Source: Xanthomonas theicola (GTDB lineage: Bacteria; Pseudomonadota; Gammaproteobacteria; Xanthomonadales; Xanthomonadaceae). Taken from it: 64,000 nt of DNA. This document shows positions 1 to 64,000 of the stretch, piece after piece (within the stretch, counting starts at the first letter, position 1; each line of letters starts with the position of its first letter). The stretch is taken from NCBI RefSeq assembly GCF_014236795.1, contig NZ_CP049017.1, forward strand, positions 3,388,001 through 3,452,000, written 5' to 3'. A model generated the notes under the pieces. That model did not search any database. It worked only from the letters and a program-made list of their open reading frames with translations, and was not told the origin of the DNA. The translations under genes and the position numbers were made by a program.

Positions 1-856
1 GCAGGTCGCCGGAGGATTCGAGGATGTGGCTGGCGAAACTGTGCCGCAGCATGTGCGGATGCACATGCTTGAACAAGCCCTGGCGCGCGGCCAGCTGCTT
101 GATCCGGATCTGCACCGCGCGCGCCCCGATCGGCGCGCCGCCGCGTCCCGGAAACACTGGCGCCGCGGCGGCGGCCGCGGTCTGCGCGTGCCATTCCAGC
201 AACGCCTTGCGCGCATGCGCGCCGACCGGCACCAGGCGCTGCCGGTTGCCCTTGCCGAGCACGCGGACCAGGCCGCCGGCGACATCCAGATCGCGCCAGC
301 GCAAGGCGCACAGCTCGCTCAGGCGCAGCCCGGAGGAATAGAACAGTTCCAGCAGCGCGCGGTCGCGCAGGCCCAGCGGCGCGTCGGTGGGGACCTCGAC
401 CAGGCGCACCGCCTCATCCGCGTCCAGCACCTGCGGCAGCTTGCGCGGCGCCTTCGGCGCGCGCAGCGCGGCCGCCGGGCTGGCGCCGATGCGGCCATGC
501 CGGAGCAACCACGCATAGAAACTGCGGCACGCCGACAGGCGTCGCTGCAGGCTCTTCGGCGACAGGCCGCGACGGTGCTCGGCCGCAATGAAACGGCGCA
601 GCTGTTCGGCGCCGAGCGCCACTATCTCGCCGCCCGCGTTGTCCGCCGCCCAGGCCGACAACGCGCTCAGGTCGCGGCGGTACGCGTCGAGGGTATGCGC
701 GGACATGCGCCGCTCGACCTGCAGGTAGTCCAGGAAACGGGACGCAGGACCCGGGACGCGGGACGCGGTTTCAACACCGGCGGCATCGACCGACGCGCCG
801 GACTGCGCTTTTCGAGTCACACGTCCCGCGTCCCGCGTCCCGACCTTCGCGTTCAT
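1..856 (-). CDS. xerC: Tyrosine recombinase XerC (3' end outside window)
   Basis: Site-specific tyrosine recombinase that acts with XerD at dif to resolve chromosome dimers. Reading leftwards from 856, the protein has the core-binding domain (start FLDYLQVER) and most of the catalytic domain. It includes the first catalytic arginine region (SSGLRLSELCALRW) and the HPHMLRHSFASH box near base 40. The tyrosine and C-terminus lie beyond base 1. The ATG at 856 overlaps the stop of the DUF484 gene as ATGA, supporting coupled translation. Oddly, the first 40 or so residues before FLDYL are encoded largely by a GGGACGC tandem repeat (bases 738-763 and 823-844), an extension not expected in the family. 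The lptM-dapF-DUF484-xerC order is the one known from many gammaproteobacteria. Confidence 0.93.
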   Translation of the reverse strand, partial: MNAKVGTRDAGRVTRKAQSGASVDAAGVETASRVPGPASRFLDYLQVERRMSAHTLDAYRRDLSALSAWAADNAGGEIVALGAEQLRRFIAAEHRRGLSPKSLQRRLSACRSFYAWLLRHGRIGASPAAALRAPKAPRKLPQVLDADEAVRLVEVPTDAPLGLRDRALLELFYSSGLRLSELCALRWRDLDVAGGLVRVLGKGNRQRLVPVGAHARKALLEWHAQTAAAAAAPVFPGRGGAPIGARAVQIRIKQLAARQGLFKHVHPHMLRHSFASHILESSGDL

Positions 857-1518
857 CGTTGCAGCGCCACCGTCAGCGACTCGCCCATCATGCGCAGGAA
901 CAAGGTACCCATGCCGGGATAGAAACGGTTCGGATCGCGGCTGCCGACCGCGATCAGGCCCAGGCCCGGCAGCGGCAGCAGGGCGCTGGACTGCACCTCT
1001 TCGACGCGGCCGGCGTACAGCAACGCCTGCTTTTCCGGCTGCAGGCGGCCGCAGATCGGCTCGCCGTCCTTCAGGCAGTCGCGGAACGGGGCCAGCTGCG
1101 GATCGTCCTGCGCCAGGATCTGCAGCCATCGCGCCTGTTCCAGCCCGGGCAGCGGCCGCAGCAGCACGATGCTGACCAGATCGCCCTGGAAATCCTCCTG
1201 CAGCGAGGCGGCCATCGCGCGCACGCTGTCGGCGGCGCTGGTCTGCCGCATCAGCGCCAGGGTCAATTGGTGGGTGCGCACCGCCAGGCGCTCGTTGACC
1301 TGGGCGTTGGCCGCCAGGTCCGACAGGCGCCGCGACAGTTCGCGGTTCTTGTCGCGCAGCACTTCCAGCTGGTAGCTCGCCAGCGACGCGGTCGGGCCGT
1401 CGTCGCGCGGTACCACCAGGGTCAGCGCCAGATCGGGAAACTGCTTCAGGAACGCCGGGTGGCGGCGCAGCCATGCGGCGATCTCGTGCGCGCCGATCTT
1501 TTCCTGGGTCTCGCTCAT
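853..1518 (-). CDS. DUF484 family protein
   Basis: A 221-residue protein of the DUF484 family (YigA-like), a GAF-like fold of unknown biochemical role nearly always encoded between dapF and xerC. It opens [21 protein letters not shown], has a helical segment around residues 45-75, then a GAF-type alpha/beta domain ending [15 protein letters not shown]. The start at 1518 overlaps the dapF stop (ATGA) and the stop overlaps the xerC start in the same way, so the three genes are translationally coupled. The frame stays open far upstream into dapF, but that part is only a shadow of dapF. No signal peptide or membrane segment is visible. Family assignment is confident; function is unknown. Confidence 0.9.
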
Positions 1519-2375
1519 CGGATCCACTCCCCATCGAAAACGAACGCGGCCGGCCCGGACATCACCAACTGCGCCTGATCGTGCGGCCAGCGGATGCGCA
1601 GCGCGCCGCCGGGCAGCAACACGCGCACGTCGCGATCCACGCGGCCGCGCTGCATCAGCACCGCCGCGGCCGCGCAGGCGCCGCTGCCGCACGCCAGGGT
1701 CTCGCCGACGCCGCGCTCGTACACGCGCAGACGCAGCCGGCCGCGGTCGATCACCTGAGCGAAGCCGACGTTGACCGAATCGGGAAACGATGCGTGCTGC
1801 TGCAGCAGCGGCCCCAGCCGCTCGACCGGCGCCGCGTCGACCAGGCCCACTTCCAGCACCGCATGCGGATTGCCCATCGACACCGCGCCGAAGCGCACGC
1901 TCTCGCCCTGCAGCGGCAGCAGGTACTCGGCGCGCGCGTGCGGGAAGCCGACCAGCGGCACCTGCTGCGGGGCGAAGCGCGGCACGCCCATCGCCACCGC
2001 GAACTGGCCGTCGACGCCGCGCTCGACACGATGCGACGCGAACGGACTGTCGACGGTGAACGCGTCGCCGCCGGCGGCGCCGTCGCGCACCAGCCACGCG
2101 GCGACGCAGCGCGCGCCGTTGCCGCACTGCCCGGCCAGGCTGCCGTCGGTATTCCAGATGCGATAGCTGGCCACCGCGTCCGCGCTGCGCGGCGCCTCGA
2201 TGGTCAAGATCTGGTCGCAACCGACGCCGAAATGGCGGTCGGCCAGGCGCACCGCCAGGCCGGCGTCCGGGGGCGAGCCGCCGTCGCGCAGGTCGAGCAC
2301 CACGAAATCGTTGCCCGCGCCCTGCATCTTGGAAAAACGCAGGCGCGACGCGGCGTTGGCCTCACTCGTTCCCAT
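1515..2375 (-). CDS. dapF: Diaminopimelate epimerase
   Basis: Cofactor-independent racemase converting LL- to meso-diaminopimelate, the last shared step toward lysine and the peptidoglycan cross-linking residue; cytosolic. Both active-site cysteines are present, in the motifs [12 protein letters not shown] (about residue 85) and [14 protein letters not shown] (about residue 230), with the N-terminal [13 protein letters not shown] signature. Length (286 residues) is close to the family norm of 275-285. I chose the ATG at 2375 ([19 protein letters not shown]) over an upstream in-frame ATG at 2420 because the extra residues are low-complexity and lie inside lptM. The gene overlaps the end of lptM by 14 bases. 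Confidence 0.95.
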
Positions 2376-2601
2376 CGGTGGGCGCGGGCGTGGTGTCGTC
2401 GACCGGCTGCTGCCGGCCATGGACCGGCTGCGCCTGGCCGGCGGGATCGGTGCTGGCCGGCGGCGTCGCGTCGGGCGCGGCTTCCACCGGAACCGGCTTC
2501 TGCGGCATCACCAGCGGACCTTTGTTGCCGCACCCGGCCAGCGCCAGCAGGGCGGCGCCGAACAGGGCGATACGGATCGGATGACGGGACGATGTGCTCA
2601 T
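2362..2601 (-). CDS. lptM: Small lipoprotein LptM (YifL family)
   Basis: A 79-residue lipoprotein with a signal peptide and lipobox LALAGC (cysteine near residue 25), followed by [10 protein letters not shown], the conserved LptM/YifL signature. LptM is known in E. coli to help the LptD-LptE translocon mature; here the same role is inferred from family and position. The tail after the conserved box is Pro/Ala-rich and probably disordered. It is the first gene of the lptM-dapF-DUF484-xerC unit and overlaps dapF. Confidence 0.87.
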
Positions 2602-2669
2602 GCGCCGAAGTATAAGGCCATGAACCGGCTGTGCCGCATGCGGCGCCGCGCGGCGCGTCGAGCGCGCCT

Positions 2670-3053
2670 TCACCCGCGCGGCGGCGGCTCCGGGCGCAGC
2701 CACAGCCACAGCGCCACGCCGCTCATGCAGCCGATCGCCAGCACCTGCACCCACAATCTGTGCACGAGCAGCAGCAGGAGCAGCGCGCACACCGCCATGG
2801 TCAACGTGGCCATCCACTTGCCGCGGCGACTGACCGCGCCGTGCGCTTCCCAGTCGCGGATGCTGGCGCCGAAGCGCGGGTCTTCCAGCAGCCGACGGCG
2901 CAGGCGCTCGGAGCCACGCGAGGCGGCATAGGCCGAGATCAGCACGAACACCGTGGTCGGCAAGCCCGGCACGAAGATGCCGACGATGCCCGTCGCCAGG
3001 CTGACGTAGGCCAACAGCCACCAGGCCCAGCGGAAACGGGAAGGCGATTCCAT
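2670..3053 (-). CDS. DUF454 (YbaN-like) inner-membrane protein
   Basis: 127 residues with the DUF454 pattern: an N-terminal hydrophobic stretch (WWLLAYVSLATGIVGIFVPG), the LPTTVFVLISAYAASRGS segment, an acidic/basic soluble loop (LLEDPRFGASIRDWE) and two closing membrane segments (about residues 80-120). YbaN-family proteins are small inner-membrane proteins of unknown function. The start ATG gives the usual family length. It is transcribed in the same direction as the downstream lptM cluster but separated by about 70 bases, so co-transcription is possible but unproven. Confidence 0.88.
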   Translation of the reverse strand: MESPSRFRWAWWLLAYVSLATGIVGIFVPGLPTTVFVLISAYAASRGSERLRRRLLEDPRFGASIRDWEAHGAVSRRGKWMATLTMAVCALLLLLLVHRLWVQVLAIGCMSGVALWLWLRPEPPPRG

Positions 3054-3105
3054 CGGCGCATCATAAAGCCGAGGGCGAACCCCGACGCGGCGATGCAGCC
3101 CCCCC

Positions 3106-3130
3106 TGTAGGAGCGGCTTCGGCCGCGACC
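3106..3130. repeat. Dispersed palindrome TGTAGGAGCGGC...GCCGCGACC
   Basis: A REP-like intergenic palindrome, GAGCGGCTTCGGCCGCGAC. Near-identical copies occur at 14526, 63233 and 63343 in this window, always between genes. This one lies between two minus-strand genes. Confidence 0.65.
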
Positions 3131-3199
3131 GCCTCCCCCCACCCTCCCCCGCCGACCGGCGCCGCCATCACCGGGAGCGCAGCCGCCCGCGGACAGCGC

Positions 3200-5326
3200 C
3201 TACTCCGCCGCGTGCTGAACGCCCAGCTGGTCCAGCACGAACGCGTACGACTCGGCCTGCTCGCGGTAGCGGCGGAAGCGCCCGGACTTGCCGCCGTGGC
3301 CGGCTTCCATGTTGACCCGGAACACGATCGGCCGGTTGCCGGTGTTGGCGTCGCGCAGCTTGGCCACCCACTTCGCCGGCTCCCAGTACTGCACCTGCGA
3401 ATCCCACAGGCCGGTGCCGACGAACAGCGCCGGGTAGGCCTGGCGCGCCACGTTGTCGTACGGCGAATAGCCGAGCATGTAGTCGTAGTACTTCTTCTGC
3501 TCCGGATTGCCCCACTCGTCGTATTCGTTGGTGGTCAGCGGGATGCTCGGATCGAGCATGGTGGTGACCACGTCGACGAACGGCACCTGCGCCACCAGCA
3601 CCCGGTAGTCCTGCGGCGCCATGTTCGCCACCGCGCCCATCAGCAGCCCGCCGGCGCTGCCGCCGGCCGCGGCGATGCGATCCGCCGCCGCATAGCCCTG
3701 CGCGACCAAGCCGCGGGTCACGTCGATGAAGTCGGTGAAGGTGTTCTTCTTGTGGAGCAGTTTGCCCCGGTCGTACCAGTCGCGGCCCATCTCCTGGCCG
3801 CCGCGGATGTGCGCGATGGCGTAGACCACGCCGCGGTCGAGCAGGCTGACCACCGGCAGGTTGAAGTTGGGATCGGTGGACATGCCGTAACTGCCGTAGG
3901 CGTACTGGTACAGCGCCGCGGTGCCGTCCTTCTTGAAGCCCTTCCTGTACACCAGCGACACCGGCACCTTGACCCCATCGCGCGTAGTCACCCACACGCG
4001 CTCGGTCCGGTACTTGCCGGCGTCGTAGCCGAGCACCGGCTGCTGCTTGAGCAGCCGGCGCTCGCCGGTGCCGGTATTGAGTTCATAGGTGGTGGCCGGC
4101 GTGGTCAGGGAGGTGTAGCCGTAGCGCAGCCACGGCGTGTCCGGCTCGGGATTGACCGACAGGCCCATCGAATACGCCGGCTCGTCGGCCTTGACGTACT
4201 CCTCCTTGCCGTCGGCGAAGTGCAGGCGGATCCGCTCCAGGCCATCGGAACGCTCGGCGATCGCGGTGAAGCCGTCGAACAGTTCGAAGCCGTCGATGAA
4301 CACCGTTTCGTCGTAGGGCAGCCAGGGTTGCCATTGCGCACGCGCGGTGGCGCCGTCGGGCGCGGTCATCAGCGCGTAGTTCTTGGCCTTCCAGTTGGTG
4401 CGGATCACCCAGCGCCCGTCGAAGTGGTCGGCGCCGTACTCGACGTCGCGCTCGCGCGGCGCCAGCACGGTGAAATGCCGCGGATCGGCGGCCGGCGCGT
4501 AGCGCTGCTCCGAGGACACCGTGCTTTCCAGGCCGATGACGATGTACTTGTCGTCGCGGGTGCGGCCCAGGCCCATGTAGAAACTGTCGTCCTTTTCCTC
4601 GTAGACCAACGCGTCCTGCGCGGCCGGCGTGCCCAGCACGTGCTTCTTGACCCGCACGGTGAGCAGCGTTTCCGGGTCGTTCTCGACGTAGAACAGGGTC
4701 TGGTTGTCGTCGGCCCAGACCACCTCGGGGGAGACGCCCGGCACGCGGTCGGCGTAGACCTCGCCGGTGTCCAGGTTCTTGAAGCGCACCACGTACTGGC
4801 GGCGGCCGACGTCGTCCTCGGTCCAGGCCAGAATGCGGTTGTCCTGGCTGACCACCGCCTCGCCCAGGCTGAAATACCCCTTGCCGGCGGCCATCGCGTT
4901 GACGTCGAGCAGGATTTCCTCCACCGCGTCCATGCCGCCCTTGCGCCGCGCGTGCACCGGGTGGTCCTTGCCGCTCTCGAAGCGGGTGTAGTACCAGTAG
5001 CCGCGCTCGCGATACGGCACGCTGCTGTCGTCCTGCTTGATGCGCCCGACGATCTCCGCGTACAGCGTGTCCTCCAGCGGCTTGAGCGGCTTCAGCACCC
5101 GGTCGGCGTAGGCGTTCTCGGCATTGAGGTAGGCCAGCATCCGCGGGTTTTCGCGCTTGTCGTCGCGCAGCCAGTAATAGTCGTCCTGGCGGGCGGCGCC
5201 GAACGGCGCGGTGACCGTGTGCGGCCGCTTGGCCGGATGCGGCGGGGTGGCGTCGATGGCGAGGGCCGAAGCGAAGGGCGAAGTCATGAGCAGGAGGAAG
5301 CTCGCTAGCAAGGGACGGTGCTGCAT
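3200..5326 (-). CDS. Secreted prolyl oligopeptidase family peptidase (oligopeptidase B type)
   Basis: 708-residue S9A serine peptidase. A signal peptide (MQHRPLLASFLLLMTSPFASALA) predicts export to the periplasm. It is followed by a seven-bladed propeller region and a C-terminal alpha/beta-hydrolase domain. Catalytic residues visible are Ser in AAAGGSAGGLLMG, Asp in TGLWDSQVQYWEP and His in EAGHGGKSGR, the arrangement of oligopeptidase B (PtrB), which cuts after basic residues in short peptides. The region RGGQEMGRDWY is also typical. The start at 5326 is chosen because the signal peptide begins there; an upstream in-frame ATG at 5566 would overlap the divergent aminotransferase. A second S9A enzyme is encoded at 8710-10863. 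Confidence 0.92.
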   Translation of the reverse strand: MQHRPLLASFLLLMTSPFASALAIDATPPHPAKRPHTVTAPFGAARQDDYYWLRDDKRENPRMLAYLNAENAYADRVLKPLKPLEDTLYAEIVGRIKQDDSSVPYRERGYWYYTRFESGKDHPVHARRKGGMDAVEEILLDVNAMAAGKGYFSLGEAVVSQDNRILAWTEDDVGRRQYVVRFKNLDTGEVYADRVPGVSPEVVWADDNQTLFYVENDPETLLTVRVKKHVLGTPAAQDALVYEEKDDSFYMGLGRTRDDKYIVIGLESTVSSEQRYAPAADPRHFTVLAPRERDVEYGADHFDGRWVIRTNWKAKNYALMTAPDGATARAQWQPWLPYDETVFIDGFELFDGFTAIAERSDGLERIRLHFADGKEEYVKADEPAYSMGLSVNPEPDTPWLRYGYTSLTTPATTYELNTGTGERRLLKQQPVLGYDAGKYRTERVWVTTRDGVKVPVSLVYRKGFKKDGTAALYQYAYGSYGMSTDPNFNLPVVSLLDRGVVYAIAHIRGGQEMGRDWYDRGKLLHKKNTFTDFIDVTRGLVAQGYAAADRIAAAGGSAGGLLMGAVANMAPQDYRVLVAQVPFVDVVTTMLDPSIPLTTNEYDEWGNPEQKKYYDYMLGYSPYDNVARQAYPALFVGTGLWDSQVQYWEPAKWVAKLRDANTGNRPIVFRVNMEAGHGGKSGRFRRYREQAESYAFVLDQLGVQHAAE

Positions 5327-5493
5327 CCAATGGGGCTCCGGCGGCGGAAACGCAACTGAGGACGCGCCGCCCGGGCCGGGAGGCGGCAGGCATGCGGCGC
5401 AGCGCCGCACGGTACCGGGCGAGTCTCCGCGCAACGCCGCATCCTGGCAAGCGCGCAACGGCATCGTGCGGCGCGCTCCTCTATGATCGGGCC

Positions 5494-6735
5494 ATGGCCA
5501 CCGTCCCGACCGAATCGCACGCCGCGCCGCCAGGCTACAGCCAGCGCAGCCGCGACATCGCGCCATTCCATGTGATGGCGCTGCTGGCCCGCGCCAACGA
5601 GCTGGAACACGCCGGCCACGATGTGATCCACCTGGAGATCGGCGAACCGGACTTCACCAGCGCCGCGCCGATCGTCGCCGCAGGCCAGGCCGCACTGGCA
5701 GCCGGCCACACCCGTTACACCGCCGCGCGTGGGCTGCCGGCGCTGCGCGAAGCGCTGGCCGGATTCTACCGGCAGCGCCACGACGTGGACCTGGACCCGG
5801 CGCGGATCATGGTCACCCCCGGCGGCTCCGGCGCACTGCTGCTGGCCACCGCGCTGCTGGTCGATCCGGGCAAGCATTGGCTGCTGGCAGACCCCAGCTA
5901 CCCGTGCAACCGGCAGTTCCTGCGCCTGGTCGAAGGCGGCGCGCAGTTGGTGCCGGTCGGCCCGGACAGCCGCTATCAGTTGACGCCGGCCTTGCTGGAC
6001 CGACACTGGAACGCCCACAGCGTCGGCGCGCTGGTCGCCTCGCCGGCCAACCCGACCGGCACGCTGCTGGACCGCGCCGAACTGGCGGCGCTGGCACAGG
6101 CGCTGCGCGCACGCGGCGGCCACCTGGTGGTCGACGAGATCTACCACGGACTCAGCTACGGCATCGACGCGCCCAGCGTGCTCGAGGTCGACGACGAGGC
6201 CTACGTGCTCAACAGTTTCTCCAAGTACTTCGGCATGACCGGCTGGCGCCTGGGCTGGCTGGTGGCCCCGCGCGCGGCGGTGGCGTCGCTGGAGAAGCTG
6301 GCGCAGAACCTGTACATCAGCGCCTCGAGCATCGCCCAGCACGCGGCGCTGGCCTGTTTCCGCCCCGACACGCTGCAGATCCTGGAAGCGCGCCGCGCCG
6401 AATTCGCGCAGCGCCGCGACTACCTGCTGCCGGCGCTGCGCGCGCTCGGCTTCCGCATCGAGGTCGAGCCGCAGGGCGCGTTCTACCTGTACGCCGACGT
6501 CAGCGCCTTCACCGACGACGCGCAGACGTTCTGCGCGCACTTCCTAGAAACCGAGTACGTGGCGTTCACCCCGGGCGTGGACTTCGGCCAGCACCGCGCA
6601 CGCCAGCATGTGCGCATCGCCTATACGCAGAGCCTGCCGCGGCTGCAGGAAGCGGCGGCACGGATCGCGCGCGGGCTGGAGCACTGGCAGGACTCGGCAC
6701 CAAGCTTGGGCTCAGGCGCCAACGCGAGCGGCTGA
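5494..6735 (+). CDS. Class I/II PLP-dependent aminotransferase
   Basis: 413-residue fold-type I aminotransferase of the aspartate-aminotransferase superfamily. Visible landmarks are HLEIGEPDF at the N-terminus, the SPANPTGT motif (Asn contacts pyridine O3), HLVVDEIYHGLSY (Asp binds the pyridine nitrogen), the PLP-binding lysine in NSFSKYFGMTGWRLGW and the C-terminal arginine region HVRIAYTQS. Substrate cannot be told from sequence alone; the family includes aspartate, alanine and aromatic aminotransferases. It is divergent from the peptidase gene at 3200-5326. I chose ATG 5494 because an upstream extension to 5392 is compositionally unlike the protein. Confidence 0.9.
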   Translation: MATVPTESHAAPPGYSQRSRDIAPFHVMALLARANELEHAGHDVIHLEIGEPDFTSAAPIVAAGQAALAAGHTRYTAARGLPALREALAGFYRQRHDVDLDPARIMVTPGGSGALLLATALLVDPGKHWLLADPSYPCNRQFLRLVEGGAQLVPVGPDSRYQLTPALLDRHWNAHSVGALVASPANPTGTLLDRAELAALAQALRARGGHLVVDEIYHGLSYGIDAPSVLEVDDEAYVLNSFSKYFGMTGWRLGWLVAPRAAVASLEKLAQNLYISASSIAQHAALACFRPDTLQILEARRAEFAQRRDYLLPALRALGFRIEVEPQGAFYLYADVSAFTDDAQTFCAHFLETEYVAFTPGVDFGQHRARQHVRIAYTQSLPRLQEAAARIARGLEHWQDSAPSLGSGANASG

Positions 6736-7008
6736 GCGCCGTTCGGCTTAGGGGGCCGACAGGTTCCGAGCAAGAAAGGTCGGCCTTCCACGGTGCGCGC
6801 GGCACAGCGCAACCGTCTTGACGGGGCGATTGCAGAGATGTACAAGCGAATTTGGTGGACAGGCGGCGCCGCGCAAACGCGCGTCTCGACCAAGGCGACA
6901 TGAGCGCGCCAGTCAAATCGCCAGGACTGGCGCGGATGCGCTGTGTGATGGAATGACATCGCGTACCACGCTAGCACACGAAATTCGACTTTTCATACAG
7001 GGAACATC

Positions 7009-7562
7009 ATGAAGAATTTCATCAAGTTCGGCATCACCATATCGGTTCTTTGCTACGCAACCCTTACCATAGCGCAGGAACCAACAGCGTCTGGCGGCAA
7101 CGGTCTTGCACTGGACCAGAGACTCATCGACCAGTTGACCGCACCGATCAAGTCGCGCGCGGATTTGCGTGGTTACTTGGCTGCCGTGCCTGCAGACTCC
7201 CCGTTACGCCGATTGACGCCGGGGGCGAGGAAGCGATTCATCGATAGCCTGGTCTTTTCCCCCAGCGGCCTGGCCAGCTACTCCTACGAAGACATCGCCT
7301 CGGAACTGACGGCAGTATGAAGCCTACAAGCTCATGATGTTGTTCGGACAGCAAGCGACGATCCGCTCGGTCCCAGGCATCAGGCAACCGGACGCGATCA
7401 GCAAGGCCGTGATGTCCGTTGTCCGCGCACGCTCGGACATTCCCGCCAGCGATGAAAGCCCATGGCAGCCGCTACCGGTGGACTATGCAGGACTACGAGT
7501 GCCGGAGCAGAGCCACCTGCGTCGAGAGCCTCGGCAAGATATGCATCGGCAGTAACTGCTGA
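7009..7562 (+). pseudogene. Secreted Cys-tailed protein broken by two frame changes
   Basis: The first frame (7009-7320) begins with a signal peptide (MKNFIKFGITISVLCYATLTIAQ cleaved after IAQ) behind an AGGGA ribosome site, and stops at ELTAV. One base out of frame the protein-like sequence resumes at once (YEAYKLMMLFGQQATI) and runs to about 7481. It then continues in the third frame as QDYECRSRATCVESLG and KICIGSNC, ending at TGA 7562 with four cysteines. Joined, this would be a secreted protein of about 180 residues. The breaks are not in homopolymers, so sequencing error is not the obvious cause. I do not recognise the family. An alternative is that 7009-7320 is a complete 103-residue secreted protein. 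Confidence 0.5.
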
Positions 7563-7677
7563 CGGATGTCCGCAAAACGCTACGATGCTCGACAGGCCCG
7601 ATCCGGCGATGCATTCACCGCAGATCCTGCGCATGCTCGCTGGCACACGCTTTTGCCATATTGCCGGAGGTCCTTGC

Positions 7678-8661
7678 ATGTCGATCCACTGCCGGTCCCG
7701 CGTCCGCGTCCGCGTACTGGTCCTTGTCGCGTTGCTGTGCAGTGCCAACGCGGGCCGGGCAGCGCCCTCGGCAGCGGCATTGCAGGATGCATACGTCCGC
7801 CTGGTCGCACTCGACCAGGCGACTTTGGATGATGCACGGGAACAGCGAGTGACACGTCTGCGCGATGCGTATGCACGCGATTTCGCACCCTTGATCCGAT
7901 CGGCAGACCTGCAAACTGCATCCGCGCCCAAACTGGACGTACTGATGCGCGCCACGCAACGGCTCGCCTACTACAGCGACGATCCGCAATACCTGGAGGA
8001 CATGGCGAGCGTGGTGCAGCGATTGGGGCCAAGCATCGCACCCGACGCGGTGAAGATATACCACGCTTCGCTCATCCAGTTCCGCCGCTTCGACCAGGTC
8101 AGGCAATTGGCCTTGCAGCATCCGGACGTAGCCTTGGAGTCGGTGCCGCGCGTCGTCGCGGCGCCACCGCCGGCCAGACCCAATGCCTATGTGATGGAGA
8201 CGCGCCAACGACAGCTGCGCGAGATCGAGATCCCGCTGCACGACGCCACACTGATCGCGGTTGTGCATCCGCATTGCGGCTTCTCGCGCAGGGCCATGGA
8301 TGCTCTTCGAGGGAGTCCGCTGCTGCAGGGCCTTACAGTGCGATGGATCGCCCCGGTGGGCAGACGCATCGACTACGACGTATTCGTCGAATGGAATGCC
8401 GCGCATGCTGATCAATCGATCGTGCTGGCACGCAGGACGGCCGATTGGCCGATGATCGACGACTGGGCGACACCGACCTTCTATCTGCTGCGCAACGGCA
8501 AGCTGGTCGCGCATTTCAGTGGCTGGCCGAAGGACGGCAACCAGGAGCTGCTGCTGGAACTCGGCCGCAACCTTGACCCCCGACGCAAGCCTGAACCGGA
8601 TGCGCCCTTGCCTGCTGGCCGCACCGACGCGGCAAGAACGGTCGAGCCGGGCAACAGGTGA
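7678..8661 (+). CDS. Secreted thioredoxin-fold protein with a CGFS motif
   Basis: 327 residues. The start at 7678 follows GGAGG and opens a signal peptide (MSIHCRSRVRVRVLVLVALL then CSANAGRAAP), predicting a periplasmic or secreted protein. Residues about 30-150 are helical. From about 195 the sequence (ATLIAVVHPHCGFSRRAMDAL) matches a thioredoxin-like strand and active site, but with one cysteine (CGFS), the motif otherwise typical of monothiol glutaredoxins. A cis-proline segment (WATPTFYLLRNGKLV) lies near residue 275. A redox or metal-linked role is inferred. It follows the broken secreted gene at 7009-7562 and may have acted with it. The exact family is not recognised. Confidence 0.75.
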   Translation: MSIHCRSRVRVRVLVLVALLCSANAGRAAPSAAALQDAYVRLVALDQATLDDAREQRVTRLRDAYARDFAPLIRSADLQTASAPKLDVLMRATQRLAYYSDDPQYLEDMASVVQRLGPSIAPDAVKIYHASLIQFRRFDQVRQLALQHPDVALESVPRVVAAPPPARPNAYVMETRQRQLREIEIPLHDATLIAVVHPHCGFSRRAMDALRGSPLLQGLTVRWIAPVGRRIDYDVFVEWNAAHADQSIVLARRTADWPMIDDWATPTFYLLRNGKLVAHFSGWPKDGNQELLLELGRNLDPRRKPEPDAPLPAGRTDAARTVEPGNR

Positions 8662-8667
8662 CTGCGT

Positions 8668-8706
8668 CGGCGCCGCCGCCGATCATGCGGCTCGACGGCG
8701 GCGCCG
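8668..8706. terminator. Hairpin between convergent genes
   Basis: Perfect 11-bp inverted repeat (8668-8678 with 8696-8706, CGGCGCCGCCG arm) between the thioredoxin-fold gene and the convergent S9 peptidase. No U-tract follows, so a terminator role is only suggested. Confidence 0.35.
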
Positions 8707-8709
8707 CGC

Positions 8710-10863
8710 TCAGTCCTTCAACCGCTCCCACAGGAACCCATACGCCAGCGCCTGCATGTGCGCGGCCTGCGCATTGTTGGCTGCGCCACCGTGGCCACCT
8801 TCGATGTTCTCGTAGTAGGTCACGTCCTTGCCAGCGTCGATCATCTTCGCCGCCATCTTGCGCGCATGGCCCGGATGCACCCGGTCGTCGCGGGTGGAGG
8901 TCAGGAAGATCACCGGCGGGTAGGTCTTCTTCGGGTCGAACAGGTGGTACGGGGAGAACGACTGGATGTAGTTCCAGTCGTCGGTGTCGGGGTTGCCGTA
9001 TTCGGCCATCCACGACGCGCCGGCCAGCAGGTGGCTGTAGCGCTTCATGTCCAGCAGCGGCACCTGCACCACCACCGCGCCGAACAGCTGCGGGTACTGC
9101 ACCAGCATGTTGCCGGCCATCAGTCCGCCGTTGCTGCCGCCCTGCACGCCGAGGTGCTTGGCCGAGGTGATCTTGCGCGCGGCCAGGTCCTGCGCCACCG
9201 CGGCCAAGTCCTCGTAGGCCTTGTGCCGGTTCTGCTTCTGCGCCGCCTGGTGCCAGCGCGGGCCGTACTCGCCGCCGCCGCGGATGTTCGCCAGCGCATA
9301 CACGCCGCCCTGGTCGAGCCAGGCGCGGCCGAGGCCGCCGGAGTAGAACGGGGTCATCGAGATCTCGAAACCGCCGTAGGCGTACAGCAGGGTCGGATTG
9401 CTGCCGTCGCGCTTGAGCCGCTTCGGCCGGACCAGGAAGTACGGCACCTTGGTGCCGTCCTTGGACACCGCGAAGTGCTGCTCGATCTCGTCCTTGGACG
9501 CGTCGAAGAAGCTCGGCATCGCCTTGAGCGTCTCGATGCTCTGCGCACCGCGCTGCACGTCGGCCAGCATCAGCGTGGTCGGGGTCAGGAAATCGGTGGA
9601 GGTCAGCCACACCTGGTCGTTCTCGTCGGCGTCGACCGCCTCGACGCTGGTGCTGCCGAAGGCCAGGTCGCCGACCGGGAACGGCACGCGCGCCCACGCG
9701 CCCTCGCCCGGGGTCAGTACCCACAGCCGGCTCTTGACGTTGTCGAGCACGTTCAGCACCAGACGCGACTTGGTCCAGGCGAACGAGGCCAGTGACGCGG
9801 TTTCGGTTGGCGTGAACAGCACCTGGAAGGCGCGCTTGCCGGCCATGAAATCGTCGAACCTGGCGACCAGCAGCGCGCCGGCCGGGTAGGTGGTGCCGCC
9901 CACGGTCCACGGATCGCGCAACTCCAGGGTCAGCCATTCGCGGTGCACGCGCTTGTTGGCCGAGTTGGGCACGTCGATCTTGGTCAGGCGATCATCGGTG
10001 GACGCTCCTGTGCATCCTGCGCCGGCGTCGCTCGCATATCCATGCGCTTGGCGCAGGTACAGCTCGTCGTTGTAGAACGCCAGCGTGCGGCTGACGAAAT
10101 CGCGCTCGTAGCCGGGTGTGTCGTCGTGCATCGCGGCGATGTACATGTCCTCCGGCTTGCCTTCGTAGACCAGCGTCGCGCTCTGCAGCGGGGTGCCGCG
10201 CTTCCACTGCTTGACCAGACGCGGATAGCCGGAGCTGGTCAGCGAGCCGGCGCCGAAATCGGTGTAGAGGTAGACGGTGTCGGCATCGATCCACCCCAAG
10301 CCGCCCTTGGCCTCGGGGCGGAAGAAGCCGTCCTTGACCCACTGCTTGCTGCCCAGGTCGAATTCGCGGGTGACATCGGCATCGGCACCACCGCGCGACA
10401 GCGCGATCAGGCAGCGGTGGTACTCCGGGCGCAGGCAGTCGGCACCGTGCCACACCCAGTTCTCGCCCTCGGCCTTGTTCAGCGCGTCCAGGTCCAGCAC
10501 CGTCTCCCACTTCGGCTCGGGCTTGCGGTATTCCTCCAGGGTGGTGCGCCGCCACAGCCCGCGCTCGTGCGCGCGGTCCTTCCACAGGTTGTAGTAGTAC
10601 GGGCCGATCTTCTGCACGGCCGGGATCTTGGCATCGGAATCGAGCACTTCGCGGATGCCCGCCTCGCGCGCCTGGAAGCCCGGCGCAGCGGCCAGCCGCG
10701 CCTCGGTCTTGGCGTTCTGCGCCTTGACCCAGTCCAGCGGCTTGGCGCCGGTGACGTCTTCGAGCCAGGCATAGGAGTCTTGGGGCATCGCGGGTTCCTT
10801 GGCCGCGGCGGCACCGACGACGATCAGTCCGGCGAGCAGGCAGGCATGTGCGAGAGAAGGCAT
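8710..10863 (-). CDS. Secreted prolyl oligopeptidase (S9A)
   Basis: 717-residue S9A serine peptidase with a signal peptide (MPSLAHACLLAGLIVVGAAAA). The catalytic serine lies in GVQGGSNGGLMAG, the aspartate in TSTRDDRVHPGH and the histidine in ENIEGGHGGAAN. ANIRGGGEYGPRWH is the conserved segment that follows the propeller. This matches the prolyl-endopeptidase branch rather than the oligopeptidase B branch seen at 3200-5326. The propeller contains an unusual Gly/Ala-Cys segment (ASDAGAGCTGASTDD, about residue 285). ATG 10863 is chosen because the signal peptide begins there. The gene is convergent with the preceding thioredoxin-fold gene. Confidence 0.92.
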   Translation of the reverse strand: MPSLAHACLLAGLIVVGAAAAKEPAMPQDSYAWLEDVTGAKPLDWVKAQNAKTEARLAAAPGFQAREAGIREVLDSDAKIPAVQKIGPYYYNLWKDRAHERGLWRRTTLEEYRKPEPKWETVLDLDALNKAEGENWVWHGADCLRPEYHRCLIALSRGGADADVTREFDLGSKQWVKDGFFRPEAKGGLGWIDADTVYLYTDFGAGSLTSSGYPRLVKQWKRGTPLQSATLVYEGKPEDMYIAAMHDDTPGYERDFVSRTLAFYNDELYLRQAHGYASDAGAGCTGASTDDRLTKIDVPNSANKRVHREWLTLELRDPWTVGGTTYPAGALLVARFDDFMAGKRAFQVLFTPTETASLASFAWTKSRLVLNVLDNVKSRLWVLTPGEGAWARVPFPVGDLAFGSTSVEAVDADENDQVWLTSTDFLTPTTLMLADVQRGAQSIETLKAMPSFFDASKDEIEQHFAVSKDGTKVPYFLVRPKRLKRDGSNPTLLYAYGGFEISMTPFYSGGLGRAWLDQGGVYALANIRGGGEYGPRWHQAAQKQNRHKAYEDLAAVAQDLAARKITSAKHLGVQGGSNGGLMAGNMLVQYPQLFGAVVVQVPLLDMKRYSHLLAGASWMAEYGNPDTDDWNYIQSFSPYHLFDPKKTYPPVIFLTSTRDDRVHPGHARKMAAKMIDAGKDVTYYENIEGGHGGAANNAQAAHMQALAYGFLWERLKD

Positions 10864-10931
10864 GGTTTCCGGTCCGTGAGGGCAGGCCCGAACCGTAGCA
10901 TGCAGTGCCGCAACGCCTCCCCTGCCGAAGG

Positions 10932-11231
10932 TCAGGCCGCGCGGGTGGTCCGCCACGCCGGCGCACGCCGCCGCACCTGCACCCGCGGCCATACCCGAGC
11001 GCGGACCCGGCGCAGCAGGCGCAGCGGCATCGGGAAGCGGGCAGCGCCCACCCCGCGCTCAGCGGCATGCCCAGCAGCCACAGCGGCAGCCGGCCCAGCC
11101 ATTGCGCTGTGGCCGCGCGCGGCCGGCCACGCCAGGACCAGCGCCAGTCCGGCAAGCAGCGCCTGCCGCACCAGGCGGTGCAGGGCGGGGTGTGGCGCGT
11201 GGACAGGACGGAACGAAGGGGCGATCGGCAT
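10932..11231 (-). CDS. Possible small hydrophobic protein, frame uncertain
   Basis: An open frame of 99 codons beginning MPIAPSFRPVHAPHPALHRL with one hydrophobic segment (LLAGLALVLAWPAARG). In the middle a different frame reads more like a membrane protein (WLGRLPLWLLGMPLSAGWAL) before the first frame again looks natural (RFPMPLRLLRRVRARV). This suggests two frame changes in a small conserved protein, or chance in GC-rich DNA. No family recognised. It is the only gene candidate between the peptidase start (10863) and the lipocalin (11363). Confidence 0.3.
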   Translation of the reverse strand: MPIAPSFRPVHAPHPALHRLVRQALLAGLALVLAWPAARGHSAMAGPAAAVAAGHAAERGVGAARFPMPLRLLRRVRARVWPRVQVRRRAPAWRTTRAA

Positions 11232-11362
11232 GGCGGCGACTCCTGAGCCGGGCTGAGGCGTGCAGCCTGCCGCGCCGCCATCTCAACGTGCGACCCACTA
11301 TTGACATCGCTTTCGCCCGATACTCATTAGCGTGTCCCTTCAAGCCTCTGGATCCTCGCCCT

Positions 11363-11947
11363 ATGCGCCTGCTCTCCCTGTTCGCCTCCATGCTGCTGCT
11401 CGGCATGGTCGTCCCCGTGCCGGCGGCGCGGGCGAAATCCCCGGAGCAGGAGTCCTCGCGCCAGCCGCCGATCGACCTGAAGCGCTTCATGGGCCGCTGG
11501 TACGTGATCGCGCACGTGCCCTATTTCGCCGAGCGCGGGCATGTCGCCAGCAGCGACGAGTACACGCTCAAGGGCGACGGCAAGATCGGCGTGCGCTACC
11601 AGTACCGCGAAGGCTTCGACGAGCCGGCCAAGGAAGTCACCTCACGCGCCTCGGTCAAGGACGGCACCGGCAACCGTCGCTGGACCACCTGGTTCTTCGC
11701 CGTGGTCCCGACCAAGTACCGCATCCTGGAGGTGGCGCCGGACTATTCCTGGGCGCTGATCGACTATCCCGGCCGCGACCTGGCCTGGGTCTTCGCGCGC
11801 AAGCCGGACATGAACCACAAACAGTACCATGAACTGGTCGGCAAGCTGGACCGCGATTACGGGATCAAGGTGGACAAGCTCAAGCGCGTGGCGCAGCACC
11901 GCAACCAGGTCGGCAAGCTCGGTTTCGAAGTGCCGAAGAAGCCCTGA
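11363..11947 (+). CDS. Lipocalin family protein (Blc-like)
   Basis: 194 residues. A signal peptide (MRLLSLFASMLLLGMVVPVP, then AARA) lacks a lipobox cysteine, so the protein is probably periplasmic and soluble rather than a lipoprotein like E. coli Blc. The lipocalin signature is clear: FMGRWYVIAHVPYF near residue 45 (GxW motif), TWFFAVVPTKYRILEVAPDYSWALI in the middle and WVFARKPDM near the end. Bacterial lipocalins of this type bind fatty acids or lysophospholipids. It stands alone, upstream of a broken HxlR regulator. Confidence 0.88.
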   Translation: MRLLSLFASMLLLGMVVPVPAARAKSPEQESSRQPPIDLKRFMGRWYVIAHVPYFAERGHVASSDEYTLKGDGKIGVRYQYREGFDEPAKEVTSRASVKDGTGNRRWTTWFFAVVPTKYRILEVAPDYSWALIDYPGRDLAWVFARKPDMNHKQYHELVGKLDRDYGIKVDKLKRVAQHRNQVGKLGFEVPKKP

Positions 11948-12087
11948 ACCGCTGCGGCCGGCGCATGTGCCGATCATGCGCCGCTCAGCCAAGCACCGGC
12001 CGCTCCATGTATATCGGGCCGCTCCTTCCCACAGACCAGGTGCAGCGCTTGGCCAGCGTCCTTTCCGACCCCCTCGACGATCCGGGC

Positions 12088-12564
12088 ATGCCCGCCGCGG
12101 CCCCCCACCCGCGGCCAGGTGTTCGCGCAGAACTGCCCCTCGCGCGCGGTGCTCAGTCATGTGACCAGCCGTTGCGGGTGCTGGTGCTGGTGGCGCTGCG
12201 CACTGGCATCCACCGCTTCGGCGATCTGCGCCGCAACCTGGAAGGAGTCAGCGAGAAGATGCTGTCGCGGACCCTGCAGGCACTGGAAGCGGACGGCTTC
12301 GTGCAGCGCATCGCCTATCCGGTGGTGCCGCCGCACGTGGAGTACGACCTGACGCCGCTGGACAGGGACGTGGCGACGCACGCGCATGCGCTGGTGGACT
12401 GGATCGAAAGCAACATCGGCACCATCCTGAGCGACTGCACGGCCCCGCTGGACGTGTTGCAGCAGCGGCTGCAGCCGCGACAGGTGGCCGATACGCCCGC
12501 CGCGGCCGCCGCCGCTCCTGCAACGCGATCGCGCGGATCGGGAGCGCGTCAGTCGTCGCTGTAG
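12088..12564 (+). pseudogene. HxlR-family transcriptional regulator, frameshifted
   Basis: The C-terminal two thirds read well as an HxlR winged helix: LVLVALRTGIHRFGDLRRNL, VSEKMLSRTLQALEADGFV, then YPVVPPHVEYDLTPLDRD and HALVDWIESNIGTIL. The family's N-terminal CP motif (FAQNCPSRAVLSHVTSR) is in a different frame, changing near 12170, and an earlier change near the C-run at 12100 is needed to reach ATG 12088. The intact ancestor would be about 155 residues. A GTG at 12119 could start the N-terminal part but does not rescue the later shift. HxlR proteins usually sense electrophiles or redox changes. The 3' end overlaps the convergent WYL gene by 16 bases. Confidence 0.6.
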
Positions 12565-13520
12565 TTGCTCAGCGCCAGCGACAGCAGCGCCTTGGCCTGC
12601 TCGCGCAGCGAGCGCGGCTCGACGATTTCCGCATCCGAACCGTAGTGCAGCACGTCCATCAGCAGCTCGCGCGAGACGCTGTACGGCACCTTCAGCTCGT
12701 AGCGGCCGTCGGCCAGAAAGCGTCCCTGCTGCTTGGAATGCCAATGCTCGTCGGCGACCCAGCGCGCCGCCTTGGGACTGAACACGATCGTCGCCCAGCC
12801 CTTGGGCGCGCCGGAGAATATCCCGTAGCTGGCCGCCAGCTGCCAGTCCAGTTCCTGATCGGCGACGTCCTGCGCCGGCGGGTCGAGCAGCCGCGCATGG
12901 TTGATGCGGTCCACCGCGAAGCTGCGCACCGCGTCGCGGCCGTGGTCCCAGGCATCCAGGTACCAGTTGTCGCGGTAATGGGTGATGCGCTGCGGCGACA
13001 CCGTGCGTTTCGTCGACTCGTCGGTGGAGCGCGCACGGTAGTCGAACGACAGCCGCTTGCGCTCCAGCACCGCCGAGGCGACGGTGCGGAAGCTGGCTTC
13101 GTCGAGCTTGCGGCCGCGGTGCGGGATCACCCGGACCCGCTCCACCGGCCAGTAGTTGGCTCCGGCCTGCGCCGCCAGCAGGCTCTCGATGCGCTGCTGC
13201 AGCGGCGCCAGCACCGAGGACAGCACCCCGCCGCCGGTGCGCGCCAACAATTGCTGCGAGGCCAGCAGCGCATGCAGTTCCTCGGAACTGAGCCACAGCC
13301 CGGGCAGTTCGAAACGATCACTCTCCCCGGACTCGTAGCGGAACCCAGCCTCGCCGTCGCCTTCGACCGGAGCCATCAGCGCGTCGCGCAGGAACGCCAG
13401 GTCGCGGTAGACAGTGGCGCGGGAGCAGCCCAGTTCGTCCTGCAGGCGGGCCACCGTCACCGGGCAGCGGGCGGACTTGAGCAGCCTGTGCAGTGCGTTG
13501 ATGCGTTCGTAGCGGTCCAT
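12549..13520 (-). CDS. YafY-type WYL-domain transcriptional regulator
   Basis: 323 residues. The N-terminal HTH_11 helix-turn-helix (MDRYERINALHRLLKSARCP, then LGCSRATVYRDLAFLRD) is followed by a linker rich in Leu/Gln. A WYL ligand-sensing domain is centred on the residues around YRDNWYLDAWDHGRDAVRSFAVDRI (about 190-215), and a C-terminal WCX region (GWATIVFSPKAARWVADE) closes the protein. WYL regulators bind small ligands or nucleic acid and regulate diverse functions, including DNA-damage and CRISPR genes in other bacteria; no link to the distant cas genes is seen here. Convergent with the HxlR pseudogene. Confidence 0.9.
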   Translation of the reverse strand: MDRYERINALHRLLKSARCPVTVARLQDELGCSRATVYRDLAFLRDALMAPVEGDGEAGFRYESGESDRFELPGLWLSSEELHALLASQQLLARTGGGVLSSVLAPLQQRIESLLAAQAGANYWPVERVRVIPHRGRKLDEASFRTVASAVLERKRLSFDYRARSTDESTKRTVSPQRITHYRDNWYLDAWDHGRDAVRSFAVDRINHARLLDPPAQDVADQELDWQLAASYGIFSGAPKGWATIVFSPKAARWVADEHWHSKQQGRFLADGRYELKVPYSVSRELLMDVLHYGSDAEIVEPRSLREQAKALLSLALSNYSDD

Positions 13521-13695
13521 GGCCCCGATTATGTCTGAGTCCGCGGCGGAAAAACGCTCGGCGCTTGGGCGCCGCGGCCGAACCGCCGATGAAGCCGGAG
13601 CGCGGCCGCGGCCAGGACATCATGTGGATCCGGTATGATGAAATCGTTTCTATTCCGTTAGCCGCAGGCTGCGTCCCCCACCGGAGAGAGAATCC

Positions 13696-14475
13696 ATGCC
13701 CCGCCGCGCCGCCGTAGCATCCGCCATCACCCTGTTGCTGCTGGGCACGTCCCTGGCCGTGGCCGCCGCGCCGACCGAGCCGCCGGACAGTTCACCGTGG
13801 AGCGGCTCCGGCGAGTTGGGCTTTGCCTCATCCAGGGGCAACAGTTCCAACGAAAGCTTCAACGGCCGGCTCAAGGGCCAGTACGTGGACGGCGACTGGA
13901 TCCACAGCCTGGACCTGTTCGCGTTGCGTGCCAGCGCCGAGTATACCGACACCAACGACGACGGCAGCAGCAAGCGCGTGCGCCAGACCACCTCCAATCG
14001 CTACACCGGCAGTGCCGGCAGCGCGCTGCAGCTGGGCGAGCACCGCCAGCTGACCGCCTCGCTGCGCTACGAGCGCGACGATTTCGCCACCTACGACCGG
14101 CTGGCCACGATCGGCATCGGCTACGGCACCCGGATCATGGACGGCGAGCGCCGAAGCATCGACGTGCAGATCGGTCCCGGCGTGCGCCGCGCCCATGACG
14201 TGGTCGAGAAACGGACCGAGACCGGGCTGATCGGCCGCGGCCTGGTCGACTTCAAGTACGGCCTGACCGCCAACACCGAACTCGGCAACACCCTGCTGAT
14301 CGAATCGGGCGCGTACAACACCTTCGCCCAGAACGACCTGGGCATCTCGGTCAGCATGAATTCGCGCTTGGCGCTGAAGGCCGGCTGGCAGGCGCGCTAC
14401 AACAGCGACGTCAGCGACGACAAGAAGAAGACCGACACGCTGACCACGATGAACGTGGTCTACAAGTTCAAGTAG
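13696..14475 (+). CDS. DUF481 family outer-membrane protein (YdiY-like)
   Basis: 259 residues. A signal peptide (MPRRAAVASAITLLLLGTSL, AVAAAP) is followed by the DUF481 barrel opening SPWSGSGELGFASSRGNSSN. The rest alternates beta-strand-like segments (ALQLGEHRQLTASLRYERDD, ALKAGWQARYNSDVSDDKKK) and ends with the aromatic C-terminus NVVYKFK typical of outer-membrane beta-barrels. YdiY-type proteins of E. coli are acid-induced outer-membrane proteins of unknown function. The gene has its own upstream region with AGAGAGAAT before ATG 13696. Confidence 0.88.
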   Translation: MPRRAAVASAITLLLLGTSLAVAAAPTEPPDSSPWSGSGELGFASSRGNSSNESFNGRLKGQYVDGDWIHSLDLFALRASAEYTDTNDDGSSKRVRQTTSNRYTGSAGSALQLGEHRQLTASLRYERDDFATYDRLATIGIGYGTRIMDGERRSIDVQIGPGVRRAHDVVEKRTETGLIGRGLVDFKYGLTANTELGNTLLIESGAYNTFAQNDLGISVSMNSRLALKAGWQARYNSDVSDDKKKTDTLTTMNVVYKFK

Positions 14476-14525
14476 GCAGGGATTCGCGACAGCCTCGCCG
14501 ATCGGCAGCGGCCCCGGTGTTCTTG

Positions 14526-14549
14526 CAGGAGCGGCTTCACGGCCGCGAC
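14526..14549. repeat. Dispersed GAGCGGCTTC palindrome
   Basis: Second copy of the REP-like palindrome, here AGGAGCGGCTTCACGGCCGC, located between the convergent DUF481 and hemC genes. Confidence 0.6.
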
Positions 14550-14633
14550 GGATTTGGCGGCGCCGGTCGCGGCTGAAGCCGCTGCGGCGGATCCATTGCT
14601 GGCGCAGAACGCACGCGCCCCGGTTCGGATCGC

Positions 14634-15557
14634 TCAGCCCGGCAGGTCCAGATCCAGCAGCGCGCGCGCGCCGGCGCCGAACAGCGCCTCGGCCACCGCC
14701 GTGCCCAGCGCCTGCGGATCCTGCGCGGTCAGCTGCAGATCGGCGCGCACCAGGCGTCCATCGGCCACCCCACCGACCAGCCCCTGCAGCAGCAGGTCCT
14801 GGCCCCGCCAGTGCGCGAAGGCGCCCACCGGCACGTGGCAACTGCCGTGCAGCGCGCGGTTCATCGCCCGCTCGGCCTCCACGCAGGCGCGGGTGGGCGC
14901 ATCGTCGAATGCCGCGAACAAGGCCAGCGCCGCCGCGTCGTCGCTGCGGCATTCCACCGCAATGGCGCCCTGCGCCGGCGCCGGCAGCCAGTCCGGCGCC
15001 TGCAGGCGTTGGCTGATGCGCGCCTCCAGGCCCAGCCGCTGCAACCCGGCGCAGGCCAGCACGATCGCGTCGAAGCCGCCGTTGTCGAGCTTGGCCAGGC
15101 GCGTGTCGACGTTGCCGCGCAGGTCCAGCAGTTGCAGGTCCGGGCGCCGCGCGCGCAGCTGCGCCTGCCGGCGCAGCGACGAGGTGCCCACGCGCGCGCC
15201 CAGCGGCAGCGCGTCCAACGACGCATACAGGTTGGAGACCAACGCATCGGCGGGGTCGGCACGGGCCAGGATCGCCGGCAGCACGAACGGCGGATCCAGC
15301 TCCATCGGCACGTCCTTCAGCGAATGCACCGCGCAATCGGCCTCGCCGCGCAGCATCGCCAACTCCAGCTCCTTCAGGAACAGGCCCTTGCCGCCGATCG
15401 CCGCCAACGAGCGGTCCAGTACCTCGTCGCCGCGGGTGCTCATCGGCACCAACACCACGTCCAGTTGCGGATGCGCCTGACGCAGGCAGGCGGCGACGTG
15501 TTCGCTCTGCCACAGGGCGAGCGGGCTCTTGCGGGTAGCGATGCGCAGGATCTTCAT
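14634..15557 (-). CDS. hemC: Porphobilinogen deaminase (hydroxymethylbilane synthase)
   Basis: 307-residue cytosolic enzyme that polymerises four porphobilinogens to hydroxymethylbilane in heme synthesis. Signatures: the N-terminal [17 protein letters not shown], the Lys/Arg-rich [10 protein letters not shown] and VHSLKDVP motifs, [13 protein letters not shown], and the dipyrromethane-binding cysteine in [13 protein letters not shown] (about residue 240). Length matches the family. ATG 15557 gives the conserved N-terminus; the frame is open far upstream but that part is a shadow of the regulator gene. It follows the LytTR regulator at 15650, the algR-hemC order known from Pseudomonas. Confidence 0.95.
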
Positions 15558-15649
15558 CCGCCCATTATCGCGAAAAGCGCCGCCGCGGGCCGCCGGCGCA
15601 GCAGCGGACGCCACCATTGCCGCCAATCCCAATCCCCAATCCCGGCTCA

Positions 15650-16381
15650 TCAAAGATGCCGGATCTCCTGCCGCAGCGGCGCCACGCAGCGCCGGCTCAC
15701 CTCCAGCGGCTGCTTGCCGTGGCGCAGCACCGCCTGCACCTGGCCCTCGCCCAGGCGCCGCAGCTCGACCAGTTCGTGGCGCGCGACCAGGCAATTGCGG
15801 TGGATCCGCACGAAGCGTTCGGTGAATTCCTCTTCCAGCGACTTCAGCGACTCTTCGATCAGGTCCTCGCCGCGCGCATGGTGCACCACCACGTACTTTT
15901 CCTCGGCCTGCAGGTAGTGGATGGCGTCGACCGGGATCAGGCGCAGGCTGCCGCGCAGGCGCGCGCACAGGTGCGTGCGGCGCTGTTCCGACGCGGCGGC
16001 GCCGATGCTGCCGCGGCGGCCGACCATGAACGTGCGTGCACGCTCCAGCGCCGCCGCCAGCCGTTCGGCACGCACCGGCTTCATCAGATAGTCGATCGCC
16101 GCCGCCTCGAACGCGGACAGCGCGTGCGCGTCGTAGGCGGTGCAGAACACCACCGCCGGGCGCGGCTCGAAGCTGGCCAGGTGGCGCGCGGCCTCCAGCC
16201 CGTCGACGCCGGGCATGGCGATGTCCAGCAACACCAAGTCCGGGCGCAACTCGGCGCAGGCGTACAGCGCCTCCAGGCCATTGCCGGCCTCGGCCACCAC
16301 CTCGACACCGGGATGCTCGGCCAGCAGCGCGCGCAGGCGTTCGCGCGCCAAGGGTTCGTCGTCGGCGATCAGCACCTTCAC
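15650..16381 (-). CDS. LytTR response regulator (AlgR-like)
   Basis: 243 residues counted from GTG 16381. The receiver domain ([18 protein letters not shown], phospho-acceptor Asp in [13 protein letters not shown], Lys in [12 protein letters not shown]) is joined to a C-terminal LytTR DNA-binding domain ([15 protein letters not shown] ... [13 protein letters not shown]). This is the domain order of AlgR, which in Pseudomonas controls alginate and virulence genes. GTG 16381 is preferred because a GAGG precedes it and AlgR begins at the same place; an in-frame ATG at 16420 would add 13 residues. No histidine kinase of the AlgZ type is seen next to it. Downstream hemC may be co-transcribed. Confidence 0.88.
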
Positions 16382-16482
16382 GTACGTCACCTCGGTCGGC
16401 TGCGGCGCGGTCTGGCGCATAGTAGCCCCGAGGCCGGCGGGCCGTCATCCGCGGCCGGCTCGGCGGCGCTGCGACGGTGAGC

Positions 16483-17148
16483 TCAGCCGGCGGCGAAGCG
16501 CCGGGTCATCCAGTCGCCGAGATCGGCGATCTCCTCGGCGCAGACCTGGTGCGCCATCGGATAGCACTGCCACCGCACCGGCATACCCAGCGCCTGCAGC
16601 GCCTGTGCGGTCTGCTCGGCATAGGGCTGCGGGATCACCGGATCGGCCTGGCCGTGCGCCATGAACAGCGGTTGCGACAGCGCCGCCGGCGCATGCCAGC
16701 GGGTGACGTCGGCCAGTTCCGGCAAGTAGGTGGACAGGCCGATCAAGCCGGCCAGCGGCCGTTCGCGGCGCAGTCCGGCCGCCAGGGCGATCGCGCCGCC
16801 CTGCGAGAAGCCAGCCAGCAGCAGGCGCTCGGCAGGCACGCCGCGCGCATCCTCGCGCGCGATCAGTTCCTCGACCTGGACGACCGACGCGGCGACCCCC
16901 GCGCTGTCGGCGCGGTTGGAGAAATCCGCGCTGACGATGTCGTACCAGGCGCGCATGCGCACGCCGTTGTTGATCGTCACCGCGCGCACCGGCGCGTGCG
17001 GAAACACGAAGCGCAACGCCGGCCAGCCCGGCCGCAGCAGCTCCGGCAGCAGCGGCGCGAAATCGTGGCCGTCGGCGCCTAGCCCGTGCAACCACAGGAC
17101 GGTCCAGGCCGGCGCCGCGGCGGTTTCGTGTTCCAGCGTTTCCAGCAT
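16483..17148 (-). CDS. Alpha/beta-hydrolase carboxylesterase (EstB/YpfH type)
   Basis: 221-residue carboxylesterase/phospholipase of the acyl-protein-thioesterase-like family. Motifs: oxyanion region [14 protein letters not shown], nucleophile serine in [18 protein letters not shown], acid in [11 protein letters not shown] and histidine in [12 protein letters not shown]. Cytosolic, no signal peptide. It probably hydrolyses short-chain esters; the true substrate is unknown. ATG 17148 is preferred because GGGGA lies eight bases upstream and the length fits the family; ATG 17163 is the alternative. It follows opgH at a 43-base gap in the same direction. Confidence 0.88.
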
Positions 17149-17191
17149 GTGCGGTGTCCCCATCGTGATGGAGCGCATTATGCCCGCCGCG

Positions 17192-19126
17192 TCAGCCGGC
17201 GGCGCGGCGCGCGGCGGCGGCACGGCGCAATTGGGCCGCGCGCAGCAGCACCGCCGGCGGCTGCCGCTCTTCGGGGATGGCCAGGATGCGCAGCTTGCGC
17301 AGCCACAGCCCGACCGCGCGCGAGGAGGTCACCGCGACCACCGGGATCGCCAGCGCCATGCCGATCACCACCGGCGCCATCCAGGCTGCCAGCGACGGCG
17401 ACACCAGGTAGGCCATCGCGCCCATCATCAGCCCGAACGCACTGAGCCCGCCGTAGCTGCGCGCCAGCGCCAGCCACGACAGGCGGCCGTCGTCGCGCTG
17501 CTGCGCGTCCCAGCCCGAATCCTTGCCGGCCAGCACCTCGGCCACGCCGCGCGACTGCACGTACATCACCACCGGCGCCATCAACGCCGCCAGCACGGTC
17601 TCCAGCAGCATGCTCAGCAGCGCGCGCAGCGCACCGCCGCAACCGCGCCGCTCCTCCGGCTTCAGCAGCATGGCGATGTAGCCCAGCGCTTTCGGCGCCA
17701 GCAGCACGAACATGGTCACCGCGAATACCCAGAACATCCGGGTCGAATCCTGCTGGTGCCAGTAGCGCGCCGGCGAGAACGGGGCCACCACCGCGGCGAC
17801 CAGATCGATGCCGCTGCTCTGCAGCGGGATCGCGATGCCGATCAGCATCAGCAGGCCCCACATCGGCGCGGTGAAGTAGTGGCCGATGCCGATCATCATG
17901 TGCATGCGGCTGATCCAGTGCAGACCGCGCGCGGCGACCACCTTGGAATGCTGCAGGTTGCCCTGGCACCAGCGGCGGTCGCGCACCAGCAGGTCGGTCA
18001 GCGTCGGCGGACCTTCCTCGTAGCTGCCCTGCAGGTACGGCACCATGTGCGTGGCCCAGCCGCCGCGACGCATCAGCGCGGCCTCGACGAAATCGTGGCT
18101 GAGCACGTGGCCGCCGAACGGTTTTCGCCCCGGCAGCGCCGGCAGGCCGGCGTGTTCGGCGAAGGCCTGGGTGCGGATGACCGCGTTGTGACCCCAGTAG
18201 TTGCTCTCGGCGCCGTGCCACCAGGCCACGCCGTAGGCGATCACCGGACCGTAGACGCGGCCGCCGAACTGCTGCATGCGCGCGAACAGGCTATTGCCGT
18301 TGACCACTTCCGGCAAGGTCTGGATCAGGCCGACATCGGGATTGGCTTCCATCCCCGCGACCAGCCGCACGATGCTGTCGCCGGTCATCAGGCTGTCGGC
18401 ATCCAGGATCAGCATCTGTGGGTAGGCGCCGCCGAAACGGCGCACCCAGTCGGCGATGTTGCCGGCCTTGCGCTCGGCGTTGTCGGCGCGGCGCCGGTAG
18501 TAGATGCGGCCCTGGCCGCCGGTGCGCGCGACCAGCTCGGTGTAGGCCTGCTCTTCCTCGACGCCGAGCGCGGCGCGCGTGGTGTCGCTGAGGATGAAGA
18601 AGTCGAAGTGGGCGATCTGGCCGGTGGCCTCGACCGATTCGTAGATCGCCTGCAATCCGGCCAGCAGCCGGTGCGGGTCCTCATTGTAGGTAGGCATCAG
18701 CAACGCGGTGCGGCTGTGCACGGCGGGCAACGGTGCGTCCGGGTCGATGCCGAGCTTGCGCCCGGCGCCAAACACCAGGGTCACGAATCCAGCCAGCGCA
18801 CTGACGAACGAAAACGCGATCCACGCGAACAGCGGGACGAACAGGGCCATCAGGCAGGCCTCGAGCACGCTGACGCCGCCGATCAGCAGCACCTTGCCGA
18901 TCAGCATGCTGGCGTAGACGGTCATCGCCGCGGTGGTGCCGAACACGTACAGGCGCCGCCAGACCATGCCCGGCGGCGTGCTGGGCAGGCGCATGTTGTA
19001 CACCTTGCCCGCGCGCAGCGACTGCACCGGCATCGGCAACGGCGCCGCCGGCGGCAGCACCGCGCGGCCGGCGTCGAGGGGGGCGGCGGATTCGGGCAGG
19101 ATCGGCGGGGGGACGACCATGCTCAT
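17192..19126 (-). CDS. opgH: Glucans biosynthesis glucosyltransferase H
   Basis: 644-residue inner-membrane family-2 glycosyltransferase (MdoH/OpgH) that makes the beta-1,2-glucan backbone of osmoregulated periplasmic glucans. The N-terminus is followed by two membrane segments, a cytosolic GT2 domain with [19 protein letters not shown], the acidic [14 protein letters not shown] (DxD), and the acceptor/processivity motifs [14 protein letters not shown] and [10 protein letters not shown], then at least five further membrane spans. Length is that of the short xanthomonad form rather than the 847-residue enteric form. A small frame (stop 19123) overlaps its start as ATGA but has no recognised product. 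No opgG is in the window. Confidence 0.93.
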
Positions 19127-19496
19127 GCGTTCCGCCAGCCTCGTCGGACAGGGCGCCGCGACCGGGAACCGCCATGCGGGGACGTCGCGGCGGATGTGGC
19201 CGCCGCTGCCGGCAGCGGCTCCGTCTTGCTGTGATTGCCACTCATTCCCACGTGCTCTCCTGTCGGCGGGCAAAAGACGGCCGCCACTGTAAACCCCCAA
19301 TAGTAAGCTTTCGCGAAGAACTGGCGAGACAAGGCGGCGGCAGCGCCGCCGGCAGGTCCGTTCATCTCCCGGGCTAAGCGCAGCACAGCACCATGATGCG
19401 TGTCCGGCAACGGCCAGGTTCCGCGCCGCGTGCCGGTTGCCGCCCTGCGGCGGCAACCGACCTGCCAGCCGGCCGCGGCGACCGGCTAGAGGCGGC
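19127..19496. other. Intergenic stretch upstream of opgH
   Basis: 370 bases between opgH and the histidine-kinase gene, both on the minus strand. It presumably holds the opgH promoter. A minus-strand frame (19123-19410, containing [11 protein letters not shown]) ends in an ATGA overlap with opgH but shows no recognisable domain. Nothing else is supportable. Confidence 0.4.
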
Positions 19497-20801
19497 TCAG
19501 GCCGACGCCGACGCCGACGACAGCACCGCCGCGCCGTCGCTGGCCTCGGGCGGGGGCGCCTCGGCGACATACGGGAACGCCAGGGTGATGGTGGTGCCTC
19601 GCCCCAGTTCCGAATCCACATCGACGAAGCCGCCGGCCTGACGCACCAGGCCGTACACCTGGGCCAGGCCCAGGCCGGTGCCCTTGCCTTCGGGCTTGGT
19701 GGTGAAATAGGCCTCGAACAACCGCGACTTGGTCTCCTCGGACATGCCCTCGCCCTGGTCTCTGACCGCCAGGGTCACGTAGCGCCCCGGCTGGCGCATT
19801 GCCGTCACTCCCTGCGTCGGCGGTACCTGCAGGGTGCCGCAGCGGATCGACACCACGTCGCCCGGCTGGCAGGCATCGCGCGCATTCAGGGCCAGGTTCA
19901 TCACCGCCTGCTCGACCGAGCTGCGGTCGGCATAGGTGGTGGCGGCGCCATCCGCGGTCGCCAGCTGCAGCTTCATCTCTCCGTCCAGCGCCTGCGCCAA
20001 CAGCGGCTGCATCTGCGCGACGACGTCGCACAGGTCCAGCCACTCCGGCTTGACCGGGTGCGCGCGGGCGAAGCCGAGCAGGCGCCGGGTCATCCGCGCG
20101 CCATGCTGCAGCGCCTCACCGGCGATGCCGAGCAGCTTGCGCTGGTCCGGCTGCAGCCGGTGCGGATGTTCGGCCACCATGCTCACCGAGGTCATCGCGG
20201 TCTGCAGCATGTTGTTGAAGTCGTGGACAACGCCGGCGAGCATCTGCCCGATCGCCTCGCCCTTCTGTGCCTGGGTCATCGCCCGCTCTGCGACGCGCTG
20301 CGCGGCCAGGGCGATGTCCAACTGCCCGCGCAGTTGGAGGTGCTGGGCCCGCCAGTGCCGGCCCAGCACTTCGGTGTCGGCCAGCGGCGCGGCGACGGCC
20401 TCCGGCACATGGCCCAGGGTGCGCAGAGCCTCCTCGATCTGGCGATGCTGGGTGACGTCGCGGCTGATCACCAATACGCTCTCCACTTCCCCGTCGGCGT
20501 TGGTCAGCGGGCTGGCCAGCACGTGCCACCAGCGCGGCACGCCGTCCAGGGTGTCGCGTTGCGCCCAGAACTCGGACTGCTGGTTGCGCAGCGCGGCGCA
20601 CAGCGCCTTCTCGGCGGGCGGCCGCACGTCCTCCGGCCACAGCGCCAGCCATTCGCGGCCGACGATGTGCCGGGGCTCGGCGGCCCCCAACAGGACCAGG
20701 CCATGCGCATTGATCGAACGCACGATGCCGTCGCGCCCGATTTCCTTGATGCAATCGCGGGAAAGTTCGACGATCTGTCGATAGCGGGCATGGTTGGACA
20801 A
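19497..20801 (-). CDS. PAS-domain sensor histidine kinase
   Basis: 434 residues. A PAS domain (about residues 1-115, [20 protein letters not shown] ... [16 protein letters not shown]) senses an unknown signal. There is no membrane segment, so the kinase is cytosolic. The H-box is [13 protein letters not shown] (phospho-His near 205), followed by the N-box [15 protein letters not shown], the G1 [21 protein letters not shown] and G2 [15 protein letters not shown]. The HDFNN form is typical of NtrB-like or hybrid kinases that lack a transmembrane sensor. The divergent single-domain regulator starting at 20903 is its likely partner. Confidence 0.9.
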
Positions 20802-20902
20802 GCTGCGTCTCGCGGTTGGGAGGTTCAGCGCAACGGCCTCACCAGCACTTCACCGTACAGTGGCGAAGCTGCAGCCAACGAAGCCGACGTGGCATCAGTA
20901 TT

Positions 20903-21277
20903 ATGCGCGGAACTCGCGCCCTCATCACGATTCTTTTGGTCGAGGACGACCAGACGATTCGGGAGTTGGCTGCGATGATGCTCGACGCCGATGGCTATCG
21001 CGTCCTGTCCGCCGGCACCGCGCACGAGGCGCTGGCGCTGCTGGAGCAGCATTCCGACGTGGACCTGATCTTCAGCGACGTGCAGATGCCCGGCTGCGAC
21101 GGCGTGAGCATGGTCCGCGAACTGCGCCGGCGTGCGGTCACCATCCCCGCCCTGCTCACCTCTGGCATGAACAACCCCGATGCCGCGGCGCTGCCGCCGC
21201 ATACCGGTTTCCTGTCCAAGCCCTACAGCCACGCCGGCCTGCTGGCGGCGCTGCAGCGCCTGCAGCCTGCGCCCTAG
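20903..21277 (+). CDS. Stand-alone receiver (response regulator) protein
   Basis: 124 residues consisting only of a receiver domain: acidic pocket ILLVEDDQTIRELAAMML, phospho-acceptor Asp in DLIFSDVQMPGCDG, and Lys in TGFLSKPYSHAG. No output domain is attached, so it acts through protein contacts or as a phosphate relay. ATG 20903 gives the canonical receiver N-terminus; a longer frame to 20816 lies across the divergent promoter region. It is divergent from the histidine kinase, with 101 bases between the starts, and probably forms a pair with it. An IS630 element begins immediately after its stop. Confidence 0.88.
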   Translation: MRGTRALITILLVEDDQTIRELAAMMLDADGYRVLSAGTAHEALALLEQHSDVDLIFSDVQMPGCDGVSMVRELRRRAVTIPALLTSGMNNPDAAALPPHTGFLSKPYSHAGLLAALQRLQPAP

Positions 21278-21324
21278 TCCACTGCGTCGTTGACTTGGCA
21301 CCGATCTGTGTTGACAGATGCGCC

Positions 21325-22229
21325 ATGGGCAAGATGCATCTAACCGATACCGAACGCGAGCAACTGCTTTCAGCGGCACGCCGCCGTACGGTTCGCGCGG
21401 CGGACGTGCGACGCGCAAAATTGATCTTGCTGCTCGGGGACGGTGAATCGCGCGAGGGGATCCTGAGCGCATTGGGCTGCGACTGGCGTTTCATCGCGCG
21501 TTGGTCGGGACGCTTTCTCAGCGAGCGACTGGCCGGCCTGTACGCTGGCCACCCCGGGCGCGCTCCTGTGCAGCCGCCTGCCGAGTTGGAAGCGCGTGTC
21601 CCGAACCGCACCCTCAAGCACGAACCAGCCGACGGTTCGACACATTGGAGCAGCTACACGCTCGCGGCAGAACTGGGCAATGCGTCGGTCTGGGCCGTGC
21701 AGCGCATCTGGCGTAAGCACGGCGTCAAGCCGCAGCGGTTGGAGCGGCGCATGGTCTCCAACGATCCGGCGTTGGAGACCAAGGCAGCCGACGTGATCGG
21801 GCTGTATCTGAACCCACCGGCGCACTCGGCGGTGTTCTGCGTGGATGAGAAAACCGCGATCCAGGCACCCGAGCGCAAGGGCCCGATGCTGCCTTTGTCG
21901 CCGGGGCGTGCCGAGAGCCACGGCTTGGCGTACCAACGCAACGGAACGCTCAGTTCGTTCGCAGCATTTGATACTGCTGCCGGCGAGGCGGTGGGCAAGA
22001 CGGCGCCGCGCCACACCAGCGACCAGTTTGTGGCCTTTCTGATCTGATGGATGACGTCGCCAGCCAGCCTGAACGCCGGGAAATCCACGTCATTTGTGAT
22101 CATGTGAGCCGCCACAAGACACGGCGGGCGGCCGACTTTTTCACCTCGCATCGCAACGTGCGTTGGCACGTCACGCCGACTTACTCGTCGCGGCTCAACC
22201 AGGTGGAAAACTGGTTCTCAATGAGATAG
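21325..22229 (+). pseudogene. IS630-family transposase, frame-broken and 3'-truncated
   Basis: First frame 21325-22047 has the HTH part (TDTEREQLLSAARRRTVRAA) and the DDE core start ([12 protein letters not shown]). It stops at TGA 22045-22047. A second frame overlapping by one base (22047-22229) carries the next DDE motif (IHVICDHVSRHKTRR) and LNQVENWFS, then stops. About 50 residues and the right inverted repeat that should follow are missing; the first CRISPR repeat begins only 34 bases later. The element's left end is near TAGTCCACTG at 21275-21284; a related remnant at 49.4 kb shares TAGTCCA. The truncation suggests a deletion that joined the IS to the old end of the CRISPR array. Confidence 0.8.
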
Positions 22230-22262
22230 CCTCATGAAGACCCGCGAGTACCAGTTGATCAA

Positions 22263-23612
22263 TTTCTGAGCTGCCTATGCGGCAGTGAACGACATCCGGC
22301 AGGTGTTCGAGGGTTTCGACCTTTTCTGAGCTACCTATGCGGCAGTGAACCCGGATTTCTCGCCGCCCAGGGCGGCCAGTACTTTCTGAGCTGCCTATGC
22401 GGCAGTGAACGACCAGTCGCCGGGTGTCAACCGAATCTTCCTTTTCTGAGCTGCCTATGTGGCAGTGAACCCGTTCGTTCGGCTTCGAGATCGTTGCCTA
22501 TGTTTCTTAGCTGCCTATGCGGCAGTGAACGCTGGTGATGACCCTGGCCCGATCGTGGTTGCTTTCTGAGCTGCCTATGCGGCAGTGAACGTGTGGTGCG
22601 GCGGGAAGTGCTCGATGATCCATTTCTGAGCTGCCTATGCGGCAGTGAACTGGAAACCGGACAAGACCACGACCCTGATCAATTTCTGAGCTGCCTATGC
22701 GGCAGTGAACTTGCAGCGATGGCTGCTTTCTCTTTCTCGGAGTTTCTGAGCTGCCTATGCGGCAGTGAACTCGAAGCCGCTCATGGCTGGACCTGCACGA
22801 ATTTCTGAGCTGCCTATGCGGCAGTGAACCGCAAGCTGGGCAGATTCATCGGCACCGCAACTTTCTGAGCTGCCTATGCGGCAGTGAACGTGGACGTAGA
22901 TCACGCCGCGCGCCGCGGGCATTTCTGAGCTGCCTATGCGGCAGTGAACGCACAGCGGCGCACCGGCATCATCCGGGCCAATTTCTGAGCTGCCTATGCG
23001 GCAGTGAACAAGAACGAAATTGAGACTAATATCGCACCCAAGTTTCTGAGCTGCCTATGCGGCAGTGAACTTACCGCGCGCGCCGACGTACATGGGCGTG
23101 CTTTTCTGAGCTGCCTATGCGGCAGTGAACGACAGCCGCTTAGCTGTACGGCTGTCGAAATTTTTCTGAGCTGCCTATGCGGCAGTGAACTCGCAGGGCG
23201 GTGACCTCGCCAGGGCTTCGATTTTCTGAGCTGCCTATGCGGCAGTGAACGCAACTTGTTGCAAGTCCTGATCGATCACAAGTTTCTGAGCTGCCTATGC
23301 GGCAGTGAACACCTCATTGAACGGCTTGCGCAGCATGTCGTATTTCTGAGCTGCCTATGCGGCAGTGAACTGCCTGGTTGCGTGATGTCGGTACGAACAT
23401 ACGTTTCTGAGCTGCCTATGCGGCAGTGAACTCCTTGTTCCGGTTGTGGAGCATGTCCACGATTTTCTGAGCTGCCTATGCGGCAGTGAACCAGCGCTGG
23501 CCGGACGGCGTGCCGGTGGACCATTTCTGAGCTGCCTATGCGGCAGTGAACGCCTGGGTGATCAGCTTGGCCGCCTCGGTGCTGTTTCTGAGCTGCCTAT
23601 GCGGCAGTGAAC
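22263..23612 (-). CRISPR. Type I-F CRISPR array, leader-distal segment (23 repeats)
   Basis: 23 copies of a 28-base repeat spaced by 31-33 (mostly 32) bases. Read on the minus strand the repeat starts GTTCACTGCCGCATAGGCAG and ends CTCAGAAA, with the CTGCC/GGCAG stem cut by Csy4. Direction and the adjacent csy genes place the leader at the right, so this is the older end. Consistent with that, repeats at 22323, 22443 and 22503 carry single base changes while the rest are uniform. The last spacer here is split by a 4.1-kb nest of insertion sequences and resumes at 27697. Peptide-like frames reading FLSCLCGSE repeatedly are artefacts of the 60-base period. Confidence 0.98.
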
Positions 23613-23621
23613 TAGGGCCTG

Positions 23622-24263
23622 TTAACACATCCGAAGCCCATCAACGACCAGGACGAAGCTGAGGAATCCAAGGAACATGGCATCCAGCTTCTCGAAGCGC
23701 GAGAAAATCCGGCGGTAGCCTTTCAGGCGACGGAACAGTCTCTCCACTTCGTTGCGCCGCTTGTACATCTCCCGGTTGTATTCCCAAGGCTCGACCCGAT
23801 TGGATTTCGGCGGGACCACCGGCACGAAGCCAAGATCGAGCGCCAACTGGCGGGTTTGGTTGCCTTCGTAGGCACGGTCCATCAACAAATGAATCGGCCG
23901 CTCCACTGGCCCCAGGTGTTCAAGCAACGTGCGGCCTGCAGGTGCGTCATGCACGTTACCAGGCGTCAATCCAAAGGTGATGGCTGTTCGAGCATCTGCG
24001 GCAACCATATGAATCTTGGTGTTCCATCCACCGCGGGACTTGCCGACGGCCTGCGGACCGTTTTTTTTAATGCGCCCGTGCCATCGGGATGCACCTTGAT
24101 GCTGGTGGAGTCCAGCGAGATTGCTTCGATTTTGATGCGCACGATCTGGGACTTCTGCAATTGGGCCAACATCCGGTCCAGCACACCCGCCTTGGCCCAG
24201 CGGTTCATGCGTGTTGGACCGGCCAGCCTTTCGTAGACATCCGGACGCCATAATTGATGGCAA
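23622..24263 (-). pseudogene. IS427-like transposase of IS-A, C-terminal part
   Basis: Minus-strand DDE transposase of the outer element. The C-terminal frame carries GGWNTKIHMVAADARTAITF, LLMDRAYEGNQTRQL and the final RRLKGYRRIFSRFEKLDAMF. A run of eight A residues (minus strand, near 24063) marks the usual programmed frameshift: the preceding frame reads KIEAISLDSTSIKVHPDGTG up to that run. True IS-A coding sequence ends at 24214; bases 24215-24263 belong to the inserted IS3. The N-terminal part lies beyond the IS3 at about 26317-26456 (LPAQRGNVSMTNLQVVNAIL, HGCKWRGLPKRFGNWHTVYT), so the gene is split and dead. Confidence 0.85.
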
Positions 24264-24650
24264 TGACCGAGGTGTTTATGGGCAACAGCAAGCAGTACAC
24301 GGATGAGTTCCGGGCCGAGGCGGTGAAGCAGGTGATCGAACGCGGCTTCACGGTGGTGGATGTGGCCTCCCGAATCGGGATTCCCAAGCACACGCTATAC
24401 GGGTGGGTGCAGGCCGCCAGGAAGATGGCGCCGGCAGCCGGCGCTGCAGCGGCGTCGACCGACTCAGCGGAGATTCGCCGGCTCAAGGCCGAACTGAGGC
24501 GGGTAACCGAGGAGCGCGACATCCTAAAAAAAGCCGCCGCGTACTTTGCCAAGGGGTAAGGGCGAAGTACGCGTTCATGCGTGCGCACGTCCGGGAGTTT
24601 CGTCTGGCGACGATGTGCCGGGTGCTGGGCGTGCATCGCAGTGGTTACTA

Positions 24651-25507
24651 GAGCGTGTTATGAACTTTGAAGGATGGTAGCGGCGTTGCTGAGCATGAGC
24701 ACGGTGAAGACGACGAAGTGCAAGCCAGCCAAGGTTTCCGGCAAGCGCTCATAGTCGCGTGCCAATCGTCGGAATCGGTTGACCCAGCCGAAGCTGCGTT
24801 CGACGACCCAGCGCCGAGGAAGCAAGACGAATCCTTTCTTGGCTTCGGGAAGTTTCACCACGTGCAGTTCGATTCCTTCTGCCTGCGCGGCTTGCGCCGG
24901 CTCCTGCCCGGTGTAGCCTTGATCCACGAACGCCAGTTTTACCGTATCGCCCGTGACATGTTGCACCTCTTGCGCCAGCGAGCGCACCTGAGCGCGTTCT
25001 TGCTCGTCGGCAGGTGTGACTTGCACTGCAAGCAAATATCCGAGCGTGTCCACCGCCATATGCACCTTGCTGCCCTTCTTGCGCTTATAGCCGTCGTAGC
25101 CTGCACGTGTGCCGCTCTCGCAGGTGGATTGCAGCGTCCGCCCGTCCAGGATGACAGCACTGGGTTGGCCATGTCTGCCTTGGGCAACACGCAGGATGGA
25201 ACGCAGGTCGTTGACCATGGCTTCAAAGCAGCCCGCCTGCAGCCAGCGTTGTGTCTGTTGGTAGACCGCTTCCCATGGCGGGAAGTCCTTGGGCAAAAGG
25301 CGCCATGGCGCTCCAGCACGTGCCATCCAGCGCAGCGCATTGAACATTGCCCGCAGCTCGTACTTGCGCTGCGGAGCGTGCTCGGTCATCAGGCTCAGGT
25401 AAGGCGCTGCGAACGCCCACTCTTCGTCGGAAATGTCGGTCGGATATGGGCGTTTGCTCTGCATCCCGCTACGATAGCCGGATCGACTCAAAGTTCATAA
25501 CACGCTC
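24651..25507 (-). mobile_element. IS5-family element (857 bp) inside the IS3
   Basis: Bounded by perfect 20-bp inverted repeats GAGCGTGTTATGAACTTTGA (24651-24670 and 25488-25507) and a TA duplication (24649-24650, 25508-25509). It carries one intact transposase gene on the minus strand and is the youngest insertion in this branch of the nest. Confidence 0.93.
24658..25491 (-). CDS. IS5-family transposase, intact
   Basis: 277-residue single-frame transposase with the DUF4096-like N-terminal domain (YPTDISDEEWAFAAPYLSLM, WMARAGAPWRLLPKDFPPWE) and the DDE core: AVILDGRTLQSTCESGTRAG (first D), KLAFVDQGYTGQEPAQAA (second D) and RRWVVERSFGWVNRFRRLAR (E). The protein spans almost the whole element, as usual for single-gene members. 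It appears able to be expressed and active, unlike the three neighbouring transposases it sits among. Confidence 0.92.
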   Translation of the reverse strand: MSRSGYRSGMQSKRPYPTDISDEEWAFAAPYLSLMTEHAPQRKYELRAMFNALRWMARAGAPWRLLPKDFPPWEAVYQQTQRWLQAGCFEAMVNDLRSILRVAQGRHGQPSAVILDGRTLQSTCESGTRAGYDGYKRKKGSKVHMAVDTLGYLLAVQVTPADEQERAQVRSLAQEVQHVTGDTVKLAFVDQGYTGQEPAQAAQAEGIELHVVKLPEAKKGFVLLPRRWVVERSFGWVNRFRRLARDYERLPETLAGLHFVVFTVLMLSNAATILQSS

Positions 25508-26460
25508 TAGGCCTGGCTGCGCAACGGCACCAGCGTCCGCGAACGCGAGGACCAGCGCTTGCTGGGCCTGATCAAGCACCACTGGCTGGCCAGCGGCGCG
25601 GTGTACGGCTATCGCAAGCTCACCCTGGATCTGCGTGAGGCCGGCGAGCGTTGCAGCCGTCACCGGGTACGGCGCTTGATGAAGGCCGAAGGCTTGCGAG
25701 CGCAGGTTGGCTACGGCAGCAAGCCGCGTTAGCGGGGAGGTCCGGTCGGCGTGGTGGCGAATGTGCTCAACCGGGACTTCATTCCGCAGGCCCCGAACAA
25801 GGTCTGGGTCACGGACATCACCTATATCCGCACCTACGAGGGCTGGCTGTTCTTGGCAGCGGTAATGGAGCTGTATTGGCGCCAGATCGTGGGTTGGGCA
25901 ACCGCTTCGACAATGACCAGCGATCTGGTGCTGCAGGCACTGGTGGCAGCGGCGTGGCGGCGCAAGCCCGGTCCTGGCGTGATGGTGCACTCCGACCAGG
26001 GCTGCCAGTCCACCAGCAGCGATTGGCAGTCGTTCCTGAAGGCGCACCGGATGGTGCCGAGCATGAGCCGACGCGGGAACTGCCATGACAACGCCGTGGC
26101 CGAGAGCTTCTTCAGCGTCTTGAAGAAGGAACGTATCAAGCGTCGGATCTACCCGACACGCGCCATGGCGGCATCGGACGTGTTCGACTATATCGAGATG
26201 TTCTACAACCCGATCCGCCGGCATGGTTCCGCTGGCGGCGTGTCACCGGTAGAGTTTGAAAGGCGCTACGCGCAGAGCGGCGACTGAGTGTCTACGGAAA
26301 TCTGGCCGGTCCATGTGTACACCGTGTGCCAGTTGCCAAAGCGCTTGGGCAGGCCGCGCCATTTGCAGCCATGCTCGGCAACGTAAAGGATGGCGTTGAC
26401 CACTTGCAGGTTGGTCATGCTGACATTGCCGCGCTGTGCCGGCAGGCAGTGTTCGATTAG

Positions 26461-27622
26461 GGATAGTCTGATCAACGCGGTCGGAGGATGAGGCAAGCCA
26501 TATCGACCACGCCCACGGCGCTCAGACCCTCGGTTTTTCGCCGTTTCCGGCGCATTTCCGGGGTATTTCCCGGATTACAGGCACACCCTCCCCACGACAG
26601 GCAGCAACTGCTTTCGCTTCAGCCACAGGTTCGACAGCGCAAACAGCGTCAGCACTTGCGCCGTGTTCTTCGCCAGGCCGCGATAGCGCACCTTGACGTA
26701 GCCAAACTGGCGCTTGATCACCCGGAACGGATGCTCCACCTTCGCCCTCAGGCTGGCCTTGGCGTGCTCCCAGCGCTGTGCCCACTTCAATTCGCGCTTG
26801 CTCTTGATCTGCTTCAGCTTCGAGGGCTTCTCCGCGATCAGATAGCGCAGCTTGCGCTTGCTCGCCATCTCCTCGCGCTTGGCCAGCCCGGTGTAGCCGC
26901 TGTCGCCGCATACCGTGTCTTCCTTGCCGTGCAGCAGCTTGTGCGCCTGGGTGATATCTGCGGCGTTGGCCGCCGTGCATTCCAAGTGGTGCACCAGCCC
27001 GGACTCATCGTCCACGCCGATGTGCGCTTTCATCCCGAAGTAGTACTGATTGCCCTTCTTGGTCTGGTGCATTTCCGGGTCGCGCTCGCCGTTCTTGTTC
27101 TTGGTCGAGCTGGGCGCGGCAATGATCGTGGCGTCCACGATGGTGCCGCCGCGCAGGCTCTGGCCCTTGCGCGATAGGTGCGCGTTGACCCGGTTGAACA
27201 GCGTGCGCGCCAGATCGTGCGTCTCCAGCAACCGGCGGAAGTTGAGGATCGTGGTCTCGTCCGGCACCTCATCCAACCCGCCGATCCTGGCGAAACGGCG
27301 CATCGACGCCGTGTCGTACAAGGCTTCTTCCGCGCCCGGGTCGCTCAGTGCGTACCACTGCTGCAGAAAGTGGATGCGCAGCATTGTCTCCAGCGGGTAC
27401 GGCTGACGGCCCGGATGGCCCGACTTCGGATAGTGCGGCGCGATCAGCGCCAGCAGGTCTTTCCACGGCACCACCTGATCCATCTCGGCCAGCAACCTTT
27501 CGCGCCGCGTCTGCTTGCGCTTGCCGTTGTACTCCGCGTCGCCGAAAGACAATTGCATCGTCGTTGTCCTGTTGGGCTTTGTACGATTGTCGCAGGATCA
27601 GAGGGAGTTGTTCAGACCATCC
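26461..27622 (-). mobile_element. IS5 element copy 1 (1162 bp)
   Basis: Inserted in IS-A with a TTAG target duplication (26457-26460, 27623-27626), as expected for the YTAR preference of the IS5 subgroup. Ends read GGATAGTCTGATCAAC and, inverted, GGATGGTCTGAACAAC. An identical-length copy in the opposite orientation lies in the CRISPR leader at 29884-31045, so the two copies form an inverted pair flanking 35 CRISPR repeats. Confidence 0.95.
26575..27558 (-). CDS. IS5 transposase, copy 1
   Basis: 327 residues, identical in translation to copy 2 at 29948-30931. N-terminal LSFGDAEYNGKRKQTRRERL and PHYPKSGHPGRQPYPLETML precede the DDE core: GGTIVDATIIAAPSSTKNKN (D), DTVCGDSGYTGLAKREEM (D), and ASLRAKVEHPFRVIKRQFGY (E). 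Typical of the IS5 subgroup. Apparently intact, hence the element could be active. Confidence 0.95.
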   Translation of the reverse strand: MQLSFGDAEYNGKRKQTRRERLLAEMDQVVPWKDLLALIAPHYPKSGHPGRQPYPLETMLRIHFLQQWYALSDPGAEEALYDTASMRRFARIGGLDEVPDETTILNFRRLLETHDLARTLFNRVNAHLSRKGQSLRGGTIVDATIIAAPSSTKNKNGERDPEMHQTKKGNQYYFGMKAHIGVDDESGLVHHLECTAANAADITQAHKLLHGKEDTVCGDSGYTGLAKREEMASKRKLRYLIAEKPSKLKQIKSKRELKWAQRWEHAKASLRAKVEHPFRVIKRQFGYVKVRYRGLAKNTAQVLTLFALSNLWLKRKQLLPVVGRVCL

Positions 27623-27728
27623 TTAGGGAAAATTGTGCTGGCGTGATCTCCATGCCCGATAGTTTAAACGCTCGGGCCATTAGTGTTAACAGGCCCTAGC
27701 TCAGGTGCTCGCCGATCTGCTCTACCAA

Positions 27729-29797
27729 TTTCTGAGCTGCCTATGCGGCAGTGAACGCGGGCAGCCGCTGCCGGCGCGCAGCGAGCCATTTCTGAGCTGC
27801 CTATGCGGCAGTGAACGCCATGGGTAAGACCGCGTTCATGCTCGGCCTTTTCTGAGCTGCCTATGCGGCAGTGAACGCAGACGCCATCGTTGAGAACAAG
27901 CCAGAACAGTTTCTGAGCTGCCTATGCGGCAGTGAACTCTGCGCAGCTTTCTTCACCAGCGCTTGCAGCTTTCTGAGCTGCCTATGCGGCAGTGAACGGT
28001 CATTGTCGTTACTCCTGCCTGCCACCGGATTTCTGAGCTGCCTATGCGGCAGTGAACGAGGTGACCCCCAGCAAGCGCGGCGGCCGGTGTTTCTGAGCTG
28101 CCTATGCGGCAGTGAACCCGTGACGGCCGGCTGAGCGGTGTCAACCAGGTTTCTGAGCTGCCTATGCGGCAGTGAACGGAAACCAAGAGCGGCAATCGTG
28201 AGATTAACTTTTCTGAGCTGCCTATGCGGCAGTGAACCTTCAACGGGCTGCACGGCCAGCGCCGCATGTTTTCTGAGCTGCCTATGCGGCAGTGAACAGC
28301 ACGCCCAGCGCGACGACCAGGCGCAGCCATTTCTGAGCTGCCTATGCGGCAGTGAACATGTGCTCGCCGTCGCACTACTTGAGCGGTACTTTCTGAGCTG
28401 CCTATGCGGCAGTGAACGTGGACCGCCTGCCGGGCATTCAGGCCGCGCCTTTCTGAGCTGCCTATGCGGCAGTGAACGTCCTCAAGGATGAATACCTGGA
28501 TGTCATATGTTTCTGAGCTGCCTATGCGGCAGTGAACCTTACCGCTGGCGTCCGGGTAGATCGTGATCGTTTCTGAGCTGCCTATGCGGCAGTGAACGGA
28601 GGTCGGCGTGATCCGGCTCACTCTCCCGTTTTCTGAGCTGCCTATGCGGCAGTGAACTCCGACGCGTTCGGCAAAGTGCGTTACGGACTTTTCTGAGCTG
28701 CCTATGCGGCAGTGAACGCTTCACAGTTGGACCTCGCGGATGAGCTTGCTTTCTGAGCTGCCTATGCGGCAGTGAACGACCTCCTGCGGATCCGGCAGCG
28801 TGTCGAACATTTCTGAGCTGCCTATGCGGCAGTGAACGGCACGTACATCAACCCGTCCTTCATCGGCAATTTCTGAGCTGCCTATGCGGCAGTGAACGAT
28901 GCGCCGATCTACTGTCTCCTCTGGCGTGATTTCTGAGCTGCCTATGCGGCAGTGAACCCCACGGTCCGCGGACGCTCAGCAAGCAGATTTTTCTGAGCTG
29001 CCTATGCGGCAGTGAACCTGAGTATCTGGCTGATCGGAGGGCGGCATTTTTTCTGAGCTGCCTATGCGGCAGTGAACTCTCCGCCTTACGCCAGAGGTGC
29101 TTTTGTCTTTTTCTGAGCTGCCTATGCGGCAGTGAACGTTCGAAACGGATGACGGTCGGAGCAGGATGTTTTCTGAGCTGCCTATGCGGCAGTGAACTGA
29201 GCGTGTCATGGGAGGACGGTTTTACACCTTTTCTGAGCTGCCTATGCGGCAGTGAACAGCCCGTACACTCTGATACCGCCTGTCCCGTTTTTCTGAGCTG
29301 CCTATGCGGCAGTGAACGTCTTCTGATCCGGCATGACGTCTTCTTTGCATTTCTGAGCTGCCTATGCGGCAGTGAACGTGATCGCCGGCGCCCGCTCGCT
29401 GATCGAGCTTTTCTGAGCTGCCTATGCGGCAGTGAACCTCTGGCCCACGCCGAGGACGCAGTGCTTGCCTTTCTGAGCTGCCTATGCGGCAGTGAACCCC
29501 GCCGGATGGCAGGGCTTGGCTGTGGTTTCTTTCTGAGCTGCCTATGCGGCAGTGAACTCGGCTCCTGAGCCTGAGCGGGCGGCCCAGTTTTTCTGAGCTG
29601 CCTATGCGGCAGTGAACCGAGCCCTGTTCGAGTCAGGGCGCCGCCAGCGTTTCTGAGCTGCCTATGCGGCAGTGAACTCGATACCGCCGATGACGCCCAC
29701 GGCCGGCGTTTTCTGAGCTGCCTATGCGGCAGTGAACATCAGGCAGCGGCAACCCGCAGGTCTTGAGTCTTTCTGAGCTGCCTATGCGGCAGTGAAC
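27729..29797 (-). CRISPR. Type I-F CRISPR array, leader-proximal segment (35 repeats)
   Basis: 35 repeats of the same 28-base unit, all in the same orientation as the distal segment, with spacers of 32 bases except one of 33 (27877-27909). The repeats show no degeneracy, as expected for the leader-proximal, newer part. The leader-adjacent repeat is 29770-29797. Together with the distal segment there are 58 repeats and 57 spacers, counting the one split by IS-A. Transcription would run leftwards, the direction of the csy operon upstream. An IS5 copy separates the array from the rest of its leader. Confidence 0.98.
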
Positions 29798-29883
29798 AAG
29801 ACCAACAATAACCTAAGTGCTTGGAATCCATAACAATAAGGCAAAGGAAGGCCATCCTCCCTTCCCGCGAGGATGGCCGCTAA
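29798..29883 (-). promoter_or_regulatory. Repeat-proximal part of the CRISPR leader
   Basis: 86 AT-richer bases between the first repeat and the IS5 insertion. They include TTATTGTTATGGATTCCAAG (minus strand) and an 8-bp inverted repeat GGCCATCC/GGATGGCC (29850-29857 with 29871-29878, 13-base loop). The remaining 43 leader bases adjoin csy4 on the other side of the IS (31050-31092); joined, the leader would be about 129 bases. A weak match to the IHF consensus lies near 29816-29828. Confidence 0.7.
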
Positions 29884-31045
29884 GGATGGTCTGAACAACT
29901 CCCTCTGATCCTGCGACAATCGTACAAAGCCCAACAGGACAACGACGATGCAATTGTCTTTCGGCGACGCGGAGTACAACGGCAAGCGCAAGCAGACGCG
30001 GCGCGAAAGGTTGCTGGCCGAGATGGATCAGGTGGTGCCGTGGAAAGACCTGCTGGCGCTGATCGCGCCGCACTATCCGAAGTCGGGCCATCCGGGCCGT
30101 CAGCCGTACCCGCTGGAGACAATGCTGCGCATCCACTTTCTGCAGCAGTGGTACGCACTGAGCGACCCGGGCGCGGAAGAAGCCTTGTACGACACGGCGT
30201 CGATGCGCCGTTTCGCCAGGATCGGCGGGTTGGATGAGGTGCCGGACGAGACCACGATCCTCAACTTCCGCCGGTTGCTGGAGACGCACGATCTGGCGCG
30301 CACGCTGTTCAACCGGGTCAACGCGCACCTATCGCGCAAGGGCCAGAGCCTGCGCGGCGGCACCATCGTGGACGCCACGATCATTGCCGCGCCCAGCTCG
30401 ACCAAGAACAAGAACGGCGAGCGCGACCCGGAAATGCACCAGACCAAGAAGGGCAATCAGTACTACTTCGGGATGAAAGCGCACATCGGCGTGGACGATG
30501 AGTCCGGGCTGGTGCACCACTTGGAATGCACGGCGGCCAACGCCGCAGATATCACCCAGGCGCACAAGCTGCTGCACGGCAAGGAAGACACGGTATGCGG
30601 CGACAGCGGCTACACCGGGCTGGCCAAGCGCGAGGAGATGGCGAGCAAGCGCAAGCTGCGCTATCTGATCGCGGAGAAGCCCTCGAAGCTGAAGCAGATC
30701 AAGAGCAAGCGCGAATTGAAGTGGGCACAGCGCTGGGAGCACGCCAAGGCCAGCCTGAGGGCGAAGGTGGAGCATCCGTTCCGGGTGATCAAGCGCCAGT
30801 TTGGCTACGTCAAGGTGCGCTATCGCGGCCTGGCGAAGAACACGGCGCAAGTGCTGACGCTGTTTGCGCTGTCGAACCTGTGGCTGAAGCGAAAGCAGTT
30901 GCTGCCTGTCGTGGGGAGGGTGTGCCTGTAATCCGGGAAATACCCCGGAAATGCGCCGGAAACGGCGAAAAACCGAGGGTCTGAGCGCCGTGGGCGTGGT
31001 CGATATGGCTTGCCTCATCCTCCGACCGCGTTGATCAGACTATCC
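29884..31045 (+). mobile_element. IS5 element copy 2 (1162 bp) in the CRISPR leader
   Basis: Ends GGATGGTCTGAACAAC (29884) and, inverted, GGATAGTCTGATCAAC (to 31045), with CTAA duplicated at 29880-29883 and 31046-31049. It lies between csy4 and the first CRISPR repeat. It therefore separates the array from the leader DNA that carries a consensus IHF site, and may block or replace the array promoter. Opposite orientation to copy 1. Confidence 0.96.
29948..30931 (+). CDS. IS5 transposase, copy 2
   Basis: 327 residues, translation identical to the transposase at 26575-27558, with the same DDE motifs (VDATIIAAPSS, CGDSGYTGLAK, KVEHPFRVIKRQ). The identity of two complete copies implies recent transposition. 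Transcribed away from the array, toward csy4. Confidence 0.95.
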   Translation: MQLSFGDAEYNGKRKQTRRERLLAEMDQVVPWKDLLALIAPHYPKSGHPGRQPYPLETMLRIHFLQQWYALSDPGAEEALYDTASMRRFARIGGLDEVPDETTILNFRRLLETHDLARTLFNRVNAHLSRKGQSLRGGTIVDATIIAAPSSTKNKNGERDPEMHQTKKGNQYYFGMKAHIGVDDESGLVHHLECTAANAADITQAHKLLHGKEDTVCGDSGYTGLAKREEMASKRKLRYLIAEKPSKLKQIKSKRELKWAQRWEHAKASLRAKVEHPFRVIKRQFGYVKVRYRGLAKNTAQVLTLFALSNLWLKRKQLLPVVGRVCL

Positions 31046-31046
31046 C

Positions 31047-31059
31047 TAAGTGATTGATT
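31047..31059 (-). promoter_or_regulatory. IHF-binding site in the CRISPR leader
   Basis: Read on the minus strand, AATCAATCACTTA fits the IHF consensus WATCAANNNNTTR at every defined position. IHF bending of the leader is known to be needed for spacer acquisition in type I-E and I-F systems. The IS5 target duplication CTAA (31046-31049) overlaps the edge of the site, so the insertion kept the site but moved it 1.25 kb from the first repeat. Confidence 0.65.
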
Positions 31060-31092
31060 CTTCGCCCACTTTATGGGGGTTGTGAAAAAGGG

Positions 31093-31659
31093 TCAGAACC
31101 AGGGAACGGTTGCCTCATGACTGAGGCCATAGCGGTTGAATGGACCTTGCCGGGCTTGCGGCAGTAACGGTCCATGCCGAATGAACAACGGAAAGGCCGC
31201 CTGGCCCGTGCTTCGGCTGCCGAGGGTGACGAAGGGCAACCGGAGTCGCTCGGCCGCCGCCTCGGGGAGGCGTTCGGCTGCGGTCGCGGCGTCCCAGCCA
31301 TGCCGGCGCATGGCGCGGCGCCGAAGGCGCGCAGGGCTGCTCTTGGCTTGGACACGCGTCACCTGCCGGTGCGAGCTTCCGGCAGGCACCAGGGCAACGC
31401 CGGAAAGCGATAGGTGCTCGCCGATGCCCTTGAGCCAGGGCGTTGCCATCAGTCGCTCCAATGCAGACTCCGCGCCGTGCAGGCGCAGATGCGAGCCCAG
31501 GCTTGGCGCCGTGTCGTCGTGGCCAGGGAAGCTGACGCCTATCTGTGTGGTGTCCAGTTCCACCAACCCCCGGTGCAGGCGTGCGTACAGGGCCGCCAAT
31601 AGGTGATGGGCGGCGGTGTCGGGGTCGGGCCTGAGGTGGAGATCAAGATAGTGCTGCAT
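31093..31659 (-). CDS. cas6f: Cas6f/Csy4 crRNA-processing endoribonuclease
   Basis: 188 residues. Cuts the I-F repeat at the base of its hairpin and stays bound as the head of the Csy complex. It starts QHYLDLHLRPDP and aligns by eye with the Pseudomonas protein. The catalytic histidine is at residue 29 (ALYARLHRGLV), the arginine-rich helix is SSPARLRRRAMRRHG, the serine strand is TLGSRSTGQAAFPLFIRHG, and the end is RYGLSHEATVPWF. Length matches the family (187). It is the last gene of csy1-csy2-csy3-csy4, nine bases after csy3, and directly precedes the leader. Confidence 0.96.
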   Translation of the reverse strand: MQHYLDLHLRPDPDTAAHHLLAALYARLHRGLVELDTTQIGVSFPGHDDTAPSLGSHLRLHGAESALERLMATPWLKGIGEHLSLSGVALVPAGSSHRQVTRVQAKSSPARLRRRAMRRHGWDAATAAERLPEAAAERLRLPFVTLGSRSTGQAAFPLFIRHGPLLPQARQGPFNRYGLSHEATVPWF

Positions 31660-31668
31660 CGTGCCACC

Positions 31669-32718
31669 TCAACCTGCGTCGCCGAACACGCCGCCGCGGA
31701 TCAGCGTGGCGATGACGAAATGCTGCTGCTCCACGTCCGGCGCCTTGTCCTTGATCACCCAGGCGTCGAGCAGGTTGTAGAAATCCAGTTTCTCCTTGGG
31801 TTGACGGTAGGCTTTGCCTTGCGTGGTGACCGAGCCGTAGGGCTCGATGGCGATGGCGCCGTTTTCGTCGACGCCGGGATACCAGGTGTCGATCGTTCGC
31901 AAGGCATTGCCGATCTTCTGCGAATGGATCGCGGCCACGGCCTTGGCGCCTTCGCCGACGGCATAGAGCGTCTTGCTCTTGTCGCCACGGCCTCGCTCAA
32001 GGATCAGTTCTTGCGAGGGGAACACTTCCTGCCCGGCGCCGAGGCGGACGAAGGCCGTGACGTGCAGCAGCACATGCGCGCGGCCTGCCAGCCCGGCGCC
32101 GATCAACTCCGCCAGTGCCTGCAGGGCGTCGGTTTCGGCGTCCGGCGGGGTCAGGGTGCGCAGCGCGTGGTCGTGCGCCTGGAAGCTCCATTGCGCGGCG
32201 GCACTGCCGTCGCGCAGGTGGACCACCTGTACGTCGACCTGCTCGGCGCCGATCCGATTGCGCCACAGGAAACGGCCATTGGCCAGGTTGGCGGCGTAGC
32301 GCCGGGCCAGTTCGCCGAAGCCGTGCTGCTGCACATAGCCGCCGACGGTGGCGAGGAGCTTCCTGCGGTAGTCGGCGTCGTTGCAGGCCGAGGGTTCGCC
32401 GGCACCACCGAGCACGCGCAGGGTGAACTGTACTTTCAGCGTATCGGCATCCAGCGGCAACGCGGCCACGTCCACGGTCTGCAGGTTGGGGTTCTGGATG
32501 GCGGCATCGAGCTTGGCCGGGTCGTTCTGCTCCTTGCTCTTGTCCTTGAGCCGGTTGGAGATGGTGCCGCGCACGGACTTCTCGCGGATCTGCACCGGCT
32601 GCCAGGTGCCTGCATCGCGGCGATCGTTCCAACTGCCGGCGAAGAACAGCGCGTCGGAAGGATCGAGCTTGCGTTCGAAGGCGAGGACGGAGGCGGTCTT
32701 GAGGGTGTCGTTGGCCAT
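31669..32718 (-). CDS. csy3: Csy3/Cas7f backbone subunit of the I-F complex
   Basis: 349 residues. Six copies of this subunit form the crRNA-coating backbone of the type I-F surveillance complex. It begins [20 protein letters not shown] and contains [40 protein letters not shown] and the C-terminal [20 protein letters not shown], all characteristic of Csy3. Length is near the family's usual 340. It follows csy2 after 27 bases and precedes csy4 by nine, consistent with one operon. Reading frame intact. Confidence 0.95.
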
Positions 32719-32745
32719 GGTGGAACTCCTTGTCGTGGTGGGCGG

Positions 32746-33744
32746 TCAATTGAAGTCGTAGTCCGGCATGCCGGCATCGGTCGCGGGGCGGTAGTCGTTG
32801 CGGCAGCGATACAGCCCGGCATCGGGCTGGCTGTCGGCGTACCAGAGCAATTGTTGCGGGGAGTGCAGCCGGTGCGGGCTGAGCCATTCGCCGGCCGAGT
32901 ACAGGCTTTCGACGAAGCGGAACGGCGTGGCGGCGTCGCGTGCGTTGGCGATGCTGCCGGGCGCATGCAGGTCGCCGAGCGCGCCGTAGCCCACCGGGAT
33001 CGGTACGATCCAGCCGTGGCCGCGGCGGTCGTTGCGCCATTCGCCTTTGCCGCCATCGGCATCCTGCAGGTAGCGCCAGTTGATGCGCGCCAACGACAGC
33101 CACGCGTCCAGCCGGGTGCTGTCGGGCGCATGCGCCTGGAGCTCGGCCAGCCGCGTCTCGAGCAGGTCGTCGCGGGCCACCAGTGCGAAGCCGGGCAGCA
33201 GGCGCAGGCACAGTTTCCGGAAGACTGCGCGCTGGTCGTCCTCGCTGCCGGTCAAGGCGATGGCCTGCGGCTGGCGGCGATGGCGGCCGGCCTGCGGCGG
33301 TGGCAGCACGCTGCCCCCGGCCACGCGCATGCCCGCCAGCAGGTTGGCGACGGTAGCGATGTCCGCTGCCTGGGTGGCCGGATCGCGCAACCCGCGTTCG
33401 CTGTGCACGGCGAACACCAGACTCAGTTCCAGGTGGATGCGGCCTTCCTCGACGATGGCGGCGCTGCCGCCGTCCTTGCCGACCGGGTTGCGGGTGAGCC
33501 GGAACGCCTTGACGAAGCCGCTCTCGGTGACCTGCTCCTGGTGGTCGTGGCAGACCACGCCGACGGCATGGAAGGCGATATCCAGTCCGGCCGCCTGTGT
33601 CTTACGCTCCAATGCCCACATCAGGCCCAGGAAAGCGGTCATCGACGGGAAGCCGTGGGTGAGCGGGCTGGACACGGCGTTGGCGTTCTGTACCCGCAGG
33701 CGCGGCAGCACCAGCAGATGGTCGCATGCCGGGCAGGCCTTCAT
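32746..33744 (-). CDS. csy2: Csy2/Cas5f subunit of the I-F complex
   Basis: 332 residues, the Cas5-type subunit that with Csy1 caps the crRNA 5' handle and reads the PAM. It begins MKACPACDHLLVLPRLRVQN, followed by PLTHGFPSMTAFLGLMWALE, with the later segments GWIVPIPVGYGALGDLH and FVESLYSAGEWLSPHRL typical of Csy2. The start ATG overlaps the csy1 stop as ATGA (33741-33744), so the two are translationally coupled. Reading frame intact. Confidence 0.95.
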   Translation of the reverse strand: MKACPACDHLLVLPRLRVQNANAVSSPLTHGFPSMTAFLGLMWALERKTQAAGLDIAFHAVGVVCHDHQEQVTESGFVKAFRLTRNPVGKDGGSAAIVEEGRIHLELSLVFAVHSERGLRDPATQAADIATVANLLAGMRVAGGSVLPPPQAGRHRRQPQAIALTGSEDDQRAVFRKLCLRLLPGFALVARDDLLETRLAELQAHAPDSTRLDAWLSLARINWRYLQDADGGKGEWRNDRRGHGWIVPIPVGYGALGDLHAPGSIANARDAATPFRFVESLYSAGEWLSPHRLHSPQQLLWYADSQPDAGLYRCRNDYRPATDAGMPDYDFN

Positions 33745-35105
33745 GCCGCACCTCCTGCCGGCGCATGCCGCTGCAGCGGCACCGGCCAGGCCGCATCGAC
33801 GATGGCTTGCTTGGCCCAGTGCCGATATTGATCATCGCCAAGGCCGCTGACCCCCGCCTCGCGCAATTGGTCGTTGATCCAGTTGGCGAAGCGTCCGGCG
33901 ACCTCGTCGGGCCAGTCGCCGACGTCGTAGGCCGCCTTGAAGTCGCCATCGTCCCGCTCCCATTCGGGGTGTTGCAGGTCTTGGCGGTTCGGCAGATCGA
34001 TTCGCACGGAGTCCAGCCACAATCGCTCGCACAACGGCAGCCGGCAGTCGGGGTCGCGCGTCCAGCCTGGTTCGAAGCGGGCGTGAATGGTGCTGGCAAA
34101 GTAAGCCAGTTGCAGGCCCAGCGCTTGTTCGATCGCTTCGCGCCTGTGTCGGGTGGCGTCGTTTTTGGGAGGATCGGTCAACAGGAAGTCGCCCAGCGCT
34201 TTGATCAGTTCGCGTACCCCTTCGAACCACGCGAAGCGGTCCAGCGCCGAGTCCAGGTGGAGCAGGCTGCGCGGACGTTCCTGCGTCCAGTGTGGCGGCA
34301 GCGAGGCCAGCAGGTAGTTCACGCCGCCGCGATCGCTGTTGAGCTGGCTGATGTTCTGCGGCTTGGTGCCGCCGAGCTTGCGCGCGACCAGGTTGCGGTA
34401 GTCGCGATAGACGCCGTCGAACGGTCGCTTGTCGCGATAGGCCTGGCGCGCGCCCTTGTTGCCGTCACCCAAGCGCGCCTCCCGGATATCGGCATGCACC
34501 GCATGCGCCAGGCTGCTGGAGAACAGCGGTTGCAGCAGGTGGTACTGGATGTCGTCGGCCGGCTCCTCGCCGGCCAGCCAGTAGACCTGCTTGGCCGCCT
34601 CGTGCGAGCTGGGCTGCGGGTCGCGGCGTACCAGGCTGCCGAACGCGCTCATCCAGTCGGTCGCCACTGCGGCGTCGGCACTCAGTGCGTCGCGTAAGTC
34701 GCCGTCGCCGGCCTGCATCCAGTCGAGCAGGCGCCGGCCCTCGACTTCCAGCTTGAGGAACTTGAACACGTCCAGCGCCGCGGCGTTGCCGACCACGTCC
34801 TCGGCGTAGTCCTCGCCGAGCACGTGGCTGCCGATCTCGACGTGCCGTGGCAGCGCGCCGGGCGAGACGTGCAGACTGCTGCCGCGCGCATCGGGGTGGG
34901 TGGCCTTGAGCACATGGGTCACCGCCTGGATCTGGCCGACCCGACGCGCCGCATCGGCCAGCCACGTTGTGTATGCGTACTTGGATGCCGTGTCGGCACC
35001 GTCTTCCTTGCCCTTCAGCTTGGCTTCGCGCCGTGTGTCGATGAATGTGGCGATGGCCGTGCGGAAGTGCTCGGAGCGCGCTGAGCGTCCCGATTCTTCT
35101 GTCAT
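33741..35105 (-). CDS. csy1: Csy1/Cas8f large subunit of the I-F complex
   Basis: 454 residues, the Cas8f subunit that recognises the double-stranded CC PAM and recruits Cas2-3. It begins MTEESGRSARSEHFRTAIAT with an N-terminal basic stretch (RREAKLKGKEDG), then SSLHVSPGALPRHVEIGSHV, GGTKPQNISQLNSDRGG and PLCERLWLDSVRIDLPNR, the pattern of Csy1. It is the first gene of csy1-4 and is preceded by a 402-base intergenic region holding a promoter (TTGACA-17-TCTACT), a strong hairpin and a mini-CRISPR. It is thus transcribed separately from, or in addition to, upstream cas1-cas2-3. Confidence 0.95.
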   Translation of the reverse strand: MTEESGRSARSEHFRTAIATFIDTRREAKLKGKEDGADTASKYAYTTWLADAARRVGQIQAVTHVLKATHPDARGSSLHVSPGALPRHVEIGSHVLGEDYAEDVVGNAAALDVFKFLKLEVEGRRLLDWMQAGDGDLRDALSADAAVATDWMSAFGSLVRRDPQPSSHEAAKQVYWLAGEEPADDIQYHLLQPLFSSSLAHAVHADIREARLGDGNKGARQAYRDKRPFDGVYRDYRNLVARKLGGTKPQNISQLNSDRGGVNYLLASLPPHWTQERPRSLLHLDSALDRFAWFEGVRELIKALGDFLLTDPPKNDATRHRREAIEQALGLQLAYFASTIHARFEPGWTRDPDCRLPLCERLWLDSVRIDLPNRQDLQHPEWERDDGDFKAAYDVGDWPDEVAGRFANWINDQLREAGVSGLGDDQYRHWAKQAIVDAAWPVPLQRHAPAGGAA

Positions 35106-35309
35106 GGGAAGTCCTTTTGTTCATTCGCTCTTGAGAGGGCATGTCTGTAGAATCCCCACGGCAGCTTGTCGCTACCGTGAGATGCCGGATGGAGGGGGCT
35201 GCCCTCAATCCGATATGACGAACATGCGATTGCTAGTCACATCCACTTCTCCTTCTGCGCGTCATTCCTCGTGCAATAGGGCCGGTGTCCAATCGGCAAG
35301 CTGCAATGC

Positions 35310-35338
35310 CCTCAGTCCTGCCGCCAGCAGGACTGAGG
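35310..35338 (-). promoter_or_regulatory. 12-bp hairpin at the start of the csy mRNA
   Basis: Perfect 12-bp stem CCTCAGTCCTGC/GCAGGACTGAGG (35310-35321 with 35327-35338) and a 5-base loop, starting within about ten bases downstream of the predicted -10 box. No U-tract follows on either strand, so it is not an obvious terminator. It may protect the 5' end of the csy mRNA or be a regulator site. Confidence 0.5.
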
Positions 35339-35347
35339 ACGCCTACT

Positions 35348-35376
35348 AGTAGACCGAAGACAGCCACCCTTGTCAA
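35348..35376 (-). promoter_or_regulatory. Predicted csy1-4 promoter
   Basis: On the minus strand a perfect -35 TTGACA (35371-35376) is followed after 17 bases by TCTACT (35348-35353; four of six matches to TATAAT). The start of transcription would be near 35341, leaving a leader of about 235 bases before csy1. The -35 box is one base from the CC of the first mini-CRISPR target. Confidence 0.65.
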
Positions 35377-35377
35377 A

Positions 35378-35424
35378 CCATTGCATGATCTGTTTTACCA
35401 TTGCATGATCGGTTTAACTACTGA
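35378..35424 (+). promoter_or_regulatory. Two tandem protospacer-like targets with CC PAMs
   Basis: CC (35378-35379) followed by ATTGCATGATCTGTTTTACC, and CC (35398-35399) followed by ATTGCATGATCGGTTTAACT. Both resemble the mini-CRISPR guide at 35441. The first differs at positions 6, 10 and 17 over 23 bases; the second also at 12, 20 and 22. Position 6 is flipped out in type I crRNA pairing, so the seed is effectively intact. They sit directly upstream of the csy -35 box. Confidence 0.7.
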
Positions 35425-35493
35425 ATAAGTAGCTCAGAAAATTGCGTGACCTGTTTCACCATTCTCATTACTGCCGAAAGGCAGCTCCAAAAA
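35413..35493 (+). ncRNA. Mini-CRISPR encoding a CreR-like regulatory crRNA
   Basis: Degenerate repeat 1 (35413-35440) matches the array repeat at about 21 of 28 bases and ends with the exact 5' handle CTCAGAAA. Its stem CTACT/AGTAG replaces CTGCC/GGCAG by two compensated pairs and keeps a five-base loop. Degenerate repeat 2 (35466-35493) keeps the exact stem CTGCC/GGCAG with a GAAA loop. Between them lies a 25-base guide beginning ATTGCGTGACC (35441-35465), shorter than the array's 32. Orientation is plus, opposite to the csy and array transcripts. Csy4 processing would give handle-guide-hairpin RNA. crRNA-like Cas-regulating RNAs are known in other type I systems; this one is inferred. A weak plus-strand promoter may lie in 35370-35409. 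Confidence 0.75.
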
Positions 35494-35507
35494 CTTGCAA
35501 ATGTTCT

Positions 35508-38500
35508 TCAACGTTTTGCCGCGAACCCAAGCCAAGGGTGATATCGCCACCCTTGCTTGCTCTCAGGCACCTCCACCGTCGCCAGCCGTTCGGCACAGTG
35601 CTGCGGGGAGAGGTCGAGGTGCTCGGCCTGCTCGGCGAGCAAGGCCATCAGGTCGAACTCGCCCCATGGCAAGATGCGCGGGCCGGGATCGAGTCGGACG
35701 GCATGGCGCTGGCTGCGCTCGACGGCGGTATAGAGCGTCTGCCCGCGGCGGACGCCGCTTTCCTCGATGCGGTGCAGCACGAGCTGTTCTTCTTCATCGT
35801 CGGGCAGCAGGACCAGGATGGCCGAGGGCAGCGGGTCGTGGCGAAATGGTTGTTGCTGCGGCAATACGCCGGTCAGCGCAGCCTGCGGGTATTGCCAGGC
35901 GCACGCGGCATCGAGCGGAAACGTCGTGGCACTGCGGCACGAGCCGGACGTGGTGGTACGTGGCTTGGGCAGCATGCAGTCGGCCACGCGCGAGTGCTCC
36001 AGATCCACCATCCGATGCTTGGGCCGCCAATCGGTCTGCGGCGGCGGCTGGATGCGCGGCAACGCGTCGAGCTTCCGGTACTCGTGGGGCCGCAGCAACT
36101 TGTCGAGGCGGTGGGCGACAAGGCGGAAGCGATGGTCGGCGGGTTGGCCCGATTGCTCGAAGCCAGGCCGGACGAAGATCGCGGCAGGTTGGTTGTCCGG
36201 TCCTTTGTCCTGGGCGAAGTGTTGCAGATTGGTGTCGAAGATCAGCACGTTGGGCGCGGTGCCCGGCGTGCGGCGATGGCGCTGCACGCGCCCGGCGAGT
36301 TGGATCAGCGAACGCATCGACGATGGTTCCGCCACGGCCCAGTCCGCATCCCAGTCGCGGCCGACTTCGCACACCGGGCTGGCGAGCACGATGAACACCT
36401 GCTCCCGTTCCGGGCAGGCGTCCAGCGCCGCACGGATCGCGGGCAGGCGATAGACCGCCAGACCGTCGCCGCGGCGATCGAATGCCGCGTCGAGCTGCCG
36501 TTCGATGGCCGAGCGCTGCAGTAACGGGAAGCGCGCGTGGTAGATGCACAAGTGGATGCGGGTGCCTTCCGGGGCGCCGAGCCGGAACAGTGCCTGCGCC
36601 ACGTCGAACAGCGGATCGATGTTGGCCATGCGCACCAGGCCGAAGCTGACGCGCTTGCCGCCGGCCGGATCGGCGTGCGCGTGAGCGGCATGCAGGTCCA
36701 GGCAGGCCGCGCGGACATGCCCGGCGAATTCGGCATGGATCCGTTCGCGCTGGCGCGCCTGGAGCTGCAATGGCAGCAGCGCGCCCCGCCGTAGCGGCTC
36801 GGCCTTCTGCAATCGCACGGCACGTCGGCCGACGAATTGCAGGTGCTGCTGCGCAAAGGAAGTCGTATCGGGACAGGCGCCCGTCTGTACGCCGAATTCG
36901 TCGACCCAGATGCATGGCGTCGCCGCCACCGCGTTCGCGCTGCCGCCGTCGGCGCCGCGGTTGTGCTGGTAGTGCGTGCGTCCGGCGTGGTAGGCCGCGT
37001 ACATCCCTTCGAGCAGTGCCGGCGGCAGTGTTGCCGAGGACAGCAGCACGCGCGTGCCCAGCATTCCAGCCCAGTGCACCAGCCGGGTCAGGGCGGGCAG
37101 GTCGTCCAGATCGTAGTCGTCCAGTTCGTCGAGGATCAGGTCGGCGCTCATCAGCCGCAGCATCGGCGCGATCTGGCGCCCGGCGCGCAGCGATTCGGTG
37201 GCCGGCACCAGGTGGTCCACGGTGCAGACCAGCATCGGCGCGGACAGCAGCCTGCGGATTTCCGGGTCGCGCAGCGCGCGCGACAGCAATGGGTGGTCGG
37301 CGGTCGCGCCCTCGTACAGCACGTGGCTGTCCTCTTCCAGCAGCGACTGCACCGACGCCGAGCCAGTGGATTCGGCTTGCTGTTGGTAGTAATCGAACAG
37401 CGCCTGGCTGGCAGAGCCGCCTACGCGGATGGCCAGTTCGTCGTCGCGCAAGTGCAGGTCGGTCCGATAGCTGCGGCCGGTCTGTAATGTCAGCAAGCGC
37501 AATCCGAGCGCGTAGGTGGCGCGCATGCCGTGTTGCGGATCGGCCAATGCATACAGGATGCGCGCGTTGCCCAGGGTTTTGCCGCAGCCGGTGGACGCCA
37601 TGTTGACGATGAACGCGCCGCGCGCGCGTGCCGCGTCGCGCAGCGCGGCCGCGGCATCGGCCGCCTTGTCCTGCCAGGCGAAGCGGGGATCGGCGCTTCG
37701 CCTGCGCAGGCCACGGTGCTGGGCAAGCCGCGGCAGGTAGCGTTCGAAGCCAGGTAGGGCATGGGCGATCAGGCCGGCGCTGTGGGCCACGCCGAGAAGG
37801 TGTTCGACCAGAGACTGGTTGGGAACGGGGGCGCCGACCCGGTTGCGGGTGGTGTTGGCCATCAGCCAGGCGTCTGCCTGCAGATGCGGCCTGCGTTCGG
37901 GGACGGGCTGGTCGTTCTTGTCCAGCCCCAGTCTGGAATAGGCATGATCGGCCAGCATCAGGCTAAGGCGCGCCAGGTGCATCACGTAGGGATTGCCTAG
38001 CCAGTCGCCGTCGCGGCGCCCGCGCAGTTCGGCCAGACGCTTCGCCAAGCGCGCGGCCTGTGCACGCCACGCCGGCGCGGCGACCGGCAATGGGCCTGCA
38101 GGATTCCAATAAGGCTCGATCCTGGCGAGCTCGGCCGGCTGGCGGACTTCGTTCCAATCGTGTCCGACCAGCGACAGCGGCGCCTCCAGCCACACGGGAT
38201 CGAGGGTGCGAGCACGGTGCCCGAGCCAGTCCTGCGCGCCTTTCTCGTCGACCACGGGGACCAATGGCAGGCGATGGTGCGTCAACACCAGCCAGGCGAT
38301 CGCCGCAGCGAGCGGCGGCAACTGGTCGAACGCGCGCCCGGGCTCGGGATCCAGGCCATCGCGGCGGTAGCGTCCCTCCGCTGTCCAGCCGAGCATGTCG
38401 CTGTCACCCGGATCGGACAGGCGGCGCAGCCAGCCCGCATCGTCGTCCTGGCCGACGAAGGCCTGGAACATGCGCAGCGACACCCATTCGTGGCGGTAGA

Positions 38501-38933
38501 GGTTGCGCTCCTGCAATTGCCCGCGCAGCCGCGCCTGGAAGGCCATGCTGGCCTTGCCCAGGTCGTGCAGCAAGGCGGCCAATTGCGCCAGCAGCCGGAT
38601 GTCTTCGGCGCGATGCCAATCGTTTTCGTCGCCGCGACGCAGGACGTTGCGCATGGTGGCACCTGTCGGCACAGCACCGTGCGCATTGAAGCGGCCAGCG
38701 TCCCCGACCACCCACAACAGTTCGCTATGGTCCAGGCCGCGGATCCAATGGCAAGCGACGGCGGTGTTCTTGCGCGCGGTGCGGCGCAGGAGCTTGTGCA
38801 GGGTATCCAGGCCGGCCTGGGTGATGGGCGTCTGCCAGGTGCGCTCGCCGCGGCGCTCGGCGAACTGGTCGAGGATGCGCCGGGTCTCGGTCAGTGCGCG
38901 CTTGTCGCATTGGGACACCAGCAGAATGTTCAT
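35508..38933 (-). CDS. cas3: Cas2-Cas3 fusion nuclease-helicase (type I-F)
   Basis: 1141 residues. The N-terminal 95 or so residues are a Cas2 domain (MNILLVSQCDKRALTETRRI), the fusion that defines type I-F. The HD nuclease follows (LAALLHDLGKAS, His 123, Asp 124), then the helicase with Walker A MASTGCGKT (near residue 445), motif II DLILDELDDYD (near 600), LLSSATLP and motif VI QLAGRVQRHR (near 877). It degrades DNA found by the Csy complex and joins Cas1 in spacer acquisition. The ATG at 38933 overlaps the cas1 stop (ATGA); the frame is open further upstream but inside cas1. The stop is 14 bases from the mini-CRISPR. Confidence 0.95.
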   Translation of the reverse strand: MNILLVSQCDKRALTETRRILDQFAERRGERTWQTPITQAGLDTLHKLLRRTARKNTAVACHWIRGLDHSELLWVVGDAGRFNAHGAVPTGATMRNVLRRGDENDWHRAEDIRLLAQLAALLHDLGKASMAFQARLRGQLQERNLYRHEWVSLRMFQAFVGQDDDAGWLRRLSDPGDSDMLGWTAEGRYRRDGLDPEPGRAFDQLPPLAAAIAWLVLTHHRLPLVPVVDEKGAQDWLGHRARTLDPVWLEAPLSLVGHDWNEVRQPAELARIEPYWNPAGPLPVAAPAWRAQAARLAKRLAELRGRRDGDWLGNPYVMHLARLSLMLADHAYSRLGLDKNDQPVPERRPHLQADAWLMANTTRNRVGAPVPNQSLVEHLLGVAHSAGLIAHALPGFERYLPRLAQHRGLRRRSADPRFAWQDKAADAAAALRDAARARGAFIVNMASTGCGKTLGNARILYALADPQHGMRATYALGLRLLTLQTGRSYRTDLHLRDDELAIRVGGSASQALFDYYQQQAESTGSASVQSLLEEDSHVLYEGATADHPLLSRALRDPEIRRLLSAPMLVCTVDHLVPATESLRAGRQIAPMLRLMSADLILDELDDYDLDDLPALTRLVHWAGMLGTRVLLSSATLPPALLEGMYAAYHAGRTHYQHNRGADGGSANAVAATPCIWVDEFGVQTGACPDTTSFAQQHLQFVGRRAVRLQKAEPLRRGALLPLQLQARQRERIHAEFAGHVRAACLDLHAAHAHADPAGGKRVSFGLVRMANIDPLFDVAQALFRLGAPEGTRIHLCIYHARFPLLQRSAIERQLDAAFDRRGDGLAVYRLPAIRAALDACPEREQVFIVLASPVCEVGRDWDADWAVAEPSSMRSLIQLAGRVQRHRRTPGTAPNVLIFDTNLQHFAQDKGPDNQPAAIFVRPGFEQSGQPADHRFRLVAHRLDKLLRPHEYRKLDALPRIQPPPQTDWRPKHRMVDLEHSRVADCMLPKPRTTTSGSCRSATTFPLDAACAWQYPQAALTGVLPQQQPFRHDPLPSAILVLLPDDEEEQLVLHRIEESGVRRGQTLYTAVERSQRHAVRLDPGPRILPWGEFDLMALLAEQAEHLDLSPQHCAERLATVEVPESKQGWRYHPWLGFAAKR

Positions 38934-39916
38934 GCTGCGCCCTCGCGCTTCGGCAAGGCCGTCGCCAGCGCCACTTCCTTGAGCGTATCGATCATGAAAT
39001 CCAGCGACTCGCTGCGCGCCAGCGCTTCGATGCAGCGCTGTCGAAACGATCGTTCGTCGTCGCCGCGCATCGCCGACAGGAACGCCTGCGGCAGGATGCT
39101 GGCATCCTTGACCAGGTCGGCAACATCGAACACCAATCCGCCGCGCCGGGTCTTGCCGTGCAGCACCGCCAGCCCATGCGGGAGTCCCAGCACCCATGTC
39201 GCGGTCGCCCCCAGCCCATAGGCGAGATAGTTGCCGTGGTCGAGGAAGCGGTTGGCCGGATCGTTGCCTGTACCGCGCTTGGCACGGGTGAAATCGCCGT
39301 AGCCAGTCGTGTCTACGGCCAGCTTGAACAATGCCTTGGTCAAGCGTGCCTCCTCGGTCAGCAGGGCCGTGTTGTCCTGCGCCAATGCGATGTTCCAGGA
39401 ACTTCTGGCCAGCAGTTCCTGCAGGCGGGCCGCGGGAGGGGCGAAACCGGCCTCCTTGAGCGGACGTAGAAGCCATTGCTCGCCGATGCGCCGGGTACGC
39501 GCTTGTTGGAATGCCTTGGCCGCGCACAACCGCAGGTCGTCATCGAACCAAAACTTGACCCAGGCCTGTAGGTATTCGGTGGGACGGTATTCGCTCTGGG
39601 GAGAGAACCACGCGACCTCGACATCCACTTCATTCGCGGTGAACAGCGGCGTGCCGCCGCCGCCGCAGAAGCCAACCAGCACGCCCGCCCTGGCCAGCTC
39701 GCGCATCGCGGCCTGGGTGATCGAGGTGCCTGTTCCGAGCAACAGCGTCGTGGTGTTCGCAATCGGGATGTTCCAGTACAGCGAACGCTTTCCCGCATCG
39801 GTCACATACTCGACGCGGCCGCCGTTGACCAGCACGCGGCAATGCTGGAGGTAGTAGAGATTCGCTCGTTTGGAATGCAGGATCGTTTTCAGATCCGAAG
39901 CTGCCAGTTCGTCCAT
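38930..39916 (-). CDS. cas1: Cas1 integrase (type I-F)
   Basis: 328 residues, the metal-dependent integrase that inserts new spacers at the leader end, acting with the Cas2 domain of the fusion protein. It begins MDELAASDLKTILHSKRANL with the beta-rich N-terminal domain (YYLQHCRVLVNGGRVEYVTD) and the all-alpha catalytic domain with the I-F features LLGTGTSITQAAMRELARAG, GNYLAYGLGATATWVLGLPH and RRGGLVFDVADLVKDASI. Length matches the family. First gene of the cas1-cas2-3 pair; upstream DNA is full of decayed mobile-element fragments. Intact, so acquisition genes are present even though the leader is split. Confidence 0.95.
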   Translation of the reverse strand: MDELAASDLKTILHSKRANLYYLQHCRVLVNGGRVEYVTDAGKRSLYWNIPIANTTTLLLGTGTSITQAAMRELARAGVLVGFCGGGGTPLFTANEVDVEVAWFSPQSEYRPTEYLQAWVKFWFDDDLRLCAAKAFQQARTRRIGEQWLLRPLKEAGFAPPAARLQELLARSSWNIALAQDNTALLTEEARLTKALFKLAVDTTGYGDFTRAKRGTGNDPANRFLDHGNYLAYGLGATATWVLGLPHGLAVLHGKTRRGGLVFDVADLVKDASILPQAFLSAMRGDDERSFRQRCIEALARSESLDFMIDTLKEVALATALPKREGAA

Positions 39917-40148
39917 GTGCTCTCCGCGGGGCCGGCAACCATTGCCTTCGCATCGGATCTGCAGCCCGTCCAGCCCTGGATATTAGCCCCAAGTTGCTGC
40001 ATTCCGGGTTCCAGGTTGTGGACAAGTTTTCTGGCTGGAGCCCGGCTGAGACACGGCGTTGCAGCAGATGGCCGACCGCAGGCGGCACCCGCCCGCTTGG
40101 CCGCTCCTGCACCGCCGACGGCCGCGGCTGCGGCGCACGCCTCCGCAC

Positions 40149-40430
40149 CGCGGCCGGGTCAGCGCTCCGACGGCCCGCTCTCGTCGTAGCCGCGCGAGGT
40201 GAACAGGTCCGGCCGGATCAGTTCGATGAAGGCGCGCGCCTGCGGCGATAGCTACTTGCCTTTGCGCACCACCACGCCGTAGCTGCGCGCGGGGAAGTAG
40301 CCGCCTGCCGCTCGTACCAACCACTGAAGAACGCCTCCCGCCCCTTGGAACTGTCAGGGTGATTGCAGGTGTCGGCACCGCCATGCAGCACCAGCGTCGG
40401 CGCCGACAGCACCGGCGCCGGATGCAAGCG
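40149..40430 (-). pseudogene. Fragments of an alpha/beta hydrolase and a LysR regulator
   Basis: Minus-strand remnants in changing frames. APVLSAPTLVLHGGADTCNH then PDSSKGREAFFSGWYER is the C-terminal part of an alpha/beta-hydrolase. It runs straight into FPARSYGVVVRKGK and LSPQARAFIELIRPDLFTSR, the end of a LysR-family effector domain, with an internal stop. Neither is a complete gene; the join looks like a deletion scar at the outer edge of the cas1 side of the CRISPR island. Confidence 0.55.
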
Positions 40431-40462
40431 CGCTTCATCCTCGGCATAGGCCGGATCGCCCT

Positions 40463-40969
40463 ATGACCGTATGTACTTCGACAAGATCGTGGCAAGCCTG
40501 CTGCCTCTGCTGGAGCAGCTCACCACCGGCAAGATCGCGCAACCGTTGGCCCAGATTACTCGGACCTGGCCGACCCGCGGCCGATCTTCGACTGGATGCA
40601 GATCATCCGCAAACGCGCGGTGGTCTACGCAGGCGTGGACGCGCTGTCCGATGCGCAGGTGGTCGCCACCGTGGACAACTCGATGTTCTCCGATCTGCTG
40701 TTGGTCGCGGGGCGCCTCTACAAGTTCGGCGTGGACGATGGACTGCCCAGCGCATCCGTGAACACCAAGATCCCCGATCAACGTGCACGCGTTCAACGAG
40801 CCGATGGACGACGAGTTCATCCCGATGGTCAGCAAGGGCGGCAGCGCCGGCATCCAGGTCACGGCCTACACGCAGACGCTCTCCGACATCGAGGCGCGCA
40901 TCGGCAACCGTGAAGGCCGGCCGGGTGAGATGGGCAATTTCAACGCCCTCGTGTTGCTGCACGCCTGTG
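40463..40969 (+). pseudogene. traD-like conjugative coupling-factor fragment
   Basis: Three frames carry consecutive pieces: DRMYFDKIVASLLPLLEQLT, then WMQIIRKRAVVYAGVDALSD and AQVVATVDNSMFSD, then FNEPMDDEFIPMVSKGGSAG and IQVTAYTQTLSDIEARIGNR. This order matches the C-terminal half of the TraD-type coupling ATPase of integrative and conjugative elements. It is broken by frame changes and cut by an IS5-family insertion at 40973. It is the only trace of a conjugative element in the window and suggests that the CRISPR neighbourhood was once part of, or a target of, an ICE. Confidence 0.7.
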
Positions 40970-40972
40970 TAA

Positions 40973-41821
40973 GAACCTGTTCACGATCTTTCCCTGGTAG
41001 TGCAAACTCTGCGGATGCGAACAAAGACGTATCCGAGTGACATGAGCCGGGAGCGGTTCGAGCAGATCCGCCCCATTCTGGAGCAGGCGCGCAAGCGTAC
41101 CAAGCCACGGACCGTGGATCTGTAGGACGTGTGGTGCGCGGTGCTGTACCTGCTGCGCACCGGCTGTCAGTGGCGAGCGCTGCCCAGCGACTTCCCGAAG
41201 TGGCGCACCGTGCACTGCTACTTTGCCAAGTGGAGCGAACCAGACGATGAAGGAGTCAGCCTGCTGGAGCGGGCGCTCAAAAAATCAGGTTGGCGCGGCC
41301 CGCCAGAGACAGGGGCGCAACGCTTGCAGCACGTTCTTGATCGTGGACGCACAGAGCGTGAAGAACACGGACACGGCCGGCCAGAAGGGTTATGACGCGG
41401 GCAAGAAGGTCTCGGGGATCAAGCGTCGCATCGCCGTCGATACCCAAGGCCTGCCGCATGCGGTCGCGGTGACGACGGCGGAAGTGACCGACCGCAAAGG
41501 CGCGCTCCAATCCCTGGATCGTTGCAAGCCGAACCTGGGACACGTGCAAAGCCTGTTGTGCGATAGCGGCTATACCGCAGAACCATTCGCCGAAGGCGTA
41601 CGAGAGATCCTGGGCAAGCAAGTCACGGTGCAGATCGCCAAACGCAGCGAACTGCACACCTTCAAGGTCATGCCCAAGCGCTGGATCGTCGAACGCAGCT
41701 TTGCGTGGCTGGAAAAGAACCGAAGGCTATGGAAGAACTGCGAGCGCAAGCTCAACACCAGCTTGCAGTTCATCCACCTGGCATGCCTGACACTACTACT
41801 CAAAAGATCGTGAACAGGTTC
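40973..41821 (+). mobile_element. IS5-superfamily element (849 bp, IS427-like)
   Basis: Inverted repeats GAACCTGTTCACGATCTTT at 40973 and at the right end (to 41821), with a TAA duplication (40970-40972, 41822-41824). The transposase is in two frames: the first from about 41015 contains MSRERFEQIRPILEQARKRT and WCAVLYLLRTGCQWRALPSD but has a TAG at 41123-41125. The second (41223-41813) carries TFLIVDAQSVKNTDTAGQKG, LLCDSGYTAEPFAEGV and RWIVERSFAWLEKNRRL. A programmed frameshift between them is usual for this group; the in-frame TAG probably kills this copy. It interrupts the traD fragment. Confidence 0.9.
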
Positions 41822-41895
41822 TAAGAGCGGCTGCAGCCGCGACCGGTACCGCCATGGGCTTGCCGACGGCCCGCGCTGTCGGCGCTGAAGCGGCC

Positions 41896-42459
41896 TCAGC
41901 GGCCGATCGCGTCCAGGATGCGCGCCAGTACCTCGTCCAGCGACCCGACGCCGTCCACGCGCACCAAGGTGCCGCGCTTGTCGTAGAAACCGATCACCGG
42001 CGCGGTGGAGTCGTTGTACACCCGCAGGCGCTTGCGCACCGATTCGGGATTGTCGTCTTCGCGGCCCTCGGCCTTGGCGCGGCCGGCGATGCGCTCGACC
42101 AGCAGTTCGGTGGCCACGTCCAGTTGCACCACCGTGTCCAGCGGCTGGCCGATCTTGACCAGCAGTTCGTCCAGCGCCGAGGCCTGGGCCAGGTTGCGCG
42201 GATAGCCATCGAGGATGAAACCGTTGGCCACGTCGCCGCGACCGAGGCGCGATTCGAGCATGCCGAGCAGGATGTCGTCGGAGACCAGATCGCCGCGCGC
42301 CATCACTTCCTTGGCCTGCACGCCCAGCGCGGTGCCGGCGGCGACTTCGGCGCGCAGCAGATCGCCGGTGGAAATGTGCGGGATCTGCAGCCTGTCCTTC
42401 AGGCGGGCCGCCTGCGTGCCCTTGCCCGATCCGGGCGGTCCCAACAGAACCAATCGCAT
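41896..42459 (-). CDS. adk: Adenylate kinase
   Basis: 187 residues. Interconverts ATP and AMP with two ADP. P-loop LLGPPGSGKGTQAARL at the N-terminus, the NMP-binding segment HISTGDLLRAEVAAGT, GFILDGYPRNLAQASALDEL and the short LID typical of the small (non-zinc) form (GRAKAEGREDDNPESVRKRL). The ATG at 42459 follows GAGGAG by eight bases. It stands between the mobile-element scar at 41.8 kb and divergent pfp. Length matches the xanthomonad enzyme. Confidence 0.95.
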   Translation of the reverse strand: MRLVLLGPPGSGKGTQAARLKDRLQIPHISTGDLLRAEVAAGTALGVQAKEVMARGDLVSDDILLGMLESRLGRGDVANGFILDGYPRNLAQASALDELLVKIGQPLDTVVQLDVATELLVERIAGRAKAEGREDDNPESVRKRLRVYNDSTAPVIGFYDKRGTLVRVDGVGSLDEVLARILDAIGR

Positions 42460-42604
42460 CAACCTGACTCCTCGAGGAAATGACCGTGCACGGCCGGTGG
42501 CGTTAGACTCGGGGCCACGCCTGCGCTGCGCCGCAAGAGCCTCAGCTTACCGCATCCGGGCAATGTCCCGGCAATGTCCCCCACCCCAGAAGCGAGCCCC
42601 GACC

Positions 42605-43861
42605 ATGGCCAAAGGCACCCTGTTGTACGCCCAATCCGGCGGCGTCACCGCCGTCATCAATGCCAGCGCCGCCGCCGTGATCGGCGAGGCGCGCACACGC
42701 AAGGTCAAGGTCCTGGCCGCGCGCAACGGCATTCTCGGCGCGCTGCGCGAGGAACTGATCGACACCACCAAGGAATCGGCTGCGGCGATCCGCGCGCTGG
42801 CGCACACGCCCGGCGGCGCATTCGGCTCGTGCCGCTACAAGCTCAAGTCGCTGGAGGCCGATCGCGCCAAGTACGAGCGTCTGCTGCAGGTGCTGCAGGC
42901 GCACGACGTGCGCTGGTTCCTCTACAACGGCGGCAACGATTCGGCCGATACCGCGTGGAAGGTGTCGCAGCTGGCCGGCGCGTTCGGCTACCCGCTGCAC
43001 TGCATCGGGGTGCCCAAGACCATCGACAACGACCTCGCGGTCACCGACACCTGCCCGGGCTTCGGCTCGGCCGCCAAGTACACCGCGGTGTCGGTGCGCG
43101 AGGCGGCGCTGGATGTGGCGGCGATGGCCGAGACCTCGACCAAGGTATTTGTCTACGAGGCGATGGGCCGCCACGCCGGCTGGCTGGCCGCCGCGGCCGG
43201 ACTGGCCGCGCAGTCGCCAGACGACGCGCCGCAGATCATCCTGTTCCCCGAGCGCGCCTACGACGAAGGCGCCTTCCTGGCGAAGGTGCGCAAGGTCGTG
43301 GACAAGGTCGGCTGGTGCGTGGTGGTCGCCAGCGAAGGCATCCAGACCACGGACGGGCGTTTCGTCGCCGATGCCGGCGGCGGCACCGATGCGTTCGGCC
43401 ACAGCCAGTTGGGCGGCGTGGCATCCTACCTGGCCGGCAAGGTCAAGGCCGAACTCGGCTACAAGGTGCACTGGACCTTGCCCGACTACCTGCAGCGCTC
43501 GGCCCGCCACATGGCCTCGAAGACCGACTGGGAACAGGCCCAGGCGGTCGGCCGGGCCGCGGTGCGCTACGCCCTGGAGGGGAGAAACGCAGTGATGCCG
43601 GTGATCGTGCGCAGCAGCGACGCGCCGTACCGCTGGAAGGTGGAGCCGGCGCCGCTGAGCCGGATCGCCAATCACGAAAAGAAGATGCCGGCCGGTTTCC
43701 TGCGCAAGGACAGCTTCGGCATCACCGCGCGCGCGCGCGCATACCTGGCACCGCTGATCCGGGGCGAGGCGCCGCTGCCCTACGGCGGCGACGGCCTGCC
43801 CAGGTACGTCACGCTGAAAAACGTGCCCGTGCGCAAGCAGCTTCCACGCTGGCAGGAATGA
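42605..43861 (+). CDS. pfp: Pyrophosphate-type 6-phosphofructokinase
   Basis: 418-residue phosphofructokinase of the group that uses pyrophosphate. It starts GTLLYAQSGGVTAVINASAA and has FLYNGGNDSADTAWKVSQL where ATP enzymes have GGDGS, and GVPKTIDNDLAVTDTCPGFG, the PKTIDND form associated with PPi use. GRHAGWLAAAAGLA and QLGGVASYLAGKV follow. Xanthomonads are known to rely on PPi-PFK in place of the ATP enzyme, allowing reversible flux. Start ATG 42605 is 145 bases from the divergent adk start; the frame is open upstream but that lies in adk antisense. Confidence 0.93.
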   Translation: MAKGTLLYAQSGGVTAVINASAAAVIGEARTRKVKVLAARNGILGALREELIDTTKESAAAIRALAHTPGGAFGSCRYKLKSLEADRAKYERLLQVLQAHDVRWFLYNGGNDSADTAWKVSQLAGAFGYPLHCIGVPKTIDNDLAVTDTCPGFGSAAKYTAVSVREAALDVAAMAETSTKVFVYEAMGRHAGWLAAAAGLAAQSPDDAPQIILFPERAYDEGAFLAKVRKVVDKVGWCVVVASEGIQTTDGRFVADAGGGTDAFGHSQLGGVASYLAGKVKAELGYKVHWTLPDYLQRSARHMASKTDWEQAQAVGRAAVRYALEGRNAVMPVIVRSSDAPYRWKVEPAPLSRIANHEKKMPAGFLRKDSFGITARARAYLAPLIRGEAPLPYGGDGLPRYVTLKNVPVRKQLPRWQE

Positions 43862-43956
43862 GGCGCGCCGGCGAAGATCTTTATGGAATAGGGATCAACC
43901 AAGATCATCGCGGCACTCCCGGGCGTGGATGCCCGTACCGGAAAAGGATTTTCTCC

Positions 43957-44160
43957 ATGGGACGCGACACTTCGACCCTGGCGCTCTGCCTATCGGCGGC
44001 CCTTGCGCTTGCCGCTGCGCTTCCCTGCCAGTGGTCCTGCAGCCCGATCCGACCGCCGCGCTGCAGGCGAGCGTCGATACCGATGAGGCCGAACAGCCGT
44101 GGAGCGGGGATGCGGCAGCCTGCGCGGCAGGCTGGAGGTTTCCTGCCACTATTATGTCAA
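43957..44160 (+). pseudogene. Truncated secreted-protein fragment
   Basis: Starts MGRDTSTLALCLSAALALAA, a clear signal peptide, then changes frame to VVLQPDPTAALQASVDTDEA and EQPWSGDAA before the reading is lost at 44155, where AT-rich foreign DNA begins. The QPWSGDAA piece resembles the start of DUF481-type outer-membrane proteins such as the one at 13696, but too little remains to be sure. Confidence 0.4.
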
Positions 44161-44396
44161 GAGGGTGTTTACAAAATATAATAGACTTGTCTTGCCCAAG
44201 ATACGAGCCAGTCTGCATGGCCAGGACGGGGACGCCCAGCGAAGATTCAAGCCGACTGCGGTGCATCTGGCGGCCATTGTGCAATCGGATCCGACGGCGA
44301 TGCTGGAGGAGATTGGTCGGCAGTTCAAGCGCCTTACCGGCAGTGACGCGCATGAGACACGGGGATGGCCAGCCTGCGCACGCTGGGGGTTCGGCA
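44161..44396. other. Unassigned AT-richer scar between two pseudogenes
   Basis: Short open frames exist (for example RRFKPTAVHLAAIVQSDPTA near 44240) but show no recognised family. The first 40 bases are distinctly AT-rich for this genome, suggesting an insertion boundary. Confidence 0.3.
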
Positions 44397-45300
44397 TGTT
44401 CCCAGCGCCGAGGCGGTGGTGGTCAGATAGGCCGAGCCGGGACCACCTCGCTACGGCTACACCGATGCCCATGGCCGTCACGAGCCGGAGCAAACCTGTC
44501 CCCGTTGCCTGACCGATGCCGAGTGGGCGTTGGTGCAGGATGTGTTCGAGCAGGCGGGCAGCGGCGGACTGCCACCCGAGATCCGCCGCCGAACCTTGGT
44601 CGATGCGTGTTGCTACGGGGTGCGCACCGGCGGTGCGTGGCGGATGCTGCCGACCCATTTCCCGCGCTGGCAGAACGTCCATCGCACCTTCCGGCGCTGG
44701 AGCGAGCAAGGCAATTTCGAGCGGATGCATGAGCGCCTTGGCGCGCAGTGGCGCCAGCGTCAGGCACGCCCCGAGGCGCCCACGGCGGCGGGCTGGATGC
44801 CCAGTCCACACGGATTTCCCCGCAGGGCGGCGTCAGCGGCGTTGATGCCGGGAAGAAGGTCAAGGGACGCAAGCGCCCTTGATCGTGGATACGCTGGGCC
44901 TGTCGTTGGCCGTGAGCGTGACCGCCGCCAGCGGACAGGATCGCGATGCTGCCCATCCGGTGGTGACCTGGGCGTCGGCGGCCAGCCGGGGCGCCCACGA
45001 CGCTGGCCAGGCAAGCGGCACGCTGACAAGGCCGACGACATCGACCGTTGCCGCCACCACCTCAAGGAGCGGGGCATCACGCCACGCATCGCTCGCAAGG
45101 GGATTGAGCGCAACGACCGCCTGGGGCGTCATCGCTGGGTCGTGGAACGCACTCACGCCTGGTTCGCAGGCATGGGCAAGCTGCGCATCCGCTTTGAACG
45201 CCGGATCGATATCCATCTGGCCTGGCTGTCGCTTGCTTGCTCCATCATCTGCCTACGACTTCTTCTGCCTACGACTTCTTCCAGGGTTTTGTTAGCCGCT
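44397..45300 (+). pseudogene. Decayed IS5-family transposase
   Basis: N-terminal part CLTDAEWALVQDVFEQAGSG and RTGGAWRMLPTHFPRWQNVH reads in one frame from about 44500. The catalytic region changes frame at about 44800 and 44870 (PLIVDTLGLSLAVSVTAASG, then DIDRCRHHLKERGITPRIAR, then GRHRWVVERTHAWFAGMGKL). The order and motifs are those of an IS5-type DDE transposase. No clear terminal inverted repeats were found, so the element is degraded at its ends too. Confidence 0.7.
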
Positions 45301-45305
45301 CTTAA

Positions 45306-45830
45306 TCAATATTTTTTGTGAGACGCCACGCCAGCATGCAAATGCCTTCGCGTAGGCGCTGCTTCCGCGCACGGACGAGCGGGTGAGGCGTCATGGCGAG
45401 CAGGGCCGGCATGCAGGGTCCAGCGCGCAGGCGCGGTGAACCGGTGCGGGCGATGCAGACCTGGCCTGGCGGGGCGGGCGCCGCACTCCTGCAAGCGCGG
45501 GCTCAGTCCGGCGAAGGCGGTGGCCCGCCGAGGCAGGGGCGAAGCGCTCCACGTTGCCACGTTCGGCCAGCATCGATGCCGCGCACGTGTCGGCGATCCG
45601 CTCGATGCTCACCAGCCGTTCGCGCTGCCCGCGCAAGGGGGGCCTGGTCGATAGGGGCGTCGATGGCCCGTTCGATCTGCGCGATCGGTACCTGCAATCG
45701 GTACCTGCACCTGGCCGATGCGCTCCAGGCTCCAGTCGCGCACCACGAGCGCAGCGACGTCCAGGCGGTTGCGCTCCCTGTGCAACATCTGCCGCAGCAT
45801 GCGCGCGGCCGGTGTCCCGATTCAAGCAAC
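45306..45830 (-). pseudogene. IS110-family transposase C-terminal remnant
   Basis: Minus-strand pieces in several frames: [20 protein letters not shown], then [30 protein letters not shown], the helix-hairpin-helix-like [13 protein letters not shown] and finally [20 protein letters not shown]. This is the C-terminal transposase_20 region of IS110/IS1111 elements. The N-terminal DEDD half is missing and frames shift repeatedly. It lies immediately downstream of rpoD, next to the decayed IS5 pseudogene. Confidence 0.6.
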
Positions 45831-45857
45831 GCAGGATGCCAGGCGCACCGCGCGCGG

Positions 45858-47720
<1,863 letters not shown>

Positions 47721-47832
47721 GAGTGCTCGCGCCACCGGCAGGAAGGTGAATGAGTGAACCTAGCATTATAACAGCCCGGACCGCCGCTTGCCGGACGAGA
47801 AGCATGAACCGCTCCACCAGGAGCGCCCCGGC

Positions 47833-48273
47833 CTAGGGCCGGAGCAAGAAAGTGACCGGGCCGTCGTTGACCAGACTGACGATCATATGGGCGCCGAAAC
47901 GCCCGCTTTCCACCCCCGGCGGATGCTGCTGCCGGCAGATGTCGAGCAATCGGTTGAAGCCGCGTTCAGCCTCGGCCGGCGCCGCCGCGGTGGTGAAGCT
48001 GGGGCGCATCCCCGAACCGGTATCGGCGGCCAGGGTGAACTGGCTGACCAGCAGCAGGCCGCCGCCGGTGTCGCGCAGCGAGCGGTTCATGCGCCCGTTG
48101 CCGTCGGCGAACACGCGGTAGCCCAGCAGGCGCTCGGCCATGCGCCGGAACCTGGCCTCGTCGTCGCCCGGCTCCACCGCCACCAGCGCCAGCAGTCCGG
48201 CACCGATGTGTCCGACCACCGTGTCGTCGACGCGGACCTCGGCCTGACTGACGCGCTGGATCAGGGAGAGCAT
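47833..48273 (-). CDS. dtd: D-aminoacyl-tRNA deacylase
   Basis: 146 residues. Removes D-amino acids from mischarged tRNA. Conserved motifs: the N-terminal [35 protein letters not shown] (SQFTL box with catalytic Thr) and the C-terminal Gly-cisPro-like [10 protein letters not shown]. Length is the family norm. A run of GGGACTC heptamer repeats lies just upstream (48277-48306). Confidence 0.94.
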
Positions 48274-48276
48274 AGG

Positions 48277-48306
48277 TCGGACTCGGGACTCGGGACTCGG
48301 GACTCG
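48277..48306. repeat. GGGACTC heptamer tandem repeat
   Basis: Four copies of CGGGACT in tandem directly upstream of dtd. The same unit and its complement recur at 61690-61719 and 61760-61790, and the related GGGACGC unit inside xerC. Confidence 0.75.
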
Positions 48307-48473
48307 AAAGCATCCGGGTTCGGCGGGGCGCTGTCATCCCGCCGGCATCATCGCCGACCTGCGCCGGATGCGGAAGCCGCGCCGGCGCGCGATCGGGTCG
48401 ATCCGTGATACCGGTCGGGCCCCGCGCGGCCGCGCCAGCCTGGCGCGGCCGGCGCAGCGGATAAACTGGGGCG

Positions 48474-49388
48474 ATGAAACCTGCAACGCTCGCGACCCTG
48501 CTATACCTCTGCGCCGCCGCCGTGGCGCGCCTGCCCTGGCCATGGCTGCGCCGCCTGGCCGATGGCCTGGCCGGGCTGTGGCTGCGCCTGGACGCACGCG
48601 AGAGCCGGGTCGCGCGCCGCAACCTGGAATTGGCCTATCCGGACCTGCTGCCGAGCGAGCGCATCGCACTGCACCGCGACGTGCTGCGTTCCGCCGCGCG
48701 GCAGGCGTTCGAGACGCTGGTGCTGTGGACCCGGTCGCCGGCGCGGAACCTGTCGCGGCTGCGTCATCGCCACGGGCAGGCGCTGTACGACGCCGCGCTG
48801 GCGACCGGCCGCGGGGTGATCGTGGCCGCGCCGCACTTCGGCAACTGGGAGTTGCTCAACCAGTGGCTGGCCTCGCGCGGGGACATCGCCATCGTCTACC
48901 GCGCGCCGGCATCGGCCGTCGGCGACGCCTTCCTGCAGCGGGTACGCAGTGGCGACAACGTGCGCCAGATGCGCGCCGAAGGCCCGGCGGTGCGGCAACT
49001 GTTCAAGGCGCTCAAGGACGGCGGCGCGGTCGGCATCCTCCCGGACCAGCAGCCCAAGGCCGGCGACGGGGTGTTCGCGCCGTTCTTCGGCGTGCCGGCG
49101 CTGACCATGACCCTGGTCAATCGGCTGGCCGAGCGGACCGGCGCGATCGTGCTGTTCGCCTGGTGCGAGCGCGTCGGCAGCGACCTGGAATTCGCGCTGC
49201 AGGTACAGCCGGCGCCGGCGGCGATCGCCGACCCGAACCCGTTGCGCGCGGCGAGCGCGCTGAACGCCGGCGTGGAGCGCGTGGCGCGCCGCGACCCGGC
49301 CCAGTACCAGTGGACCTACAAGCGCTACACGCTGCGCCCGGACCCGGCCGAACCCAATCCTTACGCCACGGTCAGGCACCCGCATTAG
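48474..49388 (+). CDS. lpxL: Lipid A biosynthesis acyltransferase (LpxL/HtrB family)
   Basis: 304 residues. Inner-membrane enzyme that adds a secondary acyl chain to Kdo2-lipid IVA. N-terminal hydrophobic segment (LYLCAAAVARLPWPWLRRLA), the HxxxxD/E catalytic motif in APHFGNWELLNQWLAS, IVYRAPAS, then GGAVGILPDQQPKAGDGVFAPFF and C-terminal YQWTYKRYTLRPD. LpxL and LpxM paralogues cannot be told apart with certainty by eye. The gene ends at a TAG adjoining an IS630 remnant that starts with TAGTCCA. Confidence 0.88.
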   Translation: MKPATLATLLYLCAAAVARLPWPWLRRLADGLAGLWLRLDARESRVARRNLELAYPDLLPSERIALHRDVLRSAARQAFETLVLWTRSPARNLSRLRHRHGQALYDAALATGRGVIVAAPHFGNWELLNQWLASRGDIAIVYRAPASAVGDAFLQRVRSGDNVRQMRAEGPAVRQLFKALKDGGAVGILPDQQPKAGDGVFAPFFGVPALTMTLVNRLAERTGAIVLFAWCERVGSDLEFALQVQPAPAAIADPNPLRAASALNAGVERVARRDPAQYQWTYKRYTLRPDPAEPNPYATVRHPH

Positions 49389-50040
49389 TCCATTGAATCA
49401 TTGAAATTGGATGCATTGTCCTCAAAGAGTCAGGCACGCCCCGAACGATACTGACTTGTGAACAACGCGCTGAACTCGTTGCCGTGATGGGCAAGCGCCA
49501 TGGCAACGCGGCGCGTGCGCGTCGTGCGCGTTGCGTGCTGCTGTGGGCCGAGGGAGAACGCCGTGTGGACATTCGGTCCACGCTTGCGTGCACCGATGCG
49601 TTCGTTTCGAGATGGACCTGGGCGTTCGAGGCACAAGGCCTGGCTGGCCTGGTGTCCTTGTCCCCAGGTCGAACACCCACCCGCTCGGTGGCCAAGCTGG
49701 AGGCGCGGGTGCTCAATCGCACGCTCCAGCACCTGCCCCGCGACGGCTCGAGGCATTGGAGCCGCCGCGAACTGGCTGCCGAGCCGGGGGGATGTGGCGT
49801 TCTCCGCCGTGCAGCGCATCTGGCGCAAGCACGGCGTGCGTCCACACCGGCTGGATCCCCATAGGGTGTCCAACGATCCGGACTTGGAGACCGAGGTGGC
49901 CGACGCGATCGGGCTTACCTGGAGCCACGCGCGCATGCTGCCGTGTTCTGCGTCGACGAGAAGACCGCCATCCGGTGCTGGACCGCAAGGACCGGATGCT
50001 GCCGCTGTCACCCGAACGCGCCCAGAGCCACGGCTTTGAG
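49389..50040 (+). pseudogene. IS630-family transposase remnant
   Basis: Begins near TAGTCCATTG directly after lpxL, the same kind of left end as the IS630 at 21.3 kb. Pieces in three frames: [40 protein letters not shown], then [20 protein letters not shown] and [17 protein letters not shown], then [20 protein letters not shown]. The frame changes at about 49790 and 49915 inactivate it. It stops at about 50040 where an oppositely oriented IS3 remnant begins, so the C-terminal DDE part is gone. Confidence 0.75.
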
Positions 50041-50720
50041 GGCCAGCCCGCGATCCGTTGGTCGAACAGGTCCAGCACGATGCACAGGTACAGCTTGCCT
50101 TTGTCCGTCTTGATTTCGGTGATGTCGGAGACCCACTGGGTCTCCGGCTCCAGCGCGGTGAAGTCCCGCTCCAGTAGGTTGCGCACGCCTGGCGGTGTCA
50201 ATGCCGGCTGGCCGTGCGGGCCACGACGCTCCGGTCGCGGCCAGCCCTGCAGGCCGTTGACCGCCATCCACCAGGCCACGCGGTTCAAGCTGGCCCTTTC
50301 ACCTTCATCGACAAGGTCTTCGCGCATGCGACCGGCCCCTAGCGTTCCCCGACTGTCTGCATGCAGCTGGCGAATACGCCCCAGCCGCCGCTCATTGTCG
50401 AGCTGGCGGGCGCTGGGCAATCGCTTGCTCCAGTCGTCGTAACCGCTGGCTTCACCCGCGCCAGCTCCTCCTCACGCGGCGTTCCGGTGCCGCCGAAGGC
50501 CACCTTGCCCTGGCGCTGGGCCTCCCGCTTCCAGCGGGTCGGCAGGTTGTCCCGCATCCCAAGTTCCCGGGCCACCTGAGCACCACTGACACCCGGTTGG
50601 CTGGGTTGCTCAATCGCCCCACGCTTGAACTGCGCACTGGACTTCCTTCGCTTCGACATGAACATTCCTCAGGGCCTCAATCGCCCTTCTTGTCAGTGTC
50701 CGTGAAATCGCGGTTGAACC
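50041..50720 (-). pseudogene. IS3-family element remnant (OrfA and part of OrfB)
   Basis: Minus-strand OrfA from about 50659 (SKRRKSSAQFKRGAIEQPSQ, VSGAQVARELGMRDNLPTRW) is followed by OrfB pieces [37 protein letters not shown] and the first part of the integrase core [33 protein letters not shown]. OrfB is cut where it meets the IS630 remnant; the rest of the DDE domain is absent. One end may be the CAGTGTCCGTGAAATCGCGG segment near 50695-50715. Confidence 0.75.
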
Positions 50721-50764
50721 CACCTACTCGGTGCCTGCCTTTACGTAAATAAATCGAAAATTAT

Positions 50765-51334
50765 CTAGCGCAGTCGCACCCAGCGCTCGGCTTCGCCCGG
50801 TGCGAACGGACCCAGCTTCTGACGCACGATGCGGCCGTCGGCGCCGATCAGCACGTTGTAGGGCAGCAGGCCCTGGCGATTGCCTAGGCACACGCTGGCG
50901 TCGGCCGGGCCCGGGGTTTCCAGCGCGATCGGGTAGGCGATCGGCACTCGCTGCAGGAATCCGCGCACGTCCTCGGGATGGTCCAGGGCGATGCCCAGCA
51001 CCTGCAGCCCGTCACGCGGCTGCGCACGTGCCAGGCGATCAAGTTCCGGCATCTCGCGCACGCACGGTTCGCACCAACTGGCCCACACGTTGACCAGCAG
51101 TGGGCGGCCGCGGAACTGGGCCAGGGTCAGGCCGCTGCCGTCGAGCGTGGACAGGCGCAGCGCAGGCGCCAGGTCGCCGGGGCGTGCCGCGGCGACGCCT
51201 GCAGGCGCCGCGCTGGCGGTGGCCGTCACCGGCGGCGATACCCTGGGCGCGCGCCACCACGCGTGCGCGGCGGCCACGCCCAGCGCCGCCGCCACGGCCG
51301 CCACCGCGAGCAGGCGCGGCGGCGTGGCCTTCAC
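50765..51334 (-). CDS. TlpA-type thiol:disulfide thioredoxin-like protein
   Basis: 189 residues. A membrane anchor or signal segment (LLAVAAVAAALGVAAAHAWW) is followed by a periplasmic thioredoxin domain with ALRLSTLDGSGLTLAQFRGR, the active site LLVNVWASWCEPCVREMPEL, and GIALDHPEDVRGFLQRVPIA. The GTG start (51334) overlaps the dsbD stop as GTGA, so the pair are translationally coupled. It probably accepts electrons from DsbD to reduce periplasmic disulfides, for example in cytochrome c maturation. Confidence 0.88.
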   Translation of the reverse strand: MKATPPRLLAVAAVAAALGVAAAHAWWRAPRVSPPVTATASAAPAGVAAARPGDLAPALRLSTLDGSGLTLAQFRGRPLLVNVWASWCEPCVREMPELDRLARAQPRDGLQVLGIALDHPEDVRGFLQRVPIAYPIALETPGPADASVCLGNRQGLLPYNVLIGADGRIVRQKLGPFAPGEAERWVRLR

Positions 51335-53586
51335 CGCGCCGCGCGCAGCAGGGCGTCCTCGACCACCGCCTGGCTCAGCACCGGCGGCAACACGGTCGGC
51401 GGCGCGCCCGGGCCGTAGACCACGTACAGTGGCACGCCCACCGCCTTGTGTCCGGCGAGGAAGGCGCTGATGCGCTGGTCCTCGTTGGTCCAGTCGCCCT
51501 TCATGTACACCGCGTCGACGCGCTTGAGCGTGTCACGGAAGGCGGCGCTGCTGAACACGTTGCGCTCGTTGGCCTTGCAGGTCACGCACCAGTCGGCGGT
51601 CATGTTGACGAACACCACGCGGTTGTCGGTGCGCAGCCGGTCGAGCATCTGCGGCGAATACGCCACCGTGTTGCGCTCCCCCGTGGCGCCGGGCGGCGGC
51701 AGCCGGGTCACGCCCCAGGCCGGCGCCAGCGCCAGCAGCAGCAACACGCTGGCCAGGCGCATGCCGGTCGTGTGCCCGCGCCAGCGCGCTCGCTCGAACC
51801 ACCACAGGCCCAGCGCCAGCAGGGTGGCGCCGACCAGCAGCAGCGCCACCGCGTCCACGCCGCGCTGCTTGCCCAGCACCCACAGCAGCCAGATCGCGGT
51901 CAGGTACATCGGGAACGCCAGCACCTGCTTGAGCGTCTCCATCCACGCACCGGGCTTGGGCAGGCGCCGGGCCAGCGAGGGCACGAAGCCGATCAGCAGG
52001 AACGGTAGCGCCAGGCCCAGGCCCAGGGCCAGGAACACCAGCATCGCCGTCGCCGGCGGCGCGGTGAGCGCATAGCCCAGCGCCGGGCCCATGAACGGGC
52101 CGATGCAGGCGCTGGACACCACGCAGGCCAGCACGCCGGTGAAGAAGTCGCCGACCGGGCCGCTGCGCGAAGACAGCGACTGGCCCAGGCCGCCCAGGTT
52201 GGTACTGAGGGTGAACACCCCTGACAGGCTGAGCCCGACCACGAACATCAGATACACCAGCACCGCGACGAAGCCAGGGCGTTGCAGCTGGAAGCCCCAC
52301 AGCAGGTGCGCGGCGACGGCAATGCCGCCGACCACGGCGAAGGACACCAGCACCCCTAGCGTGTACCACAGCGCATGGCGGCGCGCGCGGCTGCGGCTCT
52401 CGCCGCTCTGCGCCAGGCCCAGCACCTTCAGCGACAGGATCGGCAGCACGCACGGCAGCAGGTTCAGCACCACGCCGCCGCCCAGCGCCAGCAGCAGCAT
52501 CCACAGCAGGTTCGCCGGTTCTGCCACCGGCGCGGTGCTGCGTGCGGCATTGTGCGCCACCGCATCCGGCGTCGCCGCTGCATCGGCCGCCGCCGCGCTG
52601 GCGTCGGCCTGGCTGCTGTCCAGCGCGGTCACCAGCAAGGGCGCCACCTCGGCCTGGTCGGCGGGGCCGACCTTGCCCCTGGGCAGCGACAGCTTCACCC
52701 GCCGTGTCATCGGCGGATAGCAGATGCCGTCGGTCTGGCAGCCCTGGAAGGTGGCGACCAGGATCGCGTCGGCGGCATCGGGGCGCTGGCGCTGCAGCGG
52801 CACGGTGACCTCGGCCTGGTCGAAGTACACCACCACGTTGCCGAAGTGCTCGTCCTGGTGCGAGCGGCCCTGCGGCCAGCGCGGCATGCCGGTGCGGATG
52901 CCCGGCGCGCCGTCCAGCGCCAGCGCGGTGCGGTCGCGATACAGGTAATAGCCTGGCGCCGGGGTGAAGCGCAGCAGCAGGGTGTCGCCGTCGCCGACGA
53001 TGGCCTCGAAGCCGAATGCCTGGTCCGACGGCAACGGCAGGCCCTGCCCGGCGCTGGCGGCGGCGCCGAACAGCGGCGTGACGGCGGCACCGGCGCCGCC
53101 CGGGCCGCTGCCCGGCAGCGCCAGCGCCGGGTTGGCCGCGCCGTCCGCCGCCGCCGGCAGCGCCACGCTGAGCAGGCGTTTCTGCGGCGGATAGCACACC
53201 CCGGCGTCGGCACAGCCCTGGTAGCGCACCTCTACCTGCAAGGTGCTCACGCCCGGGTCGGCGACGCCGCTCTGCACCGCGCTCAGGTGGTCGTGGTAGG
53301 TCTCCACCGCGCCGAAGTACGGGTCGTTCTTCTTGTGCCCGGCCGGCAGTTGCAGGGTCGGGTTGGCCTTGAAGCCGCCGACCACCCGCACCGCGATCCG
53401 GTGCCGGTACAGGTAATAGCCGTTGGCGATCGTCCAGTGCAGGGCGATGCGCCCGCGCTCGGGCGCCTGCGCGCTCAGCACGAACGCCTGGTCGACCGGC
53501 AGCAGGTCCTTCTCGCTGATCGCCAGGGCGGGGAAGGCGGCCACGGCCAGCAGGCACAGAGCGACGATACGGTGCAGCAACGCCAT
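51331..53586 (-). CDS. dsbD: Thiol:disulfide interchange protein DsbD with two N-terminal alpha domains
   Basis: 751 residues. Signal peptide (MALLHRIVALCLLAVAAFPA, LA). Two DsbD-alpha-like domains occur in tandem: NGYYLYRHRIAVRV ... QGCADAGVCYPPQKRLL (about 45-155) and PGYYLYRDRTALAL ... QGCQTDGICYPPMTRRV (about 210-310), each with the redox cysteine pair. The membrane domain has LNLLPCVLPILSLKVLG and CVVSSACIGPFMGPALGY, and the C-terminal thioredoxin domain has TADWCVTCKANERNVF. It moves electrons from cytosolic thioredoxin to periplasmic partners. E. coli DsbD has only one alpha domain. Operon with cutA upstream and tlpA downstream. ATG 53586 starts the signal peptide. Confidence 0.92.
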   Translation of the reverse strand: MALLHRIVALCLLAVAAFPALAISEKDLLPVDQAFVLSAQAPERGRIALHWTIANGYYLYRHRIAVRVVGGFKANPTLQLPAGHKKNDPYFGAVETYHDHLSAVQSGVADPGVSTLQVEVRYQGCADAGVCYPPQKRLLSVALPAAADGAANPALALPGSGPGGAGAAVTPLFGAAASAGQGLPLPSDQAFGFEAIVGDGDTLLLRFTPAPGYYLYRDRTALALDGAPGIRTGMPRWPQGRSHQDEHFGNVVVYFDQAEVTVPLQRQRPDAADAILVATFQGCQTDGICYPPMTRRVKLSLPRGKVGPADQAEVAPLLVTALDSSQADASAAAADAAATPDAVAHNAARSTAPVAEPANLLWMLLLALGGGVVLNLLPCVLPILSLKVLGLAQSGESRSRARRHALWYTLGVLVSFAVVGGIAVAAHLLWGFQLQRPGFVAVLVYLMFVVGLSLSGVFTLSTNLGGLGQSLSSRSGPVGDFFTGVLACVVSSACIGPFMGPALGYALTAPPATAMLVFLALGLGLALPFLLIGFVPSLARRLPKPGAWMETLKQVLAFPMYLTAIWLLWVLGKQRGVDAVALLLVGATLLALGLWWFERARWRGHTTGMRLASVLLLLALAPAWGVTRLPPPGATGERNTVAYSPQMLDRLRTDNRVVFVNMTADWCVTCKANERNVFSSAAFRDTLKRVDAVYMKGDWTNEDQRISAFLAGHKAVGVPLYVVYGPGAPPTVLPPVLSQAVVEDALLRAAR

Positions 53587-53590
53587 TGGC

Positions 53591-53923
53591 TTACGGTTCC
53601 TCACGGGTTTCGGCATGCACCCACTGCAGGTAGGCGGGCAGGCCGTCGGCGACCTCGAGCTCGATCAGTTCGGGGACGTCGTAGGGGTGCAGTTCGCACA
53701 GCCGCCGCTGCAGTGCGGGCACGCGGTCGGCGGCGGTCTTGATCAGCAGCAGCACTTCCTCGGCCTGCTCCACCGCGTCCCGCCAGCGATAGGTGGCGTG
53801 CACGCCGGGCAACCGGCTCACGCACGCGGCCAACCGTTCGGCGACCAGGACCTGGGCGATCCGCGCGGCGCTGGCCGGATCGGGGCAGGTGCTGAACAGC
53901 AAACAGAGCGAGGGCGAGGACAT
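53591..53923 (-). CDS. cutA: Divalent-cation tolerance protein CutA
   Basis: 110 residues of the trimeric CutA fold: LCLLFSTCPDPASAARIAQV, LAACVSRLPGVHATYRWRDA, EVLLLIKTAADRVPALQRRL and the C-terminal HPYDVPELIELEVADGLPAY. Role in copper tolerance was reported in E. coli, but the biochemical function is unclear. The stop is four bases upstream of dsbD's ATG; the cutA-dsbD order is also seen in E. coli. Confidence 0.93.
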   Translation of the reverse strand: MSSPSLCLLFSTCPDPASAARIAQVLVAERLAACVSRLPGVHATYRWRDAVEQAEEVLLLIKTAADRVPALQRRLCELHPYDVPELIELEVADGLPAYLQWVHAETREEP

Positions 53924-54128
53924 GCGGCCGACAGTATAGGGACGCCGACAGGGCTTTGCCGGGCGTCGTTCGGGCGCGCACGCACGGGCCCGCGGCGGCG
54001 GACCGAGGGCGCGGCGTGCCGCGGCGCCGCACCCAGGTAGCGGGTGCGGCCGCGGTTGTGCCGGCGAGCGCCTGCAACGCGCCGGCGCGAGGCCCGGCGC
54101 GTCCCGAGCGGCGCGCTGGGCACGGGGC

Positions 54129-55883
54129 TCAGTTGAGCAACTGGCAGCTGGCCGGCTTGGCCGAGGCGAACAGCGCGGAGGTCGCCCACGCCGGATGGTC
54201 GATGAACGGATTGCGATTGCCCTGGAAGCTGTACACCACTTCGTTGCGCGCGCGCTCGGCAGCGTCGGGCGGGTCCTGCTGGCTCCACGCGATCAGCGTC
54301 GACAGCAGGCCCATGTAGGCCGGCGAGGCCGAGGTCTGCACGATCTTGCTGCGGTCGTCGGTCAGCTCCAGGTCCGGCTCGGATTGCCCGGTGGCCGCGT
54401 CGGTGCCGCCTTCGTAGCGGATCGCCATGTACATCACCGCACGCGCCATGTCGCCCTTGCGGTGGTTCCACACCTCGAAGCTGCCGCGGTTGCCGTCCGG
54501 GGTGCGTACCCAGTTGGAATTGCCCGGATAGCTGCCGCTGCCGCCGCCGAAGCCGGCGTTGGCCTCGGTGATGCGCTCGCCGCAGTTGCTGTCGCAGTTC
54601 GCGTACGGCTTGTTGCCGCGGTCCGCATTCCAGATGGCGTCGGTCAGGTACAGCATGTGCGTGTCGGTGTACGGCGCGTAGGGCAGGCCCTTGTCGCCGC
54701 TGGCCGAGCCGAAGCCCAGCGAGTTCGGCCAGCTGTGCTCGCGGTTGTACTTCAGCCCGCGGCCGCTGCCGGCGCGGTCGCTGACCTTGGCGTAGCTGCG
54801 GTTGCGGTAGGCGTCGAGGATGCGCCCGCTATTGTTCGGGTCCTCGTCGGCGATCTCCAGGATGGTCCAGGTGCTGGTGCCGGAGCGGCTGCTGTACGGG
54901 TACACGGTGTGGCCCTTGATCGTCTCGTGCAGCGAGCAGCGCAACTGGCTGGCGCTGGAGGTGTTGACCCGCGCGTAGTAGTTGCCGACGCCGCTGCCGC
55001 TGGCGACACTGAAGGCGATGCTGCTGTCCTGCGCCGGATGCGCGCCGCTGGCGTCGCGCACGCGCGCGGCCAGGATGCTCAGGCTGCAGCTCTCGCCGGC
55101 GGCCAGTGCGCTGTTGCTGGAGATCGCGAACCGGGTGCCGCTGCTGGGGTAGCTCAGCGCCACCGTGCCGGACTGGCTGCAGCTCAACCCGAACGCGCCG
55201 CTGGCCAGGGTCACCGCCTCGCTGAAGCTCACCGCCAGGTCGCCGGCGGCGGGGAAGTTGCTGGCGCCCTGCGCCGGGGTGGTCGAAGCCACCGACGGCG
55301 CAGCGTTGCCACCGCCGCTGAAGGTCTGGCCGCTGTTGCAGGCGCCGAAGCTGCTGGCCGAGCTGCCGGCCCAGTTGAAGTCGGCCGCGGCGCTGCCGTT
55401 GCCGCGCAGTTGCAACGAGGTGCCCGCCGCGGTGGTGTTGCTCTCGCTGACCGGCAGGTTCTGGCTGTCCATTCCGGCGGCCGGGCCGCCGCCGGTGATC
55501 GCGCCCTCGTAACTGAGGAACTGCACCACCTTGCCGCTGCCGTCGACCAGCGCCAGGCCGTCGTTGGGACCGTTCTGCACGCCGTTGCTGGCATAGCCGA
55601 CCGTGGCGATGCGCACCTGCCCACCGCAGTTGACCAGGCTGCCGGCCGGCACCGAGGTCGTGGCGTAGACGACGGCGCTGCCGGGGCTGCTGCCGTTGTA
55701 CAGATGCACCTTATAACCGCTCAGGCTCTCGCCGGCGGTGGCGACGATCTCCATGCCCTCGCCGGCATCGCCGGCGGCGCTGGCATCGTCGTAATGCAGT
55801 TCGTTGATGAACACGGCAGCCTGGGCGTGGCCGGCCAGGGCCAGCAGACAGGCGAGAGGCCGCGCAACGGCAGATGGCTTCAT
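54129..55883 (-). CDS. Secreted endonuclease I family nuclease with accessory N-terminal domains
   Basis: 584 residues. Signal peptide (MKPSAVARPLACLLALAGHA, QA). An N-terminal lamin-tail-like beta domain (FINELHYDDASAAGDAGEGM, about 22-185) and a Ser/Ala-rich Ig-like domain (VASTTPAQGASNFPAAGDLA, about 190-300) precede the nuclease. The endonuclease I domain (from about 310) has RGLKYNREHSWPNSLGFG with the catalytic His and FEVWNHRKGDMARAVMYMAI, plus cysteines likely paired in NCDSNCGERI. Probably a secreted DNase that scavenges nucleotides or degrades extracellular DNA. ATG 55883 is chosen because the signal peptide begins there. Confidence 0.9.
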   Translation of the reverse strand: MKPSAVARPLACLLALAGHAQAAVFINELHYDDASAAGDAGEGMEIVATAGESLSGYKVHLYNGSSPGSAVVYATTSVPAGSLVNCGGQVRIATVGYASNGVQNGPNDGLALVDGSGKVVQFLSYEGAITGGGPAAGMDSQNLPVSESNTTAAGTSLQLRGNGSAAADFNWAGSSASSFGACNSGQTFSGGGNAAPSVASTTPAQGASNFPAAGDLAVSFSEAVTLASGAFGLSCSQSGTVALSYPSSGTRFAISSNSALAAGESCSLSILAARVRDASGAHPAQDSSIAFSVASGSGVGNYYARVNTSSASQLRCSLHETIKGHTVYPYSSRSGTSTWTILEIADEDPNNSGRILDAYRNRSYAKVSDRAGSGRGLKYNREHSWPNSLGFGSASGDKGLPYAPYTDTHMLYLTDAIWNADRGNKPYANCDSNCGERITEANAGFGGGSGSYPGNSNWVRTPDGNRGSFEVWNHRKGDMARAVMYMAIRYEGGTDAATGQSEPDLELTDDRSKIVQTSASPAYMGLLSTLIAWSQQDPPDAAERARNEVVYSFQGNRNPFIDHPAWATSALFASAKPASCQLLN

Positions 55884-56022
55884 CGACAACTCCTTCGGAT
55901 GGCCCTCCCCCACCAGGGGAGTCCTGCGAGGCTAGCCTGCCTGTATGACCGCATTGCGGAATCGGGGTACCAGTTCCCGACTCGGTCGGGCATGCCCGGG
56001 CGAAAAATTTTTGCGGCCAGCC

Positions 56023-56050
56023 CTTGAAAGGGCGCCGGCCAGCACCATAA
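56023..56050 (+). promoter_or_regulatory. Sigma-32-type heat-shock promoter of groESL
   Basis: CTTGAAA (56023-56029), 13 bases, then CACCATAA (56043-56050), close to the sigma-32 pattern CTTGAA-N13/14-CCCCATNT. It lies about 120 bases upstream of groES. Confidence 0.65.
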
Positions 56051-56090
56051 CAAGCGCATCCCGGTGAACCGGGTTTTTTCGCGAGCGCTG

Positions 56091-56117
56091 CTGGCAGTCG
56101 TCATGGACGAGTGCTAA
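56091..56117 (+). promoter_or_regulatory. Degenerate CIRCE operator
   Basis: The perfect right half GAGTGCTAA (56109-56117) is preceded after exactly nine bases by CTGGCAGTC (56091-56099), six of nine matches to TTAGCACTC. This is the HrcA-binding CIRCE arrangement with a decayed left arm. It sits between the sigma-32 promoter and groES. Confidence 0.5.
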
Positions 56118-56168
56118 CATCGCCAGCCTTTCCAAGACAAATCAATCACTTAAAGAGGGTCTCTCGCA

Positions 56169-56456
56169 ATGAGCATCAAGCCGCTTCACGACCGCGTCGT
56201 AGTCAAGCCGATCGAAGCCGATGAAATTTCCGCCGGCGGCATCGTGATCCCGGATTCGGCCAAGGAGAAGTCCACCAAGGGCGAAATCGTGGCCATCGGC
56301 GCTGGCAAGCCGTTGGACAACGGCAGCGTCCGCGCCCCGGCGGTCAAGGTCGGCGACAAGGTCATCTACGGCCAGTACGCCGGCTCCAGCTACAAGTCCG
56401 AAGGCATCGAGTACAAGGTGCTGCGCGAAGACGACATCCTGGCGATCGTGGACTAA
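56169..56456 (+). CDS. groES: Co-chaperonin GroES
   Basis: 95 residues. Heptameric lid of the GroEL folding chamber. Motifs: [20 protein letters not shown], the mobile loop [20 protein letters not shown], and [20 protein letters not shown]. Start ATG 56169 follows AGAGGG. First gene of the heat-shock operon groES-groEL, separated from groEL by 135 bases. Confidence 0.97.
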
Positions 56457-58238
<1,782 letters not shown>

Positions 58239-58277
58239 TCCAGCCGGCGCAAGCCGACTGCAGTACGCAACCGAAAG

Positions 58278-58308
58278 GAGCTCCGCAGCGATGCGGGGCT
58301 CTTTTTTT
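58278..58308 (+). terminator. Rho-independent terminator of groESL
   Basis: Stem GAGCTCCGCA (58278-58287), loop GCGA, TGCGGGGCTC (58292-58301, one G-U pair), then seven T residues (58302-58308). Forty bases after the groEL stop. Confidence 0.85.
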
Positions 58309-58314
58309 GGTTCT

Positions 58315-58500
58315 TCACCCAACTCCGGGGAAGGCCGCCCTGATCTGAGGAAGAAGTAGGCCTCATCGCGGTAACCGTAGGTATCGGATCCGACGGTCGA
58401 GAACTCCCGCAACAACGCCGTGTTCCGCAATGTGTCCACAGCGTTGCGGCCGCCGCGGTGTCGATGCAGTGCGGACCCTGCGCAAATCGGCATTCAATCT
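58315..58500 (-). pseudogene. Transposase C-terminal remnant
   Basis: Minus strand reads VDTLRNTALLREFSTVGSDT then YGYRDEAYFFL, and after a one-base slip IRAAFPGVG followed by TGA at 58315-58317. The GYRDEAYFFLKIRAAFPG pattern resembles C-termini of ISL3-like transposases, but only about 55 residues remain. Family is uncertain. Confidence 0.4.
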
Positions 58501-58798
58501 GGAGAATATCGCATAAAGCGGCATCGTCTACAAGAGCGACGTGGCAGCGTGTTGACAACGTTGTCGCCGCATTGCAGGTTAAGTCGGCGAGTGCGCCAGG
58601 GGATCTGTGCGCTCGCACGCTCGTCATTCCTTGAGCGCGCCGATGCGGCGCAGCGCAGCCCATGCCATCGCATGCATACGGCTGCGCTGTGGGCAACGGC
58701 AGCGCCGGGGAGGCCCTGTCCGGCGACAGGACGAGGACGCGCATCGCCACGCCGTCGTCCGTCGGCGTTCCGCCCCAGCCTGCAGCAGGGAGATCCGC
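58501..58798. other. Intergenic stretch before the TonB-dependent receptor
   Basis: About 300 bases that presumably hold the receptor's promoter. I see no gene, repeat or clear operator. GTGTTGACAACGTTGTCGCC near 58550 contains a -35-like TTGACA inside a small palindrome (GACAACGTTGTC), which could be a regulator site. Confidence 0.35.
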
Positions 58799-61690
58799 AT
58801 GCTTCGTCATCACTTCACCACTCTCGCGCTCGGCATCGTGCTGGCGCTGCACGGCGCGCCCGAGGCGCTGGCGCAGGACGCCGACGACGACGCAGCGCCC
58901 AAGGCCGCCGCCACCGACCTGGGTCAGGTCGTCGTCACCGGATCGCGGATCAAACGCTCGGACGTGGAGGGCGCCGAACCGGTGGTGGTGATCAGCGCGC
59001 AGCAGATCCAGCAGGAAGGCTTCCTCACCGTGTACGACGTGCTCAACACGCTCAACCAGCAGGGCAGCGTCGAGGCCGATACGCGCTATGGCTCGCACAC
59101 GCCCAACGCCTCGCCGGTGAGCCTGCGCGACCTCGGTCCCGGGCGCACCCTGCTGCTGGTCAACGGCCATCGCGTCGCCGACTACCCGCAGCCGTACGCG
59201 GGCGAGAGCAACTTCGCCAACTACAGCAACATCCCGTCCGCGGCGGTGGAGCGGATCGAGATCCTGACCGGCGGCGCCTCGGCGATCTACGGCTCGGACG
59301 CGGTGGCGGGCGTCATCAACGTGATCCTGAAGAAGGGCTACGAAGGCAACCAGGTGCGCCTGCGCGGCGGCACCGCCACCGAGGGCGGCCGCGACGTATT
59401 CGACCTGTCCTGGGTCGGCGGCACCGGCGGCGACAGGTGGAACCTGACCTATGCGCTGCAGTGGACGCGGCGCGATCCCCTGTCGGTCGGCGAGCGCCCG
59501 AAGATGGACGACCAGGACGACGAGTCCTACAGCAACTGGACCGCGCAGGCGCGCAAGTACGGCTTCAATTCCGCCACCGGCCTGACCTTGCTCGACGCCG
59601 GCAGCAACCAGCGCCTGGCCCCCCCCCCCGGCACCTGCGCGCGCTTCGGCGGCCAGTTCATCGATGCGCAGCGGCTGAGCTACGACTACAACAGCGACAC
59701 CGTCAGAAACCTCGGCGGCTACTGCGGCATGGCCCACGACTATGCCGACTGGCTCGCCGCCAGCGGCGGCGACAGCGGTTCGGCCTATCTCTACGGCACC
59801 TTCGATTTCGACAACGGCATGCAGGCCTGGAGCACGCTGTCGGTGAACAAGAGCATCGGCTACTGGAGCTACGATCCGCCGTACGTGTACCTGGGCCCGT
59901 TCCGCGACACCGGCAGCGACCGCAACTTGTACGCGATCCGCCAGCTGACCCGCTACGAATCCGGCGGCTGGAAGAACCTGGCCAATACCACCAAGGAACT
60001 GTCCTGGGACCTGAGCGCCGGGCTCAAGGGCACGCTGGCCGACCGCTTCGACTGGGAAGTCGCGCTCGGCCGCGCGCGCTACACCACCGACGAATACGTG
60101 CGCACCGTGGACACGCAGAAGGCCACCGACTACTTCCTCGGCGCGCAACTGGGCAGCACCGCGGACGGCACCCCGATCTACGACCTCAACGAGGAACGCT
60201 GGTACCAGCCGCTCACCGGCACGCAGTACAACGACCTGGCGGTGAAGGCGCACAACCAGGCCGATTCGTGGGTCAACCAGGCCAGCGCCAACATCACCGG
60301 CGAACTGTTCCAGGGCTGGGCCGGGCCGATCAAGTTCGCCGCGGTCGGCGAGGTGGCCAAGCAGGGCTACCGGCTCGATCCCGATCCCTGCGCCAACACC
60401 TGCTATCCGCTGGACGTCGTCGATTACGGCGGCGGCGAGCGCCTGCGCTATTCGGGCGGCATCGAGTTCGACGTACCGCTGCTGTCTTCGCTCAACGCCA
60501 GCCTGGCCGCGCGCCACGACCGCTACGGCGACTACAAGTCCTACAGCAGCGACCTGGGCTCGGCGATCGGCAAGCAGAGCGACACCACCTGGAGCACCGG
60601 CCTGGAGTGGCGTCCGCTCAACACGCTGCTGCTGCGCGGCAGCCTCGCCACCAGCTTCCGCGCCCCGGACATGCACTACGTGCTCGGCGAACCCAGTTCC
60701 ACCCAGCAGACCGTGATCGACCAGTACCGCTGCATCCAGCAGGGCTACTACCTGACCGGCGGCTGCAGCGCCGAGAACGCCGACGTCTACTACCTGATGC
60801 AGGTCAACCGCCGCGGCACGCCGGACCTGGAATCGGAGCACGGGCGTTCGGCCACCGCCGGCTTCGTCTGGGACATCGCCGACGGCCTGTCGCTGACCGT
60901 CGACTACTACAAGATCCGCCTGCAGGACATGATCAAGGACCTCAACCGCGACGAGATCCTGAGCGCCGAAGCGGGCTGCCGCACCGGCCTGACCACCGCC
61001 GGCGGCGTGTGGGTCAACCCGGGCGGCGCCGAATACTGCGCGCGCATCGTCTCGCGGGTGGCACGCGATGCCAGCGGCCGCGTGACCGGCGTCGAGCAGG
61101 GCCCGATCAACATCGCGCAGATGCAGGTGTCCGGCGTCGATGCCTCGCTGAAGTACCGCATGGACACCGCGCGCTGGGGCAACTTCAGCTTCGCTCTGGA
61201 CTACAACAACCTGATCGGCTACCGCGAGCAGACCTACCGTACCGACGACTACAAGAACCTGCGCGACCAGAAGATCCGCAGCAAGCTGCGCGGCAGCGTG
61301 CACTGGGAGAACGGCGGCCCGCTGGACCTGACCGTCTACGTCAAGCGCTTCGGCTCCACCCAGGCGGTGAACTGGGGTACCTGCACGCGCTTCGACGACG
61401 GCTACCAGCCGAGTCCGTCCGACGCATGCCGGGTCACCGACAGCGCCAACCCGCACTTCGGCGACAGCACCACCCGCTACTTCGGCCGGGTCGGCCCGGC
61501 GGTGTACTGGAACCTGACCGCCGGCTACCGCATCACCCCGAAGATGAAGGTGAATCTGTACGTCAACAACGTGCTCAACACCACCGGCTACGACAACAAG
61601 GAACGCTACTACGGCTACCAGTTCTACAACACCACGCTGTACGACGCGGTCGGGCGCGAGGTGGCGGCTGAGTATGTGTTCGACTTTTGA
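58799..61690 (+). CDS. TonB-dependent outer-membrane receptor
   Basis: 963 residues. Signal peptide (MLRHHFTTLALGIVLALHGA, then PEALAQ), TonB-box-like region (DLGQVVVTGSRIKRSDVEGA), plug domain with NPLQ/GRTLLLVNGHRVADYP, SAAVERIEILTGGASAIYGS and DAVAGVINVILKKGY, and a 22-strand barrel ending AAEYVFDF with C-terminal Phe. The substrate is unknown; xanthomonads have many such receptors for plant carbohydrates and iron. The GSRIKR form of the box is typical of carbohydrate or oligopeptide receptors in this group. The ATG at 58799 follows AGGGAG. Confidence 0.92.
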   Translation: MLRHHFTTLALGIVLALHGAPEALAQDADDDAAPKAAATDLGQVVVTGSRIKRSDVEGAEPVVVISAQQIQQEGFLTVYDVLNTLNQQGSVEADTRYGSHTPNASPVSLRDLGPGRTLLLVNGHRVADYPQPYAGESNFANYSNIPSAAVERIEILTGGASAIYGSDAVAGVINVILKKGYEGNQVRLRGGTATEGGRDVFDLSWVGGTGGDRWNLTYALQWTRRDPLSVGERPKMDDQDDESYSNWTAQARKYGFNSATGLTLLDAGSNQRLAPPPGTCARFGGQFIDAQRLSYDYNSDTVRNLGGYCGMAHDYADWLAASGGDSGSAYLYGTFDFDNGMQAWSTLSVNKSIGYWSYDPPYVYLGPFRDTGSDRNLYAIRQLTRYESGGWKNLANTTKELSWDLSAGLKGTLADRFDWEVALGRARYTTDEYVRTVDTQKATDYFLGAQLGSTADGTPIYDLNEERWYQPLTGTQYNDLAVKAHNQADSWVNQASANITGELFQGWAGPIKFAAVGEVAKQGYRLDPDPCANTCYPLDVVDYGGGERLRYSGGIEFDVPLLSSLNASLAARHDRYGDYKSYSSDLGSAIGKQSDTTWSTGLEWRPLNTLLLRGSLATSFRAPDMHYVLGEPSSTQQTVIDQYRCIQQGYYLTGGCSAENADVYYLMQVNRRGTPDLESEHGRSATAGFVWDIADGLSLTVDYYKIRLQDMIKDLNRDEILSAEAGCRTGLTTAGGVWVNPGGAEYCARIVSRVARDASGRVTGVEQGPINIAQMQVSGVDASLKYRMDTARWGNFSFALDYNNLIGYREQTYRTDDYKNLRDQKIRSKLRGSVHWENGGPLDLTVYVKRFGSTQAVNWGTCTRFDDGYQPSPSDACRVTDSANPHFGDSTTRYFGRVGPAVYWNLTAGYRITPKMKVNLYVNNVLNTTGYDNKERYYGYQFYNTTLYDAVGREVAAEYVFDF

Positions 61691-61798
61691 GGCGGGACCC
61701 GGGACCGGGGACTCGGGACTCGAAGAGCCGAGAACCGGTCCGCACGCGAGAGCCTGCTTTGCGAGTCCCGAGTCCCGAGTCCCGAGTCCGGCCGCCAC
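61690..61798. repeat. Inverted cluster of GGGACTC heptamers
   Basis: GGGACCCGGGACCGGGGACT-type units at 61690-61719 are followed, inverted, by GAGTCCCGAGTCCCGAGTCC at 61766-61785, able to form a long hairpin after the receptor gene. A small inverted repeat CCACAGTTGC/GCAACTGTGG follows at 61794-61820 and could terminate the receptor transcript. Confidence 0.65.
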
Positions 61799-61852
61799 AG
61801 TTGCATCAGCAACTGTGGCACTCCCCCAAACGCTGTGTTATCAATGCACCTC

Positions 61853-61936
61853 ATGAATGCTTCCTGCCGCAGCTTTTACTTTTGGTACTACGGTTTTCCG
61901 ATGCCGCTGGCGGAGGAAGGAGTGCGTTCACCCTGA
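61853..61936 (+). CDS. Aromatic-rich leader peptide of aroG
   Basis: A 27-codon frame beginning MNASCRSFYFWYYGFPMPLA and ending at TGA 61936. Residues 8-15 are FYFWYYGF: seven of eight are Phe, Tyr or Trp. It lies just upstream of an attenuator and of DAHP synthase, the entry step of aromatic synthesis. This is the layout of ribosome-mediated attenuation, in which stalling at aromatic codons when charged tRNAs are scarce favours the antiterminator. Confidence 0.85.
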   Translation: MNASCRSFYFWYYGFPMPLAEEGVRSP

Positions 61937-61988
61937 AGGAAACTTCAGCCGCATCCCGAAAGCCGCCAGCGAACCTGGCGGCTTTTTT
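61905..61988 (+). promoter_or_regulatory. Attenuator: antiterminator and terminator upstream of aroG
   Basis: The terminator is GCCGCCAG (61962-61969), a five-base loop, CTGGCGGC (61975-61982), then six T residues (61983-61988). The leader-peptide segment CGCTGGCGG (61905-61913) is an exact nine-base complement of CCGCCAGCG (61963-61971). It can therefore sequester the first arm of the terminator. The antiterminator arm lies just past the aromatic codons and before the leader stop, so a ribosome reaching the stop would cover it and allow termination. Confidence 0.82.
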
Positions 61989-62036
61989 CATGCCGCCGGA
62001 CCTGGCCCCCACCCAGAACCCGACGAGAGATTCCCC

Positions 62037-63110
62037 ATGGCCCCGCATACCGACGATCTGCGCATCCGCAAGATCGAACCGCTGATCCCGCCCGCCTATC
62101 TGCTGTCGCTGCTGCCCTGTGACGAACAGGTCTCGCAGACCGTCGCCGCCTCGCACGCGGCGCTGCACGAAATCCTGCACGGCCGCGACGACCGCCTGGC
62201 GGTGGTGATCGGCCCGTGCTCGATCCACGATCCGGTGGCGGCAATGGAGTACGCGCAACGCCTGCGCCCGCTGCGCGACACCTACGGCGACGCGCTGGAG
62301 ATCGTGATGCGGGTGTACTTCGAGAAGCCGCGCACCACGGTCGGCTGGAAGGGCCTGATCAACGATCCCAACCTGGATGGCAGCTTCGACATCAACAAGG
62401 GCCTGCGCCTGGCGCGCGGCCTGCTGCGCGACATCAACCGCCTCGGCCTGCCGGCCGGCGTGGAATTCCTCGACATCATCTCGCCGCAGTACATCGCCGA
62501 CCTGGTGGCCTGGGGCGCGATCGGCGCGCGCACCACCGAAAGCCAGGTGCACCGCGAACTGGCTTCGGGGCTGTCGTGCCCGGTCGGGTTTAAGAACGGC
62601 ACCAGCGGCGACGTCAAGATCGCGGTCGACGCGGTCGGCGCGGCCTCGCATCCGCATCACTTCCTGGCGGTGACCAAGGACGGGCAGACCGCGGTCGCCA
62701 CCACCACCGGCAACCCCGATTGCCACGTGATCCTGCGCGGCGGCAAGCTGCCCAACTACGATGCGGCCAGCGTCGCCGCCGCCGGCCAGGTGCTGGAGAA
62801 GGCCGGGTTGCCGGCACGGCTGATGGTCGATGCCAGCCACGCCAACAGCGGCAAGAACCCGGACAACCAGCCGAAGGTGATCGAGGACATCGCCGCGCAG
62901 CTGGAAGCCGGGCAGACCCGCATCGTCGGCGCGATGGTGGAGAGCCACCTGGTCGGCGGCCGCCAGGAACTGGTCGACGGCCAGCCGCTGCGCTACGGGC
63001 AGAGCATCACCGACGGCTGCATCGACTGGGACAGCTCGGTGCAGGTGCTGGAGCGCCTGGCGCAGGCGGTGCGCGCACGGCGCCAGGCACGGCTTTCGCA
63101 GGCTGCCTGA
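62037..63110 (+). CDS. aroG: 3-deoxy-7-phosphoheptulonate (DAHP) synthase, class I
   Basis: 357 residues. Condenses phosphoenolpyruvate and erythrose-4-phosphate, the first step of the shikimate pathway. Motifs of the AroF/G/H family: LAVVIGPCSIHDPVAAMEYA, RVYFEKPRTTVGWKGLINDP, the KNGTSGDVKIAVDAVGAASH segment and MVDASHANSGKNPDNQ, plus SHLVGGRQ and YGQSITDGCIDW. Which aromatic amino acid inhibits it cannot be read with certainty. ATG 62037 follows GAGAGA and begins MAPHTDDLRIRKIEPLIPPA. The upstream attenuator responds, by its codons, to all three aromatic amino acids. Confidence 0.94.
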   Translation: MAPHTDDLRIRKIEPLIPPAYLLSLLPCDEQVSQTVAASHAALHEILHGRDDRLAVVIGPCSIHDPVAAMEYAQRLRPLRDTYGDALEIVMRVYFEKPRTTVGWKGLINDPNLDGSFDINKGLRLARGLLRDINRLGLPAGVEFLDIISPQYIADLVAWGAIGARTTESQVHRELASGLSCPVGFKNGTSGDVKIAVDAVGAASHPHHFLAVTKDGQTAVATTTGNPDCHVILRGGKLPNYDAASVAAAGQVLEKAGLPARLMVDASHANSGKNPDNQPKVIEDIAAQLEAGQTRIVGAMVESHLVGGRQELVDGQPLRYGQSITDGCIDWDSSVQVLERLAQAVRARRQARLSQAA

Positions 63111-63232
63111 GCGGCGCGGTGACGCGGCAGGCACCGGGCCGGTGGTGCCCGTCGCCCGAAAGATTCGCCGCCATCGCGATGCCCGCCGCGGCCCGAGCAA
63201 AGCAGCAAGCACGAACCGCGCTTGCCGCTTTT

Positions 63233-63256
63233 TGTAGGAGCGGCTTCAGCCGCGAC
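63233..63256. repeat. Dispersed palindrome TGTAGGAGCGGCTTCAGCCG
   Basis: Best-conserved copy of the palindrome seen at 3106 and 14526. Confidence 0.65.
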
Positions 63257-63342
63257 AAGCGAAGAAGCAATGCACTTCAGCTCAGGTGACAACAGAGGCT
63301 GAAGCCTCCTCCAAAGCGAACCTGGAAGGGGTCGCCCGCCTT

Positions 63343-63366
63343 TGTAGCAGCGGCTTCAGCCGCGAC
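63343..63366. repeat. Dispersed palindrome, second copy in the gap
   Basis: One-base variant (TGTAGCAGCGGCTTCAGCCG) 110 bases from the previous copy and in the same orientation, a typical REP-pair spacing. Confidence 0.65.
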
Positions 63367-63677
63367 ATGCTGCGTCAACCAGAGCAGCCTGGCGCGTGCG
63401 GTGCGGTGCTGCGCCAGGCGCGTCCTATCGCAAGCGGCCGTGTGCGCGTGGCAGGTCGCAGGCAACACCCAGGGCGTCCGTTGCGTGTCGCCAAAAAAGA
63501 CCCGGCCGTGCCGTCGAATCCAAAGGGAGAGAGCCTCTTCATCGACGGCATCCGGCCGGTGGTGACGTTATGCGCCCGTGCCGTGGCTGCGGTTTGCCGG
63601 CGTGTGCCAGCGGCTGGCAAGGTGTTCGGGTTGCGTTAAAGCCGGTTTCGGGGCGGTTCAGCGCGCAGGCGACGTGC

Positions 63678-63989
63678 TCAGCGATCCGGCGTGCAGGTCG
63701 CGGCATATGCGCCGTCGGCCGTGGCCGCACAATCGGCGACGACCAGGAACGCCAGCTTGCGTCCGCGCGGCAGTTGCTTGATCGCCCACTCCGCGCGCGA
63801 GGCGGCCGCCCGATCTGGATAGGCGCGGCTGGCGAGCAGGCGCAGCGGCGGATGCGCGCGCGTGTACTTGGCGCCGGTGCCGCGCAGGTGCGCCTGGTAG
63901 CGCGCCTGCAGATCGGTGGTGATGCCCGCGTAATAGCTGCCGTTGCGGCATTCGAGCAGGTAGAGGAACCAGGGCGACGTGGAGGCCAT
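63678..63989 (-). CDS. GIY-YIG family protein (UPF0213 type)
   Basis: 103 residues consisting of a single GIY-YIG domain: [20 protein letters not shown] (the GIY and YIG parts appear as FLYLLE and YYAGIT), [20 protein letters not shown] with the conserved arginine, and [18 protein letters not shown]. Family members of this size (UPF0213, YhbQ type) may act on nucleic acids; the role is unclear. The C-terminus has a short Ala-rich extension. Full gene inside the window; ATG at 63989. Confidence 0.9.
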
Positions 63990-64000
63990 CGGCGCATTAT

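Follow-up and report, generated by a model that had tools for sequence, protein, structure and literature searches.

Which element occupies the gap between cas2-3 and csy1 in the type I-F CRISPR-Cas locus of Xanthomonas theicola, and what might it control? We analyzed a stretch of 64,000 nucleotides (hereafter the window; positions 3388001-3452000 of the first contig of a 4.79 Mb genome), in which csy1-4 and cas2-3 all lie on the minus strand in open frames, with cas1 upstream of them. The effector genes are csy1 (cas8f, 454 aa, TIGR02564; 33741..35105), csy2 (cas5f; 32746..33744), csy3 (cas7f; 31669..32718) and csy4 (cas6f; 31093..31659), and the open frame at 35508..39527 contains cas2-3, the cas3f model covering its residues 199-1335. 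The consensus repeat, GTTCACTGCCGCATAGGCAGCTCAGAAA, was taken from two canonical I-F arrays on the minus strand (22263..23613 and 27728..29797). Two DDE transposase frames are located between these arrays (24658-25491 and 26575-27558), and a frame of 229 aa located between csy4 and the closer of the two arrays (30329-31018, minus strand) has no Pfam or NCBIfam match. The gap itself measures 402 bases and holds two degenerate repeats, a guide, its targets and a TTGACA box. This mini-CRISPR most likely acts as a switch that regulates itself or holds back a toxin, a type of element described before in other bacteria, and the features described below suggest that the module is probably a type I-F CreTA, consisting of creA and creT.

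Both degenerate repeats are found on the plus strand. The first (psi-R1, 35413..35440) reads TTTAA CTACT GAATA AGTAG CTCAGAAA; its stem is altered by two compensated pairs relative to the consensus, and the 5' handle CTCAGAAA at 35433-35440 is exact. The second (psi-R2, 35466..35493) shows the exact stem CTGCC/GGCAG with a loop one base shorter than the consensus, and its handle has decayed to CTCCAAAA. Between them lies the 25-nt guide of a putative crRNA-like RNA (creA, 35441..35465, plus strand). A previous sequence-only reading had already described the repeats around a 25-base guide, the exact handle, the compensated stem and the intact second stem, all of which agree with the sequence and with the genome's own array repeats. 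Assuming a Csy4 cut at the 3' base of each stem, the mature CreA RNA is predicted to comprise 52 nt with handle, guide and 3' hairpin (35433..35484, plus strand). In a repeat scan of the 64-kb window, the two repeats were the only plus-strand matches at score 21, the next falling below 18. The Rfam family CRISPR-DR4 matched repeat 1 with 27.6 bits (E 4.7e-4), which is under its gathering score of 35, and the Rfam search of the gap gave nothing beyond this repeat. An ordinary array has near-identical repeats and spacers of ~32 nt; here, the guide has 25 nt and both repeats have diverged. Two degenerate repeats with intact hairpins adjoining the effector genes correspond to the arrangement of I-F CreTA.

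The guide finds two targets in tandem, each behind a CC PAM on the plus strand. Target 1 (35380-35402, PAM 35378-35379; 35378..35402 in total) matches it at 20 of 23 bases, with mismatches at positions 6, 10 and 17. Target 2 (35400-35422, PAM 35398-35399; together 35398..35422) is a copy of target 1 at 20-base spacing, overlaps repeat 1 and matches at 14 of the first 18 bases. Our comparison reproduced the previously reported close match at the first site and the poorer one at the second, as well as the position of the first PAM one base from the -35 box TTGACA of a csy1-directed promoter (minus strand, 35376-35371). A weak candidate -10 box, TCTACT (35348..35353, minus strand), follows 17 nt after the -35 box, and the promoter scanner reported no promoter in the gap; promoters were assigned by eye. 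When the first 18 guide bases were shuffled and compared with the 26 CC sites from csy1 to the end of repeat 1, none of 2000 shuffles reached the observed 15/18. A genome search with the pattern CCATTGCNTGANCNGTTT and up to two mismatches returned six places in 4.79 Mb, namely the two window targets as the only ones without mismatch, and the guide itself and three others with two mismatches. A chance match between guide and target is ruled out by these shuffles together with the genome-wide count. The partial match of a guide to a nearby 5'-CC target is a mark of I-F CreTA, and its limited complementarity to a cas promoter, here assigned from sequence only, is a mark of CreR. One 20-base motif is present three times within ~80 bases (35377-35457), as the two targets and the guide, which gives a hint that the guide may have originated by local duplication. 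Target 2 extends into repeat 1 and over a possible promoter of creA, so that CreA could also limit itself.

We further compared the window with csy1 loci from three collections. Matches to csy1 were obtained in 31 of 395 family genomes (30 loci used), in a contig collection (8 loci, 4 of which duplicate family loci) and in 34 of 369 genomes of the class (30 loci used, including the window itself). The pooled sample contained 63 distinct csy1 loci, among which long identical stretches are common only to L023/L028 and to L031-L033. It includes imperfect loci, with L040 and L079 being csy1 fragments at contig ends and L077 having stops in csy1, and the matching genomes outside it are G300 (a fragment, L049), G714 (near full length, under the family cut-off), G721, G506 and G702. 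A mini-CRISPR was called if a first repeat opposite to csy1 had at least 7/8 handle bases (the third being free) and at least 4/5 stem pairs, and targets were sought over the whole stretch to csy1.

A divergent two-repeat mini-CRISPR adjoining csy1 was found in 30 of the 63 loci, the weakest being L068. The remaining 33 loci showed either no candidate (18) or a poor one with 6/8 handle bases (15), whose best CC target matched at 0-10 of 18 bases compared to 11-16 in the 30. Among the latter, repeat 1 keeps the exact handle in 22 loci if the third base is disregarded, and has all five stem pairs in 28 but the consensus stem in only 10, and repeat 2 has the consensus stem in 27 and a handle of at least 7/8 bases in none. 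The conserved parts are therefore those of the mature RNA, bearing in mind that repeat 1 was selected by its handle and repeat 2 by its stem. The guides range from 12 to 33 nt with a median of 24; guides of 12-15 nt, each with a CC target, occur at L027, L034, L035, L038, L059 and L067 and represent very short natural I-F guides. The PAM is directly preceded by TCAA in 14/30 loci. Doubled targets, defined as two CC targets with at least 13/18 matches, were observed in 3/30 loci (the window, L031 and L032), i.e. in two lineages, L031 and L032 being near relatives in one genus. The tandem arrangement, previously regarded as distinctive, is thus uncommon but not unique.

We next compared the guides with their own targets. 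Independent divergence of guide and target in relatives had been named as an outcome that would speak against a functional pair. We observed the opposite: although the guides differ between loci, each of the 30 identified its own CC target in the csy1-upstream region, with 11-16 of 18 matching bases. In 864 guide swaps between loci, not counting swaps among L031-L033, the mean was 8.39/18 (sd 1.23, maximum 13). As many as 27/30 guides scored best at home, the exceptions being L032 and L033, which matched better at their relative L031, and L035, which tied at two loci. Some loci are less striking when taken singly: the numbers of shuffles equalling a locus's own score were 56 per 2000 for L035, 30 for L078 and 10 each for L030 and L068. 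Within the genus only L015 also has the module, and this co-evolution test rests mainly on more distant relatives. Altogether, the comparison strongly supports a crRNA-like RNA by which the Csy complex would be steered to the promoter upstream of csy1.

The mismatches follow a regular pattern. Leaving aside L032 and L033, guide positions 6, 12 and 18 were mismatched in 64/78 cells (24/28, 22/28 and 18/22, respectively), compared to 32/400 cells elsewhere within positions 1-18. For unrelated bases of the same make-up, mismatch rates of 0.83, 0.78 and 0.75 would be expected at these three positions; these bases therefore look free, and the rest appear to be held. Past position 18, about half of the bases are mismatched. 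The window departs from this pattern with its mismatches at 6, 10 and 17. Class 1 effectors flip out every sixth guide base (PMC11127173; PMC12774636), and the periodicity across loci fits, as for flipped-out bases, the binding mode of a type I effector.

The stretch of ~235 nt from the promoter to csy1 contains a Shine-Dalgarno site and an 11-codon mini-ORF, both of which the sequence-only reading had overlooked. On the minus strand, the predicted 5' end of this leader carries a 12-bp hairpin (35310..35338), followed by the Shine-Dalgarno sequence AAGGAG (35249..35254) and a creT-like mini-ORF of 11 codons plus stop (35205..35240; GTG ACT AGC AAT CGC ATG TTC GTC ATA TCG GAT TGA) with a start codon able to lie within a hairpin. 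Ahead of csy1 lies a conserved terminal hairpin (35157-35179) followed by ATTCTA (35153-35148; 35148..35179 overall), and its loop side can pair with 35304-35297. The window resembles I-F CreTA in that the Shine-Dalgarno site and the mini-ORF are divergently oriented and located downstream of the target. Here, the start hairpin is able to form all of the pairs 1-15, 2-14, 3-13 and 4-12; in a single-sequence fold, a longer stem competes for the start codon.

We then screened the loci for start codons that follow a Shine-Dalgarno-like site and allow at least the first three pairs of the hairpin. This filter was positive in 18/30 mini-CRISPR loci, of which 16 were accepted and two (L072 and L073) discounted for their TTG starts; the long leaders of L029, L035 and L037 failed it. 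Among the 33 loci lacking a mini-CRISPR, five were positive (L021, L026, L047, L057 and L063), mostly with weak sites or TTG starts, or in other places. The start hairpin was further assessed in a pairing-blind MAFFT alignment (A1) of 16 leaders that we chose ourselves, with the register kept; it omits the diverged L035 as well as L032 and L033, which are closely related to L031. In this alignment, 84.4% of cells were paired and the covariation score was 0.456, each value being reached by 1/500 shuffles; slid versions scored at most 0.154. Pair 1-15 (n=16) is GC in 10, AU in 4 and GU in 1 leader and unpaired in 1, so that A-starts are accompanied by U15 in 4/4 and G-starts by C15 in 10/11 cases. 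Two of the five measures were no better than shuffles (both-side pair changes, 432/500; further pair types, 410/500). If starts were picked by Shine-Dalgarno strength alone, the first three pairs were found in 7/16 leaders (permutation, 577/20000), which lends weak support, several leaders being mis-registered. Overall, the comparison of these sequences establishes a predicted start-codon hairpin with some covariation.

The module is present in some genomes and absent from close relatives. Within the genus, a csy1 locus beyond a fragment occurs in 5/20 genomes, two of which carry the module. L014 and L015 share 94% Csy1 identity, and the module is in L015 only; this pair would suit a study of gain or loss of the whole module. 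It is likewise missing from L012 and L013 (86% to the window). Presence and absence between such relatives can, like the anatomy of the module and the co-evolution of guide and target, be taken as demonstrated at the level of sequence comparison. Alignment of the window with L015 gave 78.7% identity for the creT block (169 bases) and 69.9% for the cas2-3 end, and none was obtained for creA plus target. DNA matches to the creT block, a search that misses diverged copies, were obtained in 4/390 family genomes, all just upstream of csy1 and 4/4 next to a mini-CRISPR (one, G120, spanning 22 bases only). In I-F CreTA, creT would be expected only together with creA; the looser filter was weakly positive in the five loci named above that lack creA. 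Plasmid and phage collections yielded no match.

How should the module be interpreted? In the simplest alternative, the mini-CRISPR RNA represses the csy promoter, Csy thereby limits its own amount, and the leader is just the 5' untranslated region of csy1. The position of the target at a csy1-directed promoter agrees with such a plain CreR, as do reviews in which regulation of cas genes by crRNA-like RNAs is already in print. Moreover, 11/30 loci pair guide and target without an accepted creT (L016, L018, L034, L048, L064, L067, L068, L072, L073, L077 and L078), several of them with shorter leaders, and these loci look like plain autorepressors of the CreR form. In a CreR system, the region from target to effector gene carries no toxin. 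However, a CreT-like element intervenes between promoter and csy1 in the window as well as in 15 further loci, and the creT block is better conserved than the adjoining cas2-3 end when compared with L015. We therefore consider plain CreR unlikely for the window, and the CreT-like element within the ~235 nt makes CreTA the better filing. The previous proposal that a Csy-bound RNA shuts down csy1-4 is partly supported, namely with respect to a crRNA-like RNA aimed at the csy1-upstream promoter with pairing too short for cleavage, csy1-4 being only a candidate for the repressed unit.

The leader might also be a regulatory RNA of csy1, i.e. an attenuator with a leader peptide instead of a toxin, in which the 5' element pairs with the loop side of the terminal hairpin and the balance would depend on whether the mini-ORF is translated. 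A terminal hairpin with ATTCTA or a similar tail ahead of csy1 was seen in 16 leaders. Across 16 loci of our choice, leaving out L032, L033 and L058, the 5' element paired with its own hairpin loop side with a sum of 104, compared to a mean of 86.6 for shuffled partners (0/20000 as high), and the window leader has a fold z-score of -3.86. Still, the terminator scan of the window gap detected no stem followed by a T run, the start-codon hairpin follows the published toxin geometry, and the loci vary, several pairing over few bases and L015 and L051 over only 4. Taken together, an attenuator appears quite improbable. Finally, both repeats are degenerate, and the locus could be what is left of an ordinary array after decay, its guide matching the site by chance. 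This explanation deserves almost no credence: layout, strand and guide-target pairing are the same in 30/63 csy1 loci, and decay has left the first repeat its handle and the second its stem. We rejected it on this recurrence, the co-evolution and the selective conservation of the repeats.

For the preferred I-F CreTA, we infer transcription, processing, repression and toxicity as follows. The plus-strand mini-CRISPR (creA) would be transcribed toward cas2-3, and Csy4 would cut the transcript into a handle-guide-hairpin RNA that is loaded into the Csy complex. Csy-CreA would then occupy the divergent promoter at its -35 box, where the CC-flanked target is located. In one I-F1 system, effectors bound with spacers from 14 to 176 nt, but Cas2/3 was triggered only if the R-loop reached at least full length (PMC7296934). 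The pairing of the window guide ends at position 23, and with at most ~23 paired bases the R-loop may be too short to trigger Cas2-3, resulting in a transcription block without cutting. This block would first affect the structured leader of ~235 nt, which is similar to the CreT RNA toxin in its Shine-Dalgarno site and in an 11-codon mini-ORF with its start codon in a hairpin. Loss of the Csy complex would release CreT, and cells would thereby depend on csy1-4. As csy1 lies downstream on the same strand, the leader promoter may also feed csy1-4, and the CreTA module perhaps controls these genes as well. That one promoter has two outputs, with Csy-CreA repressing a toxic RNA together with the downstream csy operon, is conceivable but doubtful.

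These findings would place a probable CRISPR-guarding toxin-antitoxin pair in Xanthomonas and its relatives. In addition, the 30 guide-target pairs represent a natural experiment on which I-F guide bases are needed for binding without cutting, with blocks of five held and every sixth base free across pairs, and the relation of autorepressors to addiction modules becomes testable in matched loci that differ by the toxin element. If the two-output reading were true, any loss or block of DNA binding by Csy would simultaneously increase the amount of Csy and harm the cell. A single I-F site would then have two states, CreR and CreTA, and anti-CRISPRs in hosts of this type would be under pressure to prevent cutting but leave binding intact.

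Several known systems invite comparison. A tested I-F1 mini-array is reportedly mentioned in the abstract of a study on CRISPR-derived regulatory RNAs and mini-arrays by Shmakov (NAR, 2023). Our literature search recognised no published description of the Xanthomonas leader, which is no proof of absence. CreR is known for types I-B, I-E and V-A (PMC13131331; also summarised in PMC12737573); the window shares with such regulatory mini-arrays the mini-CRISPR and the limited complementarity to a promoter ahead of the effector genes, and differs by the CreT-like element between promoter and csy1; the 11 loci without an accepted creT fit the CreR form. Racr solitary repeat units are similar as repeat-derived RNAs engaging I-F Cas proteins, but are phage-encoded solitary repeats that inhibit rather than guide (PMC10651486). 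The anti-CRISPR AcrIF12Xal of X. albilineans blocks degradation by I-F1 and not binding, and csy1 is not named in the main text of that paper (PMC10810201); a link between AcrIF12Xal and CreTA is our own idea only.

The closest counterpart is the I-F CreTA of Acinetobacter sp. WCHA45 (PMC10097628). It likewise has a gap of ~400 bp between cas3 and csy1, a divergent creA with two degenerate repeats, a CC-flanked target with three mismatches (6, 11 and 18 there; 6, 10 and 17 in the window), and a Shine-Dalgarno site and mini-ORF with the start codon in a hairpin of the same pairs, and its module is also absent from some relatives. The window differs in that its mini-ORF has 36 nt (33 in the published case), a GTG start and another sequence, its target lies at the -35 side and not downstream of the transcription start, and two targets occur in tandem. 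We found no mention of a terminal hairpin with long-range pairing in the available part of the Acinetobacter account, and toxicity of creT is predicted for the window, compared to an RNA toxin in Acinetobacter (PMC10097628). Among the loci compared here, the mini-ORF of L030 (ATG TTT AGT ACG CAT) is one base off the codons named for Acinetobacter CreT, i.e. TTT second, AGC third and CAT fifth (PMC10097628).
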